Positions 1 to 64,000 of a DNA stretch of 64,000 nt are shown piece after piece. Numbering within the stretch: position 1 is the stretch's first letter; each line of letters begins with the position of its first letter. The notes below the pieces were generated by a model, which saw only the letters and a list, made by a program, of their open reading frames with translations, was not told the origin of the DNA and searched no databases. This DNA is from Chaetoceros tenuissimus. Lineage: Eukaryota > Bacillariophyta > Thalassiosirophyceae > Chaetocerotales > Chaetocerotaceae. The stretch is taken from positions 2,604,001 to 2,668,000 of the forward strand of contig BLLK01000069.1 in NCBI GenBank assembly GCA_021927905.1, in the 5' to 3' direction. Both the position numbers and the translations under genes were made by a program.

Positions 1-573
1 AAGATTTGACTCCTACTATCAAATCAATTCTAATGGATAGTGGTATGAAAAATGGTTCAGTCAATGTTATCAGTAGACACACAACTACAGCACTTACAAT
101 CAACGAGAGAGAGAGTCGCCTTGCACAAGATATGGAGAAATATTTTCTGGAATTAGCTCCTCCAGACGAAAGATCTAGTGCAGATACGGCACAAGAAGGG
201 ACAAGATACTTTCATAATGACATAGATAAAAGGCCTGATAGTGCGGAAGAGGCACAGCGTTGTCGAGAAAATGGATGGGATATCGATGATCCTGATGAAC
301 TTCAAAAATGGAGGGATCAAGAGGTGAGAATATTTTTATTTTTACTTTCATCTCAAAATGCTGGTTTTTGAACTCAGTTTTTGTTTTACTAATTCATGTA
401 AATAGCCAATCAATGCCCATAGTCATTTATTGTCAATGTTACTTGGTAGTAGTGAAACAATACCTGTTGTTGATGGAACTTTGGTGATTGGACAGTGGCA
501 ATCAATTCTAATGGTTGATTTAGATGGTCCGAGAACCCGAACAGTAGGTATTCAATTAATAGGTTATAAGTAG
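1..573 (+). CDS. YjbQ/UPF0047 family protein, 5' partial
   Basis: Exons 1-323 (open at the window edge, codons in phase from base 3) and 406-573. The 82-nt intron runs from GTGAGA to AATAG and joins in phase 0. The joined protein has the family hallmarks: [10 protein letters not shown] near the start, a conserved D-x-E after it, a conserved HND, then [26 protein letters not shown] and LVDLDGPR-like motifs before a short C-terminus. Bacterial YjbQ proteins have a weak reported thiamine-phosphate synthase activity, but the physiological role is unsettled. An ATG further inside would lose the first strand of the fold, so the true start lies upstream of the window. The family assignment is firm; the function in this organism is unknown. 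Confidence 0.88.
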
Positions 574-757
574 GGTTCGCATCTGTGATAGATCTAGATG
601 ACAATGAGCGTGTCATTGCTTGATGCTGGCTTCTCAAAAATGAAACCAGAAGCCTTTATGTGATGGATTATGAAGATAGTATTCGTATTGAGCTGTAACA
701 TTCATCTAGGAAACACAAATTAAGAATTAGTAAAATAAACAACAGTGCAAATTAATC

Positions 758-2093
758 ATGACAAGTGTAGAACAAATCAAAGTTTGGACAGAGAAGTTTG
801 GATTTGATGAAGGCGAGGTTGAAATCCTTTTGAGATGTCATAATTCCCTTGCCAATCCTAAAGATAGAGAGGGTTCATTCTTGAATCTTCTAGCTCATTC
901 ATTCCCCTATGTATTTTTCTTTCTTCCGCGTGATGAGATCAAGAATAGAATCAACTTAGTTGAGAACCATATTTTGCCAAAGGCTTTTGGGGAGAAATTG
1001 AAGAAAGCAATCTTTCCTGCCAAGGGCGATGAGTCTGAAGCTGAAGCTATTGAGCTTCTTCTGAAGGGAGTAGCGGATTGCTGCAAGGGTGACGCTGATG
1101 AAACTCTCGGTGTTCTTTTCGATTGCTCCAAGGGACCTGATGATACTGTAGATCCTAAGGATATCATCCAATTGAGTTATCAGCTCAGCATCAGCTCTGA
1201 AGTTCTTGTCTCTCCAAATATAGATGAGAATCGTGTGTTGACTCTTTCTCAGCATCCATTGGTTTTACATGGATTGACAAACTCTCTGTCCGATGCAGCA
1301 ACAAAACGAGGAGGTAAAGTCACCAAGCAGGTATTCGTTGAATGGAGCAAAAGATGCGTTCCGCATCTTGGAGCCGTCCTACAAGGTTTCATTTATAACC
1401 TTGTATTCCATGGAAAATCTTCCCATTCACAGACACCTCCATTTACAAACCCTGAACTCCTAGATTCGAGTAACATATTCAATGAGAACAACGCTGGAAA
1501 CTTGTTCGCAATCAGTTGCATGAGTCCTGATCTTGGTGGAAAGTGGCGTCGTTTATTCTCCTCGATGGAACCAGCTGTGGATCTCCATGATTTGGAAACT
1601 GCTATTTCCTCATATGTAGGACCGTCTATCTTTGTTATTAAGACAGATTCTGATCATTTGATTGGAGGGTAAGTGATCCGCATTTCTTTTACTTGATTTC
1701 AACACAACATCTGATTATACCTTTGTAATAATTACACATAGAGTTGCAGAGAGCGGCTGGAAGTTTGGCTACTTCATGTTCGAAATTGAACCATTTGCTC
1801 GAATTCATCACGCAACAGGCGGAACTCGAAAATATTTCATCAGACACAATGTTGAGCATCAGTCAACTGCTCATGGTGAGAAATTGGAGGGTTCTGGATT
1901 CTTTGCAAATGGAGGCTCTTCACCTGACTTGTTCATCTCCAATCATTTTCATTGGTGTAAGGCCTTGTTCCTGGACCTACCATTTACGTCCAAGATCGAA
2001 GCAATGGAAGTTTGGGGCATTGAGACCATTTCAGAAGGAGAGTCTCTTAAAGCACCTCTACACGTAGAAGAGCAACCTCATGATCCTCAATAA
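758..2093 (+). CDS. TLDc-domain protein (OXR1/MEAK7-like)
   Basis: Exons 758-1668 and 1742-2093 give 420 aa. The intron starts GTAAGT and ends ATAG, and the split Gly codon is restored. The N-terminal ~215 residues are helical and may resemble the N-terminal part of MEAK7-like proteins. From about residue 250 a TLDc domain follows: SSMEPAVDLHDLE, GPSIFVIKT, then across the splice GGVAESGWK, FGYFMFEIEP, GSGFFANGGSSPDLFIS and a closing IEAMEVWGIE (the usual LEVWG motif). TLDc proteins are linked to oxidative-stress protection and to V-ATPase binding in other eukaryotes. Without the splice the domain is cut in two, which supports the intron. The domain call is strong; the subfamily is uncertain. 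Confidence 0.87.
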
Positions 2094-2461
2094 GTACTCA
2101 TACATGCCTAAATGAAATGCTGAGAGAGAAAAAACACTAAAGCCTGAAACACACACATAATACACATTCAAAATGTGTTCATTCATTTTTTTGCATAATC
2201 TAAAGTCGACAAAATTGTAGTTATGTCCAAAGTTCAAACAATATTTGGCGTGTCTATATTATTTGCCTATATATTTGCTCAAAAAGTATTCTCAATTGTG
2301 TAGCTCTTCCCACTTGCTTGAGAGATTTTTCATCCTGAAACCGTTCTGATTCATTCTGAAATAGATGTAATGTAATGTTTCGACACCGACAAAGTTGCAA
2401 ACATCGATACCGACTGTTCAGTTTTTCTTTATATAGTCCTAAAAAAATTGATGTTCTTTAT
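2094..2461. other. Intergenic, convergent 3' ends
   Basis: The 3' flanks of the TLDc gene (+) and the light-harvesting gene (-). On the minus strand AATAAA follows within a few bases of the light-harvesting stop codon and could be a poly(A) signal. No ORF or repeat of note. Confidence 0.6.
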
Positions 2462-3200
2462 TTAGAATCCTGGAGCAATTGGTACACTTCCTGGGATGAA
2501 ATGAGCCTAGAAAGACAAGGTGAAAAATGAGAAAGATCCAAAACTTTGCAATGGAAAGTGAGAAAATGCAAATACAAAATAACTTACAGATACAAATCCA
2601 GCAATTCCAATCATAGCAAGACGTCCGTTCTTAAGCTCCTTAAGTTCCATTTCTCTGCGAGCAGCATCGTCCTTTGGATACATCTTCATCCAGTCAATAG
2701 CTGGCTCTCCTCCTCCAGTTGAGGACTTTCCGTTAAGCTCCTGGCGGTACTTGTATGCCTCAATAGTTCCACAGAAGATAATAAATTGAGCCCACCATTG
2801 AAGATCAGCTTGTCCAATAGCAGCAATTGGATCATCAACAGATACATCTCCATCGAAATGTCCGAAGTACTTTGGGAAAACATATCCTACAGTTGCAAGC
2901 ATAGCTGAACGTCCATTAGCAAGCTCAGCAGCGCGTGCACGGTCAGCAGGGATCCAGTCACTGAGGTTAAGAGGATCGAACTATATTTACAAATCAGATG
3001 AGTTTCCAGTTTTGCAAAAATTGGTGAAAATACAATTGTGTGAGACAACTTACAACTTTGTTTCCAGTCTCAGCACTGGTTCCAACCATACCATCAAGGT
3101 CAGCGGAAACCTTGAGGGAAGTTGCAGCCTTGTTTACAGGAGCAGGTGCAAATGCAGCAGCAGAGCCAGCAAGGAGGGAAAGGATAGCAGCAGTCTTCAT
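2462..3200 (-). CDS. Fucoxanthin-chlorophyll a/c light-harvesting protein
   Basis: Three exons on the minus strand: 3200-3054, 2980-2588 and 2506-2462, 194 aa. Both introns are GTAAGT...AG and join in phase 0. The N-terminus MKTAAILSLLAGSAAAFAPA is a signal peptide ending in the diatom plastid motif A-F-A-P. Helix 1 carries ELANGRSAMLATVGYV and helix 3 ELKELKNGRLAMIGIAGF; the paired E/NGR residues are the chlorophyll-binding, helix-crossing motif of LHC proteins. Between them is ADLQWWAQFIIFCGTIEAYKY, the middle helix. The last exon codes only a short tail ending PGSVPIAPGF. It acts in the thylakoid membrane as antenna. The family is certain; the Lhcf/Lhcr/Lhcq subgroup was not resolved. Confidence 0.95.
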
Positions 3201-5044
3201 CTTGGATATATATTGGGTAAGTGTATGGTAATCGAAGAGGTCTTTCTTGATTAGCTTGCTTTAGTTGGTGTACTACGTGAACCAATCTACAGACGCTGCT
3301 TGTTGCTGTTTAGCTCAAATGGCGCGCCGAGTTGAAGATCAACGTAGGCGAAAGATACCTTCTTCAACTTCAAAAATCCCAATTTTCTAAATTTTCTAAA
3401 TAGTAAGAACTGCCAAGATATCTTGCAGTTTATGATAGTATTTATCATCAAAGCATCAAATTAAATTAATATTATATTATATATGATGATATGAAAATCC
3501 AGAAGAAAGAAAAGAGTTTACATTATTACGCAGTAATACATCCTGTGTACCTTTTATAGAACTTCTCCTTTTTTCCAATAACTGGTTTTGATCTCCGGAA
3601 AATCTCATTTGATGAAATTTTATTATTTAAATCGAATCTACCTCGCCACCTCTTCAATTTGCACTTTACAAAAGAAACTAATACTATTAATTCATATGAT
3701 AACTAGTGGAGTTGCTAAGTTTCGAAAATTGTATTGGAGGTGATGTACACGGCTCTAATAGATATGCTAGATTCGTGAGTGATAAACATTGGAGAATTCG
3801 AGACGATACCCTGCTAGCAACAAAGGTAGTTATATTACTGGGTAAAATGTAGAGAAAAAAAGAAGATACTTCTACTCATTGAACTTTTTTATTGGAAGTT
3901 GTTCTCTGTCTTTTCTATTGTATTGAACATCACTAAAAATGAAAATAATGAGCTGATGTTTTTTCGAAAATACTAGATTCCTCTATTGCTCCGCTACATT
4001 GTTTTGCTTTTATTCTTCCGAATACATGTGATCGTATTTATATAATATGTATTGTTAATGAATTCATTTTTTCGTAAGCAACAAAAGGGCTGCCTTTACA
4101 AACCAAATGAATATCGAAGACGGAATGACGTGATTGTCATATCACCATGTCATTTTGTTCCTGGTCTTTGGGAAGTTGTCAGGGTATTCTTACGATTATT
4201 GCCTGGTCTTGAAGAGTGAAATGCCATTTGTCCTCGAGATAAGGCTAAACAATTGTAATAGATTACTTTGTTTCCATGTGAGAGTTTAATAATGAAGAGA
4301 CCGGTGCCTAATAGACCTTGCCTAATGTATTGAACTTATTTGCAATGACACTAATAGCAGTAGAGAGTACTTCGTTGTAAGCTTGGGTAGCCTAAACTAA
4401 GACAGTCATTGCCGTAGACACCTCAGTTGTCATCTTCCTTAATGTGAGACTTGGCAAGTTATGATACCGCGCATTTCAATATCATATAGAGGAGCATTGT
4501 CTGAACACAATATAGAATAAGCAGGTATCATAGGGATGATATTTCTTGTTAATGGAGAACATCCGTGACAAGCATTTGATTTTGGTGGACCAGGTTACTA
4601 AAATCAAGATTTCGTTATGCAAATCTTCCTTCTTTTTTATGATCTTGCGAGCTAACTCCTCTCGGTCTCCTCTTTTTCCACCTCAAGAATTGAGTTCTTT
4701 CTTAAAGAAAGAAGAACTATTTTATACTTTGAGACTTGCTCGTTACACTGTCTAAATTGGCATGCATTGCTTTGGGGTTGGGACTTGTAAACTCTATTTT
4801 ACTAACTGAAATAGTTCATGCTTCTGGACTTAATCCTTTTGACAAAGATCCTTGCCCGTAAACTTTCCTCATATACGTATTCTCCTCCTTTACGAGTTGT
4901 AGTTAAAGTAGCGAGCAGACGAAAAATCGAAGATGTTCGTGGAGTTTCAAATTTGATTTTTGAAAATTTTCCCCTGTTTTTCAATCGACTTGATCACTTC
5001 TGTTTTTCATGACTTTACTAATCTCTATACATGTCACCTAAACA
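3201..5044. other. 1.8 kb stretch with no convincing gene
   Basis: The first ~150 bases are the upstream region of the light-harvesting gene. The rest is AT-rich with stops in all frames. Short open stretches at 4546-4755 and 4818-5012 show no recognisable domain. One reading at about 3714-3852 (FENCIGGDVHGSNRYARF, no start codon) has a protein-like composition and could be an old gene or transposon fragment, but I could not identify it. This is the largest unexplained gap in the window. Confidence 0.5.
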
Positions 5045-7609
5045 ATGTCTAGAAAGTTCATTAGGCGCAAGACAAAGACTGCTATAGATGATAATCTCAA
5101 CAACCAAGACAACAAACAAAACTTGACAACTTGTCAGAAATGCAACGACCCGTCAGCTCCGTCAACTTATCGCCCTCTTGTAAACGAGTTTCTCTGTAGG
5201 CAATGCTACAAGCACTATTTTCCAGCAAGTGCTCTGCACGATGGAGAAGGATCTGGGATACTATCTAATCTTGGGGGGAAAGTAATGAAAAAACTAGAAC
5301 AGAGAAGGGACGCTTTCCCAGAAGAAGAGGAATGTAGACTCTGTCTCGAACGAGGCAAATACCGACGTTGCTGTAAGAACTATTATTGTAGAGATTGCTT
5401 CCTCAAGAAGAGCACTTGTCCTGGTTGTAACACTATTCATCATCAAAGTGGAGTCACTGTCCAGGTGGAGGAACCATCTACTCTAGCAGTTCTGACGGCT
5501 TTTGTAAGCTCAATTTTGATCTTTTTTATATTTGCTGGATTAGTTGTCACCATGGTAATTAATAATGTGACAAAACCAGAAACGGTTTGGTTACACAAAT
5601 GTAATGGTTGGTTCCCTACATGTAACTTGCCTGTTTGTATCGACTATGGAAACATACCTAGTCCAATGATTGGTATGCCGGTACATTATGAATACTGCAA
5701 CATATCCACTTCCGAAAGTTTTGTTATTGGAGATGCATGTGTTTTTGATTCGGAATTGTATCGATGGAGCAAAGAAAAACTTGGGTTTGATGTTTGTTCG
5801 GAGTCGCCCTACTCCCATGGTGTTTTTGTCATGTATGATGATTTCAACTATTGGGCAAATACTACTAATTACAATGAAGACTCCATTCTAATGAAGAGTG
5901 CAAAATGGGAATTAATGCAGAATGCAGAAGCAACAACAATATGTGGAACCAATAACGTTACAAAATTACATCAGCAGACAAGTCACTTTGACTCCGAAAC
6001 AGGAAAAAAGAATGCTGCCTTGGTTTTTAGTGGAGTCAGTGAGCGGTTTGCTGAGACGAAGGATCTCGATTTGAGATATGGAGGGAAGGTCCAATTCTAT
6101 TTGAAGCTGGCGCCCGTAGTTGAGAATGAACTAGCAACTGAATGTAAAAGTGCATTTTCTGGAGATGTGGGTCTAGCTTATTCTACAAATCAAGGTGAAT
6201 CTTGGACAGTTATCAGGATATATCCTCTGTGGAAGTACAGAGGAGACAGTTTTCAAATGATTGAGGAAAGCATTCCCGAGTTGGCAATGTCTCCTTCAAC
6301 GAGGCTAAAGTTTTATCAGGAATCGTTTGACCCGCAAAGAGACTTTTTTGCCTTGGACGATGTTCAAGTTTTCAGTTTCTTTGATCCGGAGTATAACGAT
6401 AGCACACTGTATAGCCAACAACTTTCCAATCACAAATATGAAATACAGAAAACGCAATGTGAGTATGATACTGAACAGTGCAAAACCTTCCCAAATTTAG
6501 GACAAAAGTTTCGACTGAAAATTGTGGAGATATACCTCAGTATTTCTTGTGGTATTTTACTTCTCAAGATGTTTTTTGATTCTGTTCACCAATACGAGTT
6601 AAATAAATCTTCGACCAAAGATGAGGTTATGGATGAAGTCAATGTTCCATTGAAGACGGACTTTCAGTTAGCCTCAAACAAAAAGTGGAAATTATTTGCA
6701 ATGACAGTACTCTGGCTACCTTTCATTGCATCATCTACAGTTGTTTCAATTCATTTCGTAGAATTTGGAGAATACTATACAAAAAGTACTCCAGCAGCTC
6801 TGTTCTTGGCCCTTGCTGTTGTAATGGACTTTTCTATTGTCAGATTTATTTCGATGGATGTATTTGAGACTTGGATATTTCACCTCGTCCCAAAATTAAC
6901 GATTGATGCAACAACCGAAAATATGATCATGTCATTCAAAGATGAAGAGGTTCAACTTATTGATATTCGTCAGGTTCAATCACTATCAAAGCGCTTCTGT
7001 TGGTTCATGTTTGTCATGATATCTACTGGCGCATTACCTTTCGCTTCGGTAGCAATCTTCCTAAAAGCAATGCCTCTAACGAACAACGTCTACAGTCACC
7101 TGCTACAATTTGTGGGAGTTTCATGCATCATACGTTCCATTCTTGGACCACTTTGGCTTGTACAGATTGTCCTCTCCATCAGAGTATTGTATTTACCAAA
7201 ATTTCGGAAAAGCCTAGGGAGATCTATGAATCGGCCCTTCATATCACATATATCATCAAACACTACGTTTGCAGCACTCATCCTCGCAGTTATACTTTTG
7301 TTCTGGTCCAAAACAATGAAATCTGCAACGTTTATTGTAACCATTTTGTTATCAAGTATTTTTTTGGGACTTCTCATTGGGACAATACTTGGAATATTGA
7401 GAGATCAATCTGTAGTTCCTCGGATTACTTTTACAGATTGGCCTAAAGATACTTTGTCGATCGAACATGATCGTCGGCGAAAATTGCCTCATCTCCTTTC
7501 TCGCATTCTAGCTGCTGGTAGCAAAAGTAATGAGCTCATTATGCTCGCTGTCACCAACGAGGAAAGAGACTCATTTCTCTCACTGTTACACGGAGAAACA
7601 GAAAAATAA
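5045..7609 (+). CDS. Zinc-finger, Reelin-like and multi-TM membrane protein
   Basis: Uninterrupted ORF of 854 aa. Residues 30-60 hold CxxC...CxxC (CQKC, CRQCYKHYF). Residues 97-128 hold a second Cys-rich module (CRLCLERGKYRRCC, YYCRDC, CPGC) of RING/B-box-like spacing. A TM helix follows at ~149-172, then a Cys-rich stretch. Residues ~260-447 read like a Reelin/BNR-type beta-sandwich: FVMYDDFNYWAN at its start, ALVFSG, DLDLRYGGKVQFYLKL, GLAYSTNQGESWTVI and FALDDVQVF at its end. About seven hydrophobic helices follow between ~494 and ~785. I infer a membrane protein with cytosolic zinc modules and a lumenal or extracellular beta-domain. The function is unknown. Its stop lies 33 bp from the converging Nup133 stop. 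Confidence 0.8.
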   Translation: MSRKFIRRKTKTAIDDNLNNQDNKQNLTTCQKCNDPSAPSTYRPLVNEFLCRQCYKHYFPASALHDGEGSGILSNLGGKVMKKLEQRRDAFPEEEECRLCLERGKYRRCCKNYYCRDCFLKKSTCPGCNTIHHQSGVTVQVEEPSTLAVLTAFVSSILIFFIFAGLVVTMVINNVTKPETVWLHKCNGWFPTCNLPVCIDYGNIPSPMIGMPVHYEYCNISTSESFVIGDACVFDSELYRWSKEKLGFDVCSESPYSHGVFVMYDDFNYWANTTNYNEDSILMKSAKWELMQNAEATTICGTNNVTKLHQQTSHFDSETGKKNAALVFSGVSERFAETKDLDLRYGGKVQFYLKLAPVVENELATECKSAFSGDVGLAYSTNQGESWTVIRIYPLWKYRGDSFQMIEESIPELAMSPSTRLKFYQESFDPQRDFFALDDVQVFSFFDPEYNDSTLYSQQLSNHKYEIQKTQCEYDTEQCKTFPNLGQKFRLKIVEIYLSISCGILLLKMFFDSVHQYELNKSSTKDEVMDEVNVPLKTDFQLASNKKWKLFAMTVLWLPFIASSTVVSIHFVEFGEYYTKSTPAALFLALAVVMDFSIVRFISMDVFETWIFHLVPKLTIDATTENMIMSFKDEEVQLIDIRQVQSLSKRFCWFMFVMISTGALPFASVAIFLKAMPLTNNVYSHLLQFVGVSCIIRSILGPLWLVQIVLSIRVLYLPKFRKSLGRSMNRPFISHISSNTTFAALILAVILLFWSKTMKSATFIVTILLSSIFLGLLIGTILGILRDQSVVPRITFTDWPKDTLSIEHDRRRKLPHLLSRILAAGSKSNELIMLAVTNEERDSFLSLLHGETEK

Positions 7610-7642
7610 AGAAGCTAATACACTATGATAAAATGAATTAAT

Positions 7643-10600
7643 TTACTTTGAACAAAAGTTGAAGGAGTTTGACAAGATCTCTGCAAGTTTCTCGTCATCA
7701 ACTGCTAGTAGCCGAAAAACTTCATCCTTGACATTGTTGAAGGAAGCCACATCACTACCTTTCTTCTCAGGATTGTATACAGAAGCCACACGACAGAAAA
7801 TAGTGCTCTCGACCTTCTGCACTCTTTCCGTATCTGACAAAAGGTGCCACTGTTCAACGAGATCGCGCCATCTCTGAGCTTCGACGTCAATAATCTCGGC
7901 CCAAATATTGGATATTGACGATTTCTTTCTATTCTCAGCACATTTTGCGACTAAGAGACCGGCCACTGCTGCTCTAACTCTGTCTTCGACGTTCTTGCAC
8001 GATCTTAGGAGCGAAGTAGAAAGACTCAATAAGCTTCTCGTATCTATGATTTTGTCCATAGAATCATCAGATTCACTCAGCTCTACAAGAGTCTCTTGTG
8101 CAGTTACCAGGTCGAGGTTCTCGTCGCAACTCATTGTAATGTTTTGCTTCTCCAATGAGCCGTCACTTGCCATAGCACCTAGCTTGGCCAAGCTAAGTAC
8201 TAGCTGTCGACTTTGCAAAGTCGGACTACTAGAGTTATCGATGATGTTCAGTCCTTTTGATGTCAAAGACATGAGTCCCTTGGATGCTTTCAAGAATTGA
8301 TTACTTTTGGAATGTTGAATCCACCTATAGTTGGATAATCTGTCATCTTGCTCAATGTATTCGCTCAGATCAGATGGACAATATTTACCCAACTTGAAGA
8401 CTGTTCCAATTAGAGACTTTTCAGTATACCACTGAAGTGTGAATTTGGCAAAATTTAGTCCAGTTTTATAGTCAACAGCATGATGGAGCTCAGTAGCATT
8501 GTCACAAGATTCTTCGAGTAATCTAGGTAAATTGAAGCTTTCATCAAACTCTCCATGTCTGCAATTTTCGTGACAAATTTCAACCATTCCAGAAAAGTGG
8601 TGATGAGATGAAGATATTTTGAAGACTGTTTCCACAGGACAAAAAGCATTTGCCAAACAATAACACAAATTCTTAGAAGTGTCATACTTAGCTTCGTCCC
8701 TTTCAGAGGATGGCCTATCTTTGTAGCCTTGCAACAAAGCATTGGATAGGTCTGCAACAATTTCAGAAATTAATTGTCTACCTCGAGTCAAAGTATCCCT
8801 TGAAGATTCTTCTTCACTAACAGCTCGGTACAAAGCTTCAAGTGCACTCTCAATCATCGTCAAGTAATCATTATCGGAACTCCAGGGACTAAAGGTTTGC
8901 TCATGGTAAGATACGGATGAATCAGAATCTAACAAATCATAAGATTTTTCTGATTGATCTTCACGATATTGTAATGAGTTGTATGTTGCATCTCTAAGCA
9001 ACTTTAGTAGAGCCAAAAGGCACCATGCAGAATTTAATCCTTTAGTAGTTGCATCACTCAAAATTGATTCAAAAGTCGACGCGAACTTTGAAGGAAATAT
9101 AGTTACAGTCTGTTCAATATTCTGAAGGGCATCTCCAATTATGATAATTTCCTCAGGATGATTTCCAGCCAGTGCTTCATCAATCACAAGATCTCCATTG
9201 TTTGAATTTACTAAAAGCTCCCAAGTGTTCAGTAAACTTCCGATTGCAAAAATCTCTTCTCCGTGATCACGAAGAGATACTCTTCCAAAGAAAAGAACTT
9301 TTTTGTAGATTCCTGTATGAAACAAATACTTCAAGTAGTCTTGATGGATTTCACACTTTTCTTGTGTTGTTTCGATTGCGCTCAATGCCGACCTTGGTTC
9401 ATCTACAAGCTGCTTGGATACCAGGATAACCGCTCGGCTCAGAGTCAATCCGTTTGCTTCAGCAATAGAAGGTGGCAAGAGACTATCTGGTCTTTTCGAA
9501 TAGGGCGACACAGCTCTGCCTACATTAGGTGACATTGGCAAGTTATAGTATGAGTCTGAACTTCTTTGGTGTGATTGAAACGAACTCAACAAATGACTCG
9601 CGACTGTTTCAACGACAGATTCATCAACATTTGAAGATAAAGACATCGATGGTATAGAAGCTCTCAATGTCGGGAATACAGCTCTAACATTTGACACTGT
9701 GGCCGTTGAGGATATCAAATTGCAACCATCTGTGGCTCTGTCATGTTGAAGTGTTCCAGTCACTGTATCGGGTATTACATCAGGGTCCATGTCAATATCA
9801 ATAGTTGATGTAGGGATGTTTGTGGCAAAACGAACAGCAGAGACAGTAACAGGTAGAGGCCCATTACTATGCATCTGCTGAAATGCAGCGTATACAACGG
9901 TACACCATTGACCACCAATATCTTCAATGGCTGTAACAAGACCCGCACATCTGATAGGATTTGATCTTGAACTGATTCCCTCATGTGCATATCTACTGAG
10001 CCATGTGCATTTCTCATATTGGAGATGGCCATTTTCTTCATTGATATCATAGTTCACGATATAGTAACGCCAGGTATTTTTGCCACTTCTGTTGGATACA
10101 TTTGCCTTGACACATGCTGAAATTGATGCTGATTGACCTGCTGAATCAATATCAACATTGGTTACGCTCACATTGTTTAGAACTTCATCACCATTCAACT
10201 CCAAACGGACAACAGATGAAATATTGGACGCATCCACATATCGTCCAGAGTAAAATCCATCTTGAGAATTGAAATCCAGCCCCCACATAGCAATAGAACC
10301 ATCATCAGTTACGCAATAAATATAATTTTGTGACTTTTGATGTGGATGGCGGTGCTTTGCACGCTTTGATGGACTGAACAATTGGGAAGAGAGTGAATGT
10401 TGGAAAAGTCCTACTATCTTGCCACTTTTCGAAGGCAAGTTCTCATCACTACTCTTTGCAGACAAAGACTTCTTTGGTTTACTTGGTGTAAACATGGAAT
10501 ATAGACCTCCTAAAAGTCCCTGAGAAGATGCCTCACCGTCTACATTACTATATTTGAAATCATCACTCAAGAGCAAACGAGATTGTAGCTCCAATGGCCT

Positions 10601-11203
10601 TGTATTTTTGACTACATGAAAAGTTCTATTCATCGACGTTCCAACAAGGATCGATCCCGACCCATTCAGAGTATCATTGTATGAAATGTAAGTCACAAAT
10701 TCGTCATCTTCCATTGGTAGAGATGTAATAATATCACATTCTCTATGTGATTCAGATATATCATTCCAATAGCAGATATGACCATCAGGAGATGCCCAGT
10801 AGAGACTGAAACCATTGTACACATTATCATTTCTCTTTTGGGCACTTGCATAGCTCACAGATGAAGATTTAGCAATAGCCACCATGTTCTTCAGTTCATT
10901 CACATCACCGTCAAACCCAGCCATTCCATTTGGATGCTGAAATTCAATTACAGGTGCTTCATCTGAGGGCGCGATCTCTTCAGAGAGAGTAGCGATATTT
11001 TGTTTCCAAATAATGATATTTGCAGATGACTTATCAGTTTGGCCATCCAATGAAGAAGGGCCTATAAGATATGCTATTCCAGATTGACTGCCTCCATAAT
11101 ATGCCGATTTGATGACATCAGCCTGAGTTCCAATGCAAGATGGTAGAAGTCCAACGACGCTTACAGAAGCTGTTTTAGATCGATGCAATTGGCGGTCTCT
11201 CAT
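7643..11203 (-). CDS. NUP133: Nucleoporin Nup133-like
   Basis: Single ORF of 1186 aa, close to the length of animal and plant Nup133. The N-terminal ~450 residues look like a beta-propeller (GFSLYWASPDGHICYW, SILVGTSMNRTFHVV, NYIYCVTDDGSIAMWGLDF), followed by a helical domain. In that domain the family landmarks appear in order: YLKYLFHTGIYKKVLFFGR, LRDHGEEIFAIGSLL, VFKISSSHHHFSGMVEICHE and FAKFTLQWYTEKSL. Nup133 is part of the Y-complex scaffold of the nuclear pore. Residues ~230-290 are a Ser/Lys-rich insert within the propeller. The propeller plus helical pattern could also suggest Nup155, but the FHTGIYKKV...DHGE motif fits Nup133 better. ATG at 11203 is the first in frame. Confidence 0.82.
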   Translation of the reverse strand: MRDRQLHRSKTASVSVVGLLPSCIGTQADVIKSAYYGGSQSGIAYLIGPSSLDGQTDKSSANIIIWKQNIATLSEEIAPSDEAPVIEFQHPNGMAGFDGDVNELKNMVAIAKSSSVSYASAQKRNDNVYNGFSLYWASPDGHICYWNDISESHRECDIITSLPMEDDEFVTYISYNDTLNGSGSILVGTSMNRTFHVVKNTRPLELQSRLLLSDDFKYSNVDGEASSQGLLGGLYSMFTPSKPKKSLSAKSSDENLPSKSGKIVGLFQHSLSSQLFSPSKRAKHRHPHQKSQNYIYCVTDDGSIAMWGLDFNSQDGFYSGRYVDASNISSVVRLELNGDEVLNNVSVTNVDIDSAGQSASISACVKANVSNRSGKNTWRYYIVNYDINEENGHLQYEKCTWLSRYAHEGISSRSNPIRCAGLVTAIEDIGGQWCTVVYAAFQQMHSNGPLPVTVSAVRFATNIPTSTIDIDMDPDVIPDTVTGTLQHDRATDGCNLISSTATVSNVRAVFPTLRASIPSMSLSSNVDESVVETVASHLLSSFQSHQRSSDSYYNLPMSPNVGRAVSPYSKRPDSLLPPSIAEANGLTLSRAVILVSKQLVDEPRSALSAIETTQEKCEIHQDYLKYLFHTGIYKKVLFFGRVSLRDHGEEIFAIGSLLNTWELLVNSNNGDLVIDEALAGNHPEEIIIIGDALQNIEQTVTIFPSKFASTFESILSDATTKGLNSAWCLLALLKLLRDATYNSLQYREDQSEKSYDLLDSDSSVSYHEQTFSPWSSDNDYLTMIESALEALYRAVSEEESSRDTLTRGRQLISEIVADLSNALLQGYKDRPSSERDEAKYDTSKNLCYCLANAFCPVETVFKISSSHHHFSGMVEICHENCRHGEFDESFNLPRLLEESCDNATELHHAVDYKTGLNFAKFTLQWYTEKSLIGTVFKLGKYCPSDLSEYIEQDDRLSNYRWIQHSKSNQFLKASKGLMSLTSKGLNIIDNSSSPTLQSRQLVLSLAKLGAMASDGSLEKQNITMSCDENLDLVTAQETLVELSESDDSMDKIIDTRSLLSLSTSLLRSCKNVEDRVRAAVAGLLVAKCAENRKKSSISNIWAEIIDVEAQRWRDLVEQWHLLSDTERVQKVESTIFCRVASVYNPEKKGSDVASFNNVKDEVFRLLAVDDEKLAEILSNSFNFCSK

Positions 11204-11833
11204 CTTATTTTTTCTGTTAGGTTGAGATTCTTTTTTTCAAGCAGTATTTGTTATCTTAGAGGTTTTGGATAACTTGGATATGTTGTTTGGAATGATTGAT
11301 AATGGTATTGTAAGATTTTTATAAGGTTTGGAGTTTTGGAGGGCGTTCATGCATCCAAATTGAAAATTTATCCCCTTTTGCTTTCCATCTCTTTCTCTTT
11401 TTACATGTTAATGTTGTGCCAAGACATCTATGTCGCGACTACCAGTGTAGCAAGTCGATACAGAAAAAAATGACAGCAAATGATATCATCATCGTCATCC
11501 ACTTCGTTGATTCAAAGTTGTGATAGAGAGATATCCAACATGAGGCATTCTGTTGGTTAGCATAGACAAGCAATTAGCCTGTGATTACAAGTAAAGAAGA
11601 TTCAGTGAAAAAGCGGTATAGAAGTCCATAACAAGGTAAATTGAAACATGTATAAGTATTTACTAAAAATTATGTGTGTTATTCCCCAACCAGACTATCC
11701 ATTTTGAGGAAATTTCTGAAGTTTAAACCTAAATAATTCAAGCTGTGCAAGACAATCTGCAATCATTCCTCGCATGCAGAGAGTTGTGCACTTTTCACCA
11801 AAATATTATGTACATCAAATGTTCCAATGAAGT
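11204..11833. other. Intergenic, Nup133 upstream region
   Basis: Upstream region of the Nup133-like gene and 3' flank of the bZIP-PAS gene. AT-rich, without a plausible ORF, tRNA or repeat that I can see. Confidence 0.5.
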
Positions 11834-13488
11834 CTATTCGTTGGATATAATACTTGTGCCACTATCTACATCACTAATGGCGACAGGGCGACCATCAGGT
11901 CCAGTCTTTTGTTTAACATTGCGCTGAGAAGGAACGGCATCTTTCTTGACAACACTCTGTTCAGGCTTGATTTTTCCATACATAGCATCAGCAGGTCTCT
12001 TTTTCTCTGCTTTATCTGCAGCTTCATCCTTTTCATAGTCTGTCTTCCTTTCGAGCTTTGCTTTTTCTGCAGATTGGATAGGACGAATGCTACATACGCA
12101 CTCAGGAGCTTCACCACTGAAATGTACAACACCGTTCAAAGTAACAAGAACAAAGTTTCCGTCCTTATCCTGAAGTCTAAGCTCCCACACACCGGAGCCA
12201 AGTGGTGTAGTCTCCGCATCATTACTTCTAGCAGCAAGAGCATCCATGAAAGCAGCCTTGAGAAGACGGACACTTTCTTCACAAAGTCTTTCCCAGAAAG
12301 ATTTCCCGATAAGATCTTCTGGAGTAAACTCGAGGAAGTTGCTAACAGAATGAGATACAAAACCCAATTTCCCACTAGAATCAAAGACAACAATAAGATC
12401 TGGAATGGAGCGAAGAATCTGTTCTTTTCTTCTAAGGTCGTCATTCTCCTCCTTCAACTCTTCAATGAACTGCTTCTTTCTTTTACGGCTTAGTTGCGCA
12501 GAACGTCTATTTGCAGCTCTTTTCTGTAGTTTCTTTTCTTCAGGATTCATTCTTGAATTAGGTCTAGACCTTCCTTCGAAAGAATCATCATCGCTTTTAA
12601 TGCCTAGCGACTGGTTCCCTTGGACTCTTCCATGTGGTAAGTAAGATGGCGGCTTCATAGAGGCATTGTCATTGACCATTGAGTTTACGTGAGAACCATT
12701 ATTTGACAACATGAAGTTACCTGTTGGGTTGGGTCAAGAGTTAGTTGAAGTTGAAGTAGGAATTTGTAAAAGATCAAAAGAAGGAATGACTCAGACAAGC
12801 CGAACACAAGAAGGAACTGACAGATGGTGAGGAAACCATACATTTTGGTTTTCAGAAAATGAGATTTCTGAACATGATGTTTTTCCTGCTATTTTCGTAT
12901 GATTTTAGGCCATTTTGGCAGATTTGTCATCGATGAAGAGAGGACGGCAGCTGCTCAAATCCAAATCAGCAGCTGTCATCTCTTCTGAGCAGATGGTCTC
13001 TGTCAAACTTCAGTTGCAATCCAGCTGTCGATTGAATAGTACTTACCACCATGTTGGTTTTGCTGCTGCTGTGAAGCTTGTACGAGTACGTTGACTGAAT
13101 TAGGATCCATTCCATTGAATCCTGAAAACATCCCAGGATTATTGTGAAAAGCTTGCTGCATAGATGGGTGTTGTTGCATTTGGTTCATATACATTTGTGG
13201 ATCATTTTGCATTCCTGCAGATCCAAAGATATTTGCTAGCTGCTGCTGCTGCTGGCCATTTCCCATATTCTTTAGCATACTCTGAAGCTGATGAGGAAGG
13301 AAGTTCATGGATGCATGTTGCATGTTTCCATTTCCTCCGTTTCCATTGTAGTTCATGTTCTGCCCTACAGAAGGCATTTGAGAATGTTTTTGCTCAGGTT
13401 CCTTCCCATTGTTCGCTGTTTCGTCGTTAGACCTGCTTGCATTGTTGCAAAGTATAGCCAACGCTTCAAGCCCTTGGTTTCCTTTCAT
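11834..13488 (-). CDS. bZIP-PAS transcription factor
   Basis: Exons 13488-13047 and 12720-11834 give 442 aa. The 326-nt intron has GTAAGT and CAACAG ends and restores a Gly codon (QHGG|NFML). The first exon is Asn/Gln/Met-rich (QQQQQ, QNQHGG), as in activation domains. The second has a basic region KRAANRRSAQLSRKRKKQF with a short leucine zipper, then a PAS domain (~residues 250-365: LRSIPDLIVVFDSSGKLGFV, FLEFTPEDLIGKSFWERL, VWELRLQDKDGNFVLV). The flavin-binding Cys motif of LOV domains (NCRFLQ) is absent, so this is not an aureochrome. bZIP-PAS factors are a stramenopile class. The tail is Lys/Glu-rich. A TGACGT site lies 148 bp upstream of the start. Confidence 0.92.
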
Positions 13489-13635
13489 ATTTATGTGTGT
13501 TCAATAAGTTTTTTGATAAGCTGGGTGTGATTTTGATTGATGGTTCGATTTGTGATGATATGATGATTTGTGTTTACTCATCATCTCATCATCTCGACCG
13601 CATTACCTCCACCAAACAGTTTCGTCAGATGGTGA

Positions 13636-13641
13636 TGACGT
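13636..13641 (+). promoter_or_regulatory. TGACGT CRE/CCRE1-like element
   Basis: TGACGT (context GATGACGTGTG) 148 bp upstream of the bZIP-PAS start codon. In diatoms this core is the CO2/cAMP-response element bound by bZIP proteins. Regulation of this gene by it is inference; the 6-mer can occur by chance. Confidence 0.35.
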
Positions 13642-13880
13642 GTGATCTAAATGGCCTATCCGTTTTAATTTTTTTCCTGCATGAAAGAAAACAGACATTG
13701 GGCAACAGCTGTTGTCAGAAAGTCATGACGAAATACCATATGTTGGGTGTTCATGATGTAACGAGTTTCACCTTTTTTTCTTCTGGAACAGCTGCTGTCA
13801 AGCACTGTCAGAAATTTTAAATTACAATTTGTGGTGGAGATTGATTGGCTTCCTTCTTTCTGGTGGTTCACAACAATGGT

Positions 13881-13972
13881 AAAGTACTACGAAGTTGTAC
13901 ACATTATGGCAAGAGAAAAATTACATTTTCAAATTACAGAGAATTCGAGCTCTCAAAAACTTGTAGTACTTA
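13881..13972. repeat. Small inverted repeat, 92 bp
   Basis: AAAGTACTACGAAGTT at the left and, inverted, AAGTACTACAAGTT at the right enclose about 60 bp. The arms match with about one mismatch. It could be a tiny MITE remnant or a chance foldback; no clear target-site duplication. Confidence 0.4.
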
Positions 13973-14109
13973 ATATGGTAGATCCTAACAAGGAGTGTGG
14001 AAATACTTACTGAAATCCCAAAATAAATGTTTTTTAATTTAATCAAGATTTCTCGTATGCTGCATGATTTTACCATATTTCTACTAAGTTTAGAAGTTAG
14101 CATGGATTC

Positions 14110-17100
14110 TTAGTTTGACATAATTTTGGACCATTGAGCAGCATAAATGCTATTATCAGCTCCCTTTGCCATCAGCTCGGAGTGCGTGCCACTCTCGATG
14201 ATGGATCCATCTTTCATCACAATTATTCTGGATGCGTATCTTCCAACAGACCATCGTTTTGAAGTGATAATCGTTGCCACCCCTGAGTTTTTGAGTGACT
14301 TGAGTAGTTTTGCTTCTGTGATCTCGTCCAAGTGTGTTGTGACATCATCCAAAAGCAATATAGATCCTACAAGAGACTTGGAAAGTGTACTCGGCGAAGC
14401 CATAGGGTTGTCATTGCTCATTACTATCTGAGCAAAAAGTTTCGTCAAAAGAACTTTCGACCATTCACTAGAAGACAAAAGAGTCAACTTGGGATCTAAC
14501 GACAAGTCCTCCTCATTACATGTTATTCTTGTCTCAAGCTTCTCTGGTAACTTTGCAATCATGTTTGTCATACCTATGAATTGATTAGCAATTTGTAAGG
14601 CACTTTCGACAGCACTATTACTTGTGCTAGAAGGAGTTCCTGGCCTCAAAATATCTTTCAGCATTTGCCCCGAGTGCAGTTCAGACATGCAATCTAACGT
14701 TTTTGCATCATTCAAGAATATTCCTACTTTCCCTCTTAGTTGCGTCTGATTCCAGTTTTGGACATCAACACCACCAATGCTGACTTTGCCTCTTGCAATA
14801 TTGGTTGTTTTGCCAATCTGTGGTGGAGATACTACCACTTCCGCAATAGTTGTGAGCAACTTTGTCTTCCCACTACACTCTTCACCCAAAACTACAACGA
14901 CTTCTCCAGCTTTACAGTTGAAATTTATCCCACGACATGCCCAAGCTCTTTTCCCAGAATGTGCAGCCCAAAGATCTGAAATTTCAATACCTTTTGTCAA
15001 AGACGACGGAGACGAGTTAGGATTCCCTTGCCTACTTGTAGTCTCTATTTCTCTCATCGTGTTTGCAACATCGTAGAGAAATGACCCCAACTGTGCACTT
15101 GATGAGATGTTGCTACTGCAGATTGCATTTTTCACTGCATTTTGAAGCAATTTCATAGTCCACATCATCACAATTGCAACCCCAATAGTTTCTGTACCAA
15201 CACCTTGTCCATTCATGGAAGTAACAAGTGCATGTACTGCTACCGGAGCTCCACAAATAATAGTAGAAACAATGGTATATGCTAAAAGCCTAAAAAATAA
15301 TATGGTATTTGCAGTCTCAAGTGAGGGGTCTTTCTTCTTCGTAGAAACTAACATAGACTGAATCTGAGAAATCATTTTCTTGACGGAGTCTCCTTGAATT
15401 TGAAGACCTAATCTACTTGCGCTTGAGCCTCCAAGATTGGAGACAATTTGGAGAAGATCGCCAACATTTTTATTCACAAAATTATCAGCCTTTGTAGTTC
15501 CTATTTTTCGCACACGTTCAAACACGGGCATTTGTGATAGAAAAACCAGAGCGAACATCACAGAAGCTGAAGATACTATGGACATAGGATTTGATTGAAG
15601 CACCCCTACTTCTTCATGCAGCAGCGATAACGTCACTGATCCAAGTTGAGAAATTATCTTCTTGGATTTCTCTCCAATAATACCCCACTCAAATGGCATC
15701 TCGCGTAGTTCACTCATTGTTGCAAATTGAAGCACAGCAGTAACTATACCGATGAAAATTGGTTTAACAACAGCAACACTGCCGAGGAATATTACCATTA
15801 CAGCAACGGACACGAAGGTCCTCAGACGCGCAATTTCTACAATTGTAGCGCATTGCTTTGCGGCAGCATCAGCAGATATTTTCTGTAATGATTGATCACA
15901 AGGAATGCCCGTAATCGAACGCAAAAATAATTGGCTGTATAGCACGATGCTCTCAACTCGGATTGAAAGTGCCTGAGATATTTCCTGAATCTTTGGCTGT
16001 ATAAAAATATGACCATTACAATTCGCCAAGAAAAAAGAGACAATTGCATACGGAGCCCACGACCCAAAGAAAGAGGAATCACTTATCCCAAAGGTGCTGG
16101 ATATTTGACGTAAAGTCATGGAAAAATCATCCATGCTTTGAGGCATTCTCCATTGCTGCATATTAAAGGAGGTACCGTACAAGCGAAACATTTCAGTGAC
16201 TGTCAAATAAAGAAATCCTACTGCCATGAGATCAAATACAGCTTTGCTTTTACCAAGACGTCGCAATTGACGAATGTCAGCGTTCGTAACCAAACTTGTT
16301 GTAGCTTTCTTCGCAACAGAAGAGGATGTCTCATATCTCTCAAGTAATTCATTCACCGAATTTCCACTGGAACTAGACCCCGTAGTCGACCGTCTAATTT
16401 CACGACGAGTTTGAACTACTTTCTTTTGAGGATTTACTTCCCAGTCATCATCGTCATCCCATCCTGATAAGTCAAAATCACTTTTAATCCTCTTCCCAAA
16501 AGATGGTAGCTTCGGCAATTGAAATAGTCCACCAAATTTCTGCATAATTGAGAGAGGTTCATCTTCAAAGTCAAAAGTTGCAGGGGTCTGAGCTCGAGGA
16601 GATCTGGTCTCACTTTGAATGAAGATAGTCGTAGGGTCAACAAGATCGTCATCCACATCTTCAATATCACTACTATCATCTTCATCTAAGTTTGAGCTGG
16701 TTGGATACGCTAACACAGCGAATGGATTTTCTTCGATCTGATTGTCATCATTAACTTGGGTTTCATCTGAACATTCTTCAAGTGAAACTTTCTGTGGATC
16801 ACTATGATCCCAATCCTGAATATCTTGTTGACCTTCTTCACAATTTACATCTTGTCCATGTTCATCAGTCTGAATCTCAGGTGCTGTACCATACAACACT
16901 TGATGCAATGGGCTATCTTCAAAACTACTTTCACCCTCATGTTCATCACCACTACTCCTAGATGTACCTAAAATAGCCCTTCTGCGATTTTCTGTCACAG
17001 TTCGTCTTCGATCATCTTCCCATTGATCTCTAGCTTCAGAAGCAGATGTTGGTGCCCCTCCAAAGATATTACTCATTCTCCCACGAACTTGATCTTTGAT

Positions 17101-18354
17101 ATTTTCCTTGATACCAGTCACACTATCCAGACTTGTAAAGACCGTTTTTCGCATAACATTTGAAACACCTCCCGCAATCGAATCGGACGAAGATGACACA
17201 GTTTTTAAAACACTTTGCGCCCGTTGTGCAATCATACCATCAACATCTGACAGAGCATCAAGTGATTGTCCTACTTTTTGAAATATTGATTGACCAAATC
17301 CCATCCCTCTACGCTGAGGAGTTTGTGGTCTATGAGGAATCAATGCTCCTGGACCAATATTTTGATTGGGATATTGATGAGGTGGCATTGGCCTATAACC
17401 CTGTGATTGAGGTTGCAGCATATTTCTATCTTGTTGTGAGAATCCATCTTGTGAATTTGGATACCTTTGTTGCTGCATTTGTTGTGGAGGCGGTGGTTGC
17501 ATCTGGTTTGGCCGATGTAAATTTTGTTGAGACTGCTGATTTCTTTGATGATAATCATAATTCCTAGGTGCAATTGAATTAGGTGGTCTTTGATGTGGTA
17601 AAGGACGTTGTGGATATGTTCTTGGATATCCAGTTGGTTGTCTATTTTCGACAAGTGGGGCTAATGTTTCTTCTTCTGATCCCTGCAATGTCTCTCTTGT
17701 TTTTTCTGGTTCAGCTCTAAACTGCATATCCTTTGGTACAATCCATTCCTGGTCTTCTTTACCATCAAGTCTATTACTGTCTACCTCTTTATTGGACATT
17801 TCGAACGAGTCATTTTCGATCACATCATTTACATCCAATTGTTGATTTATAGGCGGTGGAGGTGTAGCAATTTTTCCCATTTCGTTTTGTGCATTGCCAT
17901 GAATATTTTTTCTTTCAATATTTTCAATAAAAGATTTCAAACTTTGCTTGGAATCAGATTCATCTTTTTCTTGTGTAATGGGTGGAGGTGGTCTACTTGA
18001 AATTTTGTGCCTAGAAGATTTACTTTTTTCCATGTCAAAATTTTTTATAAAGTCTTCTGCTTCTTTTCTCGACATTATTTGTTCCGAATATTCTTCTTTT
18101 TCTTCGACTTTCTCTTTGACGACTTGATTCGGCGGTGGTGGAGGTGGCTTTGCATTTACATCTCCTGCAGTTTTCTTCATAGGATTATCATGGATGGATG
18201 GAGGGCGAGGCCTTTGATGAGTTTGTCCATTTCCAAACTGAGGTACGCCAGGTGGAGGAGGTGGTGGTATATTTGCTGCAACATATGAGCTCTTGCTGAT
18301 CCATATACCAAGTAAAATTAAGCGCGATAAAAATGTATCATTGAAAGAAACCAT
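14110..18354 (-). CDS. Pro-rich long protein with TM domain and degenerate ABC ATPase
   Basis: Single ORF of 1414 aa. A hydrophobic N-terminus (~8-27) is followed by several polyproline runs (IPPPPPPG, PPPPPPN, RPPPPI, TPPPPI) and a Gln/Pro-rich, acidic, low-complexity region to ~residue 650. About six hydrophobic helices lie between ~700 and ~1080. The C-terminal ~260 residues are an ABC nucleotide-binding domain: Walker A GEECSGKT (~1155), Walker B ILLLDD (~1333) and a final IIVMKDGSIIESGTHSELM typical of exporters. Key ATPase elements differ: the signature reads LLSSSEWSK rather than LSGGQ, the catalytic Glu after Walker B is Asp, and the switch His reads as Ser/Lys in IITSKRWS. It looks like an exporter half-transporter fold with a weak or lost ATPase. 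Function unknown. Confidence 0.82.
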   Translation of the reverse strand: MVSFNDTFLSRLILLGIWISKSSYVAANIPPPPPPGVPQFGNGQTHQRPRPPSIHDNPMKKTAGDVNAKPPPPPPNQVVKEKVEEKEEYSEQIMSRKEAEDFIKNFDMEKSKSSRHKISSRPPPPITQEKDESDSKQSLKSFIENIERKNIHGNAQNEMGKIATPPPPINQQLDVNDVIENDSFEMSNKEVDSNRLDGKEDQEWIVPKDMQFRAEPEKTRETLQGSEEETLAPLVENRQPTGYPRTYPQRPLPHQRPPNSIAPRNYDYHQRNQQSQQNLHRPNQMQPPPPQQMQQQRYPNSQDGFSQQDRNMLQPQSQGYRPMPPHQYPNQNIGPGALIPHRPQTPQRRGMGFGQSIFQKVGQSLDALSDVDGMIAQRAQSVLKTVSSSSDSIAGGVSNVMRKTVFTSLDSVTGIKENIKDQVRGRMSNIFGGAPTSASEARDQWEDDRRRTVTENRRRAILGTSRSSGDEHEGESSFEDSPLHQVLYGTAPEIQTDEHGQDVNCEEGQQDIQDWDHSDPQKVSLEECSDETQVNDDNQIEENPFAVLAYPTSSNLDEDDSSDIEDVDDDLVDPTTIFIQSETRSPRAQTPATFDFEDEPLSIMQKFGGLFQLPKLPSFGKRIKSDFDLSGWDDDDDWEVNPQKKVVQTRREIRRSTTGSSSSGNSVNELLERYETSSSVAKKATTSLVTNADIRQLRRLGKSKAVFDLMAVGFLYLTVTEMFRLYGTSFNMQQWRMPQSMDDFSMTLRQISSTFGISDSSFFGSWAPYAIVSFFLANCNGHIFIQPKIQEISQALSIRVESIVLYSQLFLRSITGIPCDQSLQKISADAAAKQCATIVEIARLRTFVSVAVMVIFLGSVAVVKPIFIGIVTAVLQFATMSELREMPFEWGIIGEKSKKIISQLGSVTLSLLHEEVGVLQSNPMSIVSSASVMFALVFLSQMPVFERVRKIGTTKADNFVNKNVGDLLQIVSNLGGSSASRLGLQIQGDSVKKMISQIQSMLVSTKKKDPSLETANTILFFRLLAYTIVSTIICGAPVAVHALVTSMNGQGVGTETIGVAIVMMWTMKLLQNAVKNAICSSNISSSAQLGSFLYDVANTMREIETTSRQGNPNSSPSSLTKGIEISDLWAAHSGKRAWACRGINFNCKAGEVVVVLGEECSGKTKLLTTIAEVVVSPPQIGKTTNIARGKVSIGGVDVQNWNQTQLRGKVGIFLNDAKTLDCMSELHSGQMLKDILRPGTPSSTSNSAVESALQIANQFIGMTNMIAKLPEKLETRITCNEEDLSLDPKLTLLSSSEWSKVLLTKLFAQIVMSNDNPMASPSTLSKSLVGSILLLDDVTTHLDEITEAKLLKSLKNSGVATIITSKRWSVGRYASRIIVMKDGSIIESGTHSELMAKGADNSIYAAQWSKIMSN

Positions 18355-18786
18355 GACAGCTCAAATGATTGGGACGAAAACGAATGCTTTTTGAACGATA
18401 TTGAACTTCCTTCTTCTCAAGCCCCAGAGTTGTACTTTGACAAGAAAGGTAGATTGATCAAACTTATCCTTCTTTGACAAGATAAGCTGATTAAAGTTCG
18501 ACGTACTCGTAGTAGTAGACAGTGATCAAAATGAATTCAATTGAACCATTTTTGTTTTTATGCGGCTCTCACACGTGGAGGAGGATCATCTTCTTCTACT
18601 TAGCTATGTAACGGGCTAATTGTCAAACCACGACTAAAAATGAAAATGGCCACTTTTGTCCTTCCTCCAACGACCATCATCTTCATTCTTCATCCTTCAT
18701 GATGGTATTACTACAACAATATTACACATTAGATGATTGCATAATCAAGTTATTATAAAATCATAGCGCACATACCCCAACCAAAG
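18355..18786. other. Divergent intergenic region
   Basis: 432 bp between the ABC-like gene (-) and the OB-fold/methyltransferase gene (+), presumably carrying both promoters. I see no ORF or clear element. Confidence 0.5.
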
Positions 18787-21406
18787 ATGAGGCAGACATT
18801 TTGGGGGTTTACATTCCTACTTGTGCACGGATTCTTTCCAGAGAACAAAGCGTTATCGCCTTTTACCAGTATCGATTCAAGGAGGACTTATCGGAATTCA
18901 TACGTTTCTATTTTTGCAAGCAAAGAAAATGATGTACAAGTATTAAACTTGCAGGATGTGACTCAGTTCATGCATCAGTCCATCATGTCCCAGCAAGAAA
19001 GTGGAACTTCAACCATGATACAGACAACTGGATATATAACACATAAACGTTCATTTGGATCTGCTTTGGCCTTCATTGATATCATCGACACCAACCATGA
19101 TATCCACAATGATAAAGATACACCACAACCATTACAAGCATTACTGAAACGGCAGGAATATAATTATGACTTGATGAATAATGCCGTGGATGATACAGTA
19201 CATTTTAAATCAATGATTAAAGCACTCCATCCAGGAACAAAGGTGAGCCTCCTAGGTGAGCCCTCGACAACAAAAAACCCGGGAGAGGTTGTACTCTTGG
19301 TAAAGTATTTGAAAATTATAGGTTGTAGCCGGAATCCAGAACATATACGTGGACTTATTCAACGTATTCAATGTGATGAGGAAGATACACAAAGAGTATT
19401 GAGTATAAAGGATATGGATGATGATGTATTTGGACCTGACATATCACTTGCAGAATTGCAAAAAGTTTTAAAGGGTGAATCCACCATTGAAGATCTACTC
19501 GAATTGAAACAAGATTCAAAATCTTCAATACAGGGTCAAAAGGGTAGAATGACACAACATGCTCATAGTAGTGTGAAGATACCATATCCCAAGATTGCAA
19601 AACTTATTTCTGATAGACTCCCTGACGATGATGATTATCCATCAATTATTCTGAATTCAAAGGGTGGTGTCAAAGGACAATCTTCAAATGGAAAGCAGCC
19701 ATATACAGTCTTGCCTAAGGTTCCGTCTGACGTTCGACATGTTCCTTCAATCATTGTAAACCAAAAAACAAAGAATATTGGATCTAGTTTTACACATGTC
19801 AGTACAATTTCTGACGCATTGGATTTGGGAGATCAAAAGCCAATACCAATGTCAATTTCGGGATGGGTTCAAAATCGCAGAAGATTTCAAGGTGAAAATA
19901 ATTCTATTGCAATTCTAGAAATTGTGGATGAGCTAGTAGAGGATGACATTGAACAACCAAGATTGAAATGCATTCTACACCCGGATTCCTTTTCAAGACT
20001 ATTCAATGAAAATGATGTCGCTGCTAGTGATGCTTATGGTCACCTTGCTGCCAAAGGAAGTAAAATTACACTCCAAGGTCACATACTTCTTGAGAATTCT
20101 GATGCTAGTAAAATGGATGATCGTCCTATCCTTTGGGTGACAGATGCAAAACTCGATAGGATTACTTGGGCGCCTCAAACAGTAAAATACATGCTTGACC
20201 TTATTGCAAATAGCAAAGAGACAGGCTCATTTTCTTTTGCCATTGAAGAGGTATCAAATGCTTTGAATATTGGGCATAAAGAAGCCATAGAATTGATTGA
20301 GCAATGCAAAGATGATGGGGATTTAAGTGGCAGCACAGAAAGACAATGGAAAGCATCTGAATTATCAGCGAATTTACAATTGGATGGGTCAAGGTTAGGT
20401 GTCCTATCTGAAGATATGGTGACAGTTTTGGAAGATTACCAAGATTTGAAATTGAAATACCCTCTTGAAGAGGTGACTGAAGCCATAACTGCAGGTGACA
20501 ATAGAGGAATCGAATTAGCACCTATACCCATCATTAGACGTACAAGGATTGCGTCTGACGATAAAGACAAGGGTACATTACGATCAAGCACAGAAGGTTC
20601 AAGGGTAAGTCAGTGACTTTGGATCGAACTGTATTCCTTCATACTCCCTCAATCCCTACTTTTGATAGTGGAGGCGAAAAAAACGTCCCCAGCTTGAATT
20701 TATGGCAAATACTCTCAAGGATGTGGTAGAGGCTCATCCTAGTTTTGGATTGCGTCCTTTGAATATCCTCGATGTCGGTGGCGGGAAAGGTTCCCTAAGT
20801 AATTATATATCGACTGTATTTGGGGATAGTGTGAAAGTTCATGTGATTGATATAGACGGACGATCCATTAGAAACGGTCTGAAAGATGCTGAGAGAAAGG
20901 GTATTGGAAATGTCAAATATGGTGTAGGGGATGCATCAGATAGCAATAATATTGAGAATCTACTCAATGGCAAGGAAGAGCAGTTTGATATTATTGTTGC
21001 TCTGCATGCCTGTGGAGCTTTGACAGACATTGCACTCGGACAAGCAGTAACAAATGCGGCTGGGTTTGTCATAACTCCATGTTGCTTCCGTTCAAACGAC
21101 TTTTTAAATGTATCACTGAAAAAGTCTGATCGCGATGACATTCAGATCTATCGACCTCACGAATGGTTAAACATTGAAGAAGAAAAGTTGTTCTCACTTA
21201 CAAGCGCAGCAGAGCTCCAAGGCGATGTGAAAAATTCTGGTGATGCAATTCATACTCTTTGTTCGCTTCGAGCAGAAGCAGTACAACGTCATTTACAAGG
21301 CACTTTGCATGATTCTACCCTAGATATTTCACTGAAGACATTTCCAATTAGTTTCTCGACGCGAAATTATTGTATAGTTGGTACCATGAAAAAGATAAAT
21401 ACATGA
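18787..21406 (+). CDS. OB-fold/SAM methyltransferase fusion protein
   Basis: Exons 18787-20604 and 20669-21406 give 851 aa. The 64-nt intron is GTAAGT...ATAG, phase 0 (SR|WRRKKRP). The N-terminus is hydrophobic (FWGFTFLLVHGFF), with a downstream FAS, and may be an organelle presequence. Two regions resemble OB folds of the tRNA-synthetase type: TTGYITHKRSFGSALAFIDI (~80) and ISGWVQNRRRFQGENNSIA (~355). The second exon is a Rossmann methyltransferase: ILDVGGGKGSLSNYI (motif I), VHVIDIDGRS, FDIIVALHACGALTDIAL and ITPCCF. The HxCGxLTD...PCC pair is that of the Methyltransf_32 group (TRM13, METTL25, GSTCD relatives), several of which act on RNA. OB folds plus this catalytic core suggest an RNA methyltransferase; the substrate is unknown. 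Confidence 0.85.
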
Positions 21407-21474
21407 AGACTTATATTCAAACTTCAACATGATTTACTATATCTTATTTCCCCATGATTTCTACGAGTTAAGCC

Positions 21475-23977
21475 CTACTCACCACCCATTGTAAACCCTG
21501 CTCTTTGATGAATATGGCCAATATCAGATTGAAATTCAATGGGAATCATCCAGTCATCCTTACTTTCTGTTGCATTTGACTCAGTCTTTTCGGTCTCATT
21601 TTCAACTGCTTGTTTTGTTGGCACTGATACATTTCGATCCAGTTTCAGAGTTCCTTGTCCCTCTAGACAATCTTCTTTGAATCGACCCTTGTAAACAGCA
21701 CCATTACCAAAAATGATGGTTCCACGACCGTCTCTCTTTCCATTCAACCAACTTCCGTCATATTGTTGCCCGCTAGGGTAAATAGCACGGCCTTTACCTT
21801 CCATAGAATTATTCACCCACATACCATCGTACTCGAAGCCATCACTTACAATGAGTCTACCCATTCCATGGCGTTTCCCATCTTTCCAATTTCCATTATA
21901 AACGGAACCATCCGCCCACTGAAAGACTCCTTTCCCATTAGGTACATTATCTCTCCACTCTCCTTCAAAACTTGAACCATCAGCCATCGTATATTTCCCC
22001 AGTCCATTTCTTGCATTCTCTCTAAATTCACCAGTATATCTCCCACATTCAAATATTTTTCCATTGCTATCCATGACATGATAGTAATATGTACCTTGTC
22101 CATGCTATTCATTTCCGACTTGAGTTAGTAACGGATCAAAGAGCAAATCATGAAAGGATCTTTATAAGATGACTTACCATTTTCCCTCGCTCCCAATCAC
22201 CTATATATATTGTTTGACTCCTATCTGCATTGTATAGTGACCCATGACCATGTTCTTTATTCTTTCTCCATTCACCTTCATATATCATGTTATTATTGTA
22301 TAAACACACACCTCTTCCTTCTCGAATGTTGTTTCCAGCATTCATTTCTCCTTCATATACTACATAGCTCGTTTTAATCGGCGCTGATGCTGATTTAGTT
22401 CCAGGGGAGTTGGAACTTTGTCCAGTCGTATTTGGTGAACTCATATTGTTGACAGCGGCTTCATCTGGATGCCTCAAAAAGTACAAATAGTGTGCTGATC
22501 GCCATCGTGCCTCTTGTGGATTTCCAACCACTGGAATCCTTACATTCATGAAACTATTTACAGGTTTTGGAGCGGGTCCTGATGGTCTAGACGATTTCGA
22601 ACTAGATTGTTGCGAAATCTTGGGCTTCCTAGACGATTTATTTGGTGATGGTCGCTTTGTTGTTTGTGGTGTCTTGGTTGCAGAGACTGATGGTGTTGGG
22701 ACCTTTGGCGCAATACTAGATGCAATCGCTTTCTCGGGTTGAGTCTCCACACTTAATAGAACAGGGGTTGTTTCAACTGATACTGGTTTCAAAATGTTTT
22801 CTGAACTAGGTTTGTATTCTGACATCGTCCTTGCTCGTTTTCTACCACTTCCTTGCGCACTTTCATCCTCTGTTACCTCAAATGGTTTCTTCACTTTCAC
22901 TGGTCTTTTCCGAGTAAAATATGATTTCTTTACTGGAGTAGATGATGGTGTTTTTGGCTTGTCTCGAGATTTTTCAGGCTTTTCTTCTGTTGTTGCAACG
23001 TACATTCTTTGGATCGAAAGCATCAGAGTTTCTGGATTGTACCCACCAATAATCTCAAAAGTTCCGAACTGATTCTCTCCAGATCCTCGAACATGAAGAA
23101 ATCCTTTCGGCAATATACCAGCATCATCATCATTTGCATCTCCATCATCCCTTTCATCAAAATTCATTCTTGAAAGAGGTGGAGGGGTAGCATTGAAGAA
23201 AAGGTGAAATGTTTCTGCTACTCTACTTGTCATTCTATCCTTTCGTCTGGAAACATTCTCAAAATAACCTTTCCATCTTCCTCCTATTGGGCATTTTTCT
23301 GGATAAATTGACTTTGCTGCATCTGTGAATATACCATCCTCAATATCTGCGAAAGAGTTTCCATTGACTTCATCAACACTGGATTTGTCCACATCTTTAT
23401 CGATCGTATTTGTCTTCTCCTCAGCAATATCTCCACCTGCATCAGACTTTAAATCTTTCTTCTCACTCATTTCTTTCTTTTCATCTCTTTTGGATTCACT
23501 TTCATCATTCATTATTACATCTTCATTTGCATCTTTTGTATGTTCACTCTTGTTCTCATTATTGTCGCCTTTGGTCTTGTCTTCAGAATCTGCATTTGTC
23601 GAGGGTTCATCGGTGCCATCCTTATCTATATCATTCCCATCTAAACTCTGACTAGCTGATATGTTAACAGAGCTAGGAACAATCACATCCTTTGCATCCA
23701 CAACTTTTTCAAATTTATACACAAAAGGCCTCACACCCAAAGGAGCTTTCGGCCTTCCAGGTCCTGGTTTGCGATTAGTTGCATCAATAGCATCTTGAAT
23801 CTCTTTTTCACTTGGCAAACTTCCAAATGCCCAATGTCCAGTCCATATCCATTGTCCTTCTACAGTATTGAGGGGAGTAAAAGGGGTATCTTGGGGAGGT
23901 TGACTTTGCTTTGGATCGTCTTTGGAAGTCTTTTTTGGGTTTCGCACAAAACGCAGCTTTCCTCGTAGTGCAATCAT
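21475..23977 (-). CDS. MORN-repeat protein with AT-hook-like N-terminal part
   Basis: Exons 23977-22178 and 22104-21475 give 809 aa. The 73-nt intron is GTAAGT...ATAG, phase 0 (RGKM|HGQG), and it falls inside the MORN array, which becomes continuous only after splicing. The N-terminal half has basic motifs including KPGPGRPKAP (AT-hook-like GRP core), a very acidic/Ser-rich stretch, and a conserved-looking block with CPIGGRWKGYFENVSRR and FGTFEIIGGYNPE. From ~residue 535, about eight MORN repeats follow (for example YEGEWRKNKEHGHGSLY, FEGEWRDNVPNGKGVF, YDGSWLNGKRDGRGTI). MORN arrays bind membranes or act as scaffolds. The AT-hook and basic tracts hint at a nuclear role, but that is inference. 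Confidence 0.87.
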
Positions 23978-24351
23978 GACTGGAGATTTTGGGATTTAGC
24001 TAGCTTCTCTATGATGATGACTACTTGAATTAGCTCTTTTACAATGCTTTATGGTAATGATGTCGATCATTGATGGAGTCAACATCACTCTCATTTTTGT
24101 TGAAGAGAGAGCAGCACGACAGCACAGAGCAACACAGAGCACGCAATGAGATCTTTTCAACGCATAAGGGTTACGATAAAATTTCAAATAATGAGTTTTT
24201 TGATAGATTTTCGTACCCCTGCGAATGAAGGAAGAAGAACATTCCAGCTCATTTTTCAAATAATTAGAACCTTACGAAGAATCAAGTACATATTCATAGA
24301 GACAGTAGCAGCTTTATACCTCTTCCTTATACATAAATAAACGGTGAAAAT
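23978..24351. other. Divergent intergenic region
   Basis: 374 bp between the MORN gene (-) and the GcvH-like gene (+). Contains GCAC/AGCAC-type short repeats near 24105-24145 (cagcacagagcaacacagagcacg). No gene. Confidence 0.5.
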
Positions 24352-24921
24352 ATGAGTGGGCTTGTTCTTCAAAAAGGAAGGAAATACTTTGTGCCATCTA
24401 CACATACTTGGTTGAAAATTACATCTTTATTCTCAGATACAAAAAACTTTAAATATATGACACAAGTACAATTGCAATTTGAGGTAGGCATCACAGATAG
24501 AGGTCTTGATGATATAGGAGATATAACATCTATTCAATTCCCAGTACATTTAATGTCAGCCAGTAGTACTCAGCAGAACACATGGCACAAAGTTAGAAAA
24601 GACCAAGAGATTTTGAATATTCATTGGGATGCTCATTTAATCACAAAGGCTGATGAACTTTACCATACAATATGGGAAACTATTGATGAAAAAACAACTA
24701 TAAAATCACCAGTAGATGGAGTGTGTATAGGTGTGAATGATTTTTCAGCACAGAACATGAAATATCGTGTTCATTCTGATAAATCCTTGTTTTCAATGCG
24801 TACCAGTATGGATCATTTACAAGAATTGAATGATCAAGGTCAACTTATGGATTGCAAAGAATATACGAATTACGTCAAGACCTTGGAAGCAGGCATTTTC
24901 TTTGATCCTGACCAATCTTGA
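24352..24921 (+). CDS. GcvH-like (lipoyl-domain) protein lacking the usual lipoyl lysine
   Basis: 189 aa, no intron. The fold follows glycine-cleavage H protein in order: RKYFVPSTHTWLKI (compare KYxxxHEWV), then FEVGITDRGLDDIGDITSIQFP (compare VGITxxAQxxLGDIVxVxLP), then WETIDEKTTIKSPVDGVCIG followed by VND (compare ESVKAASDIYSPVSG). Aligning SPVSG with SPVDG puts Asp112 where the lipoylated Lys should be; the nearest lysine is Lys114. Two inserts (~27-38 and ~68-95) lengthen it beyond the usual ~125-130 aa. No mitochondrial presequence is obvious. It is probably a paralogue with a non-glycine-cleavage role, or a lipoyl domain modified at a shifted Lys. Confidence 0.75.
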   Translation: MSGLVLQKGRKYFVPSTHTWLKITSLFSDTKNFKYMTQVQLQFEVGITDRGLDDIGDITSIQFPVHLMSASSTQQNTWHKVRKDQEILNIHWDAHLITKADELYHTIWETIDEKTTIKSPVDGVCIGVNDFSAQNMKYRVHSDKSLFSMRTSMDHLQELNDQGQLMDCKEYTNYVKTLEAGIFFDPDQS

Positions 24922-24991
24922 TAGTCAAAATACATAACGCTGTTCCTATTTATCTAACATATGGACATGTACAATTAGAAATAAAATTTAA

Positions 24992-25975
24992 TTATAGCAT
25001 CATACCCTCTACCACATTTTGAATATTATCGGGATCACAACATGGACACCCTGGGCTTCGCACTCCAGGTGCATGTTCTCTCTCTGCCAATCGTTGTATT
25101 ATGTTGTCAGAACCAAGTTGCAGTGATTGACTCATATTTTGTCTTCTTCGCCATTCCATTGCAGATTCCAAACGAGTTGAAGATGAATTATTTGTGAGTG
25201 ATGATTTTGTGGCATTGGTTGTAGTAATTTTTGAGCTTTGGGAAACTTCATTAATGATTGTAGGATCCTTCACCGTACCTGATTTTGTAATGATTTCATT
25301 GTCATCTTCCTCTTCTCGGCGTATGATGAAATTTCCATTCCCTGTCATTGATCCTTGAATTACATTTACTTCCTTCTTTGGTTGAATTTTCTCATCAATA
25401 TCATCTTTCTCTTCTTTGACCTTACTGATATCTGCTGCATCATTCTTTGTACCAACCTTATTAAAAGGTTCAAATGGCTCTCCAAGTGGAGGAGCTACAC
25501 ACCCTCTCTTCAAGTAATCATCCAAAGCAGCCATCATGTATTCTGCAAGAACTTTTCGATCTTCAATTTCACCTTCTTCATCGCCACTACCAACTAAGCC
25601 ACCAATTCTTCCAAATAGCAAGTCTCGAACTGCAAAACACGTGCTTTCCCATGTCTTTCTTCCTCCCTTGAACTCTGGAGGGAGTGCATCCAACACATCA
25701 TCTCTTGTTACCTCTGAAAGCGGCAGCAGCACCTTTGTTTTATAAGAACCACCATTGCTCTCTTTTAAATTAGGAATCAATTCCTTCGATAATCTAGGAA
25801 ATACAATAACAATAGAGGTTTCAAGTGGAACACATCCTGGTGTTCTACATTTCGTCTCCATCACCATCACAGTCGTGCCCATGTCGAGTACATCTTCTGG
25901 TATTGTCTCTTCGACATAATTCACCACACGGCGCTTGTGCTCCCGCAGCATCAAGTTTTCATTTGCACTGAACAT
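24992..25975 (-). CDS. Conserved-looking protein of unknown function with Cys motifs
   Basis: 327 aa, no intron. I do not recognise a named family. The N-terminal ~155 residues are ordered-looking and include GTTVMVMETKCRTPGCVPLE (C-x4-C) and VIVFP. The middle is acidic and Lys/Glu/Asn-rich (disordered). The C-terminus ends with SPGCPCCDPDNIQNVVEGMM, where CPCC could bind metal. Two separate Cys motifs at conserved-looking ends suggest a metal- or redox-related role, but nothing more can be claimed. It is transcribed away from ctpA; the shared upstream region is 291 bp and contains a direct repeat of aatagagcc. Confidence 0.72.
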   Translation of the reverse strand: MFSANENLMLREHKRRVVNYVEETIPEDVLDMGTTVMVMETKCRTPGCVPLETSIVIVFPRLSKELIPNLKESNGGSYKTKVLLPLSEVTRDDVLDALPPEFKGGRKTWESTCFAVRDLLFGRIGGLVGSGDEEGEIEDRKVLAEYMMAALDDYLKRGCVAPPLGEPFEPFNKVGTKNDAADISKVKEEKDDIDEKIQPKKEVNVIQGSMTGNGNFIIRREEEDDNEIITKSGTVKDPTIINEVSQSSKITTTNATKSSLTNNSSSTRLESAMEWRRRQNMSQSLQLGSDNIIQRLAEREHAPGVRSPGCPCCDPDNIQNVVEGMML

Positions 25976-26266
25976 ATCTCTTGATCTATAAGTAACGCAG
26001 TAGTACTGTTACTCTTCTTCCAATAGAGCCTAATAGAGCCAACTTTTTTTTGGGAAGAAATGGGTTCGAGAAAGTTTGTAAGTGAAAAGGACATTAGTTT
26101 TGTAAGTATTTTGAAGACTGACACGCAAAAGACAACCACGCACCACACGCACTGATCACACACTGATTTTCTCATTTTCGCAACAATCCAATGTAGTTTT
26201 GTTTTTCCAAGTGGTAGTCTATTTCATTTATAGCGAGACATATAATAAAAGGACATTGTACTCATC

Positions 26267-27709
26267 ATGACGAATTTCAAGATTGCAGCAGCATCAATTC
26301 TTCTAGCGGGGTCCTTTTCAACGGAGGCATTTGCTCCATCAACGATTAGATCGCCTACACAAACAAACAACCTGAGAAAGATACAATTACATGCATGCAA
26401 TCAAGATAATAATGATTTGGTTGAATCATTTAAAGCGATTGCAAGGAAATCTCAAAAGTTTGTGGCTGCTTCAGTACTTGCATCGGCACTCTTTTTTCAA
26501 TCAACCCCAGTGAGTGCAGCAGATTACAATTCCATGACAGATGAACAAAAGGCTGTTGCAGAAGCATGGAGAATAGTTGATAATAACTTTATCGACCGCA
26601 CATTTAACAAACAAGACTGGTTTAAAATCAGACAAGATGCAGTAAAGACGAAGTATAAGTCTATGAATGAAGCTCAGAATGAAATAGAGAAAATTGTTGG
26701 TAGTCTTGGTGATAAATATACAAGATATTTACCTCCAGCAAAGTATAGATCCATTGTTGATAGTGCAACTGGTACCTTGGCTGGAGTTGGAGTTGAGATT
26801 TCTACAGATTCGAAAGGAAATGTTATTGTAGCTGATACTGAGCCTTCAAGTCCAGCTAGTAATGCGGGAATTAAGAAGAATGATATCTTTATTGAGGTTG
26901 ACGGCGAGAAATTTAATGATGGTAAAAGCACTCCAGATGATGTAGCTGCAAGACTGAGAGGTCCAGAAGGGAGCAAAGTTGGTGTTGTCGTCGAACGTGA
27001 TGGAAAGATTCAAGACTTTATTATTACCCGACAACCTATTACAATCACCTCTGTTCGTAGCTACATGAGTGATAAAGGTGGAGTTGGAAAGGTCGGTGTA
27101 GTGAGAATCAAAAGTTTCTCAGGAACCACTGCACAAACTGTTTCAGATGCTCTAGATGAATTAAAGAAAAAGGGAGCTGAAGCTTTCGTGCTGGATGTGC
27201 GCGGGAATCCAGGTATGTGTCACAGTCATTGTACTTTCTATTTAGTTTTCAATGACGCTCTAACCATTGATTTTTAAGGTGGTTTGCTCCCGGGCGGTGT
27301 AGACACAGCATCACTCTTCCTTCCAGCTGATAAGCCTCTTGTATTTGTGGTTGACAAAAAGGGGACCCAAGACAATCAGGCTACATACAAGGATGGTAGT
27401 TATTTAGATACTCCTCTGGTAATTTTGGTAAATGGTAACACAGCCTCTGCAGCTGAAGTAATGACTGCTGCATTGAAGGAAAATGGAAGAGCTGTAGTTG
27501 TAGGAGAACAAACATTTGGGAAGGGTATCATTCAGACTATTCGCCAACTAGGCTATGATAATGGCGGAGTAGCTGTTACAGTTGCGAGATATGAAACACC
27601 TTTGCATAATAATATCAACAAGGCTGGAATACCGGTTGACATCGAATCAAAGGATTGTGACAATGACGATGCAGTGGTATGTGTACCAAGCTCAGCATTG
27701 AAAAAGTAA
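26267..27709 (+). CDS. ctpA: C-terminal processing protease CtpA, thylakoid lumen
   Basis: Exons 26267-27212 and 27279-27709 give 458 aa. The intron is GTATGT...TTTTTAAG and restores Gly (NP|GGLLPGG). The N-terminus has a signal peptide ending STEAFAPS (plastid motif A-F-A-P), then a second hydrophobic stretch ending TPVSAAD, a lumen-transfer signal. The body is a tail-specific protease: N-terminal helices, a PDZ domain (LAGVGVEISTDSKGNVIVAD to RGPEGSKVGVVVERDG), then the S41 core with VLDVRGNPGG, the catalytic Ser in VNGNTASAAEVMTAAL and Lys in VVGEQTFGKG. CtpA matures the D1 C-terminus for photosystem II. All catalytic motifs are present. Confidence 0.95.
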
Positions 27710-27906
27710 AAGCTATGCAAATTGAAATGATACTAAATTAAAGCTTAATCCCTTCGGCAGTAATAGGAGTATGTAATATCATAGATACTATTTCAAACTT
27801 GCCACCATAAATCGACATTTCATTTGATTTATTTTACAAAGCGAATCGCGTGAGAGTATTCAACGAAAAAGAGGAGCTCATGATAGCGATTAGCAATATT
27901 TCTGCT

Positions 27907-28455
27907 TTAAAAGATATCATCTTCCATTCCTCTCAAATATTCACCTATATCAGCTTGATGCAATACAACATTACCAGTAGGTTCCAAATCTTTACATGCA
28001 TCTGTACTTTGTCCAGCTACGCCAAAGCCCAACGGAATATCAGACATACTGTAAACTACAACACCTGCATATTGTGGAGTTGATTCTGTTATTCTAGCCA
28101 ATCCAGACTTCAAAACATTATTTCCATAGAGAAAGGACATTTCTGCTGAGGGTTTCACCCAGACTTTGTATTGAGCATATTGAGCTAGGTAATCCAATGC
28201 AGTTATATGTAATCTGAATTTTCCCGACTTTGTGAATTTTCCCAAACATGTACCAAAACTAAGCAAATTGTCTCTTGCAACTGTAGTTGATGCCTTCATA
28301 ACAGACTCGCTCACATAATACACTCTATCTTTTGCAGCAAGACGGAAGCAATGTCTTTCATCAGAGCGATTGATCAGTTTTTCAATAGAGCGTCCAATAT
28401 ATTCCGCCAATTTCTGGAAAAGCACCTTTGTTTCTTCTTCTGTTAATGGTCTCAT
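27907..28455 (-). CDS. NIP7: 60S ribosome biogenesis factor NIP7
   Basis: 182 aa, no intron, length as in yeast and human (about 180). Near-identical landmarks: [20 protein letters not shown] at the start, [77 protein letters not shown], and a PUA domain ending [18 protein letters not shown] and [16 protein letters not shown]7 acts in the nucleolus in pre-60S maturation and 27S rRNA processing. It converges with ctpA (about 200 bp between stops). Confidence 0.98.
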
Positions 28456-28774
28456 AGTATCACTTTATATAGCTTCAACTTTGAATTCTATCCAGTTTGG
28501 AGTTGTTTCTCGCAAAGAAAAAGCAAATTGGCAAAGTGTTCATTTTTACTTTCAGTGGTTTTCACGAACTCTTGGGACCGACAGGGATAAGGAAAAATAC
28601 ATGTGTGAGAGAGATGGGACTCAAATGACTGACTTCTGAAGGATAAACATGGATGAAACATTTCATTTCAACGGAAATCCAAAATTATCAAAGAAGAAGC
28701 TTGACAACTTTTGAATTACATACTTCTATGGATCTAAATTTGATTCTTCAATTGTCACAGTAAAATACGTGAGT

Positions 28775-29566
28775 ATGACGTCTCTTAGCCCTGATGAAGA
28801 GAGTCGTAGCTCTCCTCATATGAATTCGTATGAGGTAGAGAAGAACCATCAAAAGAAAAAGGAAGAGAGCATCAGAAATTTCGTGGATAGATATAAAAGG
28901 AGAATAAAAATAGCCATCACTCTAGTTGTGATGGTGCTATCCATCTTATCAATCACATCAAACAGCATAGTTGCATCAAATTTGTCTGTCCCAGTTTCAG
29001 GCGATAACGGACAACGCTTTGCCTTATTATCCATCATATTAAGTTTGATTGTGTCGTCATCAGTTGTGGTCAAGCAGGTATTCCTTCAATATTTGGATAG
29101 CCTTCGAACTGTTCATAATAAAATCAGGGGAGAAATCAACCGATTCATGGAAGAGAATAATATTCTTCATAATACTGTCAATGATTTGTCCACTCAGGTA
29201 AATAGATTGAAACCAATCGAAGTTGCTTTCTCTAATGTAATTGGCGATAGTGTTGAAGACGCCGAGAGTTTGAACATTGCTATTCGAGAAAATGCACACA
29301 TAGTAGAGGAACTCTCAAAATTGACTACTATGCAATTTCATGAAGAATTGATCAAGACAGTATTAAAAAGAGATCGTGATCAAGACTCGAGAATCGGCGA
29401 CAGAGAGACCAAGGCATTGTTTGCTAGACTCAGATCTATGAAAGGAGTTGATGTGGATGAAAATGGGCTGAAAGATTTGTTAGAGAAAAGTGATGGTTCT
29501 TTAGGAACTATCATAGCATTTATAAAAGGTGAAAAATTGGAAGTTGACGCAGGGTATATGGCGTAA
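28775..29566 (+). CDS. EF-hand, coiled-coil membrane protein, paralogue 1
   Basis: 263 aa from the ATG at 28775 (a GTG two codons upstream is not needed). Order: charged N-terminus, TM helix IKIAITLVVMVLSILSITSN, a second TM helix (FALLSIILSLIVSSSVVVKQ), then VFLQYLDSLRTVHNKIRGEI and RFMEENNILHNTVNDL leading into a coiled coil with two-helix pattern, then one EF-hand loop DRDQDSRIGDRE (~residue 198). The C-terminus SLGTIIAFIKGEKLEV matches the neighbour. It shares order and many residues with the gene at 29896. No named family recognised; a Ca2+-sensing membrane protein is inferred from the loop. Confidence 0.82.
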   Translation: MTSLSPDEESRSSPHMNSYEVEKNHQKKKEESIRNFVDRYKRRIKIAITLVVMVLSILSITSNSIVASNLSVPVSGDNGQRFALLSIILSLIVSSSVVVKQVFLQYLDSLRTVHNKIRGEINRFMEENNILHNTVNDLSTQVNRLKPIEVAFSNVIGDSVEDAESLNIAIRENAHIVEELSKLTTMQFHEELIKTVLKRDRDQDSRIGDRETKALFARLRSMKGVDVDENGLKDLLEKSDGSLGTIIAFIKGEKLEVDAGYMA

Positions 29567-29895
29567 TAATTGTAGAAATAGTGATATCAAGGTACTTAAA
29601 ACATTCTACTGTTGAAACCATATTTTCATGCGTTGAATAGGGACTGCAGTAAGAATACAGGAATTTCATGAACATCATAATAAAAAGGTAAAAAGGTTTC
29701 TTCATCATAAATCTTCAGGACGAAGAAATTTCAAAAATTGACACCTCTAAAATAGCTGATCCAAAAGATAGCTTCTCTTCAACAGCATCCACACTCTCCA
29801 ACAAGAAGGCAGCCAGTGCCTTCAAGATACTGACATACATTCGCACTAATCAGCTTTGTTGCGTGGGTTCCATCAAGTTTCATTATCTTAGAGCT

Positions 29896-30630
29896 ATGCC
29901 GAACAAAAATGTCGAAGAAGTTCTGCCTCTCCACCAGCCGAATGCAGAAAATGAGGAAGCTGCTGAGAAAAATTTTATCGAAAAGTACAAAGATCGCATC
30001 AAACAAACCATAACTATCACTGCTATGAGTATTGCAGTGGCAAGTATTGTGATGGGCGGTTATGCTATGCATAGTCTTCGCGAGAATATTGTCTATGCAG
30101 GAGCTGTTCTTGGCATAATCGTCGCTTCAACAGTCATAGTGAAGCAAATGATCATTCAATACCTTGATACTCTTCGAACAGTCCACAATAGAATTAGAGA
30201 TGAAATCAATAGATTCATGGAAGAAAATAATGAATTGCATTACATCGTGAATGATTTGCAAGTCCAGACAGGAAGATTGCAACCGATAGAGGCTGCATTT
30301 AGTAAAACAACGTCAGATATGCAAACAAGCACAGACGAATTGAAACAAGCAGTGGAACAAAACCAAAAATATATCGCTGAAATCAATCATTTGGTCCAAG
30401 CTGAATTTCAAGAAGAATTGCTCAAGTCAATCTTGAAGGCAGATAGGAGTGGCGATCTCAAGATTACTCAAAAGGAAGTCAGAGTGTTGATGTCTCGTTT
30501 TCGAGGAAAGCAGTTGAACATAGACGAAAATCTTCTTATGAGAACACTAGAGGAAAACGATGGCTCTGTAGCTTCAGTAGTTGCTCTAATTCGCAATAAA
30601 ACTTTGTTCCTTGAAGTGGGAGAAAGTTGA
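29896..30630 (+). CDS. EF-hand, coiled-coil membrane protein, paralogue 2
   Basis: 244 aa from the ATG at 29896; an upstream GTG at 29863 is an unlikely start. Same plan as the gene 330 bp upstream: RIKQTITITAMSIAVASIVM (TM1), YAGAVLGIIVASTVIVKQ (TM2), QYLDTLRTVHNRIRDEINRF, MEENNELHYIVNDLQVQTGR, and an EF-hand loop DRSGDLKITQKE with canonical 1, 3, 5 and 12 positions. The C-terminal ENDGSVASVVALIRNKTLFL matches the paralogue. The strongest identity is in the stretch after TM2, so that region is probably functional. Same strand and head-to-tail order suggest tandem duplication. Confidence 0.83.
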   Translation: MPNKNVEEVLPLHQPNAENEEAAEKNFIEKYKDRIKQTITITAMSIAVASIVMGGYAMHSLRENIVYAGAVLGIIVASTVIVKQMIIQYLDTLRTVHNRIRDEINRFMEENNELHYIVNDLQVQTGRLQPIEAAFSKTTSDMQTSTDELKQAVEQNQKYIAEINHLVQAEFQEELLKSILKADRSGDLKITQKEVRVLMSRFRGKQLNIDENLLMRTLEENDGSVASVVALIRNKTLFLEVGES

Positions 30631-30821
30631 AAAATAGAATGAATAGCTGCATGAAATTTGTAGTTCATTTCAAAACAGTAAAAATTAAAGATTTATTTTG
30701 GGGCATACTTTACCAAAAAATGTGACAGAGTGTGATAGTTAAAGAATAGTGTATTCAAGTAGAAATCCAAGGCGACTTCGATGAAAAAGAGCGCAGTTTA
30801 GTTGAAATCTTATATTTATTA

Positions 30822-32735
30822 CTATTTCTTCATAACACTTTTACTTTTCATGACTTCACTACCAATACCCATAGATGAGCCTTCAAAAGATATGTGAGGG
30901 AATGATTCCGAGAATTCCCCACAAAATAATGCTTCAGGTGGCAACTGCATTTGGCATGATATTATTGATGTTACATTTGCCTGGAGAACTGATTGCTGGA
31001 TCGGTGTGATGATGTATAGGAAACGATAAGCAATATCTATTGATCGAACCAAACCGTATCCATAACACTCTCTTATTCCAGATACTGAGTCACCACATAG
31101 GCCTATTATGCTGCCATTGAGGATGTCATGATATTCTTCTTCACCAATTATGTTCTCTTCGCCATTTTCATCTAAATTGAAAGTATCCAATGCATCAAAT
31201 GGTACTACAAATGGTTTCAGAGAAGCCAAATTCAAGGCAATCGCATATGATTCGTCAGATATACCACCAGTTCCAAATGTTGCTCCAGTCTTTAGAAATG
31301 AGTCATACCCTCCCAGAAAATATGTACAAAAACGCAGATTTCGTGTTAATGATGACGCCATTGGTGCAAGTGACTCAATTTGCCACAAAGAAGTAGCAGC
31401 TGATTCAGGGATCGAGTCCAATGATGCAAGAGAAGCATTTCGACTAATCGCAGGCGATGGAATATTAGGATCAAACATTTTACCACTGGCAGTCTCAGTA
31501 ACATGAATTGTTCGGTCATTAGAGGAGTGAGGTGTCAAATCAAAGAATTTTGCTTTTGTGGAGCCAATAATTTGTACAATGTGATCGGGGTTCACGCTAT
31601 CAATGACAGAACTTAAGATCTCATATCCCATACCTTTTACCCATCCATCAGTGTTTATAACTAGAGGGATCTTTTCACCCATCTCCGAGCATATTGCCTC
31701 ATACCTTTGTAGCAAAGAGCGAACTGATTCAATGTATCGAACTGGATTGATTTTGGATGTTGTGTAACCATAAAAGCTAGCCAGCTCATGCTTGCATTCT
31801 ATGGTATATTTGTCTTCTCTGCCACAAATTATATGTGAGTGGGGAGGCGACAAAATTGGTTTGGTAACAATTGTCAAACTTAAAATTCCGGGTGCTGAAA
31901 ATTCAGGTTGTCCTGCGTCGCAATCTAGAAGTGCAATTTTCTTCATTCCTTCTTGAGACAGTAGTCTATTGACGAGATAACGAACCATTGTAGATTTACC
32001 AACTCCTTTTCCACCACAGACAAGGATTCTCTTACATGCTTTTTTACACTCTGATATATTTGACCCTATTGTCTCCCATTTTTCGCTAATCATGATAGAT
32101 TTAGTTTCCAGTGTCGATGAAAGTTCAAATGTTGGTTCACCATTTTTCATCGAAGTTATCCTTATCTTTGATATTCCTACATTCCTAGCATTAATACTTA
32201 TTGCACTCATCCATGTGGGACTGTCAATGATCAGCTTTTGTTCACATGTATCAGTTGCACTAAATCCCATTATATCAAAGGAACCTTCTAAAACTTGAGC
32301 TTTTGCACTTCCATTAATTGCGATGCTCTGAAGACCCTCGTTGTTTGTAAATGTGACCACATTCGATACTATGCCGTTTTCAATTACTACTTCTTTCTCT
32401 ATAGAAGAGGGTATCGTGTCATTTTCTATCTCTACAGCATCCACTTGCTGATCGTCACCAAGCACATTTTGAAGAGCAGGTGGAAGCTGCGGTCCTATGA
32501 GACTTGCTTCTAGATTCTCATTGACTGAAGATGATTGTTTATGTTCCACATCTACATCAGAACATTTAACCACGTTTTCAATATCTAAATTTTCTTTCAG
32601 TCGCTTTTTGCTTTTCGGTGAAGCTTCTATTGAATTTGGACTAGCTCGCTTTGATTTCTTCTTTGACCCACTTTTGTTTGGTTTTCTACTTTCCCATCCG
32701 ATGGATTGACTCTCTTTCTTAGGTGCAAACACCAT
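30822..32735 (-). CDS. GRC3: Polynucleotide 5'-kinase GRC3/NOL9
   Basis: 637 aa, no intron. A Lys/Ser-rich basic N-terminus (KKKSKRASPNS, KSKKRL) fits nucleolar targeting. The kinase core has the P-loop VCGGKGVGKSTMVRYLVN, then IALLDCDAGQPEFSAPGILS (the family's DxDxGQ/xxPPG-type block), INTDGWVKGMGYEIL (lid/substrate region) and a C-terminal domain with IGLCGDSVSG. GRC3/NOL9 phosphorylates the 5'-OH of cleaved ITS2 pre-rRNA. It works in the same pathway as NIP7, coded about 2.4 kb away. ATG at 32735 is the first in frame. Confidence 0.93.
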   Translation of the reverse strand: MVFAPKKESQSIGWESRKPNKSGSKKKSKRASPNSIEASPKSKKRLKENLDIENVVKCSDVDVEHKQSSSVNENLEASLIGPQLPPALQNVLGDDQQVDAVEIENDTIPSSIEKEVVIENGIVSNVVTFTNNEGLQSIAINGSAKAQVLEGSFDIMGFSATDTCEQKLIIDSPTWMSAISINARNVGISKIRITSMKNGEPTFELSSTLETKSIMISEKWETIGSNISECKKACKRILVCGGKGVGKSTMVRYLVNRLLSQEGMKKIALLDCDAGQPEFSAPGILSLTIVTKPILSPPHSHIICGREDKYTIECKHELASFYGYTTSKINPVRYIESVRSLLQRYEAICSEMGEKIPLVINTDGWVKGMGYEILSSVIDSVNPDHIVQIIGSTKAKFFDLTPHSSNDRTIHVTETASGKMFDPNIPSPAISRNASLASLDSIPESAATSLWQIESLAPMASSLTRNLRFCTYFLGGYDSFLKTGATFGTGGISDESYAIALNLASLKPFVVPFDALDTFNLDENGEENIIGEEEYHDILNGSIIGLCGDSVSGIRECYGYGLVRSIDIAYRFLYIITPIQQSVLQANVTSIISCQMQLPPEALFCGEFSESFPHISFEGSSMGIGSEVMKSKSVMKK

Positions 32736-33138
32736 TTATTACAAGATTTCCAGCTTCTGACAAATTATGCTTATCGCTCTTTTTAGATACACAATTACGT
32801 TGACTAGTCTAGTCTATCCGATAAGTTTGAAATGTTGAAAAAATGTTTGTTGTGTAGAAATGGAAATGAATGGCTCTGAAAGACTTCTTTTTCCTCAATC
32901 TAAAATAGTATGCATTTAAATTTTGACATTGACCTACCGTATGTCATTGTAAAAAGGTTTATACCCATTCCTACCATTTCATTTACTATGACCTCTATCA
33001 CAGAGCTTTTGATGCCTTGAAATACCATAAGTACCTAGTAAGAGTATATACATTTCGGTGTTTCAAAAAATTCAGATACATACTCCTTGGATTCACTACA
33101 GAAGACACAAAAAATTCTAGATCTAGATCGAAAGAACA
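32736..33138. other. Divergent intergenic region
   Basis: 403 bp between GRC3 (-) and the small membrane-protein gene (+). AT-rich; I see no gene or repeat. Confidence 0.5.
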
Positions 33139-33798
33139 ATGGCACCAGTTCTCAATCCTTTTAGATCGATCAGAGATAGAAAGTCCCTTCTCGCTCTCGG
33201 TTGGTCAATTACCAGTTTATTCTCCTTCTTGGCTCTCATTGCAGCTCTGATAATTTCAATAATAAGTCGATCATATTACAAGAATCAGTACGATGAAGAA
33301 AACCAAGAAATATACAAAGTGCTTGAGTCAGTCAGCTCATTTTCGGTCATATTTGCAGGTCTATATACAGTGGTACTGGCATTTCTTCTTTCTTGTTTCG
33401 GAAGTTTATGTGTTGTAGGATACATTTCTTTCAAAGGGAAATACATAGCACCTGTATATACAGGAACAGGAACTTCCAATGTTAACCCAAAGTTTGCTGG
33501 TATATTCCTAGGGGCTTTAGTTCTATTTTCGAACTTGTGTTTAGTAATTGCTGTGATACTTGGAGAATTCGAAGTCGGAAATTATTTAGATGAACATGAG
33601 AAGCAGGAACTGGGATATTTTCGGATCGAGAGGATATCGAGATTATTAGCGACAATATCTATGGGACTTTTTTTGTTATACACTTTATATTCAATTCTCT
33701 TCTTTACTTCGAAAGAAGTGCTATTTACGGCACCAAATGAGGAAGACGAGAACATTCAGGAAATGGGATATATTGCACCAATCCATTCAATTACATGA
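33139..33798 (+). CDS. Four-TM membrane protein of unknown function
   Basis: 219 aa, no intron. Four hydrophobic segments: SLFSFLALIAALIISIISRS, SVIFAGLYTVVLAFLLSCFG, FAGIFLGALVLFSNLCLVIA and LLATISMGLFLLYTLYSILF. The loops are charged, and the tail ends NIQEMGYIAPIHSIT. I do not recognise a family; the layout resembles tetraspan proteins. The last 12 codons, with the stop, fall inside the tandem duplication that also copied the ETF-QO 3' end. The stop is 63 bp from the converging ETF-QO copy. Confidence 0.72.
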   Translation: MAPVLNPFRSIRDRKSLLALGWSITSLFSFLALIAALIISIISRSYYKNQYDEENQEIYKVLESVSSFSVIFAGLYTVVLAFLLSCFGSLCVVGYISFKGKYIAPVYTGTGTSNVNPKFAGIFLGALVLFSNLCLVIAVILGEFEVGNYLDEHEKQELGYFRIERISRLLATISMGLFLLYTLYSILFFTSKEVLFTAPNEEDENIQEMGYIAPIHSIT

Positions 33799-35223
33799 GA
33801 AAAGGGGAACAAATAGATAGTACAAATACATGCTTTTTTAAAAGAAAAAATTATAATACGTTTACATGACTTGATAATTTGGACCTCCTCCTCCTTCTGG
33901 AACAGTCCAGTTGATATATTCTCCAGGCATCTTGATGCTACAGCACTTGCAATGAACACAGTTTTGTGCATTGATTACTAGCTTCGGACTATTGGACTTT
34001 TCATCTTCAACATATTCATAGACAGCAGCCGGGCAGAATCTACTCTCTGGAGCTGCATATTTTTGCATTGACACACTTTCTGGAATATTTTCAAGATGAG
34101 GCTTAATACGCAGATGAGCTCGTTGGTCATCATCATGATAAGTACCACTACGTTGTAAATTCGTAAGTAAGTCAAAAGTCAATACTCCATCGGGAGCATT
34201 GTATTCGATAGGTTCAAAGTTCTTTGCCTCTTTTGTGAAATCCGCATCACGTGTTTTGTGCTCCAATGTCCAAGGTTCATTCCCTTTTGTAATATGTGCC
34301 GCAAATCCGGAGTAAGCCAGTCCTGGAAGGAATCCAAACTTTGAAAATGCAGCATGTGTGTTTCGGACTTCGAATAGTTCTTTATGCACCCAAGAGTCTT
34401 TCATCTTATCTTCAAATGAAGATACTTCCATAAGATCATCTTCAGATACTTCGAAAGTCTCAGACACAGGTGCCTTCTCCGTGCTACTGAGAGAAATGGG
34501 ATATATTGCACCAATCCATTCAATTACATGAAAAGGGGAACAAATAGAATGTACATATACATGCTTATTTTAAAAGAAAAATTATTGCGTTTACATGACT
34601 TGATAATTTGGACCTCCTCCTCCTTCTGGAACAGTCCAGTTGATATATTCTCCAGGCATCTTGATGCTACAGCACTTGCAATGAACACAGTTTTGTGCAT
34701 TGATTACTAGCTTCGGACTATTGGACTTTTCATCTTCAACATATTCATAGACAGCAGCCGGGCAGAATCTACTCTCTGGAGCTGCATATTTTTGCATTGA
34801 CACACTTTCTGGAATATTTTCAAGATGAGGCTTAATACGCAGATGAGCTCGTTGGTCATCATCATGATAAGTACCACTACGTTGTAAATTCGTAAGTAAG
34901 TCAAAAGTCAATACTCCATCGGGAGCATTGTATTCGATAGGTTCAAAGTTCTTTGCCTCTTTTGTGAAATCCGCATCACGTGTTTTGTGCTCCAATGTCC
35001 AAGGTTCATTCCCTTTTGTAATATGTGCCGCAAATCCGGAGTAAGCCAGTCCTGGAAGGAATCCAAACTTTGAAAATGCAGCATGTGTGTTTCGGACTTC
35101 GAATAGTTCTTTATGCACCCAAGAGTCTTTCATCTTATCTTCAAATGAAGATACTTCCATAAGATCATCTTCAGATACTTCGAAAGTCTCAGACACAGGT
35201 GCCTTCTCCGTGCTACTGAGAGA
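33760..35223. repeat. Direct tandem duplication, two ~0.73-kb copies
   Basis: Copy 1 is 33760-34494 and copy 2 is 34493-35223 (offset 729 bp in the coding part). The unit holds the last 12 codons of the four-TM protein, the intergenic spacer and the last ~210 codons of ETF-QO. The ETF-QO coding part (over 600 bp) appears identical between copies by eye, but the ~75-bp spacer has about eight differences, including indels. The junction has a 2-bp overlap (GA). Copy 2 is attached to the complete gene; copy 1 is a truncated tail. It is either a real recent duplication or an assembly artefact from two alleles. Confidence 0.93.
33862..34494 (-). pseudogene. Truncated 3' copy of ETF-QO gene
   Basis: The ~210 C-terminal codons of ETF-QO, including the Fe-S motif CVHCKCC and the stop codon, without the FAD part, promoter or start. 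The reading frame is still open and identical to the full gene. It was created by the tandem duplication and is unlikely to make protein unless transcribed from a neighbour. Confidence 0.85.
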
Positions 35224-36599
35224 TTCAAAGACTGCTTCTCCAGCCAACTGTCCACTTTTGATTGCAGTATGGCTTCCTTTGATTTTCACTGAATTCAAGA
35301 AACCGGCAGAGCAACCAATTAACGCTCCTCCTTTGAATGTAAGCTTGGGAATTGCATATAAACCACCTTCGTTCAAAACTCTTGCACCATATGAAATGCA
35401 CGTTCCACCCTCGAAATGCTCTCTGATATCTGGGTGCTCTTTCCAACGTTGGAATTCTTTGTATGGGTTAATGTAAGGATTTTCATAGTCTAACCCTATA
35501 ACTAACCCAGCTATAGATGTGATGAAAAACTTGAATCAGAAAAACATTATGCAATATTTCAATTCATACGAATCATCTACTCGCACTTACCATGAACCAA
35601 GTTTGGTTCTTGATGGTACAAAAATGTTCCTCCGAATGTAGAATCATTCCATTTACTTTGTAAAGGATATCCCAAAGTATGCTGAACAAATCCCGACTTG
35701 AACTTTTCTTCTGGAATCTGCCAAACTTCCTTGATTCCCAGTCCATATGTCTGCTCATTTTTCCCATCTCTCAGCTTGAAGTGACTAATCAACTCTTCAG
35801 AACAACTTCCTCGTGCTCCTTCTGCGAACAGAGTCTGCCTAGCATGTAACTCAACTCCACGCTCAAATGTGTCTTTCGGATTTCCGTCTTTATCAATGCC
35901 CATATCTCGAGTGGCAATACCCATCACAGCGGATTTATCTTCATTGTACAAGACTTCGCTAGCTGAAAATCCTGGGTATACTTCTACACCTAGCTCTTCT
36001 GCTATTCCACCTAGATATCTGCACAACTGACCTAAACTAATGACAAAATTACCATGATTATCCAGCTGCTTTGGGAGGAATACCGAAGGCAAAGGATAAC
36101 TTTTGTCTTTTGTCAACATTAAAAATTCATCAGATGTAACGGCTGTAGCAGTGGATTCTTGTGTCTCCTCTAATTCTTTTTTCCAGTCAACGCCTGGTAA
36201 TAGTTCTTCAAGCGCTTTTGGATCAAATACATTACCGGATAAAATATGTGCACCAATTTCACTTCCTTTTTCAACTACACAAACACTGAGGTCGATATCT
36301 TTTTCTTGACAAAGTTGCTTGATCCGAATACTTGCTGCTAAACCAGATGGACCACCACCTACGATCAGGACATCGAAGGGCATAGACTCTCGTGGGGCAT
36401 TGAGCAAATCATCAGCATCACTTGAAAAAGATCTAGTAGGAATGTAAGATTGTGCAGAAGTCAAGACGCTTCTCCTATGGTGCAATTGCAAAGAAACATA
36501 ATTTCTTGCTGCTAAGAATGAAGCTGACTTGGGAGTCCTCTTTGTGATGTTACGAAGCAACCTTTTGGCAAGGCCTGAAGTTGCAATTCTTGCGCTCAT
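34591..36599 (-). CDS. ETFDH: Electron transfer flavoprotein-ubiquinone oxidoreductase
   Basis: Exons 36599-35591 and 35510-34591 give 642 aa. The 80-nt intron is GTAAGT...CTATAG and restores Ala (HG|AGLVIGLDYENPY, giving the family's VxIGL-YxNPY). The N-terminus is Arg/Ser-rich (mitochondrial presequence). FAD fold: FDVLIVGGGPSGLAASIRI at ~76-94. Later KGSEIGAHILSGNVFDP, LFAEGARGSCSEEL, and after the splice GGTCISYGARVLNEGGL, ALIGCSAGFLNSVKIKGSH (substrate and quinone regions), then the 4Fe-4S motif NCVHCKCCSIKMP and INWTVPEGGGGPNY. It passes electrons from ETF to ubiquinone in the inner mitochondrial membrane. The last Cys cluster reads CKCC rather than the usual CKTC. Confidence 0.96.
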
Positions 36600-37057
36600 T
36601 TTGCAAAATTTTAATTTATGGTTTTATGAGCAAGTTCAAAGTTATGAGGAATTCTTTTCTTCCTGTTGATTGGCTTTTTGTTCTGATGGATGAGAACTCT
36701 CTCATAGTTTTGGATTGATGCATCATGTTGTATCTTTTGCATTGGATTTACCCTTCGTCACTGATGCTTTTTGATGCCTGATTTGACACCTTGTTGTTTG
36801 GCTAGAACTTCTACTGCATAGCTAGATAGTAGAACACACGGGAATCTTTGCACGACTCATCGAGCTTTGGAATTTTACTTCAAATTTTATTCACAAGAAC
36901 CAAAACAGAGGCAACTCTCTATCTTGTGGAAACAAATATTTGGCAAAGGAATCACATTGGGCAGATAGGGACCCATCTATGCATTCATATTTCAATCAGA
37001 GGTATAACATTTCTTTGTTGGAGTTGGTACACGAACTTACAAAATCTAGATTGGAAA
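36600..37057. other. Divergent intergenic region
   Basis: 458 bp between ETF-QO (-) and the TPR gene (+). An in-frame open stretch precedes the TPR start codon from 36848 without an ATG. Nothing else recognised. Confidence 0.5.
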
Positions 37058-38584
37058 ATGACGAAGTTGTTCAATAGGAGATTTCGAGGACTTTCCCTCA
37101 AAAATACCAAACAGCAGAACCAGCAACAGGAAACATCTAAAAAACTGGAAAAACAATACATTGAAGAACCTCCAGTCAAATATATTTCAGAATCAGCGAT
37201 AGAAGAGTCAGAAGAATCGCAAGATATTCATATATTTCCAACAGATGACTCACAGAATGAATCAAGAAATCAAAACACAAGTTCTATGCTTATCCATGAT
37301 GAACAGCAGCCTGATGATATGACAGATATATTTGATGGACTTGATAAAGATTCTTTATTTGATATTTCTTATAGTGAAGACAATAGTGAAAGCACCTTTT
37401 CATTTGGTTCTTCAAAAGAAGATGATTCCTTTGCACAAATCTCCAATCATGGGCTGTCGGAAGATGACGACTCATTTAGTTCGGCTCTTCACGAAAGATC
37501 ATATCGAAGAGATTTGGAGAGATACCACAAGACTGGAAAGAATGCTCCAGAAACGCGATATCCCCAGCAAAATGTGACTAGTAAACTTCCCAATTTGACT
37601 ATTCAAACAAAGCAGACAAAAGCTTTGCTTGAATCTCGAAAACAAGATATAAAGCAGTCTACACTGACATCACCAACCACTGTAGCAACCCAGTTGGAAA
37701 CTCCCATGAGCAATGTCGACAACTCAGCCTCTTTCCCATCTTTGAAATCAAACATGACACCACAGATCCATATGCCAGTACAGCTATCAAGGACGTCGAA
37801 TTCATATCCATCTGTATCAATGTCGTTTTCGTCTCAAGATATTACATCTTTTGATACTTCCTTCATGAGACAAGTTCTCTCATCCAAGGAACGAAAATCC
37901 TATGAATCAGCATACCAGGAATTGGAGTTTTGGAATGAAGCATTGCTTGATGTAAGTGTAGAATCTGGCAGTCAAAGTCTACAATCTGCAGAAATTATGA
38001 TGAATATTGGTGCATCCTTGATCCGTCTCAAAAAATATGACGAAGCATTACGAATGTATAAAAACGTTGTGACAATATGGTCAGCTATACATGGCGAAGG
38101 TTCCCTGCAAGTAGCCAAAGGATTGGATAAAGTTGGACTTGCTGCCAGCCTATGTGCAGGAAAAGAAAATTTGGAGTGGGCTTTGCTTGCATTGAAAGAG
38201 TCATTGAATATTCGAATCAAAAATCTTGGTCCACATCACTGCGATACCGTTGATACAATGAACAACATTGCAGGAGTCCTTTTACGTCAAAACGAGTTAA
38301 TGGCATCGAAACATGTTTACTTGGACGTTTTGACCATGAGAGCTCATATATTTGGAAATTCACACCCTAGTATTGCAATCACCTCTCAGACACTGGGAAA
38401 AGTATTTTTCAAATTGCAAGAGTACAAAAGTGCCCTTGTTCATTATCAATTAGCTTCGAGAGTATATCAAAGTGGCGAAATGAATCTATCCATGTCTCAC
38501 CCACTTGTCATAAAGGTATGCAAACAAATCGAAGCAACCGAGCGAATGATTCGTGCTACTGAACAGATCCAGCGAAAACGTTGA
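37058..38584 (+). CDS. TPR (kinesin-light-chain-like) repeat protein
   Basis: 508 aa from the ATG at 37058; the frame is open upstream but the first Met is this one (MTKLFNRRFRGLSLKN). The first ~300 residues are low-complexity, rich in Ser, Gln and acidic residues (disordered). The C-terminal ~200 residues hold about four TPR units of the KLC/nephrocystin kind: MNIGASLIRLKKYDEALRMY, VAKGLDKVGLAASL, MNNIAGVLLRQNELMASKHV and TSQTLGKVFFKLQEYKSALV, with the typical IHG/FGNSHP linkers. It is probably a protein-binding adaptor. Many diatom genes share this layout; no specific partner can be named. Confidence 0.84.
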   Translation: MTKLFNRRFRGLSLKNTKQQNQQQETSKKLEKQYIEEPPVKYISESAIEESEESQDIHIFPTDDSQNESRNQNTSSMLIHDEQQPDDMTDIFDGLDKDSLFDISYSEDNSESTFSFGSSKEDDSFAQISNHGLSEDDDSFSSALHERSYRRDLERYHKTGKNAPETRYPQQNVTSKLPNLTIQTKQTKALLESRKQDIKQSTLTSPTTVATQLETPMSNVDNSASFPSLKSNMTPQIHMPVQLSRTSNSYPSVSMSFSSQDITSFDTSFMRQVLSSKERKSYESAYQELEFWNEALLDVSVESGSQSLQSAEIMMNIGASLIRLKKYDEALRMYKNVVTIWSAIHGEGSLQVAKGLDKVGLAASLCAGKENLEWALLALKESLNIRIKNLGPHHCDTVDTMNNIAGVLLRQNELMASKHVYLDVLTMRAHIFGNSHPSIAITSQTLGKVFFKLQEYKSALVHYQLASRVYQSGEMNLSMSHPLVIKVCKQIEATERMIRATEQIQRKR

Positions 38585-38677
38585 AAATAATATATGAATA
38601 TATACTGAACTACATTTTATGATGAAGAGGCTTATTCATATCTAACTTTGATACAGAATTCCTATTCCTCAGAAAAT

Positions 38678-39025
38678 TTATTTCTGCCACCAATATTTCA
38701 TAGTTGATGTATCTATATGTTTTCCAGCAACATACCCTTCTTTCTCTTTTGATTTATCATATTCCTTAGCTTCCACAACCCTGGCATCTTCGGAGTAACC
38801 CATATCATTCAAATCTTCCTTTGCCATTAACTCATTGTTCATCCTGCATTCAAGGTATTTCTTTGAAAATTCTCTACATTTGTTATGTTGCGCTTGAGAT
38901 TCTTTTAAACATGAAAGGTATATTTCTTTTTCGGGTTTACACTCTGCAAAATGGTCTAGAGGAAATATACCCCGTTGTGGCGGCCTGACAAATTGTTTCG
39001 CACTACTAAAATTCATACTCGCCAT
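38678..39025 (-). CDS. COX19: Cytochrome c oxidase assembly protein COX19
   Basis: 115 aa, no intron. The CHCH motif has twin CX9C: Cys29-x9-Cys39 (CKPEKEIYLSC) and Cys50-x9-Cys60 (CREFSKKYLEC). It begins with RPPQRGIFPLDHFAEC, as in COX19 (PxRGxFPLDHxxEC), and continues with RMNNELMAKEDLNDMGYSED, the typical end of the family. COX19 is a Mia40-dependent protein of the intermembrane space that works with COX17 and COX11 in copper delivery. Second in-frame ATG at 39016; the first is used here. Confidence 0.95.
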   Translation of the reverse strand: MASMNFSSAKQFVRPPQRGIFPLDHFAECKPEKEIYLSCLKESQAQHNKCREFSKKYLECRMNNELMAKEDLNDMGYSEDARVVEAKEYDKSKEKEGYVAGKHIDTSTMKYWWQK

Positions 39026-39384
39026 GGTGCCTTAGTTTTTGGTCTCTTTCACGTGATACTGATGTTAAAGTAAGTTTGATTATAGATTGTACTTCAAACA
39101 CTGAGCAACATGATTGCATGAAGCCCACTTTGATCAATGGTGTGCTTTATTCTTTGACAATGACGTAGAGTCGAGTCTGAGTAAGAAAAGGGAAGCAAAG
39201 AAGAAGATACAGGAAATTGAGATAAAAGTAATAGGTTATATCACAACAAAAGCCAACACACAAGCAAACGGATGCATTTCGCAGAAACAAAAAGCACAAA
39301 GCTTACTATTTCCTTCATTGTAAACATATCCGTGCATTTTGAATCCTAACCTTGACAGAGTTGCAATAAAAGGAATCAGTTGTC

Positions 39385-41562
39385 ATGTATACATCTCCTC
39401 GTCCAATGAGCAGCGAGAAGGACAAGTCAAAGAGTTTGGCTCCTCCTCCTCGCACAGGAATGCCTGGGTATGTCTCCAAAGTCGGATCGCCATCTTTAGC
39501 CCCACCGTCGAAAAAGATTCGTGCTGGACTAGTAGCATCCAGACTGCCGCGCAATGCAGCACCAAAGTTTACGCCAAATAATAAAAATATTCCTGCATCT
39601 GTTGTTGATGGAAAAATTGCTCAGAGAAGAGCTCAACTTCAGCAACTCAAAGCCAAAGGTGCAAGCTCCAATGCAGCAAACATTCTTGCACGGGCAAAGG
39701 CCATGTCACAGCAAAAGGGTTCGACATCTAAAGCTCCTTCAACTGCATCATATCCTATGCGTTCGAGACCTGTAGGGCTTTCTTCTCCTACTAAAACTCG
39801 AGTCACTTCTCCTATTCCACAAAGACCATTGAGTAGTGGCATTTACTCGCCACCATCTAGATCGCCACCGACACAGACAAATTCGATCCAAAAGGAGACG
39901 CCACAATTACAACCGGAAGAAACATCTGCTCTGAATGTAGATACTAAGGGTCAAGAGGAAATTAGTAAAACAAAACCTACTTCGCCTGAACCAGAAGTGA
40001 CTCCAAGTACCAAACGTCTGACATTGCAGGCTCTTCGTAAGGCAGCTTCTTCACCACCAAACAAGAATAAACCTTTAGTTAGTCCAACCAATAATGAAGG
40101 TCAAGTGAATAGTCTTCCAGTTCCCCCTTTGACAGAGTCAATACCTCAGACTTCACCAGTGGTAAAGAAGGAAGAACAAGCAGTTGTTGTGAATGAAGAG
40201 GGAGAAAAGACTGAAGAATTCATGTCTGTGGTACCAAGTGTAGTCGAAAGTGCAGTCAGTGTCACCAGTAATGTGATTGAACAAAAAGAAGTAACAACAC
40301 AAGTTGTTCCATCGGAGAATAATGATTTGATTCCAGAAGAATCATCTTCCACATTGCGACTTGTGAAAGAACTTCGTATGGAGAAGGAAAGTAAACAACA
40401 AGCATTGAAACGTATCACTGAGTTGGAAGCAGAGTTGGTAGATATGAAATTTCAACAGCAAACTGGTCGCGGTAGACGCGAAGCTACTTCATATGTAACA
40501 GAGGAGAGAGGTAGAGGACGAAGAAGAATGAAGTCACCCGAACCAAAAAGAGATGGGGCAGATCCATTGAGAGATATGAATGTTGCAAGTCGTGCGGTCG
40601 AAACTGTGGAAGATACCTTTCAAAGTCCTCTTGCCACATATGTTGTTCGTAAGCCATACGGGGGCAATGAAACAATGTCATATGATTTTGAAGACGGCAG
40701 CAGTCCTCTTCAATGGATTCAAAGTGTCAATGATTATGTTGAAAACTCGAATGTGAAGGATGAAAAGACTTTGGAAGTTTTGGCGAAAATTCAAGCAGAT
40801 GGCAGTGTACTTCACTTATATGGAACCTGCTGTCGTCATGGGACTCCAATCATTGGTCAAAATGGTGCTATTGCCGGCTTTGAGTACAAAGACTATGGAG
40901 ATGTAGAATATATGGATGGGAGTATTGGAAAGGTGATCTATATTGACAGGGAAGGCAATGACGGAGAGTATTGGTTGGACCCAATTTACGAGGAAGCACT
41001 CAAAATTAGAGAAAGCTACTGTTCCAATGTCTTTTCTGCAGCTTTAGCCTTGAAGGCTACAGAAACCTCAGCTTCTCCAATGGGAGGACAGCAGATGAAT
41101 GGATTTTCAGCACCAATGAATACTCCACCAATGTCGTCTCCAATGTCAACCAGTGCAGACCCGTCACCAATAAAGCCATCCACTTCAAATATAGGTGTAG
41201 ATACTCACGACCTTCCAAAGGACCAATCTGCTGCAAAGCCAGTTGCTGATGTAAAATCAAAGAGCCCAGAGAAAAAGGCAGCAGCAAAGTCCACAGCTAA
41301 ACCACAACCAAAAGAAGCTTCTCAACCAGAACCGCAAGACAATGGATCCACCGATATTCTTTCATACTTTTTCATTTCCTTCTTCTCATTTATATTTAGT
41401 ATCATATGGTTCTTCTTGATGATTCCGGTCCGTGTAGTGAAGGTCACCCTGAAAATTGGCATCTTTTTGACACTAGTTCATCTTGGATGGATGTATTTTG
41501 CAGATAATCAAGAAGCCCAAACTTTGGGAGCTATTATTGGAGACAAATATAATATTAACTAG
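39385..41562 (+). CDS. Low-complexity coiled-coil protein with C-terminal TM segments
   Basis: 725 aa, no intron. The N-terminal ~310 residues are Ser/Pro/Lys-rich. A coiled coil is likely at ~325-365 (LVKELRMEKESKQQALKRIT). A globular block with HLYGTCCRHGTPIIG and GKVIYIDREGNDGEYWLDP at ~470-560 is the only ordered part and I do not recognise it. A Pro/Lys/Ser-rich linker and a hydrophobic stretch (YFFISFFSFIFSIIWFFLMI) near ~655-680 plus a second one follow, suggesting a C-terminal membrane anchor. An alternative start is the Met at codon 8. Its stop is only 22 bp from the PEX22-like stop on the other strand. Confidence 0.8.
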   Translation: MYTSPRPMSSEKDKSKSLAPPPRTGMPGYVSKVGSPSLAPPSKKIRAGLVASRLPRNAAPKFTPNNKNIPASVVDGKIAQRRAQLQQLKAKGASSNAANILARAKAMSQQKGSTSKAPSTASYPMRSRPVGLSSPTKTRVTSPIPQRPLSSGIYSPPSRSPPTQTNSIQKETPQLQPEETSALNVDTKGQEEISKTKPTSPEPEVTPSTKRLTLQALRKAASSPPNKNKPLVSPTNNEGQVNSLPVPPLTESIPQTSPVVKKEEQAVVVNEEGEKTEEFMSVVPSVVESAVSVTSNVIEQKEVTTQVVPSENNDLIPEESSSTLRLVKELRMEKESKQQALKRITELEAELVDMKFQQQTGRGRREATSYVTEERGRGRRRMKSPEPKRDGADPLRDMNVASRAVETVEDTFQSPLATYVVRKPYGGNETMSYDFEDGSSPLQWIQSVNDYVENSNVKDEKTLEVLAKIQADGSVLHLYGTCCRHGTPIIGQNGAIAGFEYKDYGDVEYMDGSIGKVIYIDREGNDGEYWLDPIYEEALKIRESYCSNVFSAALALKATETSASPMGGQQMNGFSAPMNTPPMSSPMSTSADPSPIKPSTSNIGVDTHDLPKDQSAAKPVADVKSKSPEKKAAAKSTAKPQPKEASQPEPQDNGSTDILSYFFISFFSFIFSIIWFFLMIPVRVVKVTLKIGIFLTLVHLGWMYFADNQEAQTLGAIIGDKYNIN

Positions 41563-41584
41563 ATTTTAATTTTGCTAAATCTGC

Positions 41585-42505
41585 TTAGTAAAGTTCACTG
41601 ATAGATTTGAGAATAACCTTGTGACCAAACTTTGTCAACTGCACCAATAGTTCTTCATCATTTGATTCTCCTATTACCAAATCTGGCATGAGCTGTCGAA
41701 CAAATGCTACTCGTGACGCTTCTGACTTTGTCACAACGACTCTATGAGGAGGAATCACATCTTTTGATAGAATATCTGCATTTTCAATATCCACGTACAA
41801 CTTTTGAACAAGTGAATCAGTTTGCTCTTTATCCTTAACATAATCTCCTTCTCCTTCCTCACCGTCACATTGCAGCATTATGAATAAGTTATAATATGTT
41901 CCGAGCAGAGTCAAAATTTTTGGCAACGTTGATTCACAACCAGGTTCTAATTTCTTCACTTCGGATGATTCAATACATAAAACGACAGACTTGCCCTTTG
42001 CAGGTGGATCACTTTTCTTGAATATGTTTGCCATGATTCTCGCACGTGCTCTACGATTTGATTGAATATAATCTGGTCTCTCCTCTTCTGCTATTTCATA
42101 TCCATTACTCTCAAATATCGATGCTTTTGTATTTCTAAATGATATGATGCCTCCAAAGACACTTCTATGAGATGTTGTAGCTGCTTTTGAAGGAGTTGAA
42201 GACATGATATGATGACTTGGATAGGAGTAGATTTTCTTGAGAAAATGCTGGATTCCATCTTCATCGTCATCTTGATCAGCTAGATTCCTTCGGAAATTCT
42301 CTTGTTGATTTGTTCCTGGACGTTGTTCGGGAGCGAGATTTCTTTGTTGCTGTCGCTGTTGTGGCTGGCGTTGAGGTGCAGCAGCTCCATTCTGTTGTTT
42401 AGGAAAGAACACGAAGTACAGAACGGCAGCGACTACAGCCGCAACTACGGCAGTTTTGAGAAGAGATTCAACCTCTTCGTCAGTAAAACCTTGATCTGAT
42501 GACAT
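41585..42505 (-). CDS. PEX22: Peroxin 22-like membrane protein
   Basis: 306 aa from the ATG at 42505 (MSSDQGFTDEE). A TM helix at ~18-38 (AVVAAVVAAVLYFVFFPK) is followed by a Gln/Asn/Arg-rich linker, and then a C-terminal Rossmann-like domain of ~180 residues. That domain ends with IPPHRVVVTKSEASRVAFVR and QLMPDLVIGESNDEELLVQL, close to the end of plant PEX22 (LPPHKLLFC...TSFVRQLEPDWHI). PEX22 anchors the ubiquitin-conjugating enzyme PEX4 at the peroxisome for PEX5 recycling. The family is often hard to detect; I rate the match as likely, not certain. Confidence 0.72.
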   Translation of the reverse strand: MSSDQGFTDEEVESLLKTAVVAAVVAAVLYFVFFPKQQNGAAAPQRQPQQRQQQRNLAPEQRPGTNQQENFRRNLADQDDDEDGIQHFLKKIYSYPSHHIMSSTPSKAATTSHRSVFGGIISFRNTKASIFESNGYEIAEEERPDYIQSNRRARARIMANIFKKSDPPAKGKSVVLCIESSEVKKLEPGCESTLPKILTLLGTYYNLFIMLQCDGEEGEGDYVKDKEQTDSLVQKLYVDIENADILSKDVIPPHRVVVTKSEASRVAFVRQLMPDLVIGESNDEELLVQLTKFGHKVILKSISELY

Positions 42506-42741
42506 ATATAGTTGTTGCAATAGTAGTTTATTATTTCACTTCTAGCAATGTTCTAGCACGAAGATTGCAATTAATGAATTCAGTTTTATGATCGCTGTGT
42601 GTTTTCATCTGCCAGTATTGTAAGTACGTACATACACATGTACATTGAAAACAACCGAATACTCAGCATTCAAAACATTCAACATCAACACACAATATAC
42701 ATGTTTAAATAGTATTATTGTAGAGAAGAAATTGAGAAACA

Positions 42742-43347
42742 ATGAACGCTAAATTTAAATCACTGATGCTATTTATAGGGAACCTCACCATGCAATTGGC
42801 ATGGCTGAGAGTTGTGTTGATTCTGGCTTTTGACGAGAATGCTCGAAAGGAAGAAGAAGCATGTGAAACCAAGATCCACACAGCTACAATTACAGCACTG
42901 GCGTTTTCGCTCATAGAATTATTGAATTCGTTACTTGGACTCACGAAATCGAAACCTCACCAAGTCATGCTCTTTTCTTTAACTCGGACTGGTGTGGAAA
43001 TGTTGTTAGCTCCTCTATTACCGTGCGGCTGTATCGAACATATCATCACTGTATCTTGTTGGGCACTGGACGGTATCATCCGCTTTGGTTGTTTTGGTGC
43101 TGATGCTCTATTGTCAATATTCGGATATGAATCTGTACCTTTTATCAAATCGATTCGATATACTATTGGGCCAATGTTATTTCCTATTGGTGCTGGTGGT
43201 GAAATGTTCATGGTGATCAAAGCTGCAAAAGAAGGAAGGACGCATTTGTACTTCGCGGCGGCACTTTGGCCAATTTTCTTTTATCCGCTCATGAAGCAGC
43301 TTTTGAAGCAAAGATCTAAACACTTCAAAAAACTCAAAGAGGCCTGA
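42742..43347 (+). CDS. 3-hydroxyacyl-CoA dehydratase (HACD/PHS1)-like, altered active site
   Basis: 201 aa, no intron, ~6 TM helices. Family blocks: SLIELLNSLLGLTKSKPHQV (LLExxHSLLGLVxSxP) and SIRYTIGPMLFPIGAGGEM (RYxxFYxLYPxGxxxE). In PHS1 the catalytic pair is Tyr149 and Glu156, seven residues apart in LYPxGxxxE. Here Glu154 is present but the Tyr position is Phe147 (LFP). So the membership is clear, yet catalysis may be lost or use another residue. Active members make the third step of very-long-chain fatty acid elongation in the ER. A C-terminal KKLKEA is not a canonical KKxx signal. Confidence 0.85.
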   Translation: MNAKFKSLMLFIGNLTMQLAWLRVVLILAFDENARKEEEACETKIHTATITALAFSLIELLNSLLGLTKSKPHQVMLFSLTRTGVEMLLAPLLPCGCIEHIITVSCWALDGIIRFGCFGADALLSIFGYESVPFIKSIRYTIGPMLFPIGAGGEMFMVIKAAKEGRTHLYFAAALWPIFFYPLMKQLLKQRSKHFKKLKEA

Positions 43348-43383
43348 GAAGTTATACTGTCAATAACAAGTACCATGTTAAAA

Positions 43384-44877
43384 TTATATGTTTGTACTCC
43401 ATTCTAGATACTTCTTTGCTGCATTACGACCACTTTCTACTGCTCCATTTAGAGTTGAAGTTGCCATGTGATCTCCACATACAAATACACCAGTTGGTAA
43501 CTTCTGCCCAAGATATTCCGAAGGGTCTCTACCTCCATTCACATTGGCTGGTTGTGGACCACCATATTGTCGAGGTTGTGCCTGCTTAATATTGTAGATC
43601 TTTTCTAATTTCCATTCATTCGTGATTTGAGGAGAAAAGTCCGGCCACCACTCAGACAACTGCCTTCTTATTCTCAAATCTAATTCGTTGTGCTTCCCTT
43701 CATATTCTTGCATATATGATGATGGAATTGATATACTACAAAGGCTGTATCCTTGTGGAGCATAGGAATCGTTCACATTTTCGAGAAAGCTGACAGTTAG
43801 AGCAGGTCCAGAATCTATTCCTTCTCCATTCAAAATTAGTATAGGTTCAGTCACTGGAGCTTGACCTTCAAAACTATAGTATACACTTCCAACAGAGAGT
43901 TGAGGTTGTGGATCTATGTTCTTCAAAGTATCAAGTCCATTCAAGTTTGACAGAAGTTTTCTTGCAGTATCGCCTTCAGTTGCACATATTACAGATTTCG
44001 CTGTCACAAAGTCACCATTTGAAATTTTGATTCCATACCCTTTCTCATTGTTCAACTCTGTGATTCCATTCACCATATGATTAAACTTAGATGTAGCTTT
44101 GAGTGAGCAAGCTTTTTCATAGAGCTGATTTGAAACGGTCTGCATTCCTCCTGTTGGAAGGCTTGCTTTGCCATCAGCAAACATTTTAAATACAAAATGA
44201 AACATCTTTGAAGATTGTTCTTCCAAAGGAGCAAAGTAAATCCCCACTAAAAATGGCTGGAAGAATTCTCGAATAATTTTGTCCGAAAAGTTGTATTTCG
44301 TTTTTAAACATGTCAGGGTGTCCATATCATCGTTTTCATTATTGAATATATCTTCCACGGAGTTTGTTTTGACGTAGTAAAATAGCGGTGCTAGCCGTAA
44401 TTTATCTGAAAAACTCCCAACAGAAGTGGTCAAAGCAGCAAAAAGCTTACTGGGTTGACGAAGAGGATCCGCTATCCTTGACAACTTTTGCTTGTCTTTT
44501 TGCTTGATCAAAGCACCAGGAGAGTATGATTTCAGTTTCAAAGCAGAATAATCAAATATTTCTTTAGACTGGGGATAGTCTTCGATAAACACTGCATATC
44601 CGCGATCAAAGGTGAAGCCATTTTCGTAGTCAGATGATACTCTACCACCTATTGTAGATTTTGACTCAAGTAAAAGTAAATCGCAATCTTCGTTTTGGGT
44701 CAAGATATCAATCGCACAAGAGAGTCCACTGATTCCAGTGCCTATTACACATGCGTCATAGTCGCTATTTATCCTCTCTTTTTCCCCTCTTCTCATTGTT
44801 CTTTGGTCGATCGTTGTACTGAAGGACAATACACGACCAACAAATACTATCAAACAAAGCAGGCGTAAAATTTTCAT
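43384..44877 (-). CDS. FAD-dependent amine-oxidase family flavoprotein, likely plastid
   Basis: 497 aa from the ATG at 44877; an ATG 15 codons earlier (44922) is possible, but the later one starts a clean signal peptide (MKILRLLCLIVFVGRVLSFS) with the plastid Phe motif at its cleavage site. Dinucleotide fold CVIGTGISGLSCAIDIL, then ESKSTIGGRVSSDYENGFTF (GGR/xGF motif of amine oxidases, carotene desaturases and PPO). The C-terminus has the second FAD contact GVFVCGDHMATSTLNGAVES, G-D being the FAD ribose contact. No subgroup (desaturase, isomerase, PPO) could be assigned. Its stop is 36 bp from the HACD-like stop. Confidence 0.85.
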   Translation of the reverse strand: MKILRLLCLIVFVGRVLSFSTTIDQRTMRRGEKERINSDYDACVIGTGISGLSCAIDILTQNEDCDLLLLESKSTIGGRVSSDYENGFTFDRGYAVFIEDYPQSKEIFDYSALKLKSYSPGALIKQKDKQKLSRIADPLRQPSKLFAALTTSVGSFSDKLRLAPLFYYVKTNSVEDIFNNENDDMDTLTCLKTKYNFSDKIIREFFQPFLVGIYFAPLEEQSSKMFHFVFKMFADGKASLPTGGMQTVSNQLYEKACSLKATSKFNHMVNGITELNNEKGYGIKISNGDFVTAKSVICATEGDTARKLLSNLNGLDTLKNIDPQPQLSVGSVYYSFEGQAPVTEPILILNGEGIDSGPALTVSFLENVNDSYAPQGYSLCSISIPSSYMQEYEGKHNELDLRIRRQLSEWWPDFSPQITNEWKLEKIYNIKQAQPRQYGGPQPANVNGGRDPSEYLGQKLPTGVFVCGDHMATSTLNGAVESGRNAAKKYLEWSTNI

Positions 44878-45368
44878 ACTAGTAGTGTAGATAGATGCAA
44901 AGGAATGTATCCAGGTATACATGTAGATTCCTACAATGTATGTATAAAAAAAATGAGAAATGAGCTATCTATCCTTTGCTCTTTCCTCGCATACTTAGAG
45001 GTACGTACTTACGTAGGTTTGGATTCGAGTTAATGAATGGTTAGATTTGTTCCCCTTTTTATCATAAGAAGGTGGTGAAGGGGAACGTAAACACGAATAC
45101 TTCCCTTATTGAAAAAGAATTGAAAGCATTCCTCGTCGTAAGTCGAAAGTTACTTGTTTAGAAACTTGTTCGAATGTCGAAGATAGTATTAACAATTGTT
45201 TTCATTGTATCATTTTATCTTATGTAGTCACTTTTCTAGGTAAAATTGCTCGAACGAAGAGCTGGTGAAAAGAATGTACCCTTTCTTTTATTTTTCGTAT
45301 TTGTTATATACAATAGAAGACGCAACATTACTCAGACGATCCTGTCTCTATTATGCTTTCCCAGATTT
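44878..45368. other. Intergenic, flavoprotein upstream and HSF 3' flank
   Basis: 491 bp, AT-rich, with tacgtac repeats near 45001-45018. No gene recognised. Confidence 0.5.
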
Positions 45369-47528
45369 TTAAGTCCCCCCTGCATTAGGCCAACCGCTGC
45401 CATCAGTTTCCATATTGTAGATTTCATTCTCATGGTCAAATAATTTTGAAAAGTCCGTCTCCATCTGGGCGATATCAGCATCATTCAAACCATCACCATT
45501 CAAATTTAAGAAATCCATACCATCAACAAGAGGTGCTGTAACAGATCCAATTTCTGGAGTTGGTTGGCAACTGTCAACCTTTTCTGCAATCATTCCTGCT
45601 GATGCTAACGAACTCGCTTGGCGCTCACGATCAATCATATCTTGTTGCATTAGTCGTTGCTGCTCTGGGGAGTAATATGGGTTGGAGTTTATGTTCATTT
45701 GCTGAACTTGAGTCTGATATTGAACTTGTGTCGATGGGTGAACATTATGCGTCGTCGTTGCTGAAATTGCTGCACCGTTATTTGCGGTACTTGGATTGGA
45801 TTGCATTAGAATACCAAGACCGGTCCTTGGCGGATTGATCATTAGAATACCAAGACCGGTCCTTGGCGGGATCAGAGCCGGGAATTTTCTCTGTTCTGGA
45901 TTTTCATTTGCAGAAAGAGTGCGGAAGGTTGAAAATTGAGTTGTTGATACTGCACTAGGGGCCATTTCTCCTGATATTTGACTTGGTTCCAATGAAATAT
46001 TGGTTGGATTCAATTCAGGAGTATGTGCAGGTGTTAGAGATAAGTTGGAACCTAATGAGCCGACAGAGTTCGATCTCATACGTGGACTTGGCCCTAGCTT
46101 TGGTGATGCTCCACTCTTTTGCTTGGAACGTTTCATTTGCTGGCATAGTTCAGGTTTGTCTCTCTGAAACCATTCATGTCTGTATGCACCTGCATCTGGT
46201 CCTTTCGTAATACGTCTAAAGCCATATAAATTCAATTGCCTTTGAAATGATGTAAGCTGTCATTGGAAACAAAGTTAGAGGAGTGGCTCAAGTATACCAT
46301 AAAACCTGTAAACGTTACGACCTACCTTTGTATGACGAAAGTATTTTGGTAGAACTTCTCCTACAAATCTATCCGCGTCGCGCACAATAAAAGCATCACC
46401 CCTTGGTAGCCAACACACGACGGCAGAATCCTCTGCACGAAGCATTTCCATTAATTTCCGTGGAAATGGATTAGAATGACCAGACCCAGTACTGGACGGA
46501 GTTGAAGACCCAGCTTTCGGAGATGGTTGCGTTGAAACAGGTGACTTGCCTCCACTTCCACTCAGATCGCCACTATCAAGAGGACTTGGAACTTTATACC
46601 CATTTGATAAGATAGGCATTGACCGACTTGATCCTAATGAAGTTTTTCTAGCTGATCTTCTAGTCGTCATTCTTCCGCTAGGCGAAGTTTCCACCTGATT
46701 CGATCCTTCTGTATTAATTTGCAAAGGAATTGGAGATGGCACTGCTGCAGATGGAGCATTTCGAAGTACGTGATCTTGTAAACTATTGACTGAAGTTGAA
46801 GTATGCAATGCAGGATGAACTTGACCTGCTGCGACATGTTGCTGATCTTGTGGAACTGCTGGACTAGGAGCTAGAGGATTTCCAATTGAAGTGGTCGTTG
46901 TCTGTGCTACTGGCTGAGCATTGGCAGCGACTGCATTTCTAGCAGCTGCTTGGTAGCCTGCGAGATATGCTGCTCGTAATTGTTCCCTTTTCTTTTCATC
47001 TGCGGTTGGGTGAGCACTAAGTGCTTCATTTACAGCTTTGTTAATTGCTTCATTATCAATGACCGGGTTTGTGCTGGTTTGAGGTGCAGCATTTGACAGT
47101 GACATTGGTGTAGGATTAGGGTTTCCACTAGAAGGCAAAAGAGCAATAGCTAAAGGAGTTGAAGGAGGAGCTGGTGGTAAAGGCTTTGGTGCCAGCGGAA
47201 TCTCAGTGTGAACTGTCTGGGAAGGAGCTGCTGCAGGTTGCACCGATGCCTGAGGTTGTATCGACGGTACATTATTCACTGGAGAAGGTACTGGCGCTGT
47301 TGATGAAATTGGTGTTACTGTGGTTGCATTACTTGCAGGAGCTGGTCTTATTTCAACTTCGGAAGCTTTGGAGCTGTGCTCAGTACCATTAATGCTCGCA
47401 TCTTGCAATGGTGGCTGTGAATGATTAATATGACTCACTGCCGGTAAAGCCCCTGTCATATTCTGCTCCGCACCATTCGAAGTTGGTTGCGCTTGGTCAC
47501 TACTGTCATCTACAATCATTATGCTCAA
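45369..47528 (-). CDS. Heat shock factor (HSF-type) transcription factor, gene 1
   Basis: Exons 47528-46326 and 46256-45369 give 696 aa. The intron is GTAGGT...ACAG, phase 0 ([18 protein letters not shown]), and lies within the DNA-binding domain at its helix-turn-helix. The domain (~residues 350-440) reads [60 protein letters not shown] and [11 protein letters not shown]. Both flanks are long, low-complexity activation-type regions (Pro/Ala/Ser/Thr-rich upstream; Gln/Asn/Ser downstream). No leucine-repeat oligomerisation region is obvious. A 36-bp repeat (45805-45840 and following) duplicates [10 protein letters not shown]. Diatoms have expanded HSF families. A second HSF lies divergently ~1.2 kb away. 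Confidence 0.94.
45805..45869. repeat. 36-bp tandem repeat in HSF gene 1
   Basis: ATTAGAATACCAAGACCGGT and the next nine bases occur twice, 36 bp apart, coding [10 protein letters not shown] twice in the HSF C-terminal region. Likely a recent slip. Confidence 0.9.
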
Positions 47529-48775
47529 CTGTTTGAATGAACAAATTGCCCAATAACTTTATGGGTACGCTTCTTTCCTAGTTTTGTCGTCGGGTCTTTT
47601 TTACCGATAGATATGTGTCTTTCACCAGAAACGAAGCAAACTTTTTCAGATATCGCTATGATCCAATCTTTACCAAGCACTGGTATACAGGGTGAAAGAT
47701 ATGCGTCGAGAAATGCAAGATTTGTACCAGAAATGAAACTCAACTGTTGAACAATGAATTAGTTTTTATTTCATACCACAATACAGGAAGAGAGCAGGAG
47801 ACTTCCTAAGAAGGAAGGGAGGGCTCAGCATTTTTCTTCGGGTTCATAACCTTAGGAGCACACACTAGTCTGCTCAATGTAAGATACCTACCCGATGTGG
47901 TTTATCCAGATCAAATTTTTGTCTTCCCCTTCTCTTCTCTTTCTACCTTTTAGAATTCTCCGAAAGTTCTCTGGAAGCTTGATATTGCGGTATGTCATGT
48001 ATCATGGACGGAACGGAAATATGATATTTTTGTTGTCTAGACAAGGTCTAGAGAAAAGAAAACATTTATTTTACATCAGTGCATGAAACATCAACATGAA
48101 AAGAAGGTTTGTTCTATGAACATCAAAGTGAATTGAGGTAGGTATATGACATAATTGAAATTTATGAAATCATAGCAATTAAATTATTCCATAATGGCTA
48201 TACTAGTCGTCCTACACAAAACCTTCCTTTCTTGACGTAAGAAATACGTACGTCGTAATGTCAATATCCCTCTGAAAAAGGCCTATGTGGACAGGATGAA
48301 ATGAAACCGATGCACTGGGGTAGGCCTTCCGGTTGAAAGGGGAATCCCCGATTTTAGGAAGAGTCTAAACAGCGAAAATGGAGGCAATTTCAACGAAAAC
48401 TATGCCCCTTTTCCCCTTTAAAGGGATCCCCATTTCTAAAAAGCCCTTCAACCGGAAAACCTAATTTTAGAAAGAAACTTGTGCTGGGAAAAAGCAACAA
48501 GAAACAACTAAATCTCAAGAAATCGAAAGATCAGAGGATAAACGTACTAAGAAGTTCTAAGGTATAGAAAAGAAGAATCACGTATCACCTTTCTAACTTT
48601 CTTGTTTCTGCGTAATCTCGAGTCTTACTCACAAATTCAAATCTAATTTGAGAAGTCCCGATTAAAAGTTTAGCCAAAAATATATATACCCAACTTCACG
48701 ATTCCGACTTTCCGGCATATTCCGCAACTGCACTCTAAAGAGAATAGAGAGGCACAAGAACAATCTATTGACACG
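47529..48775. other. Divergent intergenic region with a MITE
   Basis: 1.25 kb between the two HSF genes. Contains the element at 48321-48463 and TACGTACG-type palindromes near 48246-48258. No perfect three-unit heat-shock element (nGAAnnTTCnnGAAn) was seen by eye. No gene. Confidence 0.5.
48321..48463. mobile_element. Short MITE-like element, TAGG..TTCCGGTTG termini
   Basis: Left end TAGGCCTTCCGGTTGAAAGG; right end, inverted, TAGGTTTTCCGGTTGAAGGG. 143 bp between and including the ends, with no ORF. The ends match the better preserved element at 60299-60603 (TAGGCTTTCCGGTTG). I found no clean target-site duplication here, so it may be older or a deleted copy. Confidence 0.7.
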
Positions 48776-51647
48776 ATGGATGTGAGCAAGACTGAAGAGA
48801 AGATGGACAAAGTCCCAACAGCAGACTCCAAGATGAATGATGATTCTGGCGGAGATAAGGCAATCGCTAATGTAAAGGCAGATGCTGCGGCGGGAGAAAC
48901 TTTACCGCCGTTGAACGAAGATGTCAAAGGTGCACAAGAAAATCTAGAAACGTCAGGACCTCCCGCGAAGGATAATAGCACATCTCTAACCAATGATAAT
49001 ACTATTCCTGCAAACATCGGTGACCTCTTAAGTGCCAAACTTGCAGCTACTGCTGCATCCGGATCTAGCCAAACTGTTGACCTTCAGTTGCTCAAGAACA
49101 TGGTACAGGCACGCGCTGCAGCTTCTCTTGGTGACAACATGGGATTGGCTCAAAATCCTGCTGCTGGCCCTTTGGCTGGATCTATTGATCCTGGTCTACT
49201 TGGAAAGGTTCTTGGAATTGCGAATGCTGGTGGAGCTGGAAATGGCAGAGATGCTCTAGGAGACAAAGCGGAAACTGTGGCTGGTAGCTCTCTTTTGGAC
49301 TCTATCAACAATAATGCCGCTGTGAATTCGACCAATAATGACGTCTCTACTCCAATAGATGCTGTAGCTTTGCTTCAGAAACAATTGCAACAACAGACAA
49401 AAGAGACTCAAGAACAGCAGTTGAAAGCGTTGAAAGAAGCAGCTGGGATCACTGACACAGTGAATGTACCAAAACCCAATCCAACTAATCCGACTGAACA
49501 GCTGCTACAACTCCAAGGAGTCTCCAACACTGAACCTAACACTACAGCTACTACTCAACTTTCTACTTTCGCTAGTGGTCTTGGGGCTCTTGCTGCAAAT
49601 CCTCCTCAATTGGGTACAAGTTCCAATACAGCTGGGCTGAATATTAATCCAAATCTCATATCCCTTTTGACATCTTCTCAAGGATTAGGTGGAGCGGTGG
49701 GTGGTGCAAGCCCTCTAGACGCTTTGCAGCAGCTATTGAAGCAGCAATCACAAAAGGAGCAGAGTCCATTACCAAGCTTGACAGATCTTCTCCAGACACA
49801 ACTGCAAAAGGCACAGGATAATAAGACTGTTTCTGTTCCTCCGAACTCAAACAAAGATCCTACTGCCAATGAGTCTCTTCCAGAAAACAAAGAAATGAGT
49901 GTTGATGCAATTCCAGCAAGTGTCCCTGAACTACCGAAAGAGGAGGATGCAATTGCCACTGCAGATGCGAAGAGCGTTGAATCTACTTCTGATAAATACA
50001 GAGACTTTTCCAAAGTAGCAAATGAACATGATGAATTCGGAAAAGAAGAGCCTCCAGGAAAGGAACCTCCATTTCCTGTGAAGCTACACCGTATCCTTTC
50101 GAATCCTGAATACAGTGATATGATTAGTTGGTTGCCTCATGGACGTAGTTGGAGGGTATTGAAACCAAAAGCTTTCGAAGAAAAGGTTATCCCGTTGTAT
50201 TTTAGACATGCAAAGTATGCGTCTTTCATGCGTCAAGTGAATGGATGGGGATTTAAGAGAATGACTCAAGGACCTGATCATAACTCTTATTATCACGAAG
50301 TAAGTTCTGTTCGTCTTTCGAAGTACAATGAGATCATAAGACACTTTTACTAACTTTCTTTTTCTTGTACAGCTCTTCCTACGGGGTATGCAGCATCTTT
50401 GTTACAAAATGCGGAGACCAACAAGAGCGAGAACTGATACTGACCCAGATTTTAATCCTGACTTTTATCGTCTCAGCATGGTAGCTCCACTTCCAAATCA
50501 AGAAACAAAGGTAGATGATGGCCCAACAAATACAACCGACCCTGTCGTAAATGTACCAACAAATCCAGGTGTATCTGCTACTAATCTTCTGCAAAGTAAT
50601 TCGAATCTTTTACAGAATGTTGGAGGTCTCGCGTCTCTTGCGGGTATGAACACAAATGGTAGTCTTGGAGGTTTTGTCAACTTTAACGGCAGTGGCATGG
50701 ATAATGTACTGAACACAGGCCTTGGAAATATCGCTACTAATCAAACGTCATTGAACGGTCTGACAAATGGAACCTCTGAGCAAGATCAGCTTGAGGCATT
50801 GAGACAGAGACGTGAGGAACTAGTTCTACAATTGCAACGCATGGTTGGAAATAACAATAATGATTCCGTTGGAAATGCCAATGCGAATGGAATGCAGGGG
50901 CTAACTGGCATATCCAATCTTGGTAGCAATTTTCTTGGAAACAATACCAATCATACCAATAACGCTGTCCTACAAAATGGATTAGGAAATGTTGGTGGGG
51001 CAATGGGTTCTCTCTTGAATCAGGGTCTAAACAACAATACCACAGCGCAGTTGCAGCAAATCATGGGTTTAAGTGGTCTGAATGGGGGGATTGGTCAGAA
51101 CAATGGTTTGTTTAATGCAAGTAATTTAGGAAGTGGAATTGGTGGTACAGGACTGAACAACTTGAACATGAACAACTTGAATAGTCTTGCCAATCTCAAC
51201 AACTTGAATGGCCTCAACGGTCTTGGGAATCTTACTGGTAATCTCAATAGCCTCACCAATAATTTTGGGAATGCTTTGGGGAATAGTGGTCTCGGAAGCA
51301 GCCTTGGGAATCTTGGTGGAGGTCTAGCTGGATTTAATCAGCAACTTCTTATGCAAAATGGGATGGGAACAAATTCAAATGGCCTTGGAAGTCTGAACAA
51401 CAATAACAATTTGGGTCTTGGAAGTCTGAACAACAATAACAATTTGGGTCTTGGAAGTCTGAACAACAATAACAATTTGGGCCTTGGAAGTGGCTTGAAC
51501 AATAATATGATGTCACCAAATCTTGGTGCAATGCTTCAGGCTAATCAGTTTATGAATCAAGGAGGAAATGGGTCCAATGATTTGAGCAATGCAATGAATT
51601 TGGACAACAGTACCAACGACAACAATATTAATTCTTCTTCCGTATAA
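48776..51647 (+). CDS. Heat shock factor (HSF-type) transcription factor, gene 2
   Basis: Exons 48776-50299 and 50373-51647 give 932 aa. The 73-nt intron is GTAAGT...ACAG, phase 0 (YYHE|LFLRGMQHLC). The DNA-binding domain (~435-525) reads FPVKLHRILSNPEYSDMISW, RSWRVLKPKAFEEKVIPLYF and SFMRQVNGWGFKRMTQGPDH. It sits mid-protein, after ~430 residues rich in Ala, Gln and Asn. The C-terminal ~400 residues are extremely Asn/Gly/Leu-rich, including three 33-bp repeats (GLGSLNNNNNL) at 51381-51479. Its intron position within the domain differs from gene 1. Likely a transcription activator with prion-like tails. Confidence 0.94.
51381..51479. repeat. Three 33-bp tandem repeats in HSF gene 2
   Basis: Three copies of a 33-bp unit (11 residues, GLGSLNNNNNL), nearly identical, in the Asn-rich C-terminal region. 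A likely hypervariable site between strains. Confidence 0.93.
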
Positions 51648-52202
51648 TCGCAATTAAAATATCCAAGATATTATGCACACATCAAACGAAATCTCGGTAA
51701 AAAGTTAAAATAAAACAACTACGAACACGTCATTGTTTTCATCATTCGTCTTTATTTCCGTTTTTCTACTTACGAACATACATAGCTCACCCAAAATAAA
51801 ACCATCAACACGTCCTTATTGCGTCGTAGTAAAGTAGTAATAAAGAACATTGTGAATAATGCTTAAAGGGATGTTTAGTGGGAGGAACAAGAAGAAGGAA
51901 AGCGAGATAGAAGATAGAGTGGAGTCGAGTCAATGGTATGTACTACGTAGCCTCCATTCTTTTTGTGGCTATAAAGAGTTTTAGTCCCATCTAGTTTAAT
52001 TGGCCCAGAGCGAGCGGAATGACGATGATGTTTCTGCTCGCTGATGATGGCTACTGACGAAGAAAAAACAACAGAATGGAATGCAATCCATACAAAAGGT
52101 CTGCACTGGTCAAGGTGACTGCCAATTTAACTTCATCTTCTACTTTTGTATTGTTTTCTACATCCTCTGCTTTTTTGAAAAGCATCATATCAATTTCCCG
52201 AG
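51648..52202. other. Intergenic, no gene seen
   Basis: 555 bp between HSF gene 2 and the Mpv17 family gene. AT-rich with short tandem tracts; nothing recognised. Confidence 0.5.
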
Positions 52203-53249
52203 ATGGCTTCTGTGTTTTTTTCTTCAAAAGTAATGGTGCTTTTCGCCATCACATTGATATCGTTTCTTCATGCCTGTTATGGTTTCCAGCAGGGGAATCG
52301 TCTCATGGCGAGTGCTTTCCATGTAAGCTCTGAGGGAACTAGGAAACTTCCTACTATTCAGGAAACAGCAACAAGCGTAGAGGTTGATCGTCAAGAGCAA
52401 ATTGAAACTTGTGAAATGGAGAGTATAAAAGAACATGAAGAAGAAAAGACTGAGTCATGTAGAAATGAAAATATTGCAATTGCTGACTTAACCCCAGAGT
52501 TTTCAATTAACATTGAAACTACATTCCACACAAATGAGGAACTAGTATCTAGGTCGAAAGAGGATGTTTCCAGTGAAAAAGGAAGAAATAGAAATCATCT
52601 TTCTGCAACAAAAGACAAGTTACAGAGCTATGCTTCTTTGTACAATCATTTTCTGGAAAAACATGAGTTACTCACGAAAACACTAACTTCAGGTAGTGTT
52701 GGTATGATTGGAGACATTATGGCTCAAGCTTTTGAGCACAGGTTACGTGTTTCAAAGGGAAAATTTATTTTGGACGTTCCAAGAATTTTAGGGATATTTT
52801 TCGAATGCGCTTGCCTCTCTGCTCCAGTGATGCATTATAGTTATGATTTCTTAGAGCGAGTTGTCCCAGTGCAAGATGACGATTTCAGATCAACAGAAGC
52901 TTTTCAAAAATTGAACGAGCAGGAAAAAAATATATATTCGCTCAAGCAATGGGCTGCTGCTTCGTTCCATGTGTTGGCTGATATATTTCTATTAGGGCCA
53001 CTCTATGTCCTGAACATCATGTTTGCTGCTTCCTTATTTGAAGGAAGAATAGGTAGTTTCGCGTTAGACATGCGAAGCAATTTCATGCCAACTTTGAAGA
53101 CATCTGTTATTGCATCCCTAGGGTTCATGCCTTTACAAATTGTTGCATTCAAAATGCTGCCAACTCGATTTCGACTTCTTTACATCAATTTTCAAGATAT
53201 AATATGGAGTGCACTTGTCAGTTTTGCAGCCCACAAGTCGCACAGATAA
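52203..53249 (+). CDS. Mpv17/PMP22 family membrane protein
   Basis: 348 aa, no intron. The N-terminus (MASVFFSSKVMVLFAITLIS to CYGFQQ) is a signal peptide with a Phe next to the likely cleavage site, which suggests entry to the plastid rather than mitochondria or peroxisomes. An acidic region to ~140 precedes the family domain: YNHFLEKHELLTKTLTSGSV (W/YxxYLxxHPLxTKxxT), GMIGDIMAQAF (GDxxxQ), PRILGIFFECACLSAPVMHY, a middle helix and FRLLYINFQDIIWSALVSFA at the end (the usual xNxxxIxW...LSxxA). Family members form channels or metabolite pores. The presequence is unusual for the family. Confidence 0.9.
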   Translation: MASVFFSSKVMVLFAITLISFLHACYGFQQGNRLMASAFHVSSEGTRKLPTIQETATSVEVDRQEQIETCEMESIKEHEEEKTESCRNENIAIADLTPEFSINIETTFHTNEELVSRSKEDVSSEKGRNRNHLSATKDKLQSYASLYNHFLEKHELLTKTLTSGSVGMIGDIMAQAFEHRLRVSKGKFILDVPRILGIFFECACLSAPVMHYSYDFLERVVPVQDDDFRSTEAFQKLNEQEKNIYSLKQWAAASFHVLADIFLLGPLYVLNIMFAASLFEGRIGSFALDMRSNFMPTLKTSVIASLGFMPLQIVAFKMLPTRFRLLYINFQDIIWSALVSFAAHKSHR

Positions 53250-53687
53250 AATCAAATTGTATTTGTATCTGTTTCAACACAGAAAATAAAATCTACAAAT
53301 GTACTGTAAAATTAGTCCTAATCACAAATCAATTGGTATATCTGTAGTTTGTATAAAAGTTTGTTGAGGAATCTATTTGCATTTTTGAGAATTGGAATAC
53401 TCCAGGAAGCTGACCTTCTTGAGAAGAGTCAAATTGTGAGGGTTAAAAGTCGGTTAGGCTAAAGACGACTGAATGAAAGGTGAAAGGCTTCGCACAACAA
53501 CAAAAATAATGAGCAGCACCACCCCGCACCAAGGCACCACAAGAACAAGAACCAAGAACCACTACGAATATAAAAAGAAGTTCAAAGCGTATGAGAAAAG
53601 TGACATATTGTATTCAATTGTGAAAACTCCCTACTTCTGTACTTATTTGGCTGCCTCGTAAACCTTACTTAAAGTAATCATATTGGA
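53250..53687. other. Intergenic, small ORF only
   Basis: 438 bp. A 62-codon ORF at 53473-53661 is Lys/Thr/Arg-rich and has no similarity that I recognise. It could hold a 5' exon of the EGF-like gene, as no signal peptide is visible at 53688. Confidence 0.4.
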
Positions 53688-54450
53688 ATGACATCGAAAG
53701 AAACCATAGAAACTTGCCGAGATGGACATCATTGTTTCAATGGAAGCAAGGTAAGAATGCATGTTCACATATTCACATCCTTTTTCTTGTCAAACCATAC
53801 CTACTCACATCATCATTTCTTTGTACCATATAGTGTGTCCAGAATCCATATCAAGAGGGTGCATACTTTTGTGACTGTGAAGAGGTAGTCTTTGAGGCTC
53901 GGTATGAAGGGTTATATTGTGAACACAAAGCTGAAGTTTATTGTATAGCAGAAGGTGCATCTAAGCATTCTTTTTGTAAGTGATAGTACAGAGACCTGTT
54001 CGTATTTTTGCCGGATTTTTCTCAATCATACATTCTAAACTCGAAGGTACAAATGGTGGCACATGTAGAGAATACGTTGGTCCTGACGAAGCACATGTTG
54101 ATTGTGACTGCCCATCTCAATTTGAAGGATCTTATTGCCAATTTGTGAAAGGAACAAAGCCAAAAAATTGGCCCTACAATACCAAGGATGCATCATCTAC
54201 TTCCTTGAAAAAGAATTCATCGGGAGCAACAGTTGCAGTGATGGTTATTTTGTTTTCACTTATTGTTATAATGGTTGCATATAGATATAAACGTTACTAT
54301 GGAGTTGAGACAATAGATGAAAGGATTGAGAGAGAGTTGGAGATGACTTGTGATGAGAAACCTTTGCGGGGAAATGGTTTAAAAGAAGGAATTGAACAGT
54401 CAATGCGAGAATCTTCAGAAAGCTCGAAAGAAACCAACCAAATTGTCTAG
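53688..54450 (+). CDS. EGF-like repeat, single-TM protein
   Basis: Exons 53688-53750, 53834-53975 and 54047-54450 give 202 aa. Introns are GTAAGA...ATAG and GTAAGT...GAAG; joins are phase 0 and then a split Cys codon (HSF|CTNGG). After splicing, two EGF-like modules appear: CRDGHHCFNGSKCVQ to CDC...GLYCE and CTNGGTCREY to CDCPSQFEGSYC, each with six Cys in EGF order. One TM helix follows (GATVAVMVILFSLIVIMVAY), then a cytosolic tail with KRYYGVETIDERIERELEMT. This is a type I receptor-like layout. No signal peptide is seen at this start, so a further 5' exon is possible. Confidence 0.82.
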
Positions 54451-54497
54451 CTGGAAGATTCATGAATTCGAATTTTATCAAGTGTTGGATTTCAAAT

Positions 54498-55262
54498 TTA
54501 TACTGTATTTAATATTTCCCGCTGTATATTTTCATCAATGGAGAGTCCTGCACAACCTGTTTCCATTGCTAACATCGAAAAAGACAATATCACCCTACGA
54601 GCTAGTAAGCTTGGATTGGGCACATATTTTTCATCTATAAACATTTCCTGTAATCTCAATATTCGCAATGATTTCTCTACGTCCCACTCAGTTGTTGCAA
54701 TTGCACAACCACAAATTTTGTTCTTTTCAACATTGTTTATCCGGGATGTACATCCATCTTTTGAAAAACTAGAATCTGTTGCCATGTCTTCGTATGTGCT
54801 CTTGCCAATTTCAGCAACGTATGAGACAAAAGCTGGTGGAGTTTTCTCATCACCAAGTCCTGATATTATATTTTGTTCAATTCCGGAAAGATGTGACAAT
54901 AATGGCTCTTTATGTTCTTGAATATCTGAGTTGTTGCCGTTACTTTCTCTTTCCGTATGTTCTTCTTGGGTTGGCTTGTATTCAGAAGATTGTTCGTCGG
55001 TATCTTCTTTTATCTGATCGATGTTTTCCACAAGATCGGTCAACGGAGCATTGTTATCGGTTTCATCATTCTCATTATCCGTAATTTCTTTACTAGCCTC
55101 ACATGCAGAGAATTTATATGAATTATATTTTCTGAGAGTACAAAACATATATGCTAGTGATGAAGCATCCTTTATCTTCGCATGTCTCAACTGAATAGTC
55201 ATACCTTCTGAATTCTTTGATGGCATTTCAATTGTTGAATATTGGATTTCTTCGGAGACCAT
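54498..55262 (-). CDS. GNAT-like protein with a disordered insert
   Basis: 254 aa from the ATG at 55262 (a GTG just upstream is unlikely). GMTIQLRHAKIKDASSLAYM at the start looks like the first strand and helix of a GNAT fold. A ~100-residue acidic insert follows, then ICGCAIATTEWDVEKSLRIL, LRLQEMFIDEKYVPN and an end helix FSMLAMETGCAGLSI that fit the GNAT core (LxxLYVxPxxRxxG...A...G). The acetyl-CoA-binding R/Q-x-x-G-x-G/A is not visible (the stretch reads PNPSLLARRVI), so it may be inactive or divergent. Its stop lies 47 bp from the EGF-like gene stop. Confidence 0.6.
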   Translation of the reverse strand: MVSEEIQYSTIEMPSKNSEGMTIQLRHAKIKDASSLAYMFCTLRKYNSYKFSACEASKEITDNENDETDNNAPLTDLVENIDQIKEDTDEQSSEYKPTQEEHTERESNGNNSDIQEHKEPLLSHLSGIEQNIISGLGDEKTPPAFVSYVAEIGKSTYEDMATDSSFSKDGCTSRINNVEKNKICGCAIATTEWDVEKSLRILRLQEMFIDEKYVPNPSLLARRVILSFSMLAMETGCAGLSIDENIQREILNTV

Positions 55263-55750
55263 ATTCGATTCGGTCACTTTTCTGTTTCTTTGCCTTTATC
55301 AATTATTACGTGCTATGTACTTAATGTATTTTCAATCCATATATATGTTGGTTGTTCATCAAACATTAGTCTAAGCGATGAATGAAAAATGAAAACCAAA
55401 ATCAACATGTCAACATGAATAGCGAATAATAGCGAAATGGCGGATGGGTCTAAAATAGCTATCGCTATAGCTGTCTTAAACTGAACTTACGACTGACTTG
55501 AGAAGTGAGACTGACACACTACAACTGCATCATTGTCAATTCAATTGATGTGTTGCAAAAGCGATAGCGCCGCATGTTGTGATGTGTTCATATTATTCTA
55601 ACTTCGGAACCAGGAATAAGTACCATCATCGTCAGTATCTACTGACTCATTCTTTCTATGGAAGAAAATACTGTCCATAGTTCACTGCATCATTATTTGG
55701 CATCATAAAATATATTTTCAGGAGAACAATAAAGAAGAATCCATACAATC
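55263..55750. other. Divergent intergenic region
   Basis: 488 bp between the GNAT-like (-) and aspartic protease (+) genes. It has imperfect repeats (aatagcgaataatagcgaaa, tagctatcgctatagct near 55420-55475), the latter palindromic. No gene seen. Confidence 0.5.
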
Positions 55751-56950
55751 ATGAAACTTTCTCTCATTGGATTAGTACCGTTCTTGTTATCTGGTGATGT
55801 TTGCTCATTTACGATAACTAGGAGTAATCGTAATGCGTTGATGCGTAAAGATTATCAATTATTTGCAGATACGGATGAAATAGGTGAAGTATCTGCACGA
55901 CAAGAGGATCTGGATAATGAAGAGGAATCCACTTCTGTGACTTCTTTTCTCAAGTTTATCGGACCATATCCATGCTTGCCACTGCGCTTTCCAAATCTAG
56001 CTACATCATCACAAAGAGAACGTAATGTGACTGGAATATCGCTTGATTTTGTGATTGACACAGCTGCAAATACAAATACAATCAATGGTCAGGTTGCACA
56101 AGAGTTGTCTTTAGAGTCTGTTGGTCAAGCACTACCTGGATATGGTGCAAGTGGTGCTCTACCTGGTGCAGAGACATATTTACTAGGTGATGCTACTTTA
56201 GATATGCCAATGAAAGATTTATTTATGACAAACTTGACTGCTTCAGCACTGCCTGTTTCAAATCCAGCTGCTGCAGGGTTACTTGGAGTTGCGTTTCTGA
56301 ATTGCTTTCAGGGAGGTGTAAAGTTCGAGTGGGGAGGGGGGATTGATGGTAGAGAACCCTTCATAACCTTCTATGGCCAAGAGGATGATGTGAAAGATCA
56401 AATCAGAAGCAAGACGAAGGTAGATATCGAGGTTTTGGATAACATATTGTTGCCTACTGTGAAGCTGAATGTAAATGGTGTGTCGATTCCAGCATTGATT
56501 GATACTGGTTCTCCTGTAACAGTATTAAATGAAGCTGCAGCAGCACTAGTGGATTTGAAGACAGTTGAACTTGACTATGAAAAGGAAGAAAAAAGAGAGG
56601 AAGGTGTATTCGCAAATCTAAACCCATTTAAAAAGGCAACAGAAAACTTTAAGAAAGCTCAGGCTTTGTCACAGGCTGTACAAAAAGGAGACGTACTACT
56701 CCTGATGGGAGGAGATGGAGAACAGATAGAATTGAAACGTTCAGATAAAAAGGTTTCACTTGAATTAGGAAATAAAGAGTGTGAAAAGGCTGTATTTCCA
56801 TCTTCATATGTTTATGTTGGAGATCTTCCAGGATTGAAGGCGATGGAAGGAGAAGTGAAAGATTCTCCTGCAGCAATACTAGGTATGGATGTAATCAAGA
56901 GAAGGGAAACTATGATATACAGAGGACAACAAAACGCTATTTATTTCTAG
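55751..56950 (+). CDS. Clan AA aspartic protease-like protein, plastid-targeted
   Basis: 399 aa, no intron. The N-terminus (MKLSLIGLVPFLLSGDVCSF) is a signal peptide ending with C-S-F, the plastid Phe motif. Two active-site-like motifs: FVIDTAANTNTI at ~100 and ALIDTGSPVTVL at ~250, so a pepsin-like two-lobe molecule or two retropepsin-like halves; the first has DTA rather than DTG. Other blocks are GLLGVAFLNCFQGGVKFEWG and AAILGMDVIKRRETMIY, the usual LGxDxL-type C-terminal region. It is a host gene with presequence, not part of an element. Function is probably protein turnover in plastid or endomembrane space; unproven. Confidence 0.82.
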   Translation: MKLSLIGLVPFLLSGDVCSFTITRSNRNALMRKDYQLFADTDEIGEVSARQEDLDNEEESTSVTSFLKFIGPYPCLPLRFPNLATSSQRERNVTGISLDFVIDTAANTNTINGQVAQELSLESVGQALPGYGASGALPGAETYLLGDATLDMPMKDLFMTNLTASALPVSNPAAAGLLGVAFLNCFQGGVKFEWGGGIDGREPFITFYGQEDDVKDQIRSKTKVDIEVLDNILLPTVKLNVNGVSIPALIDTGSPVTVLNEAAAALVDLKTVELDYEKEEKREEGVFANLNPFKKATENFKKAQALSQAVQKGDVLLLMGGDGEQIELKRSDKKVSLELGNKECEKAVFPSSYVYVGDLPGLKAMEGEVKDSPAAILGMDVIKRRETMIYRGQQNAIYF

Positions 56951-57460
56951 GGAAATGAAATTTTTTTAAAAATAAGCTTAAGAGACATTTTTTCTAAGAA
57001 AGGTACTTTTTTGGGGGGATTTTTTCGGCGGAAAAAAATCTCACACTTCAGGTTATCGAACCTTGTACGTACTATTGGTACCAAAAATATTTCATCTAGC
57101 ATGTACCATAAGTGAAAAAATCTTTATGTACAAATAGTACGTACACAGATCAATAACCTGTTGTGTGAAATTTTTGTACTCCCGAAAAAAGAAGTACCTT
57201 TCTAAGAAAAAATGTCTCTTAAATTTTCTTACAATGACGTTAGTAGCTATTTTTGTTTGTCAGTACGTAGTACCCTGTACACTACATTATTTATTTCAAA
57301 CCTCGTCAATGTCAAACAACACTAGACTACAGTTGCTAAAGTATGTAATTACTTCCCTACTCGTATTCCAAATCTCCAAATACATTAATATAACAGTAGG
57401 CAAGGAGAACTTTCAGATTCAAAGTTGCAAGTGCAAGTTCATATACTTGAGAGACTTCTC
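56951..57460. other. Intergenic, mostly a MITE
   Basis: 510 bp between the protease gene and the RRM gene. Contains the inverted-repeat element at 56978-57222. No gene. Confidence 0.6.
56978..57222. mobile_element. MITE-like element with long inverted arms, TTAA at both ends
   Basis: Left arm TTAAGAGACATTTTTTCTAA, right arm (inverted) TTAAGAGACATTTTTTCTTA. Each arm extends ~100 bp with mismatches and small gaps: GAAAGGTACTT, CAGGTTAT and GTACGTACTAT recur in inverted order. 245 bp in all, no ORF. TTAA at each end could be a target-site duplication (as in piggyBac-type elements) or part of the ends. This is a foldback-type nonautonomous element next to the 5' end of the RRM gene. Confidence 0.85.
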
Positions 57461-57967
57461 ATGCAAGCATCGCAACATACTGGTTTAGATACATCTCTCG
57501 AAGGAAATGAAGAAACTTCCGCCGTTGCAACTAATGTAGAAGAAGAAATCCACCTTAATGATCTCCCCTCAGTGATTTATGTCAGCAATTTACACTCTAG
57601 AGTCGCGGAAGCTCATCTGCAGAAACTTTTTGAATTCTACGGAAACATTAGTAGCATTCGACTGATTCGTAAACAAGATCTTCGAGGGTCAAAGAATCCA
57701 TTTTCGTATGCTTTCATTGATTATAAACATCAGCTATCAGCTCAGAGAGCCATAGAGAAAGTGCATGGAAAGAAATTATTAGGAAAGGTAATGGTAGTGC
57801 GATATGCAAACGAAAACTCTGAACACCACCTTCGATCAAGGAATGGTGCGAGTTCTGACAGTGGTAAAATTGTAAATACTCAAGAGTCTCAAAGACAGCT
57901 CTCAGAAGCATCTAATGATATTCAAAAGAAAATAGAGGCAGTCAAGAAAGCCCTTTCGAAAAAGTGA
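57461..57967 (+). CDS. RBM18: RRM protein, RBM18-like
   Basis: 168 aa from the ATG at 57461 (a TTG frame upstream is open but unlikely). One RRM at ~35-120: VIYVSNLHSRVAEAHLQKLF (RNP2-like), NPFSYAFIDYKHQLSAQRAI (RNP1-like, aromatic positions Y/F kept), LLGKVMVVRYANEN. The C-terminus ends NDIQKKIEAVKKALSKK, matching RBM18 (xxxKIKAIEAKL). The family role is RNA binding, poorly defined. The start is only ~240 bp downstream of the long-arm MITE, so the promoter may include it. Confidence 0.8.
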   Translation: MQASQHTGLDTSLEGNEETSAVATNVEEEIHLNDLPSVIYVSNLHSRVAEAHLQKLFEFYGNISSIRLIRKQDLRGSKNPFSYAFIDYKHQLSAQRAIEKVHGKKLLGKVMVVRYANENSEHHLRSRNGASSDSGKIVNTQESQRQLSEASNDIQKKIEAVKKALSKK

Positions 57968-58389
57968 GATATTGTATCCAGTAATGGAAATAAATAATAC
58001 GTAGCTAAAAGCCAAATAAACTTCCTGTATTCTTTTATTCAAGGAATATAATCAATATTATATGATATTAAAATAAACTAGAGTTTTAGTACAAAAGAGA
58101 TGAAGTTACTATTACGATTTATCTTCAAAAACATGAAAAATTTTATAAAAATTGAACAATTTCAAATCGTACATAGCTATCGAGGTAGCTCGTATGATTG
58201 CAATTGCGATTGATGGGCTTCTCATTTCTTGACACCTTCTTGTTGGATCTTGCTTCATTTCTTTGCAGAACAAGAGAAAAGAGAGGCTTCTGGTTGCATT
58301 TTCACCATTCATTCCTTTCATTATAAAAACAACAGTATTAAAAAATCAACAATCCAATAGAAGTCAAAGTATAAACCTGACAAATCACA
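57968..58389. other. Intergenic, no gene seen
   Basis: 422 bp, AT-rich; upstream region of the CHCH gene and 3' flank of RBM18-like. Nothing recognised. Confidence 0.5.
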
Positions 58390-58767
58390 ATGACAAATCC
58401 TAATTCAATTGTTCCAAAGGAATCTGCCCCATCAACTCCTGTGGACTCTCCTCCAAATTCGCCGGTAAGGCCAGTAAATGTAAGAGGTCAATGGACCCAT
58501 AATCCTATTGTTCTTGCGGCTATGGCATGTTCAAATATGCACAGTTGTGAAGAGGTAAAGGCAATGTATAACGAATGGTGAGTAGTTTTTGGTGCAAGTA
58601 TTTTGTTATTTATTACATTCTCAATGCTAATAGGATCCTCATTCCTCTATAGTCAAAAGAATCAAGATGATGGCATGATTTGCGAAGCTGCAGAGAAATA
58701 TTATAAAATGTGTCACTTGAAGAATGGAGATTCTTCCATCTTGGATTACAACCCAATTGATTCTTAG
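58390..58767 (+). CDS. Small twin-CX9C (CHCH) protein
   Basis: Exons 58390-58577 and 58653-58767 give 100 aa. The intron is GTGAGT...TATAG and splits the Cys codon TG|T. Joined, the motif is twin CX9C: C-EEVKAMYNE-C followed by C-EAAEKYYKM-C, with the first pair completed only by splicing. The N-terminal ~40 residues are Ser/Pro-rich. This layout is typical of Mia40-imported intermembrane-space proteins (COX assembly or CMC family). Without the second exon the ORF would be a 63-residue fragment. No close named homologue recognised. Confidence 0.82.
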
Positions 58768-59413
58768 ACTATCTGCTATTCATGAAACTAGAGAGAAAGA
58801 TGAATCTGGAATGTAATGAAGCTCTAGTTTCTAATTAGTAGATTTACACATTATTTTCTATCCTTGGATTTTTTGCAAAATGGTGCAACTCCTGGAAACA
58901 ACGGGACCAACGCCTGTACTAATGCATTCGACTGATTTTAAAGAAGAAGATTGACATGCTTAGATAGATGAGTAGAGTTTGGAACTTCTCAAAAAGTTAG
59001 TAAAAGTAATGGTCCCCACTTTGGATTGTTAGATCCAAGACTCAAATAGCAAAAAGAGAAGTTTCCATGGTCTTTGTTTTAAATATCGTTTCTGATTTAC
59101 TTCTTTCTTACTTTATTGTTGTTTTTTAAAAGCAAGCTATCTCACCAAAGGTTGTTATACTAGCGCATACAGTTTGTCAGTTCTCCCCTGTATTTTTATC
59201 AGAAGTAAAAACGTCATTCACTTGTAGTCTATTTTTTGCATAACACCTACATCGCCAAATATATTATATGAGATTGTTCAATAGTTGCTTCCTGCGCAGA
59301 TGTTCAACTAATATGCCAAGTGATGTATATAATCTTCTATTCCATGATGCTAGTGCAAATCGCGTGTGACCATATACATACTCTTGACATATATTACCTG
59401 CTATCTACCTTCC
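58768..59413. other. Convergent intergenic region
   Basis: 646 bp between the 3' ends of the CHCH gene (+) and the PITH gene (-). AT-rich, stops in all frames; nothing recognised. Confidence 0.5.
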
Positions 59414-60151
59414 TCACCCTTGCTTCTTAAAGTCCTTCATATTTGTAGTTGCGACAGGCTTTCCGAAAAATTTCAATCCCCCTAGAGCACTCACGTCTCC
59501 TCCATTATTGTCCTCAATGAAGAGAGTAATACTCTTTACTCGTTGATAGTGAACAAATTTCAATTGGATTGGGTCTGAACTCTCTCGCAAATCTTCAGCT
59601 GTGAGTTCTAATTCAGTAGTTGGATCTATGTCCTCTACATCTTCAAATCCAAGATTATTGCGATTTACAAATAGCAACACGCCTAGATTGAATTGTGCAC
59701 ATATTTGGTATGAAATGATGAGAGGAAATTCAAGCAAATGCAAAAGATATGATGATTGAAATAAAACTACTCACGTGTAGGTTGACATTCTGGGTCGGAA
59801 CCTTGGTTGAATTCAGTTAGCTTGATGGAATGAACCTAAAAAGGTAGAAAAGAAGGAATAAGAAGCAAGAAGAAGAAAAAGTCAGCGACAATGCGAATCC
59901 CGACCGCAAATAATGAACTTTGGACGACTTACCTTTACAAATTCATTAAAGGCGATATGCAAAATGAGCTGCTCATCTGCATCACTCTTACATCCTAGAC
60001 GTGAATCCCCAATAAAGAGATTGGTCATGGGGAATTGAGAGTTTTCGTTTCTTGCATAGCATTGACTCTTCTCAATCTTGTCGAGTAGGTCGGTCATCTT
60101 GCCACCATCTGGGGCAGGTGCCGCATCCGCTGGGTTCGCTGCTGCCATCAT
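59414..60151 (-). CDS. PITHD1: PITH-domain protein (PITHD1/TXNL1 C-terminal-like)
   Basis: Exons 60151-59933, 59835-59775 and 59682-59414 give 182 aa. Introns are GTAAGT...TTTTAG and GTGAGT...ATCTAG; the joins restore VK|VHSIKLTEF and PT|RVLLFVNR. The whole product is one PITH domain: LIFNISFNxFVK-like ILHIAFNEFVK, VHSIKLTEFNQGSDPECQPT, LFVNRNNLGFEDVEDIDPTT, KFVHYQRVKSITLFIEDNNG and LGGLKFFGKPVATTNMKDF, the usual end. The thioredoxin domain of TXNL1 is missing. PITH proteins bind the proteasome. A short first-exon Ala/Pro N-terminus precedes the domain. Confidence 0.94.
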
Positions 60152-60816
60152 CTTGACGTAATAGGTATTTTTCTTGATTTGGTGATTTGCTGGTAGGGTT
60201 TGATGTAATCTCTAAGTCTTGGAGAGAAGAGTTATAACGACTCTATTGGTATTGTAAAAAAGTTTGGCTCTCTCTCTCCTTCTCCTATCACTCATCATTA
60301 GGCTTTCCGGTTGTACGGGCAAATTTTCGCCATTCTGCGGGCACTCCCCGCAACGGGGAAATGCGGGCAGCTAAATATGTGGAAAATTAGGGAAAATCCG
60401 GGAATTTTGGGGTGAGAAAATTTCATAAGTCCCCCTCCAGGCCTTCATTTTCAACTTTTAGCACGGTTTTGAACAGATCTCGACGAGCCCTTTCGATTGG
60501 TGTATCACTTTTGTCATTTCAACAAAAAAAATCGAAAAATATTTTTCCTGAGAGAAGTGCGTTTTGCGCGCAAATCCCGCAGCCCGTACAACCGGAAAGC
60601 CTACTCATCATCACCAATCACCGAACAACAGGCCTCGATCAATGGCTACATCTATTAGCTTTTTAAGGTCACAAGCTTTTTACGACATACTACGACATAT
60701 AAACATGTTTGTCTCTCACTCAAAATGGCTCGTCATTGTTCCTGTTTTTTGCAGGAGGGAGGAGCCGTTCAATGTTCAATAAGGTCACTTTTCCCATTTC
60801 GAGTTAGATTAATGAA
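60152..60816. other. Divergent intergenic region with a MITE
   Basis: 665 bp between the PITH gene (-) and the StrG-like gene (+). Contains the element at 60299-60603. Otherwise no gene; a few ORFs over the element are chance. Confidence 0.6.
60299..60603. mobile_element. MITE with TAGGCTTTCCGGTTGTACGG ends and 8-bp TSD
   Basis: Left end TAGGCTTTCCGGTTGTACGG, right end CCGTACAACCGGAAAGCCTA: a perfect terminal inverted repeat of at least 20 bp. It is flanked by CTCATCAT on both sides (60291-60298 and 60604-60611), an 8-bp target-site duplication. 305 bp, no transposase, GC-rich subregions. An 8-bp TSD fits the hAT superfamily, but the terminal bases TAGGC are not the exact consensus; P or Merlin types are alternatives. 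The clean TSD and perfect ends argue for recent insertion. Confidence 0.93.
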
Positions 60817-61650
60817 ATGCCTAGACGTGAAAGAAATGAAGAGGTTCCGACAGATGCTCCATCAATCATTCTTCCAAGTTGGTTTCATGAAGCAAAGAAA
60901 TACCAAGTGATGGAATATGATACAAAGAAATATCCATTTAGAGAAGTGATTGCTGAATGGCTTGAAGTTCCATCTGATAAACTTGAACAAATACATGAAA
61001 TAAAAACTATTCCAGAAACTCGAACGCCTATTCATCCACTCATTCGTCATGCTTGGACAGCTGCTAAACTCGAACCAAAGATATCGAGTACCATGAGAAG
61101 AGCAAAAAAGACAGGTTTGTACTCTTCACCACAATATGAAAATTATATAAAAGTATATAGGGATTTCATACGGAATGAGATTCGACCTCTTTGTACCAAT
61201 GGCTCCATTGATGAACAAATTGTGTATCAATATCCACCAACTACCAGAGTTGTAATGCCTAATGGAAACAAGACAATATCTATGCATTGTGACAAGGACT
61301 ATGATAACCATCAAGATGCTGAAATAAACTTTTGGATTCCAGTAACTTTGGTTCGAGGAAACAATTCACTATTTTTGGAAAGTAAACCAGGTAAAGGAGA
61401 TTTTCAATCAGTAGAACTACAATATGGACAATATCTAAAGTTTGATGGGCATGATTGTCGTCACTACACTGTTCATAATGATACAGATACATGTAGAGTT
61501 TCTTTTGACTTTAGAGTAATTCCAACAGGATTGTGTACTCAGAAACAGAGGATAGGGGACTTTTGTGTTGAGGAGACAACATCAGATGCTGCGTATATAT
61601 CTTATTGGAAAAAATCGAAAAAGAATTCCAATCCTATACCTTGTGATTAG
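60817..61650 (+). CDS. StrG-like 2-oxoglutarate/Fe(II) dioxygenase
   Basis: 277 aa, no intron. The core follows streptomycin-biosynthesis StrG-like enzymes: MHCDKDYDNHQDAEINFWIP (His157 and Asp159 of HxD), VTLVRGNNSLFLESKPGKGD, VELQYGQYLKFDGHDCRHYT (His216, the distal Fe ligand) and CRVSFDFRVIP (Arg, 2OG carboxylate). All ligands are present. The N-terminal ~130 residues are helical. StrG relatives occur mainly in bacteria and modify small molecules; a few are in algae. No targeting peptide. The substrate is unknown. Its promoter is close to the young MITE. Confidence 0.85.
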   Translation: MPRRERNEEVPTDAPSIILPSWFHEAKKYQVMEYDTKKYPFREVIAEWLEVPSDKLEQIHEIKTIPETRTPIHPLIRHAWTAAKLEPKISSTMRRAKKTGLYSSPQYENYIKVYRDFIRNEIRPLCTNGSIDEQIVYQYPPTTRVVMPNGNKTISMHCDKDYDNHQDAEINFWIPVTLVRGNNSLFLESKPGKGDFQSVELQYGQYLKFDGHDCRHYTVHNDTDTCRVSFDFRVIPTGLCTQKQRIGDFCVEETTSDAAYISYWKKSKKNSNPIPCD

Positions 61651-61805
61651 AAACAAGTTGTCATTTTAAAAGTCTATTGTTTTCAAATTACTGATGTTTA
61701 TATATTTTATCAAAAAAGATATAAAATAGAAATGAATAGGACTACCTGATAAAAACTATATAATGCACTATCCTAACATGTCGATCTACCATTTGCAATG
61801 TTGAT

Positions 61806-62855
61806 CTACCACTTGAGTTTTCCTCCTAGGTTGAATTTTTCCAACAGGTTTCTGTAGTAAGGTAAAAGATCTTTAATAGATGTTCTCAAGTCATTGGAGC
61901 CATCTTTTGTGTAGAGATCAAATCTATTGAACAATTGTACCCACTCGATACGTGCCTCATCTTCAGGCTTCAAAAGGTGTCGGTAGGCTCCCTTGTCGTG
62001 GAGTGGATAAGCGCTATGGTAGCGAATCATATCCAAGCCTGCTTGAGGAATTGTAGTTTCATTTGCTACAAGCATGCGATACATGTATTCATCATGTCCC
62101 CAAGCGAAGCAGAGGCTGTCTAGGCCACAATGTGGTTCATACATTCCATACTTGGTATTGTATTTTGGGTTGCTCATGTCAGGATTGAGTTTATTGAATT
62201 CTGGAAAGACTACAGCATCGTCAGGAATTTCACAACCTACGACAAAGGTATCACCTCCTAGCGCCCATTGCTTTCCTTTTGGATTATATCCGTCTTGACC
62301 GTCCTTGCCATTACCCCACAAAAACATAATCTTTCCCATATCATGAAGGAGTCCAGTCAATTGCATCCATTCTGGATGACCCGCTCGTCTTAATCTATAA
62401 GAAAATTTAGGACAAAGATATAAGAGACAAAGTCGAAGAGACAAAGACGAAGAGACAAAGACGTGGTTAACTTGCACTATCAATGAATGAACTTACCCTT
62501 CTGCAGTTTGCAAAAGATGGAGCAAATTTGGAAGGTCTAGGTCTGGATCGGATGCATCAACATAATTCTCAAGTTCCGCGAAAGCTTCTTCGATGGTCAT
62601 GAGTCTTCGGTACTTTCCATTTGTGAAGTTATACTTTTCTTCCATTTTTCTGTAGAAATCAACAGTGTGATACTTTCTCATATCTCTGTAGTGCTCAACA
62701 ACGCGTTCTGGAGATTCGTTAGCATCATAGATACGGAATTCTTCGTCAGCTTTTTCATTAGTCTTGATCGTGTCAAACTTATTTGGTACAGCGATGCCGA
62801 TTGCAGCTGCTGGTACTACCATACATTCAGACTCATTGCTTGGTTTTGGTGCCAT
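61806..62855 (-). CDS. MIOX: myo-Inositol oxygenase
   Basis: Exons 62855-62497 and 62394-61806 give 315 aa (animals ~285). The intron is GTAAGT...TTATAG and splits a Gly codon (TAE|GLRRAGHPEW). Di-iron ligands are all visible: NLLHLLQTAE (His), GLLHDMGK (His-Asp), FAWGHDEYMY (His), MIRYHSAYPLHDKGAYRHL (His) and LFNRFDLYTK (Asp). Substrate residues in DPDLDLPN and WALGGDTFVVGC also match. It cleaves myo-inositol to glucuronate with O2. The intron contains repeated GACAAAG/CGAAGA units (62411-62465). The gene converges with the dioxygenase gene. Confidence 0.97.
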
Positions 62856-63495
62856 TGTTTAAGCAGTTAGGAGAGGACTTCTCTAAAATATTTGCAGGAA
62901 GAGATGTTTATAAAATGAAAAACTTTTTATGAAGACTTCTCTCGTTCCAACTTCTTCTGTCAGATGAAAAAGAACATCGGAGTCGAGAGAACACTTCATG
63001 TGTTTGATGAAGACCTGACACCTGCCACTTCAATCAAATCAATGGTGCTGAGCAAATTCAGTTTGTGTAGTTGTCTTAGCCTGTGTAGTTTCATAAAAAA
63101 TTTCTCTACCCAAGCTAAAGCCGACATGTTAAAACTCAAAAAGTGAGCCGATGAAAGCATCAATCATGATCGTGTCAAAGACGTGGCACCTACTTTACTT
63201 AAGCCCTATTGACATATTTTGTCATTCAAACCGTGAAGATTTGGTACTTCAAAATTGTCCTGCCGAAATTGCACTATGCAATTTCGGCAGGATTGTTCTT
63301 CTGTTGAGAACATGTTCCAAATCATTGGAGTTGGATAAATGAGAAGGTAAAAGATATGATTCAGCACAAGGCATCAGATTGTTTTGATGAAGATATTTTT
63401 ATTTAAGAAATTTACTTGTAAAAGTCCCCAATGAATGGCTTTTGCTATCCTAAAACTCTACATAAAACAGAAATCATAAAAACTATTTATGTTTC
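62856..63495. other. Intergenic, hairpin only
   Basis: 640 bp between MIOX and the coiled-coil gene. Contains the hairpin at 63258-63292. Small ORFs (62964-63146 and 63151-63342) have no domain and are likely chance. Confidence 0.5.
63258..63292. repeat. Perfect hairpin, 16-bp stem and 3-nt loop
   Basis: CCTGCCGAAATTGCA, loop CTA, then TGCAATTTCGGCAGG, plus one more T-A pair outside. This is longer than expected by chance in a 0.6 kb gap. It could be a foldback remnant, a small structured RNA or a strand-specific 3' structure. Confidence 0.9.
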
Positions 63496-64000
63496 TCATT
63501 TCTCAAATTCCCATAGTTTTCTTTTTGCATCACGTAGATGATTCATAGTTTTCAAATGATTGACCTTTTCAATTTCAAGGGAGTGCAATGCTTCCTCCAA
63601 TTCTTTTCTCAAAAATTTGTCATCTCCAGACTTAACTAACTTTCCTCCCTTTTGTTTCTCAGCCTGTGCTGCTTTTTTCTTGAAGAATTCCAATTGTTCT
63701 TCTTTACGCTTAAGTTCGTTTATTGACTGCATTTTTTCTCTTCTAAGGTTTTCAGTTTCTTTCTCAAATTTCTTAATCGCTGCATTTGCTTGTTTCAATG
63801 CGTCGTCTCTTTGTTGGATCTCTTTTTCAATGCGTACTTTTTCATTATGCTCTTGCAATCTGATTTTGTGGAGCGCTTGCATCTCTTCATTCATCTTTTG
63901 CAATTCTCTCTTGAGATAGTTCACGTCATTCGCAGATTCATTACTCCCACTATTCATGTTTCTAGGATCTCTGACATTACTCTGTTGTCTAACATTGCTT
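63496..64000 (-). CDS. Coiled-coil protein, 5' partial
   Basis: The C-terminal ~168 residues of a gene that continues beyond the window. The frame is open upstream of the Met at 63957 to base 64000 (SNVRQQSNVRDPRN before it), so that Met is not necessarily the start. Almost all residues form heptads: YLKRELQKMNEEMQALHKIR, EKVRIEKEIQQRDDALKQAN, NLRREKMQSINELKRKEEQL, ELEEALHSLEIEKVNHLKTM. No other domain is visible. Long coiled coils of this kind occur in cytoskeletal, basal body and golgin proteins; no function assigned. Confidence 0.8.
   Translation of the reverse strand, partial: SNVRQQSNVRDPRNMNSGSNESANDVNYLKRELQKMNEEMQALHKIRLQEHNEKVRIEKEIQQRDDALKQANAAIKKFEKETENLRREKMQSINELKRKEEQLEFFKKKAAQAEKQKGGKLVKSGDDKFLRKELEEALHSLEIEKVNHLKTMNHLRDAKRKLWEFEK

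Follow-up and report, generated by a model that had tools for sequence, protein, structure and literature searches.

A remote GcvH homologue in Chaetoceros tenuissimus with aspartate as the most likely occupant of the lipoyl-lysine column

The 64,000-nucleotide stretch of C. tenuissimus DNA analysed here (the window) contains an intronless open reading frame encoding a 189-residue protein that resembles the H-protein of the glycine cleavage system (GcvH). ORF calling places the coding sequence and its stop codon at 24352..24921 on the + strand, and the best-aligned lipoyl column of the product is without lysine. H-proteins are defined by a swinging lipoyl arm, which picks up the aminomethyl group at GcvP and delivers it to GcvT. 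We consider it somewhat probable that the 189-residue protein is a non-lipoylated, non-catalytic paralogue with the H-protein fold, and that it lies outside the Simiate family.

A coding frame with remote similarity to GcvH

Codon usage was compared with a yardstick of 19 long ORFs, picked from the other 36 ATG-initiated ORFs of at least 150 residues in the window, which has a G+C content of ~39%. The ORF is coding-like in its own frame only (0.149 bits per codon), with negative values for the other five frames, and the yardstick ORFs scored on themselves range from 0.015 to 0.249 bits per codon. The open stretch around the ORF extends over 194 codons, compared with a maximum of 179 in 20 shuffled 64-kb windows. 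The ORF sits between two opposite-strand ORFs, one of which contains a MORN repeat while the other has no Pfam match at E-values up to 0.01. Inspection by eye of the sequence 5' of the ORF revealed no strong GTAAGT-type donor that would point to an upstream exon with a targeting peptide.

Standard family models score the protein below their cut-offs. Against a cut-off of 22.2, the Pfam GCV_H model (PF01597) gave 13.8 bits with an E-value of 0.057. NCBIfam models for GcvH gave 13.7 and 12.2 bits (cut-offs 117 and 115.85, respectively). The unrelated OmpL37 model reached 14.2 bits (E = 0.022) in the NCBIfam search, a chance-like match. A PDB sequence search at E-values up to 1 matched no H-protein, and two weak Cmr4 matches in that search (E = 0.33) were put down to chance. 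We built a GcvH profile HMM from 73 sequences, comprising 72 prokaryotic GcvH proteins and the canonical GcvH exon of C. tenuissimus itself. The relatives came from 74 loci found with canonical GcvH as the query, two of which (L073 and L079) were left out because they encode fewer than 100 residues. This profile scored the 189-residue protein at 14.2 bits, matching residues 35-64 and 114-177 as two blocks in collinear order, and the real sequence ranked above all 20,000 composition-preserving shuffles, the best of which gave 10.0 bits. When a single segment within residues 65-118 was allowed to drop out (980 variants), the score rose to 25.6 bits, and with the same freedom the best of 200 shuffles reached 10.9 bits. 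A local alignment with the organism's own GcvH exon, whose score was equalled by 21 of 2000 shuffles, is weaker evidence than the profile.

The resemblance might reflect chance, or a generic barrel of the biotinyl/lipoyl type. Family E-values of 0.04–0.14, alongside that of the unrelated OmpL37, would fit such a reading, as would the frequency with which shuffles equalled the pairwise alignment. The profile results argue against it, both in the comparison with 20,000 shuffles, with its two collinear blocks, and when one stretch is omitted, and we regard a chance or generic match as very improbable. Because the profile test places the real sequence above every shuffle, we take remote homology to GcvH as established at the level of sequence.

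The similarity is distributed over several motif blocks. Residues 18-24 (HTWLKIT; 24403..24423, + strand) match HEW(V/L)(K/R)V in the alignment, with His18 in a near-invariant column. Residues 44-64 (EVGITDRGLDDIGDITSIQFP; 24481..24543, +) match VGITDyAqe.LGDIVfVeLP in both profile and alignment, and Gly46 occupies an invariant column. The same two methods match residues 119-129 (SPVDGVCIGVN; 24706..24738, +) to SPVSGeivEVN, which includes the invariant Asn129 column. Residues 165-179 (LMDCKEYTNYVKTLE; 24844..24888, +) form the C-terminal helix that matches LLdaeeYe.ll in profile, alignment and structural model. Relative to GcvH, the protein contains ~15 additional residues between HTWLKI and VGITD, and ~27–29 between FP64 and SPVDG.

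Conservation was scored in a MAFFT alignment of 47 rows, in which the 189-residue protein was joined by 46 of the 72 prokaryotic GcvH sequences retained for the profile. Both invariant columns (Gly46 and Asn129) are kept, as are six of the eight near-invariant columns (His18, Glu109, Pro120, Gly123, Leu165 and Tyr171), the protein's own row being among the 47 that define these columns. The two altered near-invariant columns are the lysine column, which holds Asp112, and the tryptophan column, which holds Phe147. A prior sequence-only reading of this DNA had described the fold motifs as all in order. The resemblance does score above shuffled sequences, but the description goes too far in view of the sub-cut-off family scores, the insertions and the phenylalanine in the tryptophan column.

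Occupancy of the lipoyl-lysine column

MAFFT places Asp112 in the lipoyl-lysine column within an ungapped stretch from Glu109 to Asn129, and residues 109-117 (ETIDEKTTI; 24676..24702, +) fall in the columns of ESVKAASDV. Across the 73 profile sequences, this column contains lysine in 72 and isoleucine in one, the Clostridium lacusfryxellense protein (L069) discussed below. The larger insertion lies within residues 65-108 (24544..24675, +), as judged from the alignment, the model and the placement scan. These ~27–29 extra residues fall within the lipoyl hairpin or ahead of it, so which residue occupies the lipoyl column varies with where the insertion is placed. We scanned 1110 ways of omitting one stretch and recorded the occupant for each. 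Asp112 occupied the column in the best placement (25.6 bits), which agrees with MAFFT. The runners-up were Lys83 (22.8 bits), Gln85 (22.4), Arg82 (20.7) and Lys114 (20.1), and Lys80 (19.3), Thr98 (18.4) and Lys99 (16.2) scored lower still. The protein contains no lysine-bearing motif of the ESVKA type. The earlier assignment of Asp112 to the lipoyl position is upheld as the best of the 1110 placements and as MAFFT's choice, and is tempered by a Lys83 placement only 2.8 bits lower. Aspartate is most likely the residue at this position, then, on the strength of an alignment that is best by this amount, and should not be read as a settled fact. Codon 112 is GAT (24685-24687), and a sequencing error at this codon was rejected, given that a change to AAA or AAG takes two base substitutions.

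Structure prediction from the single sequence, without an alignment, was poor (AlphaFold, pLDDT 36.6). AlphaFold2 supplied with the GcvH alignment gave a mean pLDDT of 68.7 and a pTM of 0.63. The latter model suggests an H-protein (hybrid-barrel) fold, a match that is partly circular because the model was built on the GcvH alignment. Taken for its secondary structure only, the model contains two strands, 86-96 and 109-118, which are connected by residues 97-108. Lys99 is the sole lysine in this modelled loop, and pLDDT falls below 50 across residues 99 to 109. Asp112 and Lys114 are both predicted on the returning strand, and Lys83 just before the first strand.

These predictions bear on whether the protein could be a still-lipoylated H-protein variant, with Lys83, Lys99 or Lys114 as the acceptor at a rebuilt hairpin. 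Known lipoyl acceptors are lysines presented at the tip of a tight hairpin. An insertion placed at residues 84-112 brings Lys83 into the column with the second-best score, the lower-scoring placements do the same for Lys114 and Lys99, and Lys99 lies in the modelled loop that joins the two hairpin strands. Against a shifted lysine, Asp112 is both the top-scoring occupant and the MAFFT choice, modelled Lys114 falls within strand 109-118, Lys83 is positioned just ahead of strand 86-96 and away from the far end of the hairpin, and confidence in the modelled loop is low, with pLDDT under 50 starting at residue 99. We consider lipoylation at a relocated lysine unlikely. The sequence-only reading correctly noted a lysine two residues past Asp112 (Lys114, AAA at 24691-24693), but its proposal of this residue as a shifted site is disfavoured, since the corresponding placement is 5.5 bits worse than that of Asp112 and the residue falls inside modelled strand 109-118.

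Glycine cleavage genes elsewhere in the genome

Searches of the C. tenuissimus genome covered 41,027,912 bases on 68 contigs. A canonical GcvH exon containing ESVKAASDVYAPVSG is located on contig C32. It scores 149.4 bits against Pfam GCV_H and is the only one of four scored own-genome candidates to exceed the cut-off. Judging by its sequence, the stretch upstream of this exon looks like a mitochondrial presequence and then an intron. GcvP is encoded on contig C16 in a 967-residue frame, and GCV_T matches were found on contig C27, in two pieces, and on contig C34, in an 808-residue frame. The larger GcvT match on C27 (804441-805058, +; L083) has one TAG inside, perhaps within a short intron. 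The weaker GCV_H matches look like one biotinyl-type domain and two near-identical lipoyl domains of the 2-oxoacid dehydrogenase E2 type. These two E2-like domains, around 1501-1632 on the small contigs C41 and C53 (L004 and L005), are perhaps allelic copies that the assembly did not merge. The 189-residue protein was not itself among the four candidates, so weak paralogues such as Simiate could escape this search.

Because canonical GcvH, GcvP and GcvT are all encoded elsewhere in the genome, the 189-residue protein is an extra paralogue. The idea that it is the organism's sole H-protein was rejected in light of the GcvH on C32. The same gene complement, along with Asp112 as the best occupant of the lipoyl column, lends support to the earlier suggestion of a non-glycine-cleavage paralogue.

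A protein search of the 68 contigs found no second copy of the 189-residue protein, and a search of viral contigs with six 8-residue patterns found no orthologue. Such isolation would be compatible with a decaying pseudogene or a degenerated gcvH duplicate, as would the weak family scores, the insertions and the changed lysine and tryptophan columns. However, all 189 codons are open, their usage is coding-like in one frame alone, the surrounding open stretch is longer than any in the shuffled windows, and the sequence retains its structural columns despite lying far from the organism's own GcvH. Decay is less favoured because the frame is intact and coding-like, and we judge it to be quite improbable.

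H-protein relatives and a possible non-catalytic role

The 189-residue protein shares with GcvH/GCSH the collinear HxW, VGITD...GDI...P, E...SPVxG...VN and C-terminal helix blocks, together with the fold as modelled on the GcvH alignment. It differs in Phe147, in the aspartate that the top-scoring placement assigns to the lipoyl column, in its insertions of ~15 and 27–29 residues and in family scores that stay below cut-off. The lipoyl lysine is replaced by isoleucine (ESVIATS) in the GcvH-like protein of Clostridium lacusfryxellense (L069:565-951, +). This protein is otherwise a good GcvH, with a Pfam score of 120 bits, but is bacterial and without the insertion. Of 13 candidates scored in that genome, it alone exceeds the GCV_H cut-off, and a match of 21.2 bits falls below. 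LbpA of the sHdr sulfur oxidation pathway is a GcvH homologue that works outside glycine cleavage and is modified on its lipoate-binding lysine (PMC10332631). It also differs from the 189-residue protein in being prokaryotic.

Simiate/Abitram is not known to carry the lipoyl lysine. We asked whether the 189-residue protein could be a protist member of Simiate/Abitram (FAM206), a GcvH-derived eukaryotic family without lipoylation. The protein is eukaryotic and similar in size (189 residues, versus 181 for the human sequence). PMC3859600 describes Simiate/Abitram (FAM206A) as a probable derivative of the H-protein and as present in plants and protists, with a protist form ~20% identical to the H-protein. 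Yet local alignment with one unverified human Abitram sequence scored 28, compared with a shuffled mean of 28.8, and 1088 of 2000 shuffles scored as high, which amounts to no measurable pairwise similarity. This comparison has some power because the GcvH profile recognises that Abitram sequence, at 26.8 bits when none of 5000 shuffles exceeds 7.4. The Abitram sequence is related to GcvH through residues 115-170 in the local alignment, whereas the 189-residue protein has retained the N-terminal VGITD...GDI...P block of true GcvH as well. Membership in the Simiate family is rather unlikely on these grounds. By analogy, and with no family membership implied, the 189-residue protein may be comparable to Simiate/Abitram as an H-protein-like domain reused outside metabolism. 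In mammals, Simiate localizes to nuclear speckles (PMC3859600) and is reported to associate with actin (PMC3986562).

For the favoured paralogue, we infer that canonical lipoylation does not occur and that the role is non-catalytic. The ~27–29-residue insertion would have rebuilt the lipoyl hairpin, with aspartate most likely in the acceptor column. Without canonical lipoylation, the protein would not shuttle aminomethyl groups in glycine cleavage. Canonical GcvH would perform the enzymatic work, and the 189-residue copy would most likely have a binding or regulatory function without taking part in catalysis. The options for an H-protein without the acceptor lysine would include binding or regulation, a role wholly outside glycine cleavage, a relocated lysine and decay.

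Diatoms use glycine cleavage in photorespiration. A more elaborate proposal, which we rate as a long shot, is that the protein belongs to a diatom-specific family of non-lipoylated H-protein derivatives. The enlarged hairpin would replace the cofactor arm and sit where the H-protein docks on enzymes of glycine cleavage or lipoylation, so that the protein would regulate photorespiratory glycine flux by competition. Among the papers listed in the literature searches, no title or opening of an abstract names an H-protein without the lysine in diatoms. If the protein does lack the lysine, it would join Simiate as another eukaryotic example of the H-protein fold being used without its cofactor. A pseudo-H-protein that binds the glycine cleavage partners would be a candidate regulator, and one that binds none of them would be one more repurposed scaffold.

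Elsewhere in the window, two minus-strand ORFs at 33862-34431 and 34591-35160, 729 bases apart, encode identical products that also happen to be 189 residues long. Both correspond to the C-terminal portion (Fer4_ETF_QO) of ETF-ubiquinone oxidoreductase and lie downstream of an N-terminal part, at 35577-36599 on the same strand. Either the last exon has truly been duplicated in tandem, or the twin ORFs are an effect of assembly.
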